38,962 nucleotides of DNA, taken from positions 1-38,962 of the forward strand of contig CALKNI010000103.1 in the NCBI GenBank assembly GCA_938091115.1. Reading direction: 5' to 3'. This document shows, in pieces, positions 1 through 38,962 of this stretch. The position numbers and the translations under genes are program-made. Numbering within the stretch: the first letter of the stretch is position 1; each line of letters begins with the position of its first letter. The notes beneath the pieces were generated by a model. That model made no database searches and was not told the origin of the DNA. It saw only the letters and a program-made list of their open reading frames with translations. This DNA is from an uncultured Pirellulaceae bacterium (GTDB lineage: Bacteria > Planctomycetota > Planctomycetia > Pirellulales > Pirellulaceae).

Positions 1-918
1 TTCATTAATTAAAGCGCGCGTAGTGAGCATAACGCCCAAACTGTTTTTGTCTATCTGCTTAAGCGCTCTCGCGTTGGAAATCCCTTTTTCCAATTTTTCA
101 CCAAATGCAAAGCTTGCGCTGGAATCAACTGTCTCAGTTGGACCGCTCCCAATGTTTGTCTGTTGTACCGAGGTTACTGGCCTGGCTTCAGGAGGATTCT
201 CTTGCATTAGCTGGGTGACGACACTCTGAATGAACGAAATTTGGATTTTTAGTTTTGTTTCGTAATTCTCAATTTGTTTGTCGAGCTCTACCAATGACCG
301 GTCACGTTGCTTAAGTGTTCGCGATAGAAGGCCAACAGCGACAACCGTTCTCACTTCAAGTGGAACGATATAGTTGCATCCCCAATACTCCAGTTCCTCA
401 GACTCAATTGCCTTGTCGATGTCTCGGTTCGCCCGTGAAAGTTCTTTCCGGGCCAGCGCGCGAAAATAAGCAAGGTTGTTTAGTTCAATCGGCGTTCGCG
501 ATATTTTTCCGGAAAGTTGGCGTTTGTAATTTTCAAGCGCCAGATCAAATTCCCCGAGATACTGGAAGCAGGTGGAACGAATTTGGTGGGCCAATTCGTC
601 TTCCGGGGTTAGTTCAAGAATTTCATCACAAAGCGTAATTCCGAGTTCGCCCTGATCATTTTCGGCTAGTAGTTTTGCATAAGCTAATTTGATTTGTCGA
701 TCTTCAGGCGATTCTCGAAACGCCGTTTCCATGGCTTCCAAGGCTTCATGGCCTTGTCCTGCCTCGGCAAGGTTCATGGCTTTTGCAAAATTCCATTTCG
801 CCGATTCTTCTTGGCAGCCAGCGAGGCTGGAGAGAACGAATAAAAAAACGGCCAAACTAAATTGGCTTTCCAGTGAGAGCCAAAAGCGTTTTTTTTGATT
901 AGAGAAGTTAAAAGTCAA
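1..918 (-). CDS. TPR-like lipoprotein, 3' end outside the window
   Basis: An open minus-strand frame runs off the left edge of the window; 306 codons are visible. It follows an in-frame TAA, and the first sensible start is TTG at 918, with no convincing Shine-Dalgarno site. The N-terminus is a lipoprotein signal: basic NQKKR, a hydrophobic stretch, then the lipobox LAGC with the lipidated cysteine at residue 35. The mature part is helical and tetratricopeptide-like (for example AMNLAEAGQGHEALEAMETA and YLGEFDLALENYKRQLSG), followed by a charged, possibly coiled segment near residues 200-240. It probably acts as a membrane-anchored protein-interaction scaffold. It starts 58 bases after glnD on the same strand and may be cotranscribed with it. 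The TPR assignment is by pattern only; the specific function is unknown. Confidence 0.7.
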   Translation of the reverse strand, partial: MTFNFSNQKKRFWLSLESQFSLAVFLFVLSSLAGCQEESAKWNFAKAMNLAEAGQGHEALEAMETAFRESPEDRQIKLAYAKLLAENDQGELGITLCDEILELTPEDELAHQIRSTCFQYLGEFDLALENYKRQLSGKISRTPIELNNLAYFRALARKELSRANRDIDKAIESEELEYWGCNYIVPLEVRTVVAVGLLSRTLKQRDRSLVELDKQIENYETKLKIQISFIQSVVTQLMQENPPEARPVTSVQQTNIGSGPTETVDSSASFAFGEKLEKGISNARALKQIDKNSLGVMLTTRALINE

Positions 919-975
919 TGAATTTTGAGAGCTAATAGAGATGTAATTGAAAGGTGTGATTTTATTTTACTCTTC

Positions 976-3645
976 TTAAGGGGCAGAATCCTCAGGGGGT
1001 TCGAGAAAATTTCGCGTAGCTTGGAGTAATTCATTCTTGATGAGCTGGAGTTGATTACGGTTGCGTATCTTGTTGCCCTGTTCATCGGTCACGTAGAAAA
1101 CATCGATGACTTGATGAGCATAAGTGGAAATCCTTGCGTAGGTGACGTCGAGACCCAGTCGATGCAACTTCTTGGTTAATTTATATAGAAGACCGGCCTT
1201 GTCGTAAGCAAAAACATCTATAATGGTAGCTGTGCTAACCGTTTCATTGTCAATTTTTACCCGAATCTCTGGTCGCGACAGCTTTAAAGCGGCGTTTTCC
1301 CCCTTCTCCCACTTCGCTGGAAATTTTGGCGGATTTTCATCGACTTCTAAAACTAAATCCAGTGCACGTCGCTTAATGTCTTCGTAGCGTGCCTGGTTGG
1401 GTTGAGAGAATTGTTTGTCCTCGAACTGAATCCAGTAGAAGACTAATGAATCTCCCATGGGTTTGATGTCTGCCGCCCGGATTTGCAGGCCCAAGCTACT
1501 CAGCATTCCAGTGACCTTGTAGAAAATCCCGGTTCTTCGACTTGATACTTTACCGATGCATATTTCGTAGAGTTTTGATTTTTCTAGGCGGCTAACATCG
1601 CAGACCGCTTCGCGAGGATTGACGCGTCGAATTTCATTAAGTCGAGCTGCGATTGTTTCGGGAGAGTGGGATTCGCAGTAGCTGCTGGGAAGTGTTTCAA
1701 CTTTATTCCTTAACCAATTCTGTTCGTCCTCGGTTTCAGCTTGTGCGGCAACTGAATTGTAAACGAAATCGAATCGCTCTTTTTCAAGGTTATCATTTTC
1801 GCCTGACAAGACACTTTTTGCTCGGTTGTATAATCCTGTCAGTAATCCTTGCTTCCATGGGTTTAAAACTCCCGGTCCAACGGCAGAGATATCTGCACAG
1901 GTAAGAACGTAGAGCATGGAGAGCATTTGGACAGAGCCAACGTTGGAAGCAAATTCGGCGACCATTTCGTCGTCATTGATATCACGGTGGAGCGCTAGAT
2001 GGGACATGACGAGATGGTTATGGACGAGGAATTTAATTGTTTCGGTTTCGTCCTCGGTTAAGTCGAAACGCTCGCCTGTAGATGCCGCGATCCGTCGGCC
2101 AACCTCGCTGTGATCTTCGTGAAATCCTTTTCCCAGATCATGAAGTAGGATCGCCAGATGCAGGATGCTTTTTTCGCGAATGTTACGATAGGTTGCTCCC
2201 ACGGTGTTCTGAGCATCCGCAAATTCTGTTAAATTTTCGAGGGCCTGCATCGAGTGTTCATCTACAGTGAATTTGTGATATTCATTGAATTGTAGTAAAC
2301 CGCGGGCATGTTCGAACTCAGGGATGATCTTCCATAGAACTTTCATTTCATGGAGCCGCCGTAACTGAGAAGCGAGTCCATGAGTATTGGAAAGTAGCGC
2401 CATGAATCGACGGGCGCTTTCGCGAGTGAATTTGATATCTGGATTCTTGAGCATCTCGTGGCGAATGGCGATCCAAGTATCGTGCTCGATGGTTTTGTCG
2501 TGAAGACAAGCCAGTTGCATCAATCTTAGTACTTGTTCGAGATTTTTCTTGACGGACTCCAGTTGGGGTTTGGTGACCCCAATTTGAGTCGCACCCATTC
2601 GGAAATGGTCGTCAATTTGCCGTGTGACCAGAGGCTCTAACAGCGTCACGGCTTGAGCTTTTTTGCGACTCGTACTTTTCGCGACGAAATGTTCGCAGAT
2701 ATAGTGAATTCGGCTGGTGTAGCGGAAGTATTGCCGCATGAATTCTTCGACGGAAAGCAGCGCATCATCTCCCGAAAAGCCGAATCGTTCGGCCAGCCTG
2801 ACTTGCTCGTTTCTGCCGAGTCCATCGTTGGCGCGATTTGCATGGAAGTGCATTTCATTGCGAACTCTTAGAAGGAATTCGCTGGAATTGTTGAGTTGCG
2901 TTGAATCCGCTGTTGAGAGGGCGCCTTTGGCGAGTAGGCGATTAATATCAGTCTCGCCAAACTGGACATAGCCGAGCCAGCGAACCAGGTGAATGTCCCG
3001 CAGGCCTCCGCGAGATTTTTTAACATTGGGACGAAGTAAGTAGACGGTTTCACCGAACTCGACTCGCTCTTTTTCCCTGGCTGCAATAATCGCTTTGATA
3101 ATGTTAAATGTTCTTCGGTTAGTGATCCGCTTGAACCGCCCCGCAAAGTAGCGAAATAATTCTTCATTACCAGCCAATAAGCGGGCTTCGGTAAGCGAGG
3201 AGAAAATATAAGCATCTTTGAGCGACATACTGCAGGCGTCGCGGGGGGTACGCAGGCTGTAGCCTAGTTGGAAGCCGGAGTCAGTTATGTCTTGTGAGAT
3301 TCTGCGCGAAAATTCAACAATGTCATCAGTTAAGCTGCCTTGATAGAGAACCATCAAGTCGACGTCGGAGAATGGTGCAACGTCTCTTCGCCCGCAGCCG
3401 CCCAAAAGCACGAGGCTAATTCGGGAGGCAAGTCCCGGTGAAATTTCCGCGAGTGCTCTTTCGTATATCTTTATTAAGATCGAATCGAGTAGGTCGGAAA
3501 TGAGGTGGCAAGTTTCTCTGCCGGAAGCCCCTTGGTCATGTAAGTTCCGAATATCGACAAGGCTTGATTTCCACCGCTCGCGGGATTCGAGAACGTTAGG
3601 GCGAATGCCGATTCCATTGGTCATGGTAGGACTTGCTCTTTCCAT
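976..3645 (-). CDS. glnD: [Protein-PII] uridylyltransferase / uridylyl-removing enzyme GlnD
   Basis: This 889-residue protein has the full GlnD architecture. The nucleotidyltransferase motif GGCGRRDVAPFSDVDLMV lies at about residues 82-99 with metal-binding Asp94 and Asp96. A helical linker follows. The HD phosphohydrolase domain is at about residues 455-610, with YHKFTVDEHS and the HD pair in LLHDLGKG at 503-504. Two ACT domains lie at about 700-770 and 810-880. In characterised GlnD proteins the first domain uridylylates PII, the HD domain removes UMP, and the ACT domains sense glutamine. The length matches the family. The target glnB lies immediately upstream on the same strand and keeps the modified tyrosine, so the pair is probably functional. 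ATG 3645 is used; a second ATG at 3624 is possible. Confidence 0.95.
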   Translation of the reverse strand: MERASPTMTNGIGIRPNVLESRERWKSSLVDIRNLHDQGASGRETCHLISDLLDSILIKIYERALAEISPGLASRISLVLLGGCGRRDVAPFSDVDLMVLYQGSLTDDIVEFSRRISQDITDSGFQLGYSLRTPRDACSMSLKDAYIFSSLTEARLLAGNEELFRYFAGRFKRITNRRTFNIIKAIIAAREKERVEFGETVYLLRPNVKKSRGGLRDIHLVRWLGYVQFGETDINRLLAKGALSTADSTQLNNSSEFLLRVRNEMHFHANRANDGLGRNEQVRLAERFGFSGDDALLSVEEFMRQYFRYTSRIHYICEHFVAKSTSRKKAQAVTLLEPLVTRQIDDHFRMGATQIGVTKPQLESVKKNLEQVLRLMQLACLHDKTIEHDTWIAIRHEMLKNPDIKFTRESARRFMALLSNTHGLASQLRRLHEMKVLWKIIPEFEHARGLLQFNEYHKFTVDEHSMQALENLTEFADAQNTVGATYRNIREKSILHLAILLHDLGKGFHEDHSEVGRRIAASTGERFDLTEDETETIKFLVHNHLVMSHLALHRDINDDEMVAEFASNVGSVQMLSMLYVLTCADISAVGPGVLNPWKQGLLTGLYNRAKSVLSGENDNLEKERFDFVYNSVAAQAETEDEQNWLRNKVETLPSSYCESHSPETIAARLNEIRRVNPREAVCDVSRLEKSKLYEICIGKVSSRRTGIFYKVTGMLSSLGLQIRAADIKPMGDSLVFYWIQFEDKQFSQPNQARYEDIKRRALDLVLEVDENPPKFPAKWEKGENAALKLSRPEIRVKIDNETVSTATIIDVFAYDKAGLLYKLTKKLHRLGLDVTYARISTYAHQVIDVFYVTDEQGNKIRNRNQLQLIKNELLQATRNFLEPPEDSAP

Positions 3646-3722
3646 CGCAAGGGATGGTTAATCATGAATGATTACAGTTTGGAATAGGTTGTTTGAACAA
3701 CGCAAACAAAACGGGGATGGGG

Positions 3723-3760
3723 AACAGGGCGACCCGTGTGGTCGATCGCGAAGCCCTGTT
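3723..3760 (-). terminator. Hairpin between glnB and glnD
   Basis: A perfect 8-base inverted repeat (AACAGGGC / GCCCTGTT) encloses a second stem (CGACC / GGTCG). It begins about 37 bases after the glnB stop. On the minus strand it is followed by a C-rich stretch and then GTTTTGTTTG, so it is not a textbook U-tract terminator. It could be a partial terminator or an RNA-processing or stability element that sets different levels of glnB and glnD. Confidence 0.5.
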
Positions 3761-3796
3761 GCTTATTTCATCCCATGGTTCGGAGCGGACTGATTT

Positions 3797-4427
<631 letters not shown>

Positions 4428-4991
4428 TTAGGATTTGTCCTTTCGCCCAACATTCCATTCAGTTTCTGGGCACTGATCGAGCTGGTTTGTGTACCTCGCC
4501 AGTACAAAAAGTAAGTCGCTTAAGCGGTTAAGATAGATAAGTTCAAGTGATAATTCAGTCTCTATTTGAGAGTCCATCAGTTCAACCAGTTGCCGTTCGG
4601 CGCGACGGCAAACCGATCTGGCAAGATGAAGCGTGCTACCAGTCCTCCCACCACTGGGAAGTATAAAAGCTCTTAACGGAGGGAGTTCTTCATTGTATTG
4701 GTCAATCGCTTTCTCAAGTTCTGCGACTCGTTCAGATGGAAAGTTGGGGATGCGATCAGAAGTGCTCAAACAGGCTGCGACTCGACTACCGAGATCAAAT
4801 AGGTCATGCTGGATCTGTGTCAGCAGTAAATTGAGTGATTTCGAACGATTTTCAACCCGCGCCAAACCAATAAAAGAGTTGATTTCGTCTGTCGAACCAC
4901 AGACTTTGATTGCGGAATGAGATTTTGAGACACGAATTCCACCGAGTAAGCTGGTCTCGCCTTGATCACCGGTTTTAGTATAGATTTTCAT
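4428..4991 (-). CDS. PduO-type ATP:cob(I)alamin adenosyltransferase
   Basis: This 187-residue protein begins with the family signature MKIYTKTGDQGETSLLGG, which forms the ATP-binding P-loop-like N-terminus of PduO/MMAB enzymes. It continues with STDEINSFIGLAR and SGGRTGSTLHLARSVCRRAER, and ends near LIYLNRLSDLLFVLARY. These match the conserved trimer-interface and cobalamin-site helices. It transfers the 5'-deoxyadenosyl group of ATP to cob(I)alamin, making coenzyme B12. The length is normal. It is divergent from the Nudix gene, with about 60 bases between the two starts. No other B12 gene is in the window. Confidence 0.92.
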   Translation of the reverse strand: MKIYTKTGDQGETSLLGGIRVSKSHSAIKVCGSTDEINSFIGLARVENRSKSLNLLLTQIQHDLFDLGSRVAACLSTSDRIPNFPSERVAELEKAIDQYNEELPPLRAFILPSGGRTGSTLHLARSVCRRAERQLVELMDSQIETELSLELIYLNRLSDLLFVLARYTNQLDQCPETEWNVGRKDKS

Positions 4992-5053
4992 CGAATTCCT
5001 AAACGACTTATAGTGTTTTTAATTTCTTGGGTCGAATTTTAAAAGGTCTCGCC

Positions 5054-5500
5054 GTGACCAAAGTAAAATCTTGCGGGTTTTTAATTTATCGAGAAGATCC
5101 TAGCCCATCTTTTCTTTTAATGCGACACGCAGATCGTTGGGATCTACCGAAGGGGCATGTTGACGATGGTGAAACTAATCTTGAGTGCGCCTACCGCGAA
5201 CTCGAGGAGGAAACCGGAATTCGGCCAGAACACATTTTAATGGACGAAAACTTTAAATTTAAAAACAAGTATTTGTTGAAACAAAACGGCAAGGGTGGGT
5301 TCGTTAAAAAGAAGAAGTTGATTATTTACCTCGCCAAACTGTTGGTTTCGGTTGATATTACCCCAACAGAGCATGAAGGATTTGAGTGGTTTTGCTGGGC
5401 GCCGCCTCATCAGATTCAAAAAAAGACTATCGACCCATTGCTACAGCATTTAGAGGAATATTGGAGCGAGGTCAGTGATGGCGTTCGTGGCCTAGCTTAA
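5054..5500 (+). CDS. Nudix hydrolase, diadenosine tetraphosphatase-like
   Basis: This protein of about 148 residues has a complete Nudix box: GHVDDGETNLECAY followed by RELEEETGI, fitting GX5EX7REUXEEXGU. The upstream WDLPKGH is typical of the bis(5'-nucleosyl)-tetraphosphatase branch, as is the late motif EHEGFEWFCWAPP. Such enzymes split Ap4A or other NDP-X substrates. The frame is open from TTG 5027, but GTG 5054 has AAAAGG seven bases upstream and gives the usual N-terminus MTKVKSCGFLIYRED. The exact substrate cannot be fixed from sequence. Confidence 0.88.
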   Translation: MTKVKSCGFLIYREDPSPSFLLMRHADRWDLPKGHVDDGETNLECAYRELEEETGIRPEHILMDENFKFKNKYLLKQNGKGGFVKKKKLIIYLAKLLVSVDITPTEHEGFEWFCWAPPHQIQKKTIDPLLQHLEEYWSEVSDGVRGLA

Positions 5501-5647
5501 GGTTCAGCGGGTAATCTCAGCCCTGTTCACCAGCATCCGTTGCTCATTCTCAATCTCGATAGAGCCGTGCGAGGTAAGTGTTGAACGTTTCAGTTGGCTT
5601 GCTCAAGAAGTAAAGAAGTTGGGAGTACAATTGAGTTACTCTGTTGC

Positions 5648-6403
5648 TCAAACTTCGGCAGTCGCAAGATAGGATGTTCCGTGGCAGGCGAAGGTAGCAC
5701 ACTGTCGGTTGTATTCCCAGCAATCTTGACAGTGCGGGGTTTTACATCTTTCGCATATCACCATTTGTTCGGTAATTCGCCCATTGCAGATTGGGCATGT
5801 GATCGATTCGAGAATGGTAGCGTTATTCTCGTTCAGGAAATGAAGTCCTTCGGTAGAGATTAGCATCAACTGATCGAACAACTCAAGTGAGTAACGGATA
5901 AAGTTATGCAGTGGAAGGAGGTCTTTGAGAAAGCCGGGTTTTTGAATGAGCAATTTTCCTCGTTTGATCGAGATGTTGAGTTCGTTTGGTTGAGTTGAAT
6001 CCAGAAGTCGAATTAGGAGACTTTGGACATTGTAATTCAGCACTTTGTTGACTTGTTCAAACTGGTTAGTGCGGACGGAGAATCGGGAGTTAAATGCCAC
6101 CTGTTGGAATTCTACGGGCAAGATTTTCTTTGTACCTCGCGCTAATTTAGCGTCAAGCAGGGTTATGATTTGAAGTTTGAGGTCGTTGTTTGGCCAAATC
6201 AGCGACATCTCCGTAAGTTTACCAGTTTGGAAAATCGAATTTGTGTGACTTTGAAGAAGGCAACTCGTTCGTCCATAGTCAAACGCCAGCGTCGGTTTTA
6301 TAAAACCCCAACCATAGGTTGCCCCGCCAATTTTGTTTTTACCAATAAAGTAATTTTCAAGTTGGGAGTAGGTGCGGTTCCATTTCCCAAATTGTTTTAA
6401 CAT
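5648..6403 (-). CDS. RING-type zinc-binding protein, putative E3 of the ubiquitin-like operon
   Basis: This 251-residue protein is the last gene of the ubiquitin-like operon, 65 bases after the JAB gene, with AGGAAAGGA before its ATG. Residues 1-195 form a beta-rich region ending in amphipathic helices; VEFQQVAFNSRFSVRTNQ and NISIKRGKLLIQK recall DUF3137-like domains. Residues 203-241 are cysteine-rich: C203-x2-C206, C217-x2-C220, H224/C225-x2-C228, C235-x4-C240. The aromatic DCWEYNRQCATFAC is typical of prokaryotic RING fingers. The order fits a cross-braced two-zinc treble clef. RING proteins in such operons are predicted E3 ligases that bring E2 and substrate together. There is no membrane segment. 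The E3 role is inferred from domain and context. Confidence 0.75.
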   Translation of the reverse strand: MLKQFGKWNRTYSQLENYFIGKNKIGGATYGWGFIKPTLAFDYGRTSCLLQSHTNSIFQTGKLTEMSLIWPNNDLKLQIITLLDAKLARGTKKILPVEFQQVAFNSRFSVRTNQFEQVNKVLNYNVQSLLIRLLDSTQPNELNISIKRGKLLIQKPGFLKDLLPLHNFIRYSLELFDQLMLISTEGLHFLNENNATILESITCPICNGRITEQMVICERCKTPHCQDCWEYNRQCATFACHGTSYLATAEV

Positions 6404-6468
6404 TGAATTTCCTTTCCTGAGGCAGCTAAGGCGGTAGTTAGGGTAGTCTCGGTGTCAAAATGTTTTAA

Positions 6469-7944
6469 TTAATCAAGATTGAATTTCTCTTTTTGTCGGA
6501 GTAATCCCGGAGTTGGGGAATTGCTGACAAAAAACATTTCACTTGCATTCGTGGGGGATGCTTGGGGATTTATCTCTTGAGAGGTGCGGGGTAAGTCCAG
6601 CGATTTATCAGAGATCTCTTGTTCAGAAAGAGAAGCATTTGTGTCATCGAAATCTTTTTTTCGACTTGATTGATTCAAAAAGAAACCGGTTGCTAGAGTC
6701 GCCAGGCCAGTCCCGCCAAAGATAGCCCAGTACCATTTTGGGTTAATTTGACCCATTGATGAACTTAAAAGCTCCGCCTCATTATCTGGATGGGATGCTT
6801 GTTGAAACCTCTTTTTTAAAGCGGCTTTTGCCCTTTCATGTGTCTCTGCCATCTCGCTTAATTTTTGATCATGTGCACGTTGCTTTTGCTGAAGTGCAAT
6901 TTGGTAGTCTAAGTTCTTGCTGGTTAAATTCTCAATCAATAACTGTTGGTTTTGATAGCTTGATTGGAGCTGGTTCTGAGAAACTTGAAGTTTGGTGTAT
7001 TGGTCGACAAGTTGAGGATACCCGGTTTCGTGGGCTACAATTGCCGTGAGGATTTCGCGATAAGCACTTTCTTTTGCGGACAGGATCTCATCAGCAGTCA
7101 ATTCAGCGTTGGCAGTTCTTGTTTGAGTCGTGAGAGATTGGTCGACACTACTTGTTTTACTGTCAGCCCATTGGTTGTAGGTGAGAAAGCAGAGGAAGAT
7201 AAACTGCAGCACCAACAATCCTGCGATGGAGACTTCAGAGATTATTCGGCGGTTCTCCATTACCACTACGGGAGGGGAGCTCGTGTTTTGGGGCGAGTAT
7301 CGAGGATCTTGATTCAAGACGGGCTCCTTGTTGTAAAAATTTGCATACTGCTCCAGCTCTACACTTCTTAAACGGTTGGTGGTTAATATGAATCCTTGGC
7401 TTTGCCGTTTTTTGGCGGGGGAACTGTCAGCCCAGTAGAACCAGCCTCGCTCCTGCTTGCAGGGATCGATCACCAAAGCTACATCGAGTGCTCGGTTGAA
7501 AAAATTATTACAAATAAATAGATCCATCCCGGACAGAAAGACGCCCCAGCCGGGATGCGTGTGATACCAGCCAACCATTTCTAAATCGGGGCGAAACCCT
7601 TCTCGCTGACGCGTTATTTCTCGCCAGGTTTCGTGTGTAAATTTGAATGTGCCTTTCGTAGCTTCGAAGTGAGTTGCTCTCAAACAATCCGAGATTACAA
7701 CAAACGGTTTTCCAGCGTGATCGATAAATTGTCTACCCAGCAAAACTCCGCCTAACTCGACATTGGCATTACTAAGGGCGTGGGCTTCCATGTCACGTTG
7801 GACATCGAGATCAACGAAAATAGTGAGGTCGTCTGAAGCGGTTTGGCCAACAACTTTCGTTGAAAAATGGGCGTCATCATCGGGGCGAATCGAGATTTGA
7901 GGTTGGGCTTGTGCCATTTCGCCCAGTTGAATTTCATCATCCAT
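6469..7944 (-). CDS. JAB/JAMM-domain peptidase with two membrane segments and a coiled coil
   Basis: The N-terminal domain (about residues 40-175) is a JAB/MPN metalloprotease with all zinc and catalytic residues: Glu63 in ELGGVLLG, then H128-T-H130-P, Ser138 and Asp141 in YHTHPGWGVFLSGMDLF. A first membrane helix lies at about 238-256, then a Gln/Lys/Glu-rich coiled coil at about 265-375, a second membrane helix (WYWAIFGGTGLATLATGFF) near 392-412, and a polar tail, for 491 residues in all. JAMM enzymes hydrolyse isopeptide bonds next to ubiquitin-like C-termini. ATG 7944, five codons after AAGGAA and just past the E1 stop, is preferred; an in-frame GTG 7962 would overlap the E1 gene. Coupling to E1 translation is likely. 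Confidence 0.85.
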   Translation of the reverse strand: MDDEIQLGEMAQAQPQISIRPDDDAHFSTKVVGQTASDDLTIFVDLDVQRDMEAHALSNANVELGGVLLGRQFIDHAGKPFVVISDCLRATHFEATKGTFKFTHETWREITRQREGFRPDLEMVGWYHTHPGWGVFLSGMDLFICNNFFNRALDVALVIDPCKQERGWFYWADSSPAKKRQSQGFILTTNRLRSVELEQYANFYNKEPVLNQDPRYSPQNTSSPPVVVMENRRIISEVSIAGLLVLQFIFLCFLTYNQWADSKTSSVDQSLTTQTRTANAELTADEILSAKESAYREILTAIVAHETGYPQLVDQYTKLQVSQNQLQSSYQNQQLLIENLTSKNLDYQIALQQKQRAHDQKLSEMAETHERAKAALKKRFQQASHPDNEAELLSSSMGQINPKWYWAIFGGTGLATLATGFFLNQSSRKKDFDDTNASLSEQEISDKSLDLPRTSQEINPQASPTNASEMFFVSNSPTPGLLRQKEKFNLD

Positions 7945-7946
7945 GC

Positions 7947-9230
7947 CTAGCATTCCTTGCACTGGGATGGAGCAAGCAGTGAGCCAGTGTTGGCTGGCTG
8001 CTGGTCGTTTGTATTCACGGCAAAATGGGATGCTTCCGGTAAGTCATTTTGTAATTTTACGAATAGTGTTTCTTGACCGTCTGAGACTTTTATGATGTCA
8101 TACTCTGGAATGCCCAGGTCATAAAGCGTTTCTTTAGCAAGCTCGGAGTCGCATTCTATTTCGCTAGTTGTGAGTGGGTGGCAGGCCTCTCCACAGTGAT
8201 GGCAAATTCCTTTTTCAGCAGTGACCTGACTCGCGGGTATCAGCTCGCGTTGTTCGATGCCACAGGTTCGGCAATTGAGCGAAATAAGAAAGTCGCGATC
8301 CAATAAGATGCACCAGGAATTAAGGGGTAGGTTTTGTCCGGATATCGTATTTCTCAGGTGGATAAACAGTTCTTCAGCTGTTGTGGTTCTGGCGGTCGAT
8401 GGGAGGTCAACGATTTTGTCATACGTCTCGTGAGACAGGCAATCAGGACGTCTTGGGTATCGAGTTTGATAAAAATTATTTGAAAGCCCATTGAAGACCA
8501 AGGCTGAGCCTTCGGCAGTTGGTAATTGATGAATCAATTTGAGCGCCTCTTGGACTTGGAGTCCTCCAATAATTGAAGCGATCGTTGGCGCGGTTGGGAC
8601 TTTGCCCTGTTGGATATCTTCTTTGCGTAAAAGCGGGCAACTATATCGCAGGGAAATGAGGCGATAGTCATTTTCAGTCATCGCGCACTCGTAGCACGCA
8701 CCTAAAGGAGGGCAGAAGACTTTGGCGACCCCATTGATTTCCTGAATTCCACCGTCAATCCAAGGTCGATTTGTTTTCCAACACATTCGATTAATCCACA
8801 GTCGTGCCTCTCGATTGTCAACACAGCATATGACGAGATTCATGTCAGCAACAAACCCCAGTCCGATGTCAGTCAGGATATCTCCAACGATTGGGTTGAT
8901 GTTGCAGTCTGGATTTAGGTCACGAGCCATTTCTGCAGCAACCAGAGCTTTCGCTCGCCCTTCGTGAGTTGCCCGGAAAAGAACGGAACGGGAGAGATTG
9001 GATTCCTGAACTTTGTCGAAATCAATGATGTTGATTTCCCCAATTCCCATCAAAGCAAGGTTCTTAATGACTTCATTTCCCAAGGCCCCTGCACCGACAA
9101 CAAGAATTTTAGCTGCTGCGATTTTTTCCTGTTCCCACCAAGCGATTAACTTCAATCTGGAGTACCGATCCGAGTCGTCGATTATCATCGGACTGCCGGG
9201 GTCAGGGTTGGAGTTTGGGTTGGGCCTCAT
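7947..9230 (-). CDS. E1-like ubiquitin-activating enzyme (ThiF/MoeB fold)
   Basis: This 427-residue protein has a Rossmann adenylation domain: GAGALG at 46-51, IIDFDKVQESNLSR at 68-81 (the Asp/Asn/Arg adenylate site) and Lys94. A structural zinc site is indicated by C179-x2-C182 and C264-x2-H267. The MoeB/UBA3-like helix APTIASIIGGLQVQEALKLI is present, but the position before TIAS that holds the catalytic cysteine in UBA3 is a proline here; Cys198 is the nearest alternative. Residues 280-427 are an extension with a zinc ribbon (C320/C323, C343/C346) inside what may be an E2-presenting fold ending near DIIKVSDGQETLFVKL. It would adenylate the Gly-terminated modifier encoded upstream. ATG 9188 is an alternative start. 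Confidence 0.87.
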   Translation of the reverse strand: MRPNPNSNPDPGSPMIIDDSDRYSRLKLIAWWEQEKIAAAKILVVGAGALGNEVIKNLALMGIGEINIIDFDKVQESNLSRSVLFRATHEGRAKALVAAEMARDLNPDCNINPIVGDILTDIGLGFVADMNLVICCVDNREARLWINRMCWKTNRPWIDGGIQEINGVAKVFCPPLGACYECAMTENDYRLISLRYSCPLLRKEDIQQGKVPTAPTIASIIGGLQVQEALKLIHQLPTAEGSALVFNGLSNNFYQTRYPRRPDCLSHETYDKIVDLPSTARTTTAEELFIHLRNTISGQNLPLNSWCILLDRDFLISLNCRTCGIEQRELIPASQVTAEKGICHHCGEACHPLTTSEIECDSELAKETLYDLGIPEYDIIKVSDGQETLFVKLQNDLPEASHFAVNTNDQQPANTGSLLAPSQCKEC

Positions 9231-9303
9231 TTTGTGTCACTTAATTATTATGAATGAAGAAAGGCATCGTTCCGAATGCGGTGACGTTTGGGCTACTCGT
9301 TCG

Positions 9304-9987
9304 TCAATCCAAAAACATGATCTCGACAGTTCGGCCATTAGGAGGATTGGCTGCGAATCTGGCGTCGATTATTTCGATCCCAGATTCCAAGATTTCAATT
9401 CCATTTTCTGTGACTTCGATAACGGCCATCTGATCAAGCGGATCCGTGTTTGCGATTGCAGCTAGCGATGGGATTGGCTGAAGAGGTGCGGCTTGCCCGA
9501 TTAGATTGCGAATGGGACGTTTGTCGGTTGGGAAATTGTTCTCAGGTTGTAACCGTGCCCAATGGGCTGCTTCGCGGTTGTAAGGACTTTCATAATCAAA
9601 GTTTTTATAGCGGATCATATCCCAGAGCATTGTGCTCATTTCACACAGAGTTAAGCTTGGCACCCAGTGTTTTCCGTAGCCACCAAGACAAACCACCCCG
9701 TTGTTTGAGATGTTGGGATGAAAGATCTTTGTTTCCCAAAGCAACCCAGGTGCCAAACGAGGATAGGCAGAGCCTAGATCGACACTTACAACGTGTTTCG
9801 AAGTTACGTGGACTCCAGAAAAAGACGTTTTTTTAATCCCATCCCCGCGAAACGTTAGGCGATATTTTGTCGGTAGTTTTCGAGAAGAACCAGCGGTTTC
9901 AAATGAAAAAATAGAACTCTCCTCCTGGAGTTGTTTGAGTGATTCTAAATCGGATTGAAGGCGGCGGTCGCGAGGAGATTTTCGCAT
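9304..9987 (-). CDS. E2-like ubiquitin-conjugating enzyme with HPN motif
   Basis: This 227-residue protein carries a UBC fold at about residues 5-147. The active-site block is very close to eukaryotic E2s: H90-P91-N92, Cys100 in GVVCLG, then WVPSLTL (compare W-S/P-alpha-LT) and ESPYNREAAHW (compare DPLNPEAA). The HPN Asn normally stabilises the oxyanion and Cys100 would carry the thioester. A C-terminal tail of about 80 residues (150-227) ends NGRTVEIMFLD and has no recognised domain. It lies between the modifier gene (48 bases upstream) and E1 (73 bases downstream). Together with the E1 and Gly-terminated modifier this strongly supports true conjugation rather than sulfur transfer. Confidence 0.88.
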   Translation of the reverse strand: MRKSPRDRRLQSDLESLKQLQEESSIFSFETAGSSRKLPTKYRLTFRGDGIKKTSFSGVHVTSKHVVSVDLGSAYPRLAPGLLWETKIFHPNISNNGVVCLGGYGKHWVPSLTLCEMSTMLWDMIRYKNFDYESPYNREAAHWARLQPENNFPTDKRPIRNLIGQAAPLQPIPSLAAIANTDPLDQMAVIEVTENGIEILESGIEIIDARFAANPPNGRTVEIMFLD

Positions 9988-10035
9988 TTTTCTCTCTTAC
10001 ATAAATCTTTAAAAGACTGGTCAAACGTGGATTAA

Positions 10036-10323
10036 TTATCCCGCCACAATCTCGGGATAGATGATGAGATGATCTCCTTTTGAAACATTGGCGTTGACGA
10101 GGGTTTCACTTTCGTGAAGTCGCCTTCCCCCTTCTTTATGATCGAGGCTGTAGCTCATCGGCTGGCCATCCGGGCCGATAGTGGGCAAATTCATTTTTGT
10201 GATGATATTGGGAAGAATGCGTTGGACCGTGATCGATTCAGAAACGATGGCTTCCACACTTTTTGAGCCGGTTTGATCGAAAAACGTAACCTGCGTCCCC
10301 TGTTTTTCCGAGGTTTGCGTCAT
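10036..10323 (-). CDS. Ubiquitin-like modifier protein (YukD-like beta-grasp)
   Basis: This 95-residue protein is the first gene of the operon. The pattern is that of a ubiquitin-like beta-grasp: a strand pair (QVTFFDQTGSKSVEAIV), the helix TVQRILPNIITKMNLP, the strand MSYSLDHKEGGRRLHESETL and the closing strand KGDHLIIYPEIVAG. It ends in Ala-Gly directly before the TAA stop, so no propeptide has to be removed before activation. The layout resembles YukD/EsaB-type ubiquitin-like proteins. No cysteine is present. Its E2, E1, JAB and RING partners follow on the same strand. AGGAAAG lies about ten bases before the ATG. Confidence comes as much from context as from the sequence. Confidence 0.8.
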   Translation of the reverse strand: MTQTSEKQGTQVTFFDQTGSKSVEAIVSESITVQRILPNIITKMNLPTIGPDGQPMSYSLDHKEGGRRLHESETLVNANVSKGDHLIIYPEIVAG

Positions 10324-10387
10324 TTTTTAGCACTTTCCTAAATTTATCAGATCGCGAAGAAAAACTTGGATCCCCACCAAGCGTTTA

Positions 10388-10411
10388 GTCTGTTGCACAC
10401 AGCAAACAGAC
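10388..10411 (-). promoter_or_regulatory. Hairpin in the leader of the ubiquitin-like operon
   Basis: The minus strand reads GTCTGTTTGC-TGTGT-GCAACAGAC, a nine-pair stem with one bulged T, about 65-88 bases before the modifier start. It may be an operator or a 5' UTR structure of the operon. On the plus strand the same hairpin is followed by GTTTTT, so a weak plus-strand terminator is another reading, although no plus-strand gene precedes it. Confidence 0.35.
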
Positions 10412-10450
10412 GTTTTTCGACAAACCTCCCTTTATCTTGGCTAAAATTTA

Positions 10451-10492
10451 GAAAAAAAAGAGACCGCGCTGGTTTGTTTCGCGCCTCCGGTC
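10451..10492 (-). terminator. Terminator of the GNAT gene, insulating the ubiquitin-like operon
   Basis: On the minus strand, six bases after the acetyltransferase stop, GACC-(GGAG)-GCGC pairs with GCGC-GGTC and is followed by TCTTTTTTTT. This is a GC-rich stem with a clear U-tract. It implies that the acetyltransferase transcript ends here and that the modifier-E2-E1-JAB-RING genes use a promoter within 10324-10450. Confidence 0.7.
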
Positions 10493-10497
10493 AATCC

Positions 10498-11052
10498 TTA
10501 CTCTGTTTTATCCAGAAAATCACGGGCAAGCAGCCCGTAGATGTGCACATCTTCAAATTGATTCCACTTGCGGATGTGGCCCTTTCGCGTTCCCTCGAAG
10601 CTCATCCCAATTTTTTTAAGAACCTTACCTGAGGCAGGGTTTTTTACGAAATGTTGAGAGGTAATCCGCGCGAATCCAAGTTCTGTGAAGCCATAGCTAA
10701 CGAGGCAGTTAGCGGCTTCGGTTGCGTAGCCCTGATTCCAGAAATTAGGGCCAATCCAATAACTCAGCTCGGCTCTGTGATGTTGCTTGTTGGCGATCAG
10801 TTCCACCGTTCCAATCAGTCGCCCAGTTTCCTTTTGGCAGATGGCCAGAACATAGGCTTCGCCTATTTGCCAGCGATCGTGGTTTCGATCAATCCAGCGA
10901 GAGGCCTCTCCTTTTGGATAGGGGAAGTCAATGGATTCTGTATGGGCGGCCAGTGTCCGGTCATTCAACAATTGCTCGATCACCTCTGCGTCCTTGACGA
11001 GCAGTGGTCGCAGTCGGAGCCGCTCGGTTTCTAAAGAATTGAGGTCATGCAT
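10498..11052 (-). CDS. GNAT-family N-acetyltransferase, RimJ/RimL-like
   Basis: This 184-residue protein shows the RimJ/RimL pattern: N-terminal ETERLRLRPLLVKDAEVI, the strand LIGTVELIANKQHHRAELSYWIG, the acetyl-CoA loop NQGYATEAANCLVSYGF, then NPASGKVLKKIGMSFEG. The family transfers acetyl groups from acetyl-CoA to protein N-termini or small amines; the substrate cannot be read here. It is on the same strand as the ubiquitin-like operon and upstream of it, but a strong terminator follows it, so a joint function is unlikely. Confidence 0.88.
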   Translation of the reverse strand: MHDLNSLETERLRLRPLLVKDAEVIEQLLNDRTLAAHTESIDFPYPKGEASRWIDRNHDRWQIGEAYVLAICQKETGRLIGTVELIANKQHHRAELSYWIGPNFWNQGYATEAANCLVSYGFTELGFARITSQHFVKNPASGKVLKKIGMSFEGTRKGHIRKWNQFEDVHIYGLLARDFLDKTE

Positions 11053-11437
11053 AAAGGGGCTATCGGGATGAACGATTTTCAGCTGAAATCCAAGACGAGA
11101 TTCAATCTGAAACGCCTGCTTTCTTGGAGAGCCCTATTGTTGCAGCAATTCCTTCCAATGGGCAGACACTCACCCACTTAAAGCCGTGCTTTTGCGTGAC
11201 TATCTCTAGTTGATTCGATTGGAAATGAAAATGGCCGCCGTTCTGAAGTCCCCTTGTTTCGCCTATGGGGCGTAGCCTGATTATGAGGGTTGTACGGGTC
11301 GCTTTGGATAAAAAAGAAGCTTTGAATTGGTGGTAATTCGCGATCAGCTAAATCTTGACCTAGGTTTCCGTAAAGGGCCAGGAAGCCTTCAGCGAACTTT
11401 GCTGCCCCCAGTTTGGCAATTATGACTGAGATCAATA
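11053..11437. other. Divergent intergenic region
   Basis: This 385-base gap lies between the acetyltransferase (minus) and the unrecognised 248-residue gene (plus), so promoters for both should be here. A minus-strand open frame enters it from 11597, but it is unlike any family, overlaps the plus-strand gene and is rejected. No tRNA, repeat or convincing operator was seen. Confidence 0.4.
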
Positions 11438-12184
11438 ATGAGTTATTTAAATCGCTTCTTTCAGGAAGTATTCGACAATAATCCGCTCCCTTCGATCGGA
11501 AGCAGTTTCGATCAAGCGACCGATGCGCAGATGGCTGCTCATTTAAAAACCGATCAGTATGATTCGTTTCATTTAACCGAGGCAATCCGCCCGGCAATGG
11601 ATTTGAAAATCAAGCCGAGTCAAGGTTATCGCCACGATACTTATGTCGATCAGGAAACGAAGACAAAAGTACCGGTTATCATGGCGGCCGCATCGCGAGA
11701 GCAGCTATTTCCACTTTTCATTCGTCTAATTGAACGGCTCGGCCCTGTTGTTGATGTTGTTCTTGAGTCCAGCCATACCCGAGGTCAGGGGGGACATTTA
11801 AATCTCTACCGAGAACACATCGACATATCGGTGCTGACAAGTATCTTGTGGGATTTTGAAGATCTGTTGCTTAACGATGGGTGCACTGGTATCGCAGTTT
11901 TGAACCCTAACACCCCGCAGGAAATTCAATTTGAAGAGCACAAGTTATTGATTGTCTACGGCAGTCCATTGGAGCCATTTGAGTTTACTCTCGAGTCTCA
12001 TGGAGTTGGCGAGAATGAAGGAATTAAATTCATTAGGGAAGCTGAGCACATTCATTCGTCATCAGATGAGTTTGCCGAACAATTTTCTCAATTAAAAACT
12101 GCGCTGGGATTAGATGGTGATCATGGAATGCCAAAACAATCTCGAGGTGGGGATAACGAGGGGGAATACGGCGAAACGATTTAA
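11438..12184 (+). CDS. Conserved-looking protein of unknown function
   Basis: This 248-residue soluble protein has no signal peptide or membrane segment, and I do not recognise its family. Residues 75-190 look like an alpha/beta domain (VPVIMAAASREQLFPLFIR, VVDVVLESSH, ISVLTSILWDFEDLLLNDG, CTGIAVLN, KLLIVYGS). The last 50 residues are acidic and Ser/Gly-rich and probably disordered. The repeated pattern of a helix followed by a short hydrophobic strand, with LLIVYG near the end, suggests a small sensor or binding domain, but this is guesswork. It is a single-gene transcript, ending 43 bases before a strong terminator. Confidence 0.75.
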   Translation: MSYLNRFFQEVFDNNPLPSIGSSFDQATDAQMAAHLKTDQYDSFHLTEAIRPAMDLKIKPSQGYRHDTYVDQETKTKVPVIMAAASREQLFPLFIRLIERLGPVVDVVLESSHTRGQGGHLNLYREHIDISVLTSILWDFEDLLLNDGCTGIAVLNPNTPQEIQFEEHKLLIVYGSPLEPFEFTLESHGVGENEGIKFIREAEHIHSSSDEFAEQFSQLKTALGLDGDHGMPKQSRGGDNEGEYGETI

Positions 12185-12227
12185 ACGCAACTCTTTTGAT
12201 TATCGCACTTGTCTTTTCGCGATCTAG

Positions 12228-12275
12228 TCTGCTGTAGCCTCCTTTCTCAAATTGGGCTTCAGCAGATTTTTTTTT
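12228..12275 (+). terminator. Intrinsic terminator
   Basis: TCTGCTG-T-AGCC pairs with GGCT-T-CAGCAGA (eleven pairs with one T-T mismatch) across a loop of about 15 bases, followed by nine T residues. It lies 43 bases after the stop of the 248-residue gene and ends its transcript before the convergent propeller gene. Confidence 0.85.
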
Positions 12276-12319
12276 AGGTCTCCATGTTTTGGGCGTTGAT
12301 GTTTTTGAATAGCTCTCTA

Positions 12320-13414
12320 TTAAATACGAGTGAGTTTGGTGATCCTTCCAGTCTGAACCCACTCGGCAACAAAGATGTTTCCCTCGCTGTCAAAACAGGC
12401 ATCGTGTGGGTGTACGAATTGTCCATCGACCCAAAGTTCTGGTTTTCTCCGTAAGTCTTTTACTGAATTAACTCGTTCAACTGCCTCTCCGAGGCGCCCA
12501 ACAATCTTGTTGTTTTCATCAAGGAGCGTTATCCGCGCTTTTAATTCAGGGATCATCATGATGTTTTTATAAATATCGATATTGGCGGGAAGACCGTAGC
12601 CTGTCAGAGTTTCAATGTATTCCCCGTCCATGGTCAGGTATTGGAGAGTATTGTGGCTACGGTCAGTAACGATGATCGAAGGTTCTCTGCCTTTTCTTTG
12701 GTCAACCCACAATCCGTGGCATAGGTTGAATTTCCCCTCGCCCTTTCCGGTTCCGCCAAACAGTCGTATCCATTTCCCGTCTTTATCAAAATGGTGAATG
12801 CAATGGGCGCCGTATCCATCTGCGAGCAGGAATCCTCCGTCGTCTAAAAATGCAAAATTAGTAGGCAAAAATCCTTTGCGCGTCCAATTAGCTTGGGTAG
12901 AAGTGTTTTCTCCTGACTGATAAATACCCGATTCCATAGGAGCTTTTTGATACCAAACAGTTTCCCCCATGAGAGTCATTTTTGAAAAACACTTGACCTG
13001 TTGATAGGCAGCGACGTAGAGGAACTCCTCGTTCCCCTCTTTGCGTATCTCAATTCCGTGGCCTCCCCCTTGAAACTGACAGCCAAACGCCCGGATGAAT
13101 TTTCCCTGCGGATCGAACACAAAAATAGAGGGATGGTCTTTAAGGTTTGCTCGGCCTTCGTGAATGACATAAAGATTATTGGCCGAATCGACGGCGACGT
13201 TATGAGTGGTTTGCCAATGGTATTTTTTCGGCAGCTTGGCGAATTGATGGTCAACCTTGTATTGGAATTCTCCTTCACCCGTCACAATATCTTTTGCGTG
13301 ATTTTTGGAGATGGCTGTCGAAGCCACACCACTGAGTGGGCTGAGTGATGTTGCTGTTGCGAAAGAGGCCAGTGATGTTGACAGGAAGTTGCGGCGCGTG
13401 TGATTAGTCTTCAA
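12320..13414 (-). CDS. Tat-exported NHL-type beta-propeller protein
   Basis: This 364-residue protein starts with a twin-arginine signal: HTRRNFLSTS followed by a hydrophobic region and a likely cleavage site after about residue 30. The mature part has repeated NHL-like strands, for example VAVDSANNLYVIHEGR, DPQGKFIRAFGCQFQGGGHG, FDKDGKWIRLFGGTGKGEGK, CHGLWVDQRKG and HPHDACFDSEGNIFVAEW. This suggests a six-bladed propeller acting outside the cytoplasm. Planctomycetes carry many such proteins, some near peptidylglycine monooxygenase-like enzymes, but no catalytic residues can be assigned here. It is convergent with the preceding gene. Confidence 0.82.
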   Translation of the reverse strand: MKTNHTRRNFLSTSLASFATATSLSPLSGVASTAISKNHAKDIVTGEGEFQYKVDHQFAKLPKKYHWQTTHNVAVDSANNLYVIHEGRANLKDHPSIFVFDPQGKFIRAFGCQFQGGGHGIEIRKEGNEEFLYVAAYQQVKCFSKMTLMGETVWYQKAPMESGIYQSGENTSTQANWTRKGFLPTNFAFLDDGGFLLADGYGAHCIHHFDKDGKWIRLFGGTGKGEGKFNLCHGLWVDQRKGREPSIIVTDRSHNTLQYLTMDGEYIETLTGYGLPANIDIYKNIMMIPELKARITLLDENNKIVGRLGEAVERVNSVKDLRRKPELWVDGQFVHPHDACFDSEGNIFVAEWVQTGRITKLTRI

Positions 13415-13667
13415 TTGAGTTGTTCCCTAAGTTCATCCGATTATTCGACCGAAAATTCTTTTGTGCTGATTGTGACTTCTGTGGTGCGGTCATGCAATAA
13501 AAATAAGAAACGCTGTCTCAAGAAAAACTAAGAACCTATCTGCGGAGTCCGATTTCGATTTGCCAGGTTTACTGCGGCGGTTGAAAAGTCAAATGACGGA
13601 GACTTTGTCTTCCGGACGCAAATGGGGACGCCGATTTGTCCGCTGAGCACCAAAGATTGCGAGTCGT
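13415..13667. other. Intergenic region between permease and propeller genes
   Basis: This 253-base stretch follows the permease stop on the minus strand and precedes the propeller gene. An open frame reaching from 13528 into the permease gene is a shadow. No ATPase gene, which would be expected next to an FtsX/MacB permease, is present here. No clear terminator was found. Confidence 0.4.
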
Positions 13668-14990
13668 CTATTCGTGGCGTAAGGCTTCGATCGGATCGAG
13701 TTTTGCAGCGCGAATGGCAGGGTAGGTACCAAAAATCAGTCCAACAACCAAGGCGATTAGAAAAGCCAAAGGTATGGACGGGAGGACGATAATTGGAGTC
13801 ATGTCGCGAACAGAATCCGGAAGGCTTAGGATGGTTGCTGGGAACCAAAGAATTAGGAATTCTCGTACCCAAATCACTACCCAAGGACAGGCGAGGCCGC
13901 CGAGAATCCCTGTCAAACCACCAACGGTTGAAAGCACGACTGTTTCTACTAGGAATTGGAGTATGATGTCCGCGCGGTTGGCTCCCAGGGCTCGCCGAAT
14001 GCCAATTTCGCGCGTTCGTTCGGTAACGGTTGCTAACATGATATTCATGATCCCAATGCCACCTACAACCAGCGAAATTGCCGCAATCAGTCCCATGAAC
14101 GCCATAAACATCAGACGCGTCGTTCGGGCTTGTTCGAGTAATTCGAGTGGTGTGACGATGGCAAAATCTTGCTCGTCGTGTCGACTCTCCATGATCGACT
14201 GAATAGCGATTGAGGTTTCAAGTACATCTTCAATGTTCTTTACACGAAAGGTAACTTGGCTGATTTGAACAACTTCGTTGACTCGGGTCCCTGCGCTTCG
14301 CTCCATGGTCCAGTCACCAATGCGACGCCAGAAAGTTGTCAGTGGAGCGTAAACGTCGTCGGTAAAATCTTGCGCTTCGAGTGAACTGCCAACTGCGGCC
14401 ATGATGCCTCTAGGCTTGGTAACTCCCACAACGCGGTAGGGCATGTTGCGGATGAGGATTACGATTCCAATACATGACTTCAACGGTCTCAATGATTTGG
14501 CAACTTCGTAGGAAAGCACGCACACATTGTCATCATTGGCAATGTCAGGAGCTTCGATAAATCTTCCTTCATGAAGATCGAGTTTCAGTACATCGTCATA
14601 TTCCGGCGTGCAGCCAATAAAATGGACGGCCCTGTCCGTTTCCCCATAGTAAAGCTCGCGCTGGGCATCCCTGATTTGAAGGGCTTGATCGATTGAGGTT
14701 ATCGTGCTCGAGAGAACGTCGAAGTCATCGCGTGTAATTCCATAAACTGCCATGGATTCCTGAGAGAGTTCTTCGGTAACAGGTTTTACGCTGCGGAGAA
14801 TAATATTATTGGTTCCAAGTTCCTCAATTTGTTGTTGGACTTTTTGGCTGATTCCCTCGCCAATTGCGAGCAGCCAAATAACGCTGGCGATTCCAATGAA
14901 AATACCAAGTACAGTCAAGCCGCTTCGCATTGGATGCAAGGCGAGGCTCTTGGTACCAATTTTCCAGATTGTCGGTCGCAGTAGTTTCAT
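13668..14990 (-). CDS. FtsX/MacB-type ABC transporter permease
   Basis: This 440-residue protein has the MacB-type layout: one N-terminal membrane helix (RSGLTVLGIFIGIASVIWLL), a periplasmic domain of about 240 residues, then three membrane helices. The conserved cytoplasmic motif ERTREIGIRRALGA lies between helices two and three. The protein ends with AAKLDPIEALRHE, the usual tail of the family. Such permeases work with an ATPase and often an HlyD-type adaptor to export lipoproteins, peptides or drugs. The adaptor gene is 70-80 bases upstream on the same strand. No ATPase gene is adjacent, so the ATPase must be encoded elsewhere. Confidence 0.9.
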   Translation of the reverse strand: MKLLRPTIWKIGTKSLALHPMRSGLTVLGIFIGIASVIWLLAIGEGISQKVQQQIEELGTNNIILRSVKPVTEELSQESMAVYGITRDDFDVLSSTITSIDQALQIRDAQRELYYGETDRAVHFIGCTPEYDDVLKLDLHEGRFIEAPDIANDDNVCVLSYEVAKSLRPLKSCIGIVILIRNMPYRVVGVTKPRGIMAAVGSSLEAQDFTDDVYAPLTTFWRRIGDWTMERSAGTRVNEVVQISQVTFRVKNIEDVLETSIAIQSIMESRHDEQDFAIVTPLELLEQARTTRLMFMAFMGLIAAISLVVGGIGIMNIMLATVTERTREIGIRRALGANRADIILQFLVETVVLSTVGGLTGILGGLACPWVVIWVREFLILWFPATILSLPDSVRDMTPIIVLPSIPLAFLIALVVGLIFGTYPAIRAAKLDPIEALRHE

Positions 14991-15060
14991 GGCGCAAACA
15001 ATTGGGAATCAGAGCGGAGTGAACTCAGTTGGCGATGGTGACGAGGGAAAGCGAACGCGA

Positions 15061-16470
15061 CTACGGAGATGACGGGAAATCAATTGCATCACGATAGGTG
15101 TCGGCATCGACGAGAATTTCTTCTCCAGCGCTGAGTCCCTTGGTGATGACCGCAAACTTATCATTGTTTGAACCGATGCTTACTAATCTAGGTTCGATTT
15201 TGCCTGCTTGCGTTTTGACGATTACGAAGTAGGTGTCTTTTCCTTGGAGCACCAGGCTGGAGACAGGTGCCATAACAACATTTTCCTGTTGCTCTACAAA
15301 TATTTCGACCTTCCCTCGCAAACCACCGCGAATCAATGGACTTAATTCAGTGATGTCGACGAAGACTTCATACTCAATTGGAGCTTGATAGTAGCGTCGG
15401 GGTAGTGGAAACGAGCTGACTCTTCGGACGACTCCTGCGATTGGGATTTCAGGCGCTGTGTCAACTCGGACTTCGACTCGCTGCCCGACCTTGACCTTGT
15501 TAATTTTCGAGTCGTTGACTTTTGCATTGACCTGCATTTTTGAGGGATCGGGTAGATAGAAAATTTCTTGGCCGTCACGAATTGACGCGCCTTCTTCAAT
15601 CACAATTGAAGAGTCTCGCCGATCGGAATCGTTTGCGTAAACCACGGTTCCCGCTTGAGGAGCGACGATGCGACAACTCTCGACCTGGCGGAGGTATTCG
15701 GATTCCCGTTGTTTACTCAGATCTAAACGGTACTGAGAGGCTTCGAGCTGTGCGGCTTGCTGTTTAATTTCAGAAGTCAGTTCAGCAGTCTCTCGATCAC
15801 GGCTAAACTCTTGATAGATTCGAAGTTCTTCTTGAGCGAGTATTAGCCTTTCCTTCGCGGTTTCTGCTGCAAATTTTTCAGCTTCTTTTTGAGCGTTAGT
15901 CGCATAGCCTTTGCGACTGAGCTTCAGAATGTGTTGATATTTGTCGAGGGCTCGGTTTTCGTTTTCTTTGGCGACATTAATCTCTGCATTCAGTTTTGCG
16001 ACTTCCTGATGATACTTTCCATTCTCAAATTCGCGTAGTTTCCCCCGAGCTGCTTCGAGTTGGCTTTCCGCCTTGAGAACGTCAGACTTATCTTTGGCTA
16101 CGACAATTCTTCTTTCAATTAATTCTTCCTTTAAAAGCGAGTCGTCCAGCTGACATAGAAAATCGCCTTTTTCTACTTTGGTCCCTTCCGGAACTAGTTC
16201 TAAAATTGCAACGCCTTCCCTGCCTCGCGATTTCACACGGCAGCGGATTTCGATATTACTCGAACTTTCGATATCACCGACTTCATTAACGGACGCTATG
16301 AATTTACCCTTAATTGCGGTGAACGTAATCGCGTCGGCCCCGATACTCGCTTGCTTGTCACCGTAATTTCGCATAAGTAGCGATCCGACGACGACGGTGC
16401 TGCAAAGTAGCAAGGCTACTAAAATTATGAGTTTTACAATTCCTGTTCGATGGTTCATGGATGTGTTCAT
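15061..16470 (-). CDS. HlyD/MacA-type periplasmic adaptor protein
   Basis: This 469-residue protein begins with a short basic segment and a membrane anchor (IVKLIILVALLLCSTVVVG). A lipoyl-like half-motif (VPEGTKVEKGDFLCQLDDS) precedes a long coiled-coil hairpin at about residues 105-255. The second lipoyl half (CRIVAPQAGTVVYA), a beta-barrel (VKVGQRVEVRVDTAPEIPIA) and a membrane-proximal domain (LSAGEEILVDADTYRD) follow. This matches adaptors that couple inner-membrane ABC exporters to an outer channel. It is the upstream gene of the permease pair. The frame opens at TTG 16485; ATG 16470 is preferred and ATG 16458 is possible. Confidence 0.88.
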   Translation of the reverse strand: MNTSMNHRTGIVKLIILVALLLCSTVVVGSLLMRNYGDKQASIGADAITFTAIKGKFIASVNEVGDIESSSNIEIRCRVKSRGREGVAILELVPEGTKVEKGDFLCQLDDSLLKEELIERRIVVAKDKSDVLKAESQLEAARGKLREFENGKYHQEVAKLNAEINVAKENENRALDKYQHILKLSRKGYATNAQKEAEKFAAETAKERLILAQEELRIYQEFSRDRETAELTSEIKQQAAQLEASQYRLDLSKQRESEYLRQVESCRIVAPQAGTVVYANDSDRRDSSIVIEEGASIRDGQEIFYLPDPSKMQVNAKVNDSKINKVKVGQRVEVRVDTAPEIPIAGVVRRVSSFPLPRRYYQAPIEYEVFVDITELSPLIRGGLRGKVEIFVEQQENVVMAPVSSLVLQGKDTYFVIVKTQAGKIEPRLVSIGSNNDKFAVITKGLSAGEEILVDADTYRDAIDFPSSP

Positions 16471-16863
16471 TACTGGCGGAATCAAATTACTTTCATTTGA
16501 ATACCGAATTACGAAGTGATTATTTTAAAGTTTTTCCGATTTCATGATGTCCGAGAAGGGGCGATTATTTACCCGAGCCTTCGTTAATCAAGTTATTTTA
16601 AGGGAAAGCTAGTGAGAGTCGTTTTTTACAAGCTGCAGATATAATTGGTAGATTATGAGAGCCCGATTCTACTGCAAATAAACGCAGTTTATCCCATACT
16701 TTGCTGATTTCGTCTCTGGAGAGCTGGTTTTTCGAAGCTCGACTTGCCTAATCCGATTTTTCCGAATCTCTCGTCGAATTGAAAATCTATGGCCATGGGA
16801 ACTAATTCAGGCCGGAACTGGGGGCGACTACTCGGACAAGGTTCCATTTTGTATGATGACAGA
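16471..16863. other. Divergent intergenic region
   Basis: This stretch separates the adaptor gene (minus) from the response regulator (plus). It should contain both promoters. The only structure noted is a short inverted repeat GAGCT-N10-AGCTC at 16721-16740. No convincing -24/-12 element was found. Part of it (from 16789) would become coding if the longer response-regulator start is used. Confidence 0.35.
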
Positions 16864-18351
16864 ATGTCAGAAGAAAACGAAAAAAATCTCGCAATTCCAG
16901 TTCGTGTTTTATTGGTCGATAACGATAAAGACCATGCTAAGGCGATGCATGAGAGTCTTGAACGAATTGGCTTGGAATGCAGCTACGCGACCTCAGGTCC
17001 GGAGGGCGCGCGGATGCTTAATGAAAATACATATGAGGTCGTGGTCACTGACCTGATGATGAATGATGTGGATGGCATGGCGATTTTGAAGAAAGCCAAA
17101 GACATCCAACCAGACTGTGAAGTTATTTTGGTGACAGGCCATGCGACCGTTTCCCGAGCCGTGGAGGCGATGCGTGAAAGAGCATTTAACTTCCTTGAGA
17201 AGCCAATTACTCCTAAGCGTCTTCAAGCGGTAGCTTCGAAGGCTGCAGAGTCAGTGCGGATTCGATTGCAGAATACCCACTTGCAATCCCGTTTGGATGA
17301 ACGTTACGGGTTTGAGAATCTAATCTTCGCCAGCGAGAGTATGAAAAACGTGGTGGAGCGTCTTAAGCGAATTGCTCCTACGGATGTCGGCGTTTTAATT
17401 ACCGGTGAGACCGGAACTGGAAAGGACGTCGTCGCTCAGGCGATTCATCAAAATAGCCCTCGCAAGAAAAAGCCATTTGTAGCCATCAATACGGCAGCCG
17501 TGGCGGAGCATTTGGTTGAGAGCGAGTTGTTCGGTCATGTCAAAGGTGCCTTTACCGATGCGATTTCTGATCGCCAGGGTAAATTTGAATACGCTAACGG
17601 CGGAACATTGTTTCTCGATGAAGTAGGCGACATGCCGATGCCAACCCAAATCAAGTTGCTGAGGGTTCTGGAGGAGCGGGAAATCACCCGGGTCGGTGAT
17701 AATAAATCAATTCCTGTCAATGTTCGTGTTTTGGCAGCGACCAATAAAGATCTGGAAACGGAAATTGAAGAAGGTCGCTTTCGGAGTGATCTTTATTTTC
17801 GTCTCAAGATCGTATCAGTCCACTTGGATCCGTTAAATCAACGGCGTGAAGACATTCTGCCTCTGGCTGATTTTTTTCGTCGTCAGGCCAATAAAAAGAA
17901 CGGTCGAAAAACGAAAGGGTTTTCTCCGGCTTTGCGTCGCTGGATGGTGGGATACAGTTGGAAAGGTAATGTTCGGCAACTAAAAAATGTCGTTGAAAGT
18001 CTGGTCGTGATGGATCTCGATGACATGCTCGACATGGATGACTTATCTCCCGACTTGATCGGGGATGTCGGTAAGGTAAGTTCTGTCGTGTCTGGCATTG
18101 ACCCCGCTATTAGTTTTTTAGATGAGGGGTCGTCCGAATTGATCGGTAAGTCAATGAAGGAAATTGAGCGCTGGGCGACGGAGCAAACGCTCAAATTAGC
18201 CAATCAGAATAGAAAAGAGACTGCACGTATTTTGGGAATTAGCGAACGCAACCTTTATCGCTTGATCCAGAAGTACGGCCTCAAACAGAATGACGAAAGA
18301 AATTCTGAATCGCCCAATGAAACTGAGGAAAGCCCAGTAGATCCCTCGTAA
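16864..18351 (+). CDS. Sigma-54-dependent response regulator, NtrC family
   Basis: From ATG 16864 the protein has 495 residues. The receiver domain has acidic residues in VLLVDNDKDH, phospho-acceptor Asp63 in VVVTDLMMNDVDG and the Lys of FLEKPITP. The AAA+ domain has Walker A GETGTGKD, the sigma-54 contact loop written GAFTDA instead of GAFTGA, Walker B GGTLFLDEVGDMP and the arginine finger region RFRSDLYFRL. The Fis-type helix-turn-helix is ETARILGISERNLYRLIQKYG. It would activate sigma-54 promoters after phosphorylation. No histidine kinase is adjacent, so its partner is unknown. The frame is open from 16789, but the extra 25 residues are unlike a receiver N-terminus. Confidence 0.92.
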   Translation: MSEENEKNLAIPVRVLLVDNDKDHAKAMHESLERIGLECSYATSGPEGARMLNENTYEVVVTDLMMNDVDGMAILKKAKDIQPDCEVILVTGHATVSRAVEAMRERAFNFLEKPITPKRLQAVASKAAESVRIRLQNTHLQSRLDERYGFENLIFASESMKNVVERLKRIAPTDVGVLITGETGTGKDVVAQAIHQNSPRKKKPFVAINTAAVAEHLVESELFGHVKGAFTDAISDRQGKFEYANGGTLFLDEVGDMPMPTQIKLLRVLEEREITRVGDNKSIPVNVRVLAATNKDLETEIEEGRFRSDLYFRLKIVSVHLDPLNQRREDILPLADFFRRQANKKNGRKTKGFSPALRRWMVGYSWKGNVRQLKNVVESLVVMDLDDMLDMDDLSPDLIGDVGKVSSVVSGIDPAISFLDEGSSELIGKSMKEIERWATEQTLKLANQNRKETARILGISERNLYRLIQKYGLKQNDERNSESPNETEESPVDPS

Positions 18352-18458
18352 TTGTAAGCAGCATTTTTCAGTAAATTTCCACCAACAAATAATGTTTTTT
18401 GAGAATGTTTGTGTTGGATTGTCCCAGCCACCTACATCTCGCTTGAGTCGAGTAAACC

Positions 18459-20357
18459 ATGAGTCAATTGCAACTAAATCCAATCCGGCAACTTTCGGCG
18501 AGCGTGATCAACAAGATCGCCGCCGGTGAAGTTATTGAACGGCCCGCGAGTGTCGTGAAGGAACTGTTAGAAAACTCAGTGGATGCCGGTGCAACTCGGA
18601 TCGAGTTAACGATCGAACAAGGCGGGACAGAGTTAATCCGAGTGACGGACAACGGATCCGGAATTCCACAGGAGCAGTTGCCGTTGGCGGTCACCAGCCA
18701 CGCGACTAGTAAAATTACTGATGCGGACGATCTATTCCAGGTCGCGACGATGGGCTTTCGTGGAGAGGCCCTCGCTTCGATTGCGGAAGTCAGTCAGACA
18801 ACGATTCGATCCCGAACCGCTTTGCAGGATTGTGGTTTTGAAATGTTGATCAATGGCGGGCATCGCGAACCTGCGCAACCGTGTGGCTGCCCTCAGGGAA
18901 CCACCATTGAAGTACGTCAATTGTTTTACAACACTCCAGTGCGACAGAAATTCATGAAAACCGCTCAAACCGAACGCGGGCATATCATGGAAGCATTCAC
19001 TCGAATTGCTTTGGCGCACCCAGAAATTCAAATGACCTGCGTCAACGGTAGTAAGACAACTTACAACCTGCCTGCGACGGAAGTATGGTCTGATCGGATT
19101 GGTGCATTTTTCGGGCCTGAAATTGCCAGTAATTTAATCGCACTTGATAACGCCCATGGTGAGATCCGGATCCGCGGTTTTGTTGTCGATCCGACAGTGA
19201 GTCGGGCAAATAACCGCATGCAATATTTATTTTTAAATGGTCGATATATACGGGACCGGTCATTACAGCACGCCTTAAGTGAAGCGTACCGTGGGTTGCT
19301 CATGACAGGGCGTTATCCAGCCTGTTTTCTGACCTTGGAGATTCCATTTGAGTTGGTGGATGTCAACGTGCACCCAGCCAAGTTAGAAGTCCGTTTTCAA
19401 AATGGCGGACAAATTTACAGCCAACTGTTAAGTACGGTTCGGCATCGTTTTCTTTCTACCGATTTGACGGCTCACGCTCAGTTGTCAAAAAAACCGGCCG
19501 AGCCGTTTCGTCCGTTTCCTCAGGCCGGCTCCGGCGTTTCGATATCCAGTCCTGGAGTGTCGAACGAGGGTAGTCAAGAAAGGATTGCGTTTAAAAATAC
19601 AGTTCCGGCATTTGATTGGACGCAGGCGCCTCGACAGCCTCAGTTGGCCGGTAATTATTACACTTCTGGAGTTGGTTTAAATAGTGCTTCCGATGGTAAT
19701 GGCGGAATTGCAAATGGAGAGCAAGGCAATCAGGGGGAGTCTGGTCTTGATGCTGCGACAATTGGTACAGGGGTGGCGCCATCACAGACGCCTACTGCAC
19801 TCCAGGTTCACAACACTTATCTAGTTTCGGAAACCCCTGAAGGGATGATTGTGATCGACCAGCACGCGCTGCATGAGCGGGTGATTTATGAACAAATTCG
19901 CGGCAAAGTGGTCGACGGAAAATTAGAGTCTCAACGTTTACTGGTGCCCGAGCCGGTGTCACTTCCACCGGCGGAAGCGGCAGCAGTATTGGAACAAACG
20001 GAATTATTAGAACAGCTTGGAATATCGATCAGCCCATTTGGGGGAGGGACTGTTTTGGTTTCCTCTTATCCTGCAATGTTGAACAAACAAAATCCTGCTG
20101 AAATGCTGCGAAGTGTCGTGGATCAAATTATCGAGGGGGGAAAAACCCTCGACCAGCGTGATTTAGTAGACGAATTACTGCATATGATTTCTTGCAAAGC
20201 GGCCGTCAAAGCGGGGGATCGGCTTTCTCCTGAAGAGATTACCGCCCTCCTTGAGCACAGGGAACTTTGTCAGGATGCTCATCATTGTCCGCATGGTCGT
20301 CCTACTTCGCTAGTTTTTTCGCGAGATGAGCTCGATCGCCGATTTAAACGCATCTAA
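18459..20357 (+). CDS. mutL: DNA mismatch repair protein MutL with endonuclease motif
   Basis: This 632-residue protein has the GHKL ATPase motifs: NKIAAGEVIERPASVVKELL with the catalytic Glu and Asn, DNGSGI, and GFRGEALASI. The DNA-binding fold follows (FLNGRYIRD, DVNVHPAKLEVRF). A Gly/Gln-rich linker at about residues 345-440 leads to the C-terminal domain. This holds the endonuclease motif DQHALHERVIYE (from Asp467), fitting DQHA(x)2E(x)4E, with SCKAAVKAGD and CPHGRPT completing the metal site. QRLLVP fits the beta-clamp-binding motif. It would therefore nick the new strand itself, as in organisms without MutH. mutS is not in the window. Confidence 0.96.
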   Translation: MSQLQLNPIRQLSASVINKIAAGEVIERPASVVKELLENSVDAGATRIELTIEQGGTELIRVTDNGSGIPQEQLPLAVTSHATSKITDADDLFQVATMGFRGEALASIAEVSQTTIRSRTALQDCGFEMLINGGHREPAQPCGCPQGTTIEVRQLFYNTPVRQKFMKTAQTERGHIMEAFTRIALAHPEIQMTCVNGSKTTYNLPATEVWSDRIGAFFGPEIASNLIALDNAHGEIRIRGFVVDPTVSRANNRMQYLFLNGRYIRDRSLQHALSEAYRGLLMTGRYPACFLTLEIPFELVDVNVHPAKLEVRFQNGGQIYSQLLSTVRHRFLSTDLTAHAQLSKKPAEPFRPFPQAGSGVSISSPGVSNEGSQERIAFKNTVPAFDWTQAPRQPQLAGNYYTSGVGLNSASDGNGGIANGEQGNQGESGLDAATIGTGVAPSQTPTALQVHNTYLVSETPEGMIVIDQHALHERVIYEQIRGKVVDGKLESQRLLVPEPVSLPPAEAAAVLEQTELLEQLGISISPFGGGTVLVSSYPAMLNKQNPAEMLRSVVDQIIEGGKTLDQRDLVDELLHMISCKAAVKAGDRLSPEEITALLEHRELCQDAHHCPHGRPTSLVFSRDELDRRFKRI

Positions 20358-20362
20358 TCGTG

Positions 20363-20379
20363 GATTCTGTGCCAGAATT
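20363..20379 (+). terminator. Small hairpin after mutL
   Basis: Six bases after the mutL stop, ATTCTG-TGC-CAGAAT forms a six-pair stem with a three-base loop. It is not followed by a T-run, so it may only protect the mRNA 3' end rather than terminate transcription. Confidence 0.25.
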
Positions 20380-20470
20380 ATAAGATAACTGTAACAGCGA
20401 GCTTTTCGGCAGCGGATTGCCGAATGGGCTCCATTCATTAGGTCTGGAAGACGAAGGTGCTTGTTTTCAA

Positions 20471-21958
20471 ATGATTTGTGTAAGCGTTGGACGAGGTCGA
20501 CACCGAATGATGATGGCTGAGCATCGGCACCTTGCAGAGCAAGGCGTCGAATTGGTCGAATTGCGTCTTGATTACATCCGAAGGGCTGTCAATTTGAAGC
20601 GGCTCTTGAAGGATCGGCAGTGTTCCGTGGTGGCGACGTGTCGTCGCAAAAACGAAGGTGGACGTTGGGAAGGTTCTGAGAGTGATCGCGAAATGCTGCT
20701 GCGAGCAGCGATTGCTGACGGTGCAGACTATGTCGATTTAGAAATGGACATCGCGCACAAGATACCGCGATACGGAAATACACAGAGGATCATCAGTTAT
20801 CACAATTTTGATGAAACGCCAAAAAATCTTGAGGAAATTCACCATCGAATTTCGCAACTCGATCCAGATATCATCAAAATTGCAACGATGGCTAACAATC
20901 CTATCGACAACATCAAAGCGTTGCGTCTTTGTCGAGATTCGGATATTCCAACGGCGGCTTTCTGCATGGGGGAAATGGGGCTGCCGTCGAGGATTCTCTG
21001 TGGCCGCGCGGGTGCTCCGTTAACTTATGCAACTTTTAGCGAAGATCGTAAAATGGCACCTGGCCAGTTGACTTACAAGCAAATGCAAGAAGATTTTGGC
21101 TACAACCAAATTACCGATCAAACGAAGGTTTTAGGTGTTATCGCCGACCCGGTTGCACATAGCTTGAGCCCTCTTGTTCATAATGCCTGCCTGCGTGAGC
21201 AAGGATTGGATATGCTTTACTTGCCATTTCGAGTTCCCAAAGAGTATCTCGCCGAGTTTATTGATATTTGTCCAGAGATGGGGGTGAGTGGTTTAAGCGT
21301 TACGATTCCCCACAAAGAAAAATGTTTGAAGTGTATCAATGTTCTGGATGATAACGTCGCAGGGATTCGCGCTGCCAACACCATTGTATTTCGAGACGTT
21401 AACGCTTACGGCTACAACACAGACTGCACTGCGGCGATGGCAAGTTTACGTAAGTCCATTGAAATCAAATTTCCTGAAGAAGAAGTTTTCAGGGATCGTA
21501 AATTTCTAATCCTTGGGGCGGGGGGGGGTGCCCGCGCAATTGCTTTCGGATTGGTTCGTCGTGAGGCAGATGTTCACATCTGTGCGCGTGATTATCGAAA
21601 GTCGGACACCCTGGCTCGGAGTCTTGATTGCAAATCATTGGATTGGGCAGCAAGAGCTAATTTCGAAACTTCGGTTTTAGTGAATTGCACACCCGTCGGG
21701 ATGCATCCTAATATGGATGAGACTCCTTTTGAGCCGGATTGGTATGAACGAAACATGATCGTTTTCGATACGGTTTATAATCCCGAGCAAACGTTGTTAA
21801 TTAAGCAGGCCCGTGAAGCGGGGTGCACGGCGATCACTGGCGTCGATATGTTCGTGCGTCAGGCGGCTGAGCAGTTCAAACTATTTACCGGTAATTCTCC
21901 AAAGATGGAAACTATTCGTTATGAATTGAAGCGGGCCACCAGTGCGGCTCGATACTAA
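20471..21958 (+). CDS. aroDE: Bifunctional 3-dehydroquinate dehydratase / shikimate dehydrogenase
   Basis: From ATG 20471 the protein has 495 residues in two fused enzymes. Residues 1-215 are a type I dehydroquinase: ELRLDYI, the catalytic His of ISYHNFDETP and the Schiff-base Lys of DIIKIATMA, with MGLPSRI and the PGQLTY ending. Residues 225-495 are shikimate 5-dehydrogenase: GVIADPVAHSLSPLVHN, SVTIPHKEKC with the catalytic Lys, NTDCTAA, the NADP loop ILGAGGGARA, NCTPVGMHP and DMFVRQAAEQF. It converts 3-dehydroquinate to shikimate without releasing the intermediate to another protein. aroK follows 79 bases downstream. The frame opens at 20417, but the extra 18 residues are outside the fold. 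Confidence 0.95.
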   Translation: MICVSVGRGRHRMMMAEHRHLAEQGVELVELRLDYIRRAVNLKRLLKDRQCSVVATCRRKNEGGRWEGSESDREMLLRAAIADGADYVDLEMDIAHKIPRYGNTQRIISYHNFDETPKNLEEIHHRISQLDPDIIKIATMANNPIDNIKALRLCRDSDIPTAAFCMGEMGLPSRILCGRAGAPLTYATFSEDRKMAPGQLTYKQMQEDFGYNQITDQTKVLGVIADPVAHSLSPLVHNACLREQGLDMLYLPFRVPKEYLAEFIDICPEMGVSGLSVTIPHKEKCLKCINVLDDNVAGIRAANTIVFRDVNAYGYNTDCTAAMASLRKSIEIKFPEEEVFRDRKFLILGAGGGARAIAFGLVRREADVHICARDYRKSDTLARSLDCKSLDWAARANFETSVLVNCTPVGMHPNMDETPFEPDWYERNMIVFDTVYNPEQTLLIKQAREAGCTAITGVDMFVRQAAEQFKLFTGNSPKMETIRYELKRATSAARY

Positions 21959-22037
21959 CGGCGGGCTTGGGATGGCAGGGGCGTCCTGCGAAAGTCTGTC
22001 TTATCGATTTTGCTGGGTCTAGCCTTGGGGTGAGTTA

Positions 22038-22589
22038 ATGAATCTCTATCTAATCGGCTACCGGGGTTGCGGGAAATCCACCATCGCCCCGCTCGTGGCT
22101 GAAGCTCTTTCTGCCTCTGGGGCGTTATGGGAGACGATTGATACAGACGACGCAGTTGAAGAAATCGCCGGGATGTCGATTGCTGAAATTTTTTCGGAAT
22201 TTGGTGAGGCGAAATTTAGAAAGCTGGAAACAGAAGTCATCCGGTCGTTATCTGAACAGAATCAGTTGGTTGTTTCCCTTGGTGGTGGAGCTCCGATAAT
22301 TGAGCTCAATCGCCGTCGAATCTGTGAGACGGGGAAGTCGATTTGGTTGCGAGCAGAGGCTGATTTGCTTTGGGAGCGAATTTCAGTGGACAGCCAGAGT
22401 GATCAGCGGCGTCCTGATCTAACTTCTTCAGGAGGACTCCAAGAAGTCGTGCAGCTTTTAAAACACCGTGACCCGATATACGCCGAGTGCGCGGATTTTA
22501 CAATCGAGATCGAACGGCAAAGCCCCAGCGAAATTTCCCGGCAGATTGTGAGTTGGGCACTTTCCAAAGCGGCTGAATTCGGGTGGTGA
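22038..22589 (+). CDS. aroK: Shikimate kinase
   Basis: This 183-residue P-loop kinase has Walker A GYRGCGKST at residues 7-15, the shikimate-binding Asp of IDTDDAVEE, FRKLETEVI with the binding Arg, and the GGGAP Walker B-like loop. The lid contains DQRRPDL. It phosphorylates shikimate to shikimate-3-phosphate with ATP. It is placed directly after aroDE, so three consecutive steps of chorismate synthesis are encoded together and probably cotranscribed. GGGGTGAG lies a few bases before the ATG. Confidence 0.93.
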   Translation: MNLYLIGYRGCGKSTIAPLVAEALSASGALWETIDTDDAVEEIAGMSIAEIFSEFGEAKFRKLETEVIRSLSEQNQLVVSLGGGAPIIELNRRRICETGKSIWLRAEADLLWERISVDSQSDQRRPDLTSSGGLQEVVQLLKHRDPIYAECADFTIEIERQSPSEISRQIVSWALSKAAEFGW

Positions 22590-22729
22590 TTCGCTAGCCG
22601 GCGTTGTAGAGTATTGAAGTTATTAGCTGTGATTGTTGGATGATTTAATCGGATGTGGCCTTGGTTGCACCATCTTTTTGTTAACAAACTTGCTCAATTT
22701 TATATCGGCCCTAATAGGCGACTTAATTC

Positions 22730-24037
22730 ATGCCTTCAGAACTCCCCAGCTCGCTTCAATTACCGGTGCTTATGATTGCCGGGATGGCGATCGGGGTTTT
22801 TATTAATTGGGCGATTTACTCATGGGCGATGTTCCTGAAGCGTCCGATCAGCCCCTGGATGACTCCCTCCGCGGAAGCTGGGCCGCGTTTTTGGACTGAC
22901 CGAATTCCAATCTTTGGATGGCTTGGTCGGCGACGCGACTCGGAGCTTTTTGGAGCTCGATTTTGGGTCAGGCCCATGTTGATTGAATTGGCGTGTTTGT
23001 TGGGGGTTCCTTTTTTCTACCATTGGTTGCTTAACGGCGGATTAACTAGTCAAACGTCTCTGGCAGTTGGCTGGGAGTCGAGTTGCGGTGTCTGGTTTTA
23101 TACCTATGGTATTTTGCTGGTGCTAATGTGTATCGGTACCTTTATCGATTTCGATGAGAGAACCATTCCTGATGAGGTCACAGTTACCGGTACGATTGTT
23201 GCTTTACTGCTCGCTGGTTTGGTGCCTACCTTTGGATTGCCCGTGTTGGAACGTGGCGGTGCTTTGCCGGCCCTGCAGGCGATTCATTATGCTTCCCCTA
23301 ACACTCTTGGTGGCTCGCATCTAGGAGTGTCAGCGATGTTTGTGGCAATGCTGATTTTTTTGATTTGGATCTGGGCGTTGATGCCCAAGTTGCCAGTGTG
23401 GTACGTCGGTTTGGGAAAATCGGTGAGATTTATGTGGGCTCATGCCGTTCGCCCAAAACGGAAAACAACTTGTCCACTCCGAACTGTAAATCGAAAAACA
23501 CCTCCGGTGACCTTGCTGTTAGCTGGGTTGCTTGTTGGCGGACTCGCTGCGATTGCGATTGCGTGGCAGTTGCTCCCCGAAGAAAACTTAGTCAGTCTTT
23601 ATAGTGCTTTTCTTGGGATGGCATTCGGTGGAGGTCTCGTTTGGGCAATTCGAATCATTGGCACCATCGCGTTGCAAAAAGAGGCGATGGGGTTTGGTGA
23701 TGTTACTTTGCATGCGATGATCGGCGCGTTTCTGGGTTGGCAGGCAGCGCTGTTGGTTTTTGTAATGGCTCCCTTTGCGGCGCTACTGGTGGTGTTGATT
23801 CAATTTGTTGTAACTCGGCAAAGTGAAATTGCGTTTGGTCCTTATTTATCAGCGGGCGCTCTGATTTTGCTGGTGACCTGGCGGCAAATGTGGCCCATTG
23901 TTTCAGAGGCAGTCTTCCGATTGGGGCCAGTCCTGCTAATGATCCTTGCAGGTGCCTTGGTTTTGATGGCTTTGATGTTGGTAACGCTTTCGTTCATTAA
24001 AGGACGTCTGTACAAGGATGAATTGGCTGACCAGTAA
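22730..24037 (+). CDS. Prepilin peptidase (A24 family)
   Basis: This 435-residue polytopic membrane protein has the two aspartyl motifs of type IV prepilin peptidases: FIDFDERTIPDEVT at about residues 138-151 and the later MGFGDVTLHAMIGAFLGW. Both fit the catalytic D-x(n)-PD and GxGD blocks. About eight hydrophobic segments are visible. The N-terminal cytoplasmic part (residues 35-85) lacks the CxxC zinc pairs typical of bifunctional PilD enzymes, and a basic insert of about 35 residues (near KTTCPLRTVNRK) splits the protein. It probably cleaves signal sequences of type II secretion or pilin-like proteins; N-methylation is uncertain. No pilin gene is adjacent. Confidence 0.87.
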   Translation: MPSELPSSLQLPVLMIAGMAIGVFINWAIYSWAMFLKRPISPWMTPSAEAGPRFWTDRIPIFGWLGRRRDSELFGARFWVRPMLIELACLLGVPFFYHWLLNGGLTSQTSLAVGWESSCGVWFYTYGILLVLMCIGTFIDFDERTIPDEVTVTGTIVALLLAGLVPTFGLPVLERGGALPALQAIHYASPNTLGGSHLGVSAMFVAMLIFLIWIWALMPKLPVWYVGLGKSVRFMWAHAVRPKRKTTCPLRTVNRKTPPVTLLLAGLLVGGLAAIAIAWQLLPEENLVSLYSAFLGMAFGGGLVWAIRIIGTIALQKEAMGFGDVTLHAMIGAFLGWQAALLVFVMAPFAALLVVLIQFVVTRQSEIAFGPYLSAGALILLVTWRQMWPIVSEAVFRLGPVLLMILAGALVLMALMLVTLSFIKGRLYKDELADQ

Positions 24038-24389
24038 AAGCGAGGTTTGCAATCGCGCGGGAAGGATTCTGTGAGAATTCTTGGCACAATCCCGCTGGGT
24101 TAAGTGAAGGCTGCCGCTTTTTGCTAGCATAATCGAATGATGGCTGTTTCGGAGCAGTCGTTACTTTAGGCTGTTTTCTCTAGTCGTCCCACTGATTGAA
24201 GTTGGTTTTAAAATTGCGACCTGAGTTGATGCCATCTCCTTGTAATATTTGAGCTTATTCGGTCTCGAGCTTGTGCGGTCGAGTTTTCGGTCTTTACCGA
24301 GTTTTCTCACCTCGCTAAAGTTTCCGATGTTACTCGAACCCATCGTCGGTAGTCGTCTTGCTACCTTGTAATGAGTGCTCTTGATTGTT
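24038..24389. other. Intergenic region before the OmpA-like gene
   Basis: This 352-base gap holds the hairpin at 24057-24095 and presumably the promoter of the OmpA-like lipoprotein gene. A minus-strand open frame at 24161-24343 is low-complexity and matches nothing, so it is not called. The repeated GTCG/TCGG words at 24250-24300 show no clear secondary structure. Confidence 0.4.
24057..24095 (+). terminator. Strong hairpin after the prepilin peptidase gene
   Basis: AAGGATTCT-GTG-AGAATTCTT forms a nine-pair stem with one G-U pair at 24062-24082. An outer GCGGG / CCCGC pair (24057-24061 and 24091-24095) encloses it, with an eight-base bulge on the right. It starts 19 bases after the stop. 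No T-run follows, so factor-dependent termination or mRNA 3' end protection is more likely than classic intrinsic termination. Confidence 0.4.
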
Positions 24390-25376
24390 ATGAAAAATGC
24401 ACCTGTTTTAAATCGATTCGTCCAGATCAGGAATCAGTATTCTTCGATCATAGTCCTTGGTTGCCTTGGGCTTCTCGGAGCAGCGTTAGGTTGTCAGCAA
24501 CCTGTGGGCAACGGTGCCGCTGGCCAGCGTGGGATTTTTGATTTTCGTAGTCAAGCTCGCGCCGAGCGAATTAATGGTGGGGCGCCTCAGATGGCGTTCA
24601 ATTCGAATCAAGATGTCCAGCGGTTGAATCAAAAGCTGGGTGCCTATGATGATGACAACCAGATGCTCAACACGGAAATTGCTGGTTTAAAGCAGAGATT
24701 GCAAGTGGCGAACCAGTTCAATCAAACTTTAAGAGAGCAGTTAGCCGATACGTCCGGTCGGATTCAGCAGATTGAAATGGAGCGACAGGCAGCGGTTGAA
24801 CAATTGGCTTCCGTCCGTAAGCAAGTGAATCAAGCTAAATTGCGACCGGCGTCAACTGTAGGACAGTTTGCGAGTTTTGGTGAGAGCGAATCTCCTGCTC
24901 AGTTTTCAGGTGGCGCGACTATTCGAGCAAATAATAGCCTGATGAAGCAGTTGGCAAAAGTCGATTTGCCTGGTAGTCGGGTAAGGATGGATGGAGATTT
25001 GGTTCGCATTGAATTTTCTTCGGATCGAATTTTTGTTCCCGGAACGTATCAAATTCAACCTTCTCAATTGCCAGTGATGCAGAATTTAGTTTCTGCTATC
25101 CGGTTAAATTTTCCGAAGCAAGTTGTAGGAATTGAAGCGCATTGGGACGGTACACCGCTCAACCCCCAGTCGACCACGCATCAACAGTTGACGGCCACTC
25201 AAGCTTTGTCTGTATTTAATGATTTGGCTCGCTTGGGAGTTCCCAAGGAGCAGATGTTTACAATGGCGATGGCAAGTAATCGCCCACGTTATTCAGCGAG
25301 TGCAACCGAAGGGGTTAATCCGAATCGTAGAATTGAGCTGGTGATTTACCCTGAGCGTTTTGACGTAAAATATTAA
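24390..25376 (+). CDS. OmpA-like lipoprotein with coiled coil
   Basis: From ATG 24390 the protein has 328 residues. A hydrophobic signal ends in the lipobox AALGC (Cys35). Residues about 70-160 form a Gln-rich coiled coil (for example LNQKLGAYDDDNQMLNTEI and LRQQL-type heptads). The C-terminal domain, about 195-325, is OmpA/MotB-like with VVGIEAHWDGTPL, ATQALSVFNDLARLGV and the hallmark GVNPNRRIELVIYP. OmpA-C domains bind peptidoglycan diaminopimelate, so the protein likely links a membrane to the cell wall. The acid and Arg of NRRIEL are kept. GTG 24375 is a less likely start. Confidence 0.87.
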   Translation: MKNAPVLNRFVQIRNQYSSIIVLGCLGLLGAALGCQQPVGNGAAGQRGIFDFRSQARAERINGGAPQMAFNSNQDVQRLNQKLGAYDDDNQMLNTEIAGLKQRLQVANQFNQTLREQLADTSGRIQQIEMERQAAVEQLASVRKQVNQAKLRPASTVGQFASFGESESPAQFSGGATIRANNSLMKQLAKVDLPGSRVRMDGDLVRIEFSSDRIFVPGTYQIQPSQLPVMQNLVSAIRLNFPKQVVGIEAHWDGTPLNPQSTTHQQLTATQALSVFNDLARLGVPKEQMFTMAMASNRPRYSASATEGVNPNRRIELVIYPERFDVKY

Positions 25377-25679
25377 AAATGATGTTTCCGGCTGCTGCTT
25401 TGGCCACCGTTGTTTTATCTTCGAAAGCCCTTCGCTTTTTTAAATGACTCTCGTAGTGCCGAGTGGCCTCCCTTCTTGGTTGGGGTGTCTTTTTTCTGGC
25501 CTTACCAACGACTTTTCAACGGCTGAGTGACGGACTTCCAATTGAAAAGCTCGCGTTTTTGTTGGTGAAGCTCAATTCTTTTAATTGCTTGCAAAAACTC
25601 CCCAGTCTGTGTAGGTATAAATATGTATACTGGTGAACATTTGTTTATCTGTTTTGCCGATAAGTGACCAAAGGTGTCT
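25377..25679. other. Intergenic region before imuA
   Basis: This stretch of about 300 bases holds a weak terminator-like element at 25422-25441 (CGAA-AGCCC-TTCG followed by CTTTTTT) after the OmpA-like gene. The likely imuA promoter follows, in the AT-rich run TATAAATATGTATAC at 25617-25630, and then a LexA-like box. Confidence 0.4.
25634..25647 (+). promoter_or_regulatory. LexA-box-like operator before imuA
   Basis: TGAAC-ATTT-GTTTA at 33 bases before the imuA ATG matches the Gram-positive type LexA box GAAC-N4-GTTC with one mismatch in the right half. It lies directly downstream of the AT-rich likely promoter (GTATAC), a good place for repression. imuA-imuB-dnaE2 cassettes are SOS-induced in many bacteria. 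The planctomycete LexA consensus was not available to me. Confidence 0.35.
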
Positions 25680-26735
25680 ATGGAAACTGACATCTTGGAA
25701 GAAGACGGGAGTAAGGGCTGGATGCATTGCATTGCGAATCGAGAGAAAATGAACAATTGGAAAGCAGAAGTCAGGCGTCCATGTGAGGCGGTTGAGTCCA
25801 GGGGTAAGTTGAAAAAACAAGGGGCTCAATTAGAGGTGTTGAGTCGATTGCGGGAGGATATACGAAAGGTGGAAACAGCTGGAAGGATAGGTGACTTCAG
25901 TCGGATTTCTAGCGGTTTCACAGCGATTGATCAGTTGCTTCCCGAAGGTGGTTATTCGCGTGGAGTTCTAGTGCAGTGGCTAACAGGAGGAGGCGTGGGG
26001 GCGGACTATCTTTCCTTGGTGTTGGCGAGGCAGGCTTGTCAAAATGGTGGGGCATTAGTCGTAGCGGATCCATTTAATCAATTTTATCCACCTGCAGCAG
26101 CAGCGATTGGAATTAATCTTGATCACTTGGTGGTGCTGCGAGGCAAAAATGTAGATATGGCGGATGCGCAAGGACAAACTGATTTTTTCTGGTCGATTGA
26201 TCAAGCGTTGCGTTGTTCTGGCGTTGCTGCTGTTTGGGGGCCATTGGGGAAAGTGAGTGAGCGTTGGTTCCGGCGTTTTCAATTGTCGGCCGAAGCCAGT
26301 GGCTGTATGGGAATTTTTGTTCAGCCTTTAGAGGTGTTGCGTCAGCCGAGCTGGGCCGAAGTTCAATGGGTGGTTAGTAGTGGTGTTCGGCGAACAAAGG
26401 AGGAGAGAGCTCGCGGAGATCATGTTCAGCAATCTCATGTTCCATTTAATGGAAGTGCAGATCTTCAGCCTTTGCTAAGGAAGGGTTTTCGTGCCCGGCA
26501 AAAGCTAAGGCTGCAGTTAACGCGGTGTCGTGGCACGCAGACTGGAAAATTGATTGACTTATCAATTGATGCGATCACGGGTAGCGTATCCCTGAATCGA
26601 GTTAAACCTGTTGGGAAGAGTTGTGGAAGTGAGGCTTCTGTATTTTCCCAACAGAGAGGGCGTGGTGAATTGCAAATCTCCAGTAATTCTTCTTTGCGGA
26701 CAGATGAAAAGCTGGGGAGTGGAGCTAGTGCCTGA
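25680..26735 (+). CDS. imuA: ImuA, RecA/SulA-like component of the mutasome
   Basis: This protein of about 351 residues has the RecA-like ImuA pattern: ISSGFTAIDQLLPEGGYSRGVLVQWL, followed by ADYLSLVLARQACQNGGALVVADP and the FYPPAAAAIGINLDHLVVLRG and GVAAVWGPLG strands. The Walker A region reads TGGGVGADYLS and lacks the usual GKT, as is common for ImuA. ImuA, ImuB and DnaE2 form the translesion mutasome; ImuA is thought to link it to RecA. The ATG is six bases after GTG 25674. Its stop overlaps the most likely alternative start of imuB, so the pair is translationally coupled. Confidence 0.88.
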   Translation: METDILEEDGSKGWMHCIANREKMNNWKAEVRRPCEAVESRGKLKKQGAQLEVLSRLREDIRKVETAGRIGDFSRISSGFTAIDQLLPEGGYSRGVLVQWLTGGGVGADYLSLVLARQACQNGGALVVADPFNQFYPPAAAAIGINLDHLVVLRGKNVDMADAQGQTDFFWSIDQALRCSGVAAVWGPLGKVSERWFRRFQLSAEASGCMGIFVQPLEVLRQPSWAEVQWVVSSGVRRTKEERARGDHVQQSHVPFNGSADLQPLLRKGFRARQKLRLQLTRCRGTQTGKLIDLSIDAITGSVSLNRVKPVGKSCGSEASVFSQQRGRGELQISSNSSLRTDEKLGSGASA

Positions 26736-28578
26736 AGTTCGATTGTCGCACAGTAAGCGAATTCTCTGCCTTTGGTTTCCAAATTGGCCAATCCAGCGAT
26801 TGGTAGTGGATCAAGTGGAGTTGAGGAAGCAACGAATTATTTTGTTTCGCCGGGATTCTAGGCGTGGGCAGCTGGTTTCTGCCGCCAGCCCATTGGCAAT
26901 CAAAGGCGGAGTGTGTGAAGGGATGCCGGTTTCTGAAGCAAAGTCTCTGCTTCGCGGTAGCGGTAGGTTTGCAATTTTTGAGCACGATTTGGAACAAGAC
27001 GTAGCGGGGTTGGAGACACTATCTGATTCGCTAGAAGAGTTTAGCCCGGTTGTTGGATTAGAGACGATCGATTCGCAAGATTTTAAGCGAGGAAGACGCC
27101 CGAATTCATTGTTTTTGGATGTGACTGGATTGGCTCATTTATTCGGAGATGAGGCTCAATTAGCTCGCCAGTTACTCTTACATTGTGATCGATTAGGTTA
27201 TCTTCCAAGAGTGGCTATTGCGGACACCGTGGGAGAAGCGTGGGGGTTGGCACGTTATGCAGCAGGACATCATTTTACTGAAACGCGTCAGCCTTTAGTG
27301 ATGCCAATTGCGAAGAAGCGTGATGAGACAGCGGACGAACTGATTCGCCAGTTACCGGTTGAATCGTTGCGATTAGATTCTGCAGTCGTCGATACATTGT
27401 TTCAGTTAGGGATAGAGAGTCTTGGGCAGCTTCTCAGGCTCTCAAGAGACGAGTTAGCGATGAGATTGGGGGATGTTATTCATCGCCGGTTGGATCAGTT
27501 TTCAGGAAAAACTGAAGAGCCTATTGTTGCAAGGCGGAAGCCAACCGAGTTTGTTGCTGAACAGATATTGGACTATTCCACGAGTCATCGAGAAACCATA
27601 GAGGTGATTGTTGCAAGGTTAGTGTGCCGTTTATGTGAGCAGTTGAGATCTGGTCAACAGGGAGCTTTGGAATGGCGGGTGCGATTGAAATGTCAGAAAG
27701 AGGCGGCGATTGAATTTCAAGTGAACTTGTTTCAACCCACTGCTGAAACAGCTCAGGTCATGCCCTTGATCGCAATGCAATTGGAGCAGGCGTTAGCGCC
27801 GGTGACGCGCCGTTCCAGGAAAAAGAAAAAGACTGTAAAGGATTCCAGATTCCAAGCAGCTTCAGGATTAAAAAAACAGTCAAAAGAAAAGGGGGCGCGG
27901 TCGACTGATGAATCACGAGACGATTCAAATTGGTGTACACGGGAAAGTGAATTTTTTCATCGATATACGACAACCTCGGTTCAAGAGATTGTCGTCAGCG
28001 TGAATTCACACGTTGTATTGGTACAGGAGCAGCGGCAGTTGTTCGATGAAAGCCCCAGGTTGGATCGTCAGGCACTATCTCATTTGATTAATCGTCTTTC
28101 CAATCGTATAGGTCCTGAAAATGTCGTCTACCCTGCCCTGCTTTCAGGAGCGCAACCCGAATATGCGTACCGTTTAAAGCCCCTGGTTGATCCTAGTCGC
28201 CAGCGTCGCCGTAGAAAATCGAAAGCAGTTCGCCGGTCGCATATCCAGGCACGTCCTCTTCGGCTTTTCCGCCCCCCATTGCCTTTGCGAACGATCCGTA
28301 TTTTGGAGTCTGAGAAGAATGAGGGAATTCCCAATCAGTTACAGGCTTGTGATGAATCGAGGTTGTCCAGTGAGGTGCCCCCCGTTTTGTTGCGAGTGAA
28401 TGATAACGCTGTATTGCGAGTCTCAGATGCCTGGGGGCCTGAGCGTATTGAAACGGGCTGGTGGCGAGGTTTGACCATTTGTCGAGATTACTGGCGGGTT
28501 GAAATCGAAACGAAACAGCATTTATGGGTTTACCGGGATTTAAGATCAGGCGCCTGGTTTTTGCACGGAGAGTTTTAG
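26704..28578 (+). CDS. imuB: ImuB, catalytically inactive Y-family polymerase-like protein
   Basis: This protein of about 624 residues has the Y-family fold. RILCLWFPNWPIQRL replaces the DinB block that carries the first catalytic Asp, and EEFSPVVGLE replaces the SxDE block, so the metal ligands are missing, as in other ImuB proteins. FLDVTGLAHLFGDE and the little-finger region follow. QEQRQLFDE near the C-terminus fits a beta-clamp-binding motif, and a basic stretch (SRQRRRRKSKAVRRSH) follows it. ImuB acts as the hub between clamp, ImuA and DnaE2. ATG 26704 is used; GTG 26728, with GGGGAG upstream and overlapping the imuA stop, is an equally good start. The frame is open from 26611. Confidence 0.9.
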   Translation: MKSWGVELVPEVRLSHSKRILCLWFPNWPIQRLVVDQVELRKQRIILFRRDSRRGQLVSAASPLAIKGGVCEGMPVSEAKSLLRGSGRFAIFEHDLEQDVAGLETLSDSLEEFSPVVGLETIDSQDFKRGRRPNSLFLDVTGLAHLFGDEAQLARQLLLHCDRLGYLPRVAIADTVGEAWGLARYAAGHHFTETRQPLVMPIAKKRDETADELIRQLPVESLRLDSAVVDTLFQLGIESLGQLLRLSRDELAMRLGDVIHRRLDQFSGKTEEPIVARRKPTEFVAEQILDYSTSHRETIEVIVARLVCRLCEQLRSGQQGALEWRVRLKCQKEAAIEFQVNLFQPTAETAQVMPLIAMQLEQALAPVTRRSRKKKKTVKDSRFQAASGLKKQSKEKGARSTDESRDDSNWCTRESEFFHRYTTTSVQEIVVSVNSHVVLVQEQRQLFDESPRLDRQALSHLINRLSNRIGPENVVYPALLSGAQPEYAYRLKPLVDPSRQRRRRKSKAVRRSHIQARPLRLFRPPLPLRTIRILESEKNEGIPNQLQACDESRLSSEVPPVLLRVNDNAVLRVSDAWGPERIETGWWRGLTICRDYWRVEIETKQHLWVYRDLRSGAWFLHGEF

Positions 28579-28634
28579 TAGAAAAATATTTTCAGTTGTT
28601 TGTTCACGACGGATTAGCGAGGCGAAACTAGAGG

Positions 28635-31600
28635 ATGTATTCGGAGCTTCATTGCAAAACAAATTATTCTTTTTTGACAGGTGGTTCCCATGCAGACGAA
28701 TTGGTACACCGCGCTGTCAAATTAGGGTACCGCGCCCTGGCGGTAACTGACGAAAACACACTTGCTGGAATTGTGCGTGCCTTTGGCGCGGTGCGAGAAG
28801 CAACGGGGAATCGTTCGCCGGGCTACCCGGATCGCCTGAGATGTTCTCAGCCTCATTCTGAGAAAAGTAAATGCGAGGAAACTCCAAACTTACAATTGAT
28901 CATTGGTGCTGAAATTATCCCTAATGATGCTCCGCCGCTAGTTTTGTGGGCAATCAATCGCCGTGGGTATGCCAATCTTTCCCGAATGATTACTGCCGGG
29001 CGGCGGCGGGCAAGTAAGGGAGAGTGTTGGTTGACATTGGCGGATATAGAGGAGTACGCCGAAGGGCTTTTGGGGGGGGTTATCCCAACTTTCCAAGGTG
29101 AGCGGCTGAGAACTGAGCCAATGGATTCACTGCATCCAAGTTACGCCTGGTATCATCGCGAGGGTGATTGCGAATGGACCAAGTCGGAGAGTGGGTTTCT
29201 CAAAAAGCTCAATATTTACAGAGAGATTTTTGGTGATCGAGCATATTTGTTGGCATCACTGTACCGTGGCGTTGATGACCACTGGAGGAGTGAACAGCTT
29301 AAACAGCTTTCAGGGAATTCAAGTTTACCGTTGGTGGCAGCTGGTGACGTGCTGTACCATTCGCCTGCGAGATTGCCTTTGCACGATACGTTGACAGCGA
29401 TCAAGCATTGTACAACGGTGGCTTCGGCGGGAGACCTGATTCTTCCCAATGCCCAGCGTTATTTGCAAGCTGAGCATGATCGGTGTCAAGCGTTTGATAA
29501 TATTCCGGGAGCCTTGGAGCGAATAGACGAGGTCGTTGATCGCTGTGATTTTTGTCTCAGTGCTTTGCGGTATGAGTATCCCGAAGAGCTGTCGCCTGAC
29601 GGTCGACCCCCAATTGAATATTTGACCCAATTGACGAGGGCGGGAGCCAGTGAACGGTATCCCAATGGGGTACCCGATCGGGTTGAGAATCAAATTGATC
29701 ATGAATTGAAGTTAATTGATGAACTTAAATATGAAGCCTATTTTTTAACAGTTTGGGATTTGGTTCGGTTTGCTCGAGGGCGTGGAATTTTATGTCAGGG
29801 GCGAGGTTCGGCTGCAAATTCAGCTGTCTGTTTCTGTTTGGGGGTAACGGCAGTCGATCCAGAAACGACGGAACTGCTCTTTGAGCGATTCATCAGTAAA
29901 GAGAGAGATGAAGCACCCGATATTGATATTGATTTTGAGCATGAACGCCGAGAGGAAGTGCTGCAATATCTATATCAAAAATATGGTCGAGAGCGTGCTG
30001 GGTTGGCGGCAACGGTTGTCACGTACCGAATTCGCAGTGCGATCCGCGACGTAGGTAAGGCGCTGGGATTATCTCTCGATCGCGTCGATGCTTTAGCTAA
30101 GTACGTGGAGAGCAGTAGTTCAAGAGTTGATTTATCTGAGAAAATGCAACAGGTTGGAATGGATCCAGAGTCTGAGCTCGGGGTTCGCTTGATCTATCTT
30201 GTAAACGAGTTGCTTGGTTTTCCACGTCACCTTTCGCAGCACGTCGGCGGAATGGTGATGACACAAGGGCGTTTGGACGAACTGGTTCCGATCGAAAATG
30301 CTTCAATGGACGGGCGAACGGTAATTCAATGGGACAAGGATGATCTTGAAGAGTTGGGGATTTTGAAAGTTGACTGCCTTTGCCTGGGGATGTTGTCAGC
30401 TATTCGGAAATGTTTTCATTTAGTTGAGCAGCATTGGGGGCGGCATTGCTCGCTGGCGAACATTCCTCAAGAGGATCCTCGAGTCTACGATATGATTTGT
30501 GCAGCTGACACAGTTGGTGTTTTTCAGATAGAGAGTCGCGGTCAGATGAGCATGTTGCCGAGGCTTAAACCTCGTTGCTGGTACGATCTGGTTATCGAAG
30601 TAGCGATCGTCCGTCCCGGGCCAATTCAAGGGAATATGGTTCATCCGTACCTGCGTCGACGCAGTGGTAATGAACCGGTGGTCTATCCTACTCCGGAGAT
30701 TAAAGCTGTTTTAGAACGAACGTTAGGGGTACCCATTTTTCAGGAACAAGCAATGAAGCTTGCGGTGGTTGCTGCCGGTTTTACGCCCGGTGAGGCAGAT
30801 CAGTTACGAAGAGCGATGGGGAAATGGCGGAAGACGGGGGTGATCCAGCAGTTTCACGATAAGCTCATGCGCGGGATGGCGGAGCGAGGATTGCCTGAAG
30901 AATTTGCTGAGCAGGTGTTCCGGCAGATCAGTGGCTTTGGTGAATATGGGTTTCCAGAATCGCATGCGGCGAGTTTTGCAAAACTGGTTTACGTGTCGGC
31001 ATGGCTAAAGTACTACTATCCGGCGGCATTTTGTGCGGCAATCATTAACAGTTTCCCAATGGGGTTTTATGCACCGGCACAATTAGTTGCCGATGCTCGG
31101 AAGCATGGTGTCGAGGTATTGCCAGTCGACGTCAATCACAGCGATTGGGATTGCACGCTCGAAATGGATCAACGCTGCCTTCGTTTGGGGATGAGGATGA
31201 TTAGCGGGCTTCGTTCGACGGTTGCCGAGAAAATTATGGAAATGCGTCAGGGAGGGGCTTATGAAAGTGTTTCTGGATTTACTCGGCGGACTGGTTTTGG
31301 TCAGGCGATCATCGCTCACTTAAGTCGAGCGGATGCTTTTGGCTCGCTTAATCAAGATCGTCGCTCGGCATTGTGGCAGGCTTTAGGGCAGGAGAAGAAG
31401 CCAAAAGAACAACCTCTCTTTGATCAACTTGAAGCGCACGATGATGAAACGCTCGCCCTGCCAGAATTAGAACTCGACGTTCAAGTGGCGGCAGATTACC
31501 AGACGATCGGGCTATCTTTGAAAGCGCACCCGATGTCGTTTCAGCGGGAGATGTTAAATGAGCTTCGCGTGACTGAGTGCCGAGACCTTAAGGAGACGCA

Positions 31601-31889
31601 AGACAACCGGCATTTAAGGGTAGCAGGTTTAGTAATTGTTCGGCAAAGGCCAGCGACGGCGAACGGGATTACTTTCGTAACTCTAGAGGACGAAACTGGT
31701 AATGCTAATTTAATTGTAAAACGTTCTATTTGGCAGCGATATTTTAAAGTTGCTTCCCAAAGTTCAGCGTGGATCGCCCATGGAAAGCTGGAGAGAAAAA
31801 AAAACGTCACTCACGTGATCGTTAACCGGCTTGAGGATCTGTCCAGCCGGTTATCGGAGCTTGGAATTCAATCAAGAGATTTTCGATAG
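28635..31889 (+). CDS. dnaE2: Error-prone DNA polymerase DnaE2 (ImuC)
   Basis: This 1084-residue C-family polymerase opens with the PHP domain (MYSELHCKTNYSFLTGGSHADEL, AVTDENTLAGIVRA). The palm contains GRGSAANSAVCFCLGVTAVDP, the catalytic pair in DEAPDIDIDFEHERR and the third acid region around VDCLCLGMLSA. The fingers include IFQEQAMKLAVVAAGF and GFPESHAASFA. The C-terminal OB domain has LRVAGLVIVRQRP. The length is typical of DnaE2 rather than the replicative DnaE1. It would do mutagenic translesion synthesis with ImuA and ImuB, encoded just upstream. A good GAGG lies directly before the ATG. Confidence 0.95.
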   Translation: MYSELHCKTNYSFLTGGSHADELVHRAVKLGYRALAVTDENTLAGIVRAFGAVREATGNRSPGYPDRLRCSQPHSEKSKCEETPNLQLIIGAEIIPNDAPPLVLWAINRRGYANLSRMITAGRRRASKGECWLTLADIEEYAEGLLGGVIPTFQGERLRTEPMDSLHPSYAWYHREGDCEWTKSESGFLKKLNIYREIFGDRAYLLASLYRGVDDHWRSEQLKQLSGNSSLPLVAAGDVLYHSPARLPLHDTLTAIKHCTTVASAGDLILPNAQRYLQAEHDRCQAFDNIPGALERIDEVVDRCDFCLSALRYEYPEELSPDGRPPIEYLTQLTRAGASERYPNGVPDRVENQIDHELKLIDELKYEAYFLTVWDLVRFARGRGILCQGRGSAANSAVCFCLGVTAVDPETTELLFERFISKERDEAPDIDIDFEHERREEVLQYLYQKYGRERAGLAATVVTYRIRSAIRDVGKALGLSLDRVDALAKYVESSSSRVDLSEKMQQVGMDPESELGVRLIYLVNELLGFPRHLSQHVGGMVMTQGRLDELVPIENASMDGRTVIQWDKDDLEELGILKVDCLCLGMLSAIRKCFHLVEQHWGRHCSLANIPQEDPRVYDMICAADTVGVFQIESRGQMSMLPRLKPRCWYDLVIEVAIVRPGPIQGNMVHPYLRRRSGNEPVVYPTPEIKAVLERTLGVPIFQEQAMKLAVVAAGFTPGEADQLRRAMGKWRKTGVIQQFHDKLMRGMAERGLPEEFAEQVFRQISGFGEYGFPESHAASFAKLVYVSAWLKYYYPAAFCAAIINSFPMGFYAPAQLVADARKHGVEVLPVDVNHSDWDCTLEMDQRCLRLGMRMISGLRSTVAEKIMEMRQGGAYESVSGFTRRTGFGQAIIAHLSRADAFGSLNQDRRSALWQALGQEKKPKEQPLFDQLEAHDDETLALPELELDVQVAADYQTIGLSLKAHPMSFQREMLNELRVTECRDLKETQDNRHLRVAGLVIVRQRPATANGITFVTLEDETGNANLIVKRSIWQRYFKVASQSSAWIAHGKLERKKNVTHVIVNRLEDLSSRLSELGIQSRDFR

Positions 31890-32032
31890 AAAGTAAAGAT
31901 TAGTTGAGGAGAAGTTAAATGCACGTGAACAAGCTCCATTTCACTACAGTCTGCCTGCAGCGATCTTAGGTCTTGAATCGTTGGTAAGATCCAGATTTAC
32001 TGGCGATCATGACTTCAAATTTATCGTAATAA

Positions 32033-32923
32033 TTATCGGCTGACGATTGCCGCTAAATATTCTTTGACAATTCGACCTGTCGTCGCAAGATTATCTCCGC
32101 TGGGAACAATCCAGTGCGGGCTGAGGTTAACCGGGCCGGAAATGAAATTTGAGGGAATGGGCTCGAAATTGAGGCCCTGAGAGCTGGCAAGTCGGAGCGC
32201 GCGTGTGAGATGCCAAGCTGATGTAATTAGCCCAATTCTTGGCTGGGTTGCCTCAATGTTTTCTGGAATCCAGCCTTTAAGGCTGGTCATTTCCTGCGAT
32301 GTATTCTCTCCCTCCAGCAGAATGATGGCGTCTGAGGGAATCCCTAACTCAATGAGGATTAATTTGGCTTCTTCGCAAGGTTGAAGGTCTTCGGGGGTTG
32401 CTCGGAATGATTGAGAGCCAGTACAGATGATTTTCTTAACCGAGCCGGAGTGGTAAAGGCGGGCAGCGGTGGCGACGCGATCACCAGCCATGCCGAGTTG
32501 TACTCGATTGTTGTAAGTGGAGCTGGTGCCTCCCCCTAGAACGATGACGGCATCGAGGGGCTGCATTTGAGCAATGTCGATTTGAGTGTAGGGTGCCTCC
32601 AGCGAGTACGCCAGATAATTGGAGACAAACTTATTTCCCCCGAGGGTCATTATCAGTAAGCAGCCGATTGAGAAAATCCCTCCAACCCGTTGTTGAGATA
32701 TTAGCAACCAATAGGTAGAAGCGATCAGTCCAAGCCAAACCAACCCTGCAGGCATGGCCAGAGCGGTCAGTGTTTTCTCGAGCAGCGTGATACCACCGAG
32801 TAGGCCCAAAATTAAAAAAGCGAGAACTGCCAAAAGAAGGAAACCAGCAACTGATTTCCAGTTTAACTTGAGGGACCGATCCGGAAATGGATCAGGTGTG
32901 GATTTGGCTGGCGGAAAATTCAT
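32033..32923 (-). CDS. DUF218/YdcF-type membrane protein (SanA/ElyC-like)
   Basis: This 296-residue protein has three or four membrane segments in the first 115 residues, then a DUF218 domain: DAVIVLGGG, YNNRVQLGMAGDRVATAARLY, KKIICTGSQ, LGIPSDAIILLEGENTSQEM and IGLITSAWHLTRALRLA. Relatives such as SanA and ElyC affect envelope integrity and vancomycin tolerance. The enzyme activity of the domain is not settled. It is convergent with dnaE2 and shares no operon here. Confidence 0.88.
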   Translation of the reverse strand: MNFPPAKSTPDPFPDRSLKLNWKSVAGFLLLAVLAFLILGLLGGITLLEKTLTALAMPAGLVWLGLIASTYWLLISQQRVGGIFSIGCLLIMTLGGNKFVSNYLAYSLEAPYTQIDIAQMQPLDAVIVLGGGTSSTYNNRVQLGMAGDRVATAARLYHSGSVKKIICTGSQSFRATPEDLQPCEEAKLILIELGIPSDAIILLEGENTSQEMTSLKGWIPENIEATQPRIGLITSAWHLTRALRLASSQGLNFEPIPSNFISGPVNLSPHWIVPSGDNLATTGRIVKEYLAAIVSR

Positions 32924-33074
32924 GGCGGAGAACTTGTTTTAAATTGTCGTTCATCGATGGTGTGGTTTGCCACGGAGTCGGCGGGGCCGCTGGAAATTCA
33001 ATGTGCCGGGAATTATAACTTGTTTGTTATTTTATTTGGTCGATCGTGTTTTACTAGTTTATATCTAAAATATC

Positions 33075-33656
33075 ATGTTAAGCCTTCATTCATCGTCTTC
33101 CGCCCGCTGGTTAAAGCAAGTCGAATCGAACCTCGACGAAATTTTAATTGATCACGCGCACTGTGAGAAAAAAGCGGCTGGTACGGCGATGAATTTTATT
33201 TTTGCCTACATTGATAACCTCGATCTCTGTCGGGAAATGACCGAAATTGTCAATGAGGAATTAGAGCATTTTCATATGGTCATTGATATTTTGAATCGCC
33301 GCAAAATAGAATTTCGGCGGATCAGGCCGAGTAGTTATGGGCGAAAATTGAATGATCTGGTTAGGAGGGGCGAACCCGAGCGGGCGATCGACCGAATGCT
33401 CGTTGCCTGTTTAATTGAGGCGCGTTCCTGTGAGAGATTCGATTTCCTTAGAAAATATATGGATGGAAAGGATCAGGAACTATCTGAATTTTATGGTAGT
33501 CTGTTTGAATCGGAGGCACGCCATCATACAACTTATGTCCGGGTGGCTAAGTTTTTTGCCTCTGACGACGTCGTGAAACAGCGGCTAAATGAGTTGTCGG
33601 CACTAGAGGCTGAAATTATTGAAATTGGTGATGACTTACCTCGAATGCATAGCTAA
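33075..33656 (+). CDS. miaE: MiaE-like tRNA hydroxylase
   Basis: This 193-residue helical protein has the diiron-ligand pattern of MiaE: Glu in DHAHCEKKAAGTAMNF, E-x2-H in EELEHF, Glu in LIEARSCERF and E-x2-H in ESEARHHTTY. MiaE hydroxylates 2-methylthio-N6-isopentenyladenosine at tRNA position 37. The length matches the bacterial MiaE-like family. It starts a plus-strand group that continues with mtnB, mtnD and mtnC. The gene name follows the family; a relative with a different substrate is possible because some ferritin-like proteins share these ligands. Confidence 0.85.
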   Translation: MLSLHSSSSARWLKQVESNLDEILIDHAHCEKKAAGTAMNFIFAYIDNLDLCREMTEIVNEELEHFHMVIDILNRRKIEFRRIRPSSYGRKLNDLVRRGEPERAIDRMLVACLIEARSCERFDFLRKYMDGKDQELSEFYGSLFESEARHHTTYVRVAKFFASDDVVKQRLNELSALEAEIIEIGDDLPRMHS

Positions 33657-33743
33657 TTAAAACTTCTATCACGGATTAGGTTACATTACCGAGTAAGTTA
33701 TTAAACTGTCGCTCCCTTTATTATTTTAGATTTGATACGAAAT

Positions 33744-34406
33744 ATGTCAGAAGTAATTCCTGAATCGAGCCCTCTTTCTGGTCACCAGGACCTGTTGGAT
33801 CAGTTGATCGAATGCGGGCAACTTTTTCATTCCCGCGGTTGGTCAGTTGGAACAAGTAGTAATTACAGCGCGGTATTAAATAACGACCCAGTTGAGCTGA
33901 TTGTGACCGCTAGTGGGAAAGATAAGGGGCGACTCGGCAGAACGGACTTTGTTCATATCGGAGCCGATGGAAGTCCGATTGAGCCGGACCAGCCAAAGTC
34001 TTCCGCTGAAACGATGTTGCACGTTGTTCTTGCAGAACAAAATGATATCGGGAGTATCCTGCATACACACAGTGTTTGGGGGACGTTATTGTCAGATCAT
34101 TTTTTTGAGGATGGCGGTTTTGAAATTGAAGGGTTTGAAATGCTGAAGGGACTCGAGGGGATTTCAACCCACGAGCATAACCATTGGTTGCCGATTTTTG
34201 AAAATACGCAAGATATTCCGTCCTTAGCCGAACTCGTAAGGGAGCGTCTTTCTGACCCAATGGAACCGATGACGCACGGGTTTTTAATTCGAAAGCACGG
34301 CCTTTATACGTGGGGAAAAGATGTCTTTTCCGCGAGACGCCATATCGAAATATACGAATTCCTTTTCGAATGCATCGCACGAAAAAACGGGTTCCCAGTG
34401 GTTTGA
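33744..34406 (+). CDS. mtnB: Methylthioribulose-1-phosphate dehydratase
   Basis: This 220-residue class II aldolase-fold protein has SSNYSAVL near the N-terminus, TASGKDKGRL, the zinc ligands in SILHTHSVWGTLLS and the late TWGKDVFSARRHIEIYEFL with a third histidine. MtnB dehydrates methylthioribulose-1-phosphate in the methionine salvage pathway. The two genes after it encode later salvage steps, which supports this assignment over fuculose-phosphate aldolase. The frame is open from 33732; ATG 33744 is preferred. mtnA and the nucleosidase are not in the window. Confidence 0.93.
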   Translation: MSEVIPESSPLSGHQDLLDQLIECGQLFHSRGWSVGTSSNYSAVLNNDPVELIVTASGKDKGRLGRTDFVHIGADGSPIEPDQPKSSAETMLHVVLAEQNDIGSILHTHSVWGTLLSDHFFEDGGFEIEGFEMLKGLEGISTHEHNHWLPIFENTQDIPSLAELVRERLSDPMEPMTHGFLIRKHGLYTWGKDVFSARRHIEIYEFLFECIARKNGFPVV

Positions 34407-34527
34407 TAGATGACGAAACGAACACTTTGGGCTAGAATGTGACGCGTTAGACAGGAGACCCGGCAGCGACGGGCTGGTTGGCTCTGTTGTTGAAATTGAT
34501 CGAGACTTCTTTTTGTGAGGTAAGCCG

Positions 34528-35118
34528 ATGGCCCGAGTACAAATTCCGGAAGAAAATTGTGAAATTCGCGAACCTGCTGAAATAAAAGCGTTCTTGAAGC
34601 AATATGGAATTGAATTTGAACAGTGGGATGTCGAAGGCCGAATTGGCGCGGACGCGACTAACGAAGAGATTCTAGAAGCTTATAGTCCGGAGATCGAACG
34701 ACTCAAGCAGGCGCATGGGTTTGTTACGGCGGACGTCATCAATGTAACTTCGGAAACCCCCGGTCTCGATGAGATGCTTGCGAAGTTTGATAAAGAACAT
34801 TTGCATACCGAGGATGAGGTTCGTTTTACCGTGAAGGGTTCCGGAGTCTTTCACATTAACCCCGAATCGGCTCCAGTATTCGCAGTGACCGTTGAGTCAG
34901 GTGACTTGATTAGTGTTCCTAAAGGGACGCATCATTGGTTTAATCTCTGCTCCGATAAAACGATTAGGTGCATACGTCTTTTTGAGGACACGAGCGGTTG
35001 GGCTCCGCATTACATGGAAGAGCCCGTCCACAACGAGTACTCCCCGATGTGTATGGGGCCAAGTTACCTCGAGGGCGATGGTGGTGATCTTGACTCGGAG
35101 AAAGTTGTGCAGTTCTGA
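34528..35118 (+). CDS. mtnD: Acireductone dioxygenase
   Basis: This 196-residue cupin has the metal site of acireductone dioxygenases: H91-x-H93 and Glu97 in EHLHTEDEVRFTVKGSG, and His136 in PKGTHHWFNL. It oxidises the acireductone to the methionine precursor 4-methylthio-2-oxobutanoate with the iron form, or to an off-pathway product with nickel; the metal cannot be told from sequence. It lies between mtnB and mtnC. GTGAGG stands seven bases before the ATG. Confidence 0.95.
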   Translation: MARVQIPEENCEIREPAEIKAFLKQYGIEFEQWDVEGRIGADATNEEILEAYSPEIERLKQAHGFVTADVINVTSETPGLDEMLAKFDKEHLHTEDEVRFTVKGSGVFHINPESAPVFAVTVESGDLISVPKGTHHWFNLCSDKTIRCIRLFEDTSGWAPHYMEEPVHNEYSPMCMGPSYLEGDGGDLDSEKVVQF

Positions 35119-35160
35119 TCCATCGATTGGTCAGAGAATGAGTAATTGAAAACTGAATCT

Positions 35161-35187
35161 GCGGAGCTGAAGAGTTCCGCTTTTTTT
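35161..35187 (+). terminator. Terminator between mtnD and mtnC
   Basis: GCGGAGCT-GAAG-AGTTCCGC forms an eight-pair stem with one G-U pair and a tight tetraloop, followed by seven T residues. It lies 43 bases after mtnD and 12 bases before the mtnC start, so transcripts reaching it would stop just before mtnC unless read-through or an attenuation switch operates. A three-codon frame ATG-GTG-AAC-TAA overlaps the mtnC ATG directly after it. Confidence 0.75.
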
Positions 35188-35198
35188 ATGGTGAACTA

Positions 35199-35936
35199 AT
35201 GTTTGAAACCGATGCTCGCGGAATTTTACTCGACATTGAAGGAACGACTTCCTCCATTAGTTTTGTTTACGATTCGATGTTTCCATTTGTGAGGGAGCAT
35301 GTGGCTTCGTTTGTCTTGAGTCACTGGAACGAGGGCTCCGTGCAAACAGCGGTCGGGCTCTTGGCTGTTGATCTTGGGTTCAAATCTACTGATGCCTGGT
35401 TTAAGGATTGCGGTTCTGATTCTGCGAAGCAAGGTCTTGTTGTCTCCGGAATTATCGAGTTAATGGACGCCGATGTAAAAGCTACCGGACTAAAACAGAT
35501 TCAAGGAGTTATTTGGAAAGAAGGATTTCATTGCGGTGAATTAGTTGCACATCTTTACGAAGACGTTGCCGATAGTATCCAGCAGTGGAACGAGCTTGAT
35601 AAAGATGTGCGAATTTATTCATCGGGTAGCGTTCAAGCGCAGCGACTGTTTTTTGGGCACACCATTGCCGGAGATCTTCTCGGAATGTTTAAGGGGCATT
35701 ATGACACGACGACAGGGGCAAAGCAGGATCCGGAAAGTTACCGGAAAATCGCAATGTCCTATGAGCTTGAGCCGCGGGAAATTTTGTTTGTAAGTGATGT
35801 TGTTGGAGAGTTGGTTGCAGCCAAGGCGGCGGGCTTGCAAGGAGTACTCAGCATCAGGCCAGGTAATAAGGCGGCCGAACCCGGCCATGGTTTCGCTGAA
35901 ATTATTAGTTTTCGTGATATCAGTTGTGTCTCTTAG
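35199..35936 (+). CDS. mtnC: Enolase-phosphatase E1
   Basis: This 245-residue HAD-family enzyme has the first motif LLDIEGTTSSISFVYD with the nucleophile Asp and its partner Glu, the second motif IYSSGSVQAQRLFFG, the Lys of TTGAKQDPESYRK and the last motif LFVSDVVGELVAAKAAG. MtnC enolises and dephosphorylates diketo-methylthiopentyl phosphate to the acireductone used by MtnD. The fusion of two steps in one enzyme fits the absence of separate mtnW and mtnX nearby. Its transcription is likely modulated by the terminator directly upstream. Confidence 0.94.
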   Translation: MFETDARGILLDIEGTTSSISFVYDSMFPFVREHVASFVLSHWNEGSVQTAVGLLAVDLGFKSTDAWFKDCGSDSAKQGLVVSGIIELMDADVKATGLKQIQGVIWKEGFHCGELVAHLYEDVADSIQQWNELDKDVRIYSSGSVQAQRLFFGHTIAGDLLGMFKGHYDTTTGAKQDPESYRKIAMSYELEPREILFVSDVVGELVAAKAAGLQGVLSIRPGNKAAEPGHGFAEIISFRDISCVS

Positions 35937-36093
35937 AGTTCAAAACAGCCTTTTTCTAATTGCTTTTGTTAGCACATTTTCGAGAGCTTGCATTTTTTTA
36001 AAATAATGCATGAACCAAGTAGTTTTACTTATCGTAAATCGGCTTGAAAGAAGGGAGACATGCCTTTGGGGGGTGTGTCTGCCGTCTTTTCGT

Positions 36094-36129
36094 GATTGCA
36101 GCGGTGATCAGTCACTGTTATTTGCAATC
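36094..36129 (+). promoter_or_regulatory. Long hairpin upstream of the secreted-protein gene
   Basis: GATTGCA pairs with TGCAATC across an inner stem CGGTGA-TCAG-TCACTG, giving thirteen pairs with an asymmetric internal loop. It lies about 100 bases before the next ATG, in a 290-base gap after mtnC. A second small stem, GACGG-ACA-CCGTC at 36198-36210, lies just before the Shine-Dalgarno region. This could be the end of the mtnC transcript or a structured 5' leader. Confidence 0.35.
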
Positions 36130-36226
36130 GCTGCCGTAGGTTCGCTCCAAGACGGAGTTTGATTTTTGTTTGTTATTCTCTGAGGAGAGAGGATGACGAC
36201 GGACACCGTCAATTGGGGAGTACTTT

Positions 36227-37237
36227 ATGAGGGGTGTTTTTACCGCCAAGCAAATTTTCGCAGTTAGTTTATTTCTGGCGTTTCACGTAGGTTTTACTAT
36301 AGCCAACGATTCTGTGGTTCGGTTTGACGCACCAGCGATGATAGCCGTCCGCCCGGTCACTTCGGAGCGGCCAGACGAAGCTGAACTGTCATCCGACAAA
36401 ATTATTGAATTGCTGGTACCAGTGACCTCTGAGATCGGAATGCGGGACAAGGGAAATGTCTCTAGTTTTCGATACGATATCGTCTGGAATCAGCAGTCGT
36501 ATCCTCTTGTCAGTTACGCACCTAAAACTCAAACGATAAGTGAAATTGAGGGATTAATCGAAGTTGAAAAAAACGAAGACGAGTCAAAAGGAATTGGTGG
36601 CAGTTTGAATGGTCGCTTTCCAGAGATGGTAAGCGGATCAATAAAAGCTGACTTATCAAGTCGTAAGGGAAGCACGGTTAAATATCATCAGCGGCCTCAG
36701 CAATACGTGTTGGTAGCTAGCGGAACCAGCAATCGTGGTTGTGGTGTTTTCTTTCGGTTTCACCCCTCAAAACAAACGACATTGGAGGGAGGTCGTGATC
36801 TGGTCATCGCTTTTCGAGTTCCTAAAACGTGGAGTGGCGGAGTTCTCAAGCTTAAATGCAGTGTTACTGGTACGAGGCGAATTATCGGTTCCTGGAGCGA
36901 TTCATTTGAGGAGAGCTGCATGTTTGTAATTCCAATTTATCTCGAAGGCGATGACCAGGCGCGAAACGCCGCTCGCGATTTTGTTGATTCGGAAACTAAA
37001 TTGCGAATCAACTGGGATCAGTTACAAAACCGAGAGACAGACGGGGCGAGTTATTTGAATCGCCTGGCTCGAGGTGAGGATCTGCAGAGCTTACCTCCAC
37101 ATTGGGCTCACCGTTTGATTCAATCCGGTAAGGATGAGTATCTCGAGAAGTACCGCCCCAAGTTACCGCCAGAGTTGGCGGACGTGGCGGATCAATTTGT
37201 GTTGGCCAGAAAAGGCATGTTTAAATTAAGTCGCTAG
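36227..37237 (+). CDS. Secreted protein of unknown function
   Basis: This 336-residue protein has a clear signal peptide (basic start, FAVSLFLAFHVGFTIAN), so it acts outside the cytoplasm. I do not recognise the family. The mature part looks beta-rich up to about residue 250 (ELLVPVTSEIG, FRYDIVWNQQSYPLVSYAP, YVLVASGTSNRGCGVFFRF, VIAFRVPKTWSGGVLKLKC), then becomes charged and helical. The GTSNRGCGVFFRFHPSKQT segment and the phrase VIAFRVPKTW are distinctive for searches. GGGGAG lies six bases before the ATG. Transcription probably starts within the preceding structured gap. Confidence 0.8.
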   Translation: MRGVFTAKQIFAVSLFLAFHVGFTIANDSVVRFDAPAMIAVRPVTSERPDEAELSSDKIIELLVPVTSEIGMRDKGNVSSFRYDIVWNQQSYPLVSYAPKTQTISEIEGLIEVEKNEDESKGIGGSLNGRFPEMVSGSIKADLSSRKGSTVKYHQRPQQYVLVASGTSNRGCGVFFRFHPSKQTTLEGGRDLVIAFRVPKTWSGGVLKLKCSVTGTRRIIGSWSDSFEESCMFVIPIYLEGDDQARNAARDFVDSETKLRINWDQLQNRETDGASYLNRLARGEDLQSLPPHWAHRLIQSGKDEYLEKYRPKLPPELADVADQFVLARKGMFKLSR

Positions 37238-37312
37238 AAGGTTAATTTCAACGAATTTTTTCCCTTCGATTTATTGCGGCTTATGTGCAAGGATTGCGAA
37301 GAGTTCCCTTAC

Positions 37313-37618
37313 CTAGTTCTGGCTGAATCCAAGTTTGACCGCATTGTCAATCGCAAGCGGGTTCTGAATATACTCTCGGTGGCAATCTGAACAGAGGTCG
37401 AATTTTCGAGTTCGATAAGCTGACTGGCTAATTTCCTGTCGCTCAGACTCATCTAGACGCTCAAGTATTTCGTTGAGCTCGATGAGGTGATCTCGGTCTT
37501 CTTCGGATTCGAATTCAATCGTATCCAAAGCGACCTCAATTTTAATATTGACGGAATACCGCAGCTCTTCGTCAGGTTCAATTTTTCGTCTGCAGCGGTC
37601 GCACGAATAGTGGATCAT
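37313..37618 (-). CDS. Small Cys-pair (zinc-ribbon-like) protein
   Basis: This 101-residue cytoplasmic protein has two Cys pairs, CDRCRRK near the start and CSDCHREY near the end, which would form one zinc site. An acidic helical middle (EEDRDHLIELNEILERLDES) separates them. The frame continues upstream to 37825, but ATG 37618 has GGAAGAG six bases before it and starts at the first zinc knuckle. No function can be named. It is convergent with the secreted-protein gene. Confidence 0.72.
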   Translation of the reverse strand: MIHYSCDRCRRKIEPDEELRYSVNIKIEVALDTIEFESEEDRDHLIELNEILERLDESERQEISQSAYRTRKFDLCSDCHREYIQNPLAIDNAVKLGFSQN

Positions 37619-38126
37619 AATTCTCTTCCTTTGAGACTTTAACTTCAGCAATCCAATTTGTTTTGAGAAATGCCGAACCACAACATCCATCCTCGTCTCC
37701 CATATTAATGGCAAAACAAAATTTGATGCAAGTAAATTCCAAATTAAAATTATGAAACGATTCGAATCCTCGTCAGCGGTGTTTGATCCATAAGTAGAAA
37801 GTATATGTCCATCCAAGTGTCTCATCTGTTGGAGGCAATTAAAACGGCTGACCGGAAGATTGCGACGAGTCGATTAAACAAGCAGGTAGGGTTTTTTCGG
37901 TGTCATTAATCCCGCGGTAGTGTGGAAATCAACTCTTGAGAAAACTCTAGTTTGACTTTTATTCGCAGTTTGGTGGGGAAAGCGCGATTGAAAGTAAATC
38001 GTGAGCTTGGGTTTCATTCAGTTTCCGTCGCAGGGCAGATGCTCCGGCCCGGCTTGGAGGAGCATCGCCAACGTCGATCCGCTTTCAGCCACTGGAAAGC
38101 GTTTGAGAAGTCGCACGATGAAATGA
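37619..38126. other. 508-base gap between Cys-pair protein and CotH-like gene
   Basis: This is the longest stretch without a supported gene. It carries an inverted repeat GATGCTCC-N13-GGAGCATC at 38038-38066, about 60 bases after the CotH-like stop on the minus strand, and presumably the promoter of the Cys-pair gene. A plus-strand open frame of 66 codons from TTG 37952 crosses the repeat and the end of the CotH-like gene and is not credible. No RNA gene was recognised. Confidence 0.4.
38038..38066 (-). terminator. Inverted repeat after the CotH-like gene
   Basis: A perfect eight-base inverted repeat (GATGCTCC / GGAGCATC) with a GC-rich thirteen-base loop lies about 60 bases beyond the CotH-like stop on the minus strand. 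No T-run follows on either strand. It could be a factor-dependent terminator, an RNA stability element or a protein-binding site. Confidence 0.3.
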
Positions 38127-38962
38127 TCAGTCAGACACCTTCCATTTTTTGATCTTGAGCTCGAGTACGCCTTCCACTGAAGCTCCCGGTTCCGCAGAGG
38201 CTGATTCTAAAATTGCAGTGCCATCGATCAACTCCATTTGAGAAGGGTTGAAAATGCCGTTTACAAGAAGTAAGCCCGTGACACTCACCTTGTTATTCTC
38301 GGATGGCTTAAATTGTTCATTCGCGATACTTACGGCGATGGTCAATGTCTTCCCACTGGTTTCATCCTTGCCCGTGATCACAATCGTTGGTGGTTTAATT
38401 TTGACTCGTGAAGGTGCTTTGCTCCGTTCGGCATAAACGGAGACGTTGTTTAATAAAAGTTGGTTCCCGTCTCTCGAGAACTTCAATTTGACGTCCCCAA
38501 TTGGGGTCTCATTGTCAGGTGTTTCAGTAAACCATTGGGTTGAGAAATTAATTTTTGCATTTCCCGTTTCAGCAAGATAAGTTGGTTTTTTCTCGCGGGA
38601 TCTAAGTTTAGGCGGAGCGTCTTTGAATTCGCGAACCAGACTGCTACGACGATTTTTAATGAATCTGCGAAAGCCGTCCATTGAACTTGAGAACTTACTG
38701 TTTGAAGGCATTACGTGTTCTTTTAACATGGCTTCCAGTCGATCCATTTCAGCAAGAAGACGAGATTCGTCCCAGTGTTCGTCTAAGAATTTGTTGAGCG
38801 TTTCAAAATACTGTGACTGGAATTCTGGAATTCGATATAGCTTGTTGGGAAGAATCGCTTTGGCATGGGCGGATTTTGGACTGATTCGATAAGGTGGAAT
38901 AGGAAAGGAAATGGTAAATGCTGAGTCGGTTCCCCATGGAATAAAGTAAAATTTAGAGTCGC
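38127..38962 (-). CDS. CotH kinase-family protein, N-terminus outside the window
   Basis: The open minus-strand frame runs through the right edge; 277 residues are visible, and an internal ATG at 38747 is not the true start. The visible N-terminal part reads DSKFYFIPWGTDSAFTIS, the PWG/D-x-D metal-binding block of CotH kinases, followed by the helical segment HAKAILPNKLYRIPEFQ and FIKNRRSSLVREF that closes the kinase-like fold. From about residue 115 on there is a beta-rich C-terminal domain (GDVKLKFSRDGNQLLLNN, PTIVITGKDETSGKTLTIAV, VTGLLLVNG). CotH proteins phosphorylate secreted or coat proteins. Planctomycetes have many extracellular members. The catalytic N-lobe cannot be checked here. 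Confidence 0.8.
   Translation of the reverse strand, partial: DSKFYFIPWGTDSAFTISFPIPPYRISPKSAHAKAILPNKLYRIPEFQSQYFETLNKFLDEHWDESRLLAEMDRLEAMLKEHVMPSNSKFSSSMDGFRRFIKNRRSSLVREFKDAPPKLRSREKKPTYLAETGNAKINFSTQWFTETPDNETPIGDVKLKFSRDGNQLLLNNVSVYAERSKAPSRVKIKPPTIVITGKDETSGKTLTIAVSIANEQFKPSENNKVSVTGLLLVNGIFNPSQMELIDGTAILESASAEPGASVEGVLELKIKKWKVSD

Follow-up and report, generated by a model that had tools for sequence, protein, structure and literature searches.

A planctomycete genome of the family Pirellulaceae carries five neighboring genes for a ubiquitin-like modifier (Ubl), an E2, an E1, a JAMM protease and a RING protein, which probably form a self-contained and reversible protein-tagging cycle. 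The five ORFs were all found on the minus strand, at 5648-10323 of the window, i.e., the whole stretch of 38,962 nucleotides that was analyzed (Table 1). The kind is already known, as a Prok-RING/YukD-Ubl/E1/E2/JAB operon was predicted earlier, and what this analysis adds is the range of related loci, the chromosomal site, a Cys-less second E2 among relatives and an orphan modifier. A preliminary description had read this DNA as a full operon for conjugating and removing a ubiquitin-like tag, which is borne out by the Pfam families, by catalytic residues kept in about 80 loci and by a model of the E1.

Table 1. Features of the operon in window coordinates.
Feature	Position	Strand	Length	Basis
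Ubl ORF; ubiquitin-like modifier, YukD type, ends ...YPEIVAG	10036-10323	(-)	95 aa	Pfam YukD
Modifier Gly95 codon, C-terminal; expected (putative) activation point	10039-10041	(-)		Sequence
E2 ORF; UBC fold, HPN 90-92, Cys100	9304-9987	(-)	227 aa	UQ_con; best PDB chains UBE2D
E2 active-site Cys100 codon	9688-9690	(-)		Cys in 81/81 first E2s
E1 ORF; ThiF-type adenylation domain and C-terminal alpha/beta domain	7947-9230	(-)	427 aa	ThiF; invariant columns; fold model
E1 candidate thioester Cys198 (RYSCPLLR)	8637-8639	(-)		Cys in 79/79 readable E1s
JAMM ORF; JAMM/MPN+ protease, hydrophobic segment after catalytic domain	6469-7944	(-)	491 aa	JAB, Prok-JAB; hydropathy
JAMM motif HTHPGWGVFLSGMD	7522-7563	(-)		101/102 JAMM matches
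JAMM predicted transmembrane segment, residues 234-256	7177-7245	(-)		Kyte-Doolittle 19-residue mean up to 2.24
RING ORF; N-terminal alpha/beta domain and C-terminal Prok-RING_1 finger	5648-6403	(-)	251 aa	Pfam, fold model, Foldseek
RING finger, residues 203-240, eight Cys ligands	5684-5797	(-)		Ligand pattern

Operon Organization and Conservation

The gene order modifier-E2-E1-JAMM-RING and the intergenic gaps of 48, 73, 2 and 65 bases agree with what had been described, and the JAMM gene could also start from a GTG at 7962. All five proteins match Pfam families, each above the family's own curated cut-off. Scans for promoters (2 vs. 6.6 in shuffled sequences) and terminators (7 vs. 6.2) did not rise above the shuffled background.

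Among 59 other genomes close to that of the window, 26 have the E2, and in the 26 loci fetched around these hits the genes present all follow the order Ubl, E2, E1, JAMM, RING; 21 of these loci are complete for the five genes, five are cut by a contig end, and four have extra JAMM or E2 copies interspersed. Given this frequency of the E2 and the constant gene order, the arrangement exceeds chance. Conservation across Planctomycetota, the mapping of which had been suggested, was followed through 80 related loci, whose record titles are planctomycete in nearly every case. All five genes are present in 53 of 81 loci, and there the median pairwise identity falls from the modifier as the most conserved component (0.78) through E2 (0.59), E1 (0.57) and JAMM (0.39) to the RING protein as the least conserved (0.28), a gradient expected when a modifier interacts with many partners and the E3 faces the substrates. 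Among carriers that are not metagenome-assembled, Planctomycetales bacterium 10988 has all five genes, as does Singulisphaera sp. GP187, with the RING gene placed in front, while no RING was seen inside the fetched flanks of Paludisphaera soli JC670 and Aquisphaera insulae JC669; these four provide material for testing.

In the genus and in some Pirellulaceae outside it, the operon sits between genes for GlnD, GlnB, cobalamin adenosyltransferase and NUDIX on one side and for GNAT and a 248-aa protein on the other, with MutL, shikimate and DNA polymerase III genes also around the site. The 248-aa neighbor is present in 32 of 81 loci and other lineages have different neighbors, these counts being rough because flanks were clustered by single linkage on stop-to-stop frames. 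No match to the E2 was obtained in seven of the 27 members of the genus, and in two members the operon is cleanly absent at the site. A leftover modifier stands at the site in one genome (G004), ending EIVAR instead of EIVAG; E1, JAMM and RING are absent there and no E2 occurs in the genome, which is 80% complete; this orphan modifier is a single case.

Modifier and E1

The modifier matches Pfam YukD (PF08817; 7.7e-13), and a PDB sequence search with it gave no match below E 0.28. Its C-terminal Gly, noted before, was confirmed, the sequence ending in VAG: PE[IV]VAG is found in 79/79 Ubl matches (window included), 46 of which stop exactly there, and the C-terminal Gly-Gly of ubiquitin proper is thus replaced by Ala-Gly throughout.

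The E1 matches Pfam ThiF (3.7e-56), and its C-terminal domain has an invariant CxxC...CxxC at residues 320, 323, 343 and 346. The candidate thioester Cys was counted over the 79 E1s that reach this position, the other two of the 81 ending at contig ends. The fold model (pLDDT 80.3) comes closest in the PDB to UBA3, part of the NEDD8 E1 (E 2.3e-22), with a TM-score of only 0.47 of the query. In it, residues ~270-393, with the CxxC...CxxC, form a mostly confident alpha/beta domain, a candidate for the C-terminal ubiquitin-fold (UFD) domain that also marks operons of the Prok-RING/YukD-Ubl class; Foldseek aligns UBA3 lengthwise, but with an rmsd of 11-15 and a TM-score <0.5.

Active and Cys-Less E2s

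The E2 (Pfam UQ_con, 5.9e-13) has the HPN motif and active-site Cys ascribed to it, HPN being kept in 80 of 81 loci, window included. Two further sites, W84 and P110-S111, show no variation over 23 aligned rows, and presumably sit where eukaryotic E2s contact E3. It is the sole UQ_con match in its own genome; a search there with Pfam Prok-E2_B gave zero matches, yet the controls were equally silent, making that search uninformative.

A second E2 lies downstream of the JAMM gene in 25 of 81 loci, the window having none, and the active-site Cys is found in 0/25 of these proteins; the only one scanned, that of L096, matches PF00179 above the cut-off. Eukaryotic UEVs such as Mms2 and Tsg101, and some human E2s, have the E2 fold without an active-site Cys, and the additional E2 found in expanded relatives resembles them in its UBC domain and missing Cys, a counterpart confined to those relatives. 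A second JAMM protease also occurs in expanded relatives. Our literature search, the coverage of which was incomplete, found neither a Cys-less E2 encoded separately next to an active E2 nor a tested planctomycete conjugation system, and absence from print is not claimed for either.

JAMM Protease and RING Protein

The JAMM protein matches Pfam JAB (2.3e-8) and Prok-JAB (1.6e-6). Its motif is intact, as previously stated, with E63, H128, H130, S138 and D141 assigned by eye, and the sole exception among its relatives (L084) is a sequence that ends at a contig end. Past the catalytic domain follows a long polar stretch that looks coiled-coil-like by eye, and a second hydrophobic stretch (residues 405-423) has a mean hydropathy of only 1.25. 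A hydropathy scan, which is a guide only since it also flags parts of the soluble E1 (25/81), detected one or more hydrophobic segments in 71 of 72 long JAMM matches; for the RING matches the count was 61 of 68. The RING proteins of the window and of loci L057, L058, L061, L062 and L063 have no hydrophobic segment. In the window, the earlier view of the system as membrane-tied applies to the JAMM protein.

The RING protein matches Prok-RING_1 (PF14446; 7.6e-9), and its fold model has a pLDDT of 83.7. Eight zinc ligands, the fifth being Cys or His, are kept in 65 of 68 RING matches, the remaining three ending at contig ends, and in all 65 readable fingers an Ile/Val precedes the second Cys and a Trp follows the sixth ligand. 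The canonical linchpin Arg/Lys after the last Cys is found in only 8/65, the window having His. In Foldseek, p62 ZZ domains are among the top matches to the finger, with weak E-values, and the top PDB sequence match of the RING profile, at E 0.0018, is the RING finger of IRX3, a plant cellulose synthase. No RING was seen in 25 of 81 loci, 12 of them cut near a contig end and 13 uncut; therefore, the RING gene does not always adjoin the other operon genes. Conversely, 10 expanded operons carry two or three RING genes. As judged from the retained zinc ligands and E2-facing Ile/Val, with the linchpin mostly absent, the protein is a putative E3.

Proposed Mechanism and Alternatives

The genes, the conserved catalytic residues, the gene order and the co-occurrence are directly established, and from them we infer every catalytic step, the pairing of E1, E2 and RING, and the action at the membrane. 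The E1 would adenylate the C-terminal Gly of the modifier, load the modifier onto Cys198 and hand it to Cys100 of the E2; the charged E2 would then be brought to substrates by the RING protein, perhaps recognizing them via its N-terminal domain, and the membrane-anchored JAMM protease would remove the tag. In relatives with tailed modifiers, maturation is probably also performed by the JAMM protease. We tentatively propose that the operon has a resident role, acting on proteins in or associated with the membrane, and is not a mobile defence against phages. No known housekeeping process is linked to the operon by the evidence at hand.

Resident membrane-linked tagging is more likely than anti-phage defence, in which phage proteins would be tagged during infection as by BilABCD, a reading that we consider unlikely. 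Bacterial Ubl-E1-E2-JAB operons tested to date are described as acting mainly in defence (PMC12687455), the whole operon can be absent as a unit, and the E1 adenylation domain matches the PADLOC models E1-E2 (5.2e-19) and BilD (2.9e-9), with the JAMM protein weakly matching JAB models. However, none of Ubl, E2 and RING matches a PADLOC model, and the operon lies amid housekeeping genes, so that the tie to phage defence hinted at earlier finds no backing in the context. The four PADLOC matches among ten flanking proteins, namely GlnD (Cas3b, 4e-4), NUDIX (PDC-S07, 1.4e-7), a MacB-like protein (CARF-LolE, 2.5e-7) and a sigma-54 regulator (RtcR, 1.5e-108), are taken as shared domains, the NUDIX one hitting a candidate defence family. 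A tblastn search (E 1e-5) of 72,556 plasmid and 50,697 phage records gave no E2 relatives, and none were confirmed among viral contigs; with the common site, these empty searches disfavor a mobile element or defence island. The E1 matches nine plasmid records, eight of them spanning 56-66% of its length at 28-32% identity (three annotated as MoeB or ThiF-like), and on a Crinalium epipsammum plasmid the match extends over 87%, with an annotated E2 and a Mov34/MPN gene close by.

The resemblance of the E1 to ThiF and MoeB models might also suggest a sulfur carrier, thiocarboxylated for cofactor or amino-acid synthesis, which is highly improbable: the scores fall far under the NCBIfam equivalog cut-offs (ThiF 136 vs. 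275 bits, MoeB 104 vs. 377 bits), neither a RING nor an E2 whose Cys and HPN are intact has a known role in sulfur transfer, and the E1 matches in seven E2-less genus genomes are merely 24-36% identical and partial in length. Equally little credence is given to a non-covalent role with type VII secretion, the system that YukD/EsaB partners non-covalently; the modifier does match Pfam YukD, but it shares its operon with conjugation enzymes, and none of the type VII secretion genes was among the window proteins scanned with Pfam. The rarity of the linchpin, the p62 ZZ matches and the uncut RING-less loci would suit a scaffold or ZZ-like reader in place of an E3, with the E2 and membrane proximity choosing substrates. 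This too seems improbable, if less so, in view of the Prok-RING_1 match, the Ile/Val and Trp kept in every readable finger, the invariant E3-facing loops of the E2 and the multiplied RING genes of expanded operons, and we retain the RING protein as the likelier E3 of the tagging cycle.

Relation to Known Systems

Burroughs, Iyer and Aravind reportedly predicted, in 2011, operons of Prok-RING, YukD-like Ubl, E1, E2 and JAB, the same five gene kinds as in the window; a YukD-like Ubl, a Cys/HPN E2, an E1, a JAB and an eight-ligand Prok-RING finger, which are among the features of the class, are present here. We know of no experimental study of operons of this kind. Type II Bub operons, attributed to work by Ye, Gong, Chambers and Corbett, are said to comprise E1, E2, Ubl and protease, and to our knowledge the bacterial ubiquitin-like systems tested are without a RING. 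An inactive E2-like domain accompanies tandem Ubl domains in another bacterial Ubl operon, so that an inactive E2 is in itself no novelty, while the Cys-less E2 described here has a gene of its own, which accompanies an active E2 and RING genes and is confined to the window's relatives.

That such an operon had been predicted before, as the preliminary description held, agrees with a review that cites the 2011 paper and places operons akin to the Caldiarchaeum cluster in Actinobacteria, Planctomycetes and Acidobacteria, where it describes them as sporadic and frequently missing in close relatives (PMC4197634). The cluster of Candidatus Caldiarchaeum subterraneum, with Ubl, E1, E2, a small RING and a JAMM protease (Rpn11), was reconstituted in vitro (PMC5654768). 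Its modifier is described as a Gly-Gly pro-form with a nine-residue tail and its RING as having an Arg/Lys linchpin, whereas the window's modifier ends in a single Gly with no tail and the RINGs here are mostly without linchpin; unlike in that cluster as described, the JAMM protease appears membrane-anchored, and the RING usually so. BilABCD likewise unites Ubl, E2, E1 and JAB protease within one operon, but no RING is among its four named genes, and the two tandem Ubl domains of BilA and the CEHH motif of BilB contrast with the single YukD match of the 95-aa modifier and the HPN of the window's E2 (PMC11354881). The lineage offers a RING-containing bacterial system with a kept chromosomal site, where the tested ones are described as mainly defensive (PMC12687455).

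A more speculative and rather doubtful extension is that planctomycetes maintain a resident, membrane-based, non-defence pathway, to which many added a UEV-like E2, a second JAMM protease and several RINGs, apparently apart from eukaryotes. If true, this would be a layered bacterial ubiquitin system, in which the pair of E2 and E2 variant could shape the tag or build chains, and the expanded relatives could reveal how E2-variant and RING layers emerge outside eukaryotes. A search for the proteasome family in the window's own genome returned one match, probably HslV-like because E. coli and B. subtilis match as well.

Operon Content and Models of Its Proteins

The genes and catalytic residues of a predicted tagging cycle are present in the window (Table). 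As the preliminary description had proposed, five minus-strand genes occupy these positions, and its spacing holds, with measured intergenic gaps of 48, 73, 2 and 65 bases; likewise, the modifier (Ubl) ends in one Gly, the E2 carries both Cys100 and HPN at 90-92, and the JAMM motif of the protease is complete. All five Pfam matches exceed the curated cut-offs. The genome comprises 4.19 Mb in 232 contigs and is 88% complete, the window being contig C103. Operons of this kind were predicted earlier, planctomycetes included (PMC4197634, citing Burroughs et al., 2011), and an archaeal cousin was reconstituted in vitro (PMC5654768); the window operon is a further member of this already predicted kind.

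Features in the window and in stretches fetched from other genomes (L-numbers)
Feature	Location	Strand	Family or remark
Modifier (Ubl)	window 10036-10323	-	YukD
E2	window 9304-9987	-	UQ_con
E1	window 7947-9230	-	ThiF
JAMM protease	window 6469-7944	-	JAB
RING protein	window 5648-6403	-	Prok-RING_1
248-aa protein	window 11438-12184		no Pfam match
Y-family polymerase-like (IMS) gene, then DNA polymerase III alpha gene	window 26611-31889
Transglutaminase-like gene	L095:4765-6285		start lipoprotein-like by eye
M48 CAAX-type protease and MMPL transporter	L135:10857-14522		near Isosphaeraceae-type operons
Orphan modifier	L152:4197-4484		ends EIVAR

The E1 model (pLDDT 80.3) best matches UBA3 of the NEDD8 E1 (TM-score 0.47 relative to the query), and ThiF follows closely; residues 192-199 of the model, including Cys198, have low confidence, as expected of a mobile loop. 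The RING-protein model (pLDDT 83.7) consists of an N-terminal alpha/beta domain and a finger, and matches TtfA, labelled trehalose monomycolate transport factor in the 6t84 entry (E 1.6e-4, 193 columns); the part matching TtfA is probably the alpha/beta domain. The finger resembles the Bmi-1/Ring1B, cIAP2 and p62 ZZ domains with weak E-values of at least 0.07. Among PDB sequences, the RING profile matches that of plant cellulose synthase best, again at a RING (E 0.0018).

Variation Among Related Operons

In a species-wide scan with two E2 peptide patterns (84,980 species, one genome each), 92 stretches encoded a relative, and the best 80 (L057-L136) together with the window form the 81 loci compared here; because two patterns were used, remote relatives were missed. 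Going by title or genus, the 80 are planctomycetes apart from L113 (Abditibacteriales), L124 and L125 (the latter two titled "bacterium"). The order Ubl-E2-E1-JAMM-RING is found in 24 of the 81 loci. In 22, a second E2 and then up to three RING genes (at least one) follow the JAMM gene; 21 of these have an additional short JAMM upstream of E1 and one has none. RING stands at the front in nine, one locus is complete except for a Ubl lost at the contig end, and no RING was seen in 25, 12 of which are cut near a contig edge.

The catalytic positions are preserved across these loci, namely the active-site Cys of the first E2 (81/81), the E1 Cys (79/79 sequences reaching that position), the JAMM motif (101/102 matches) and the RING zinc ligands (65/68 matches, the remaining three being cut). 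PE[IV]VAG occurs in all 79 Ubls, after which 46 stop, 30 have a tail and three share one frame with the E2. Tails occur in 10/25 two-JAMM loci and 20/54 remaining loci, therefore the second JAMM is not simply a maturing enzyme. Conservation in 53 loci declines from Ubl through E2, E1 and JAMM to RING, which fits a many-partner modifier and a fast-changing substrate side.

A second E2 lacking the active-site Cys lies downstream of the JAMM gene in 25 of the 81 loci (L073, L075, L081, L082, L086, L087, L096, L099, L111 and 16 more), 24 of which have a second, short JAMM upstream of E1; the window itself has no second E2 gene. The active-site column holds N (10), D (4), S (3), G (2) or, once each, R, F, E, K, A and H, and no Cys appears in the 28 columns displayed around it, while HPN is retained in 22/25. 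The L096 protein, the only one scanned, matches PF00179 above the cut-off. The second E2 thereby matches the pattern of eukaryotic UEVs, which are UBC-type E2s without the active-site Cys. In a quick tree of 67 E2s (the 25 Cys-less, their 25 active neighbours and 17 selected from 56 single-E2 loci), a branch separates all Cys-less E2s from the rest, which takes a single change; its SH-aLRT support of 88 falls short of the level that the program stars. These sequences likely have a single origin, which is not certain because four flagged long branches lie among the Cys-less E2s and two long ones meet. Inactive E2-like domains were known earlier in bacterial polyUbl operons (PMC11354881), and the separate Cys-less E2 with a second JAMM may be a new variant.

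Proposed Mechanism and Role

The modifier would pass from Cys198 of the E1 to Cys100 of the E2 and then to a substrate; the RING protein may help this last transfer at the membrane, and the JAMM protease would reverse the modification. A resident function handling membrane proteins is a possible, tentatively held role for the operon. Hydrophobic segments occur in 71/72 long JAMM and 61/68 RING matches of the 81 loci, whereas the RING proteins of the window and of the five RING relatives closest to it lack the segment; a partial RING copy (L104) was not judgeable. A role in defence appears unlikely. No E2 relatives were found in plasmid and phage collections, and none of 37 E2 pattern matches in viral contigs was confirmed. 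The mobilizable-typed plasmid pCRI9333.03 of Crinalium epipsammum (L179) carries consecutively a ThiF-type E1, two small unknown genes, an annotated E2 and a Mov34/MPN gene; its annotation shows no RING.

Distribution, Chromosomal Site and Neighbours

Among 60 genomes near the window, 27 have the E2, namely the window's own genome, 20/27 genus members, 5/9 others in the family and 1/23 others in the order. Across the phylum, 38/392 sampled genomes (own included) matched an E2 profile, many remotely. Remote planctomycete operons beyond the pattern scan (L167, L168, L170) combine Ubl, E1 and JAMM with either a single RING or two, and the E2 stands last; their Ubl ends in PEITAG with or without a tail.

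In L057 and L058, and also in L080 and L083, which are more distant, the operon is flanked by NUDIX, cobalamin adenosyltransferase, GlnB (a name we assume for this neighbour) and GlnD on one side versus GNAT and the 248-aa protein on the other. The 248-aa family lies near the operon in 32/81 loci and was not seen within the fetched stretches of the rest, where other neighbours recur; it is present in all seven genus genomes without E2. NUDIX adjoins GNAT in two of these seven (L153, L154), different genes occupy the site in L155, and three have the flanking genes split between different contigs. At the usual site in L152, an orphan modifier ends in Arg instead of Gly, and E1, E2, JAMM and RING are absent beside it. 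Since more distant members share the chromosomal site, loss would be the simpler reading in these genomes.

Further neighbours among the 81 loci are a transglutaminase-like family (16 loci), the M48 family (eight) and the MMPL family (six), the last noted beside the likeness of the RING-protein model to TtfA, a partner of MmpL3. Elsewhere in the window, the two polymerase genes are in an arrangement that we take to resemble an ImuB-DnaE2 mutasome.
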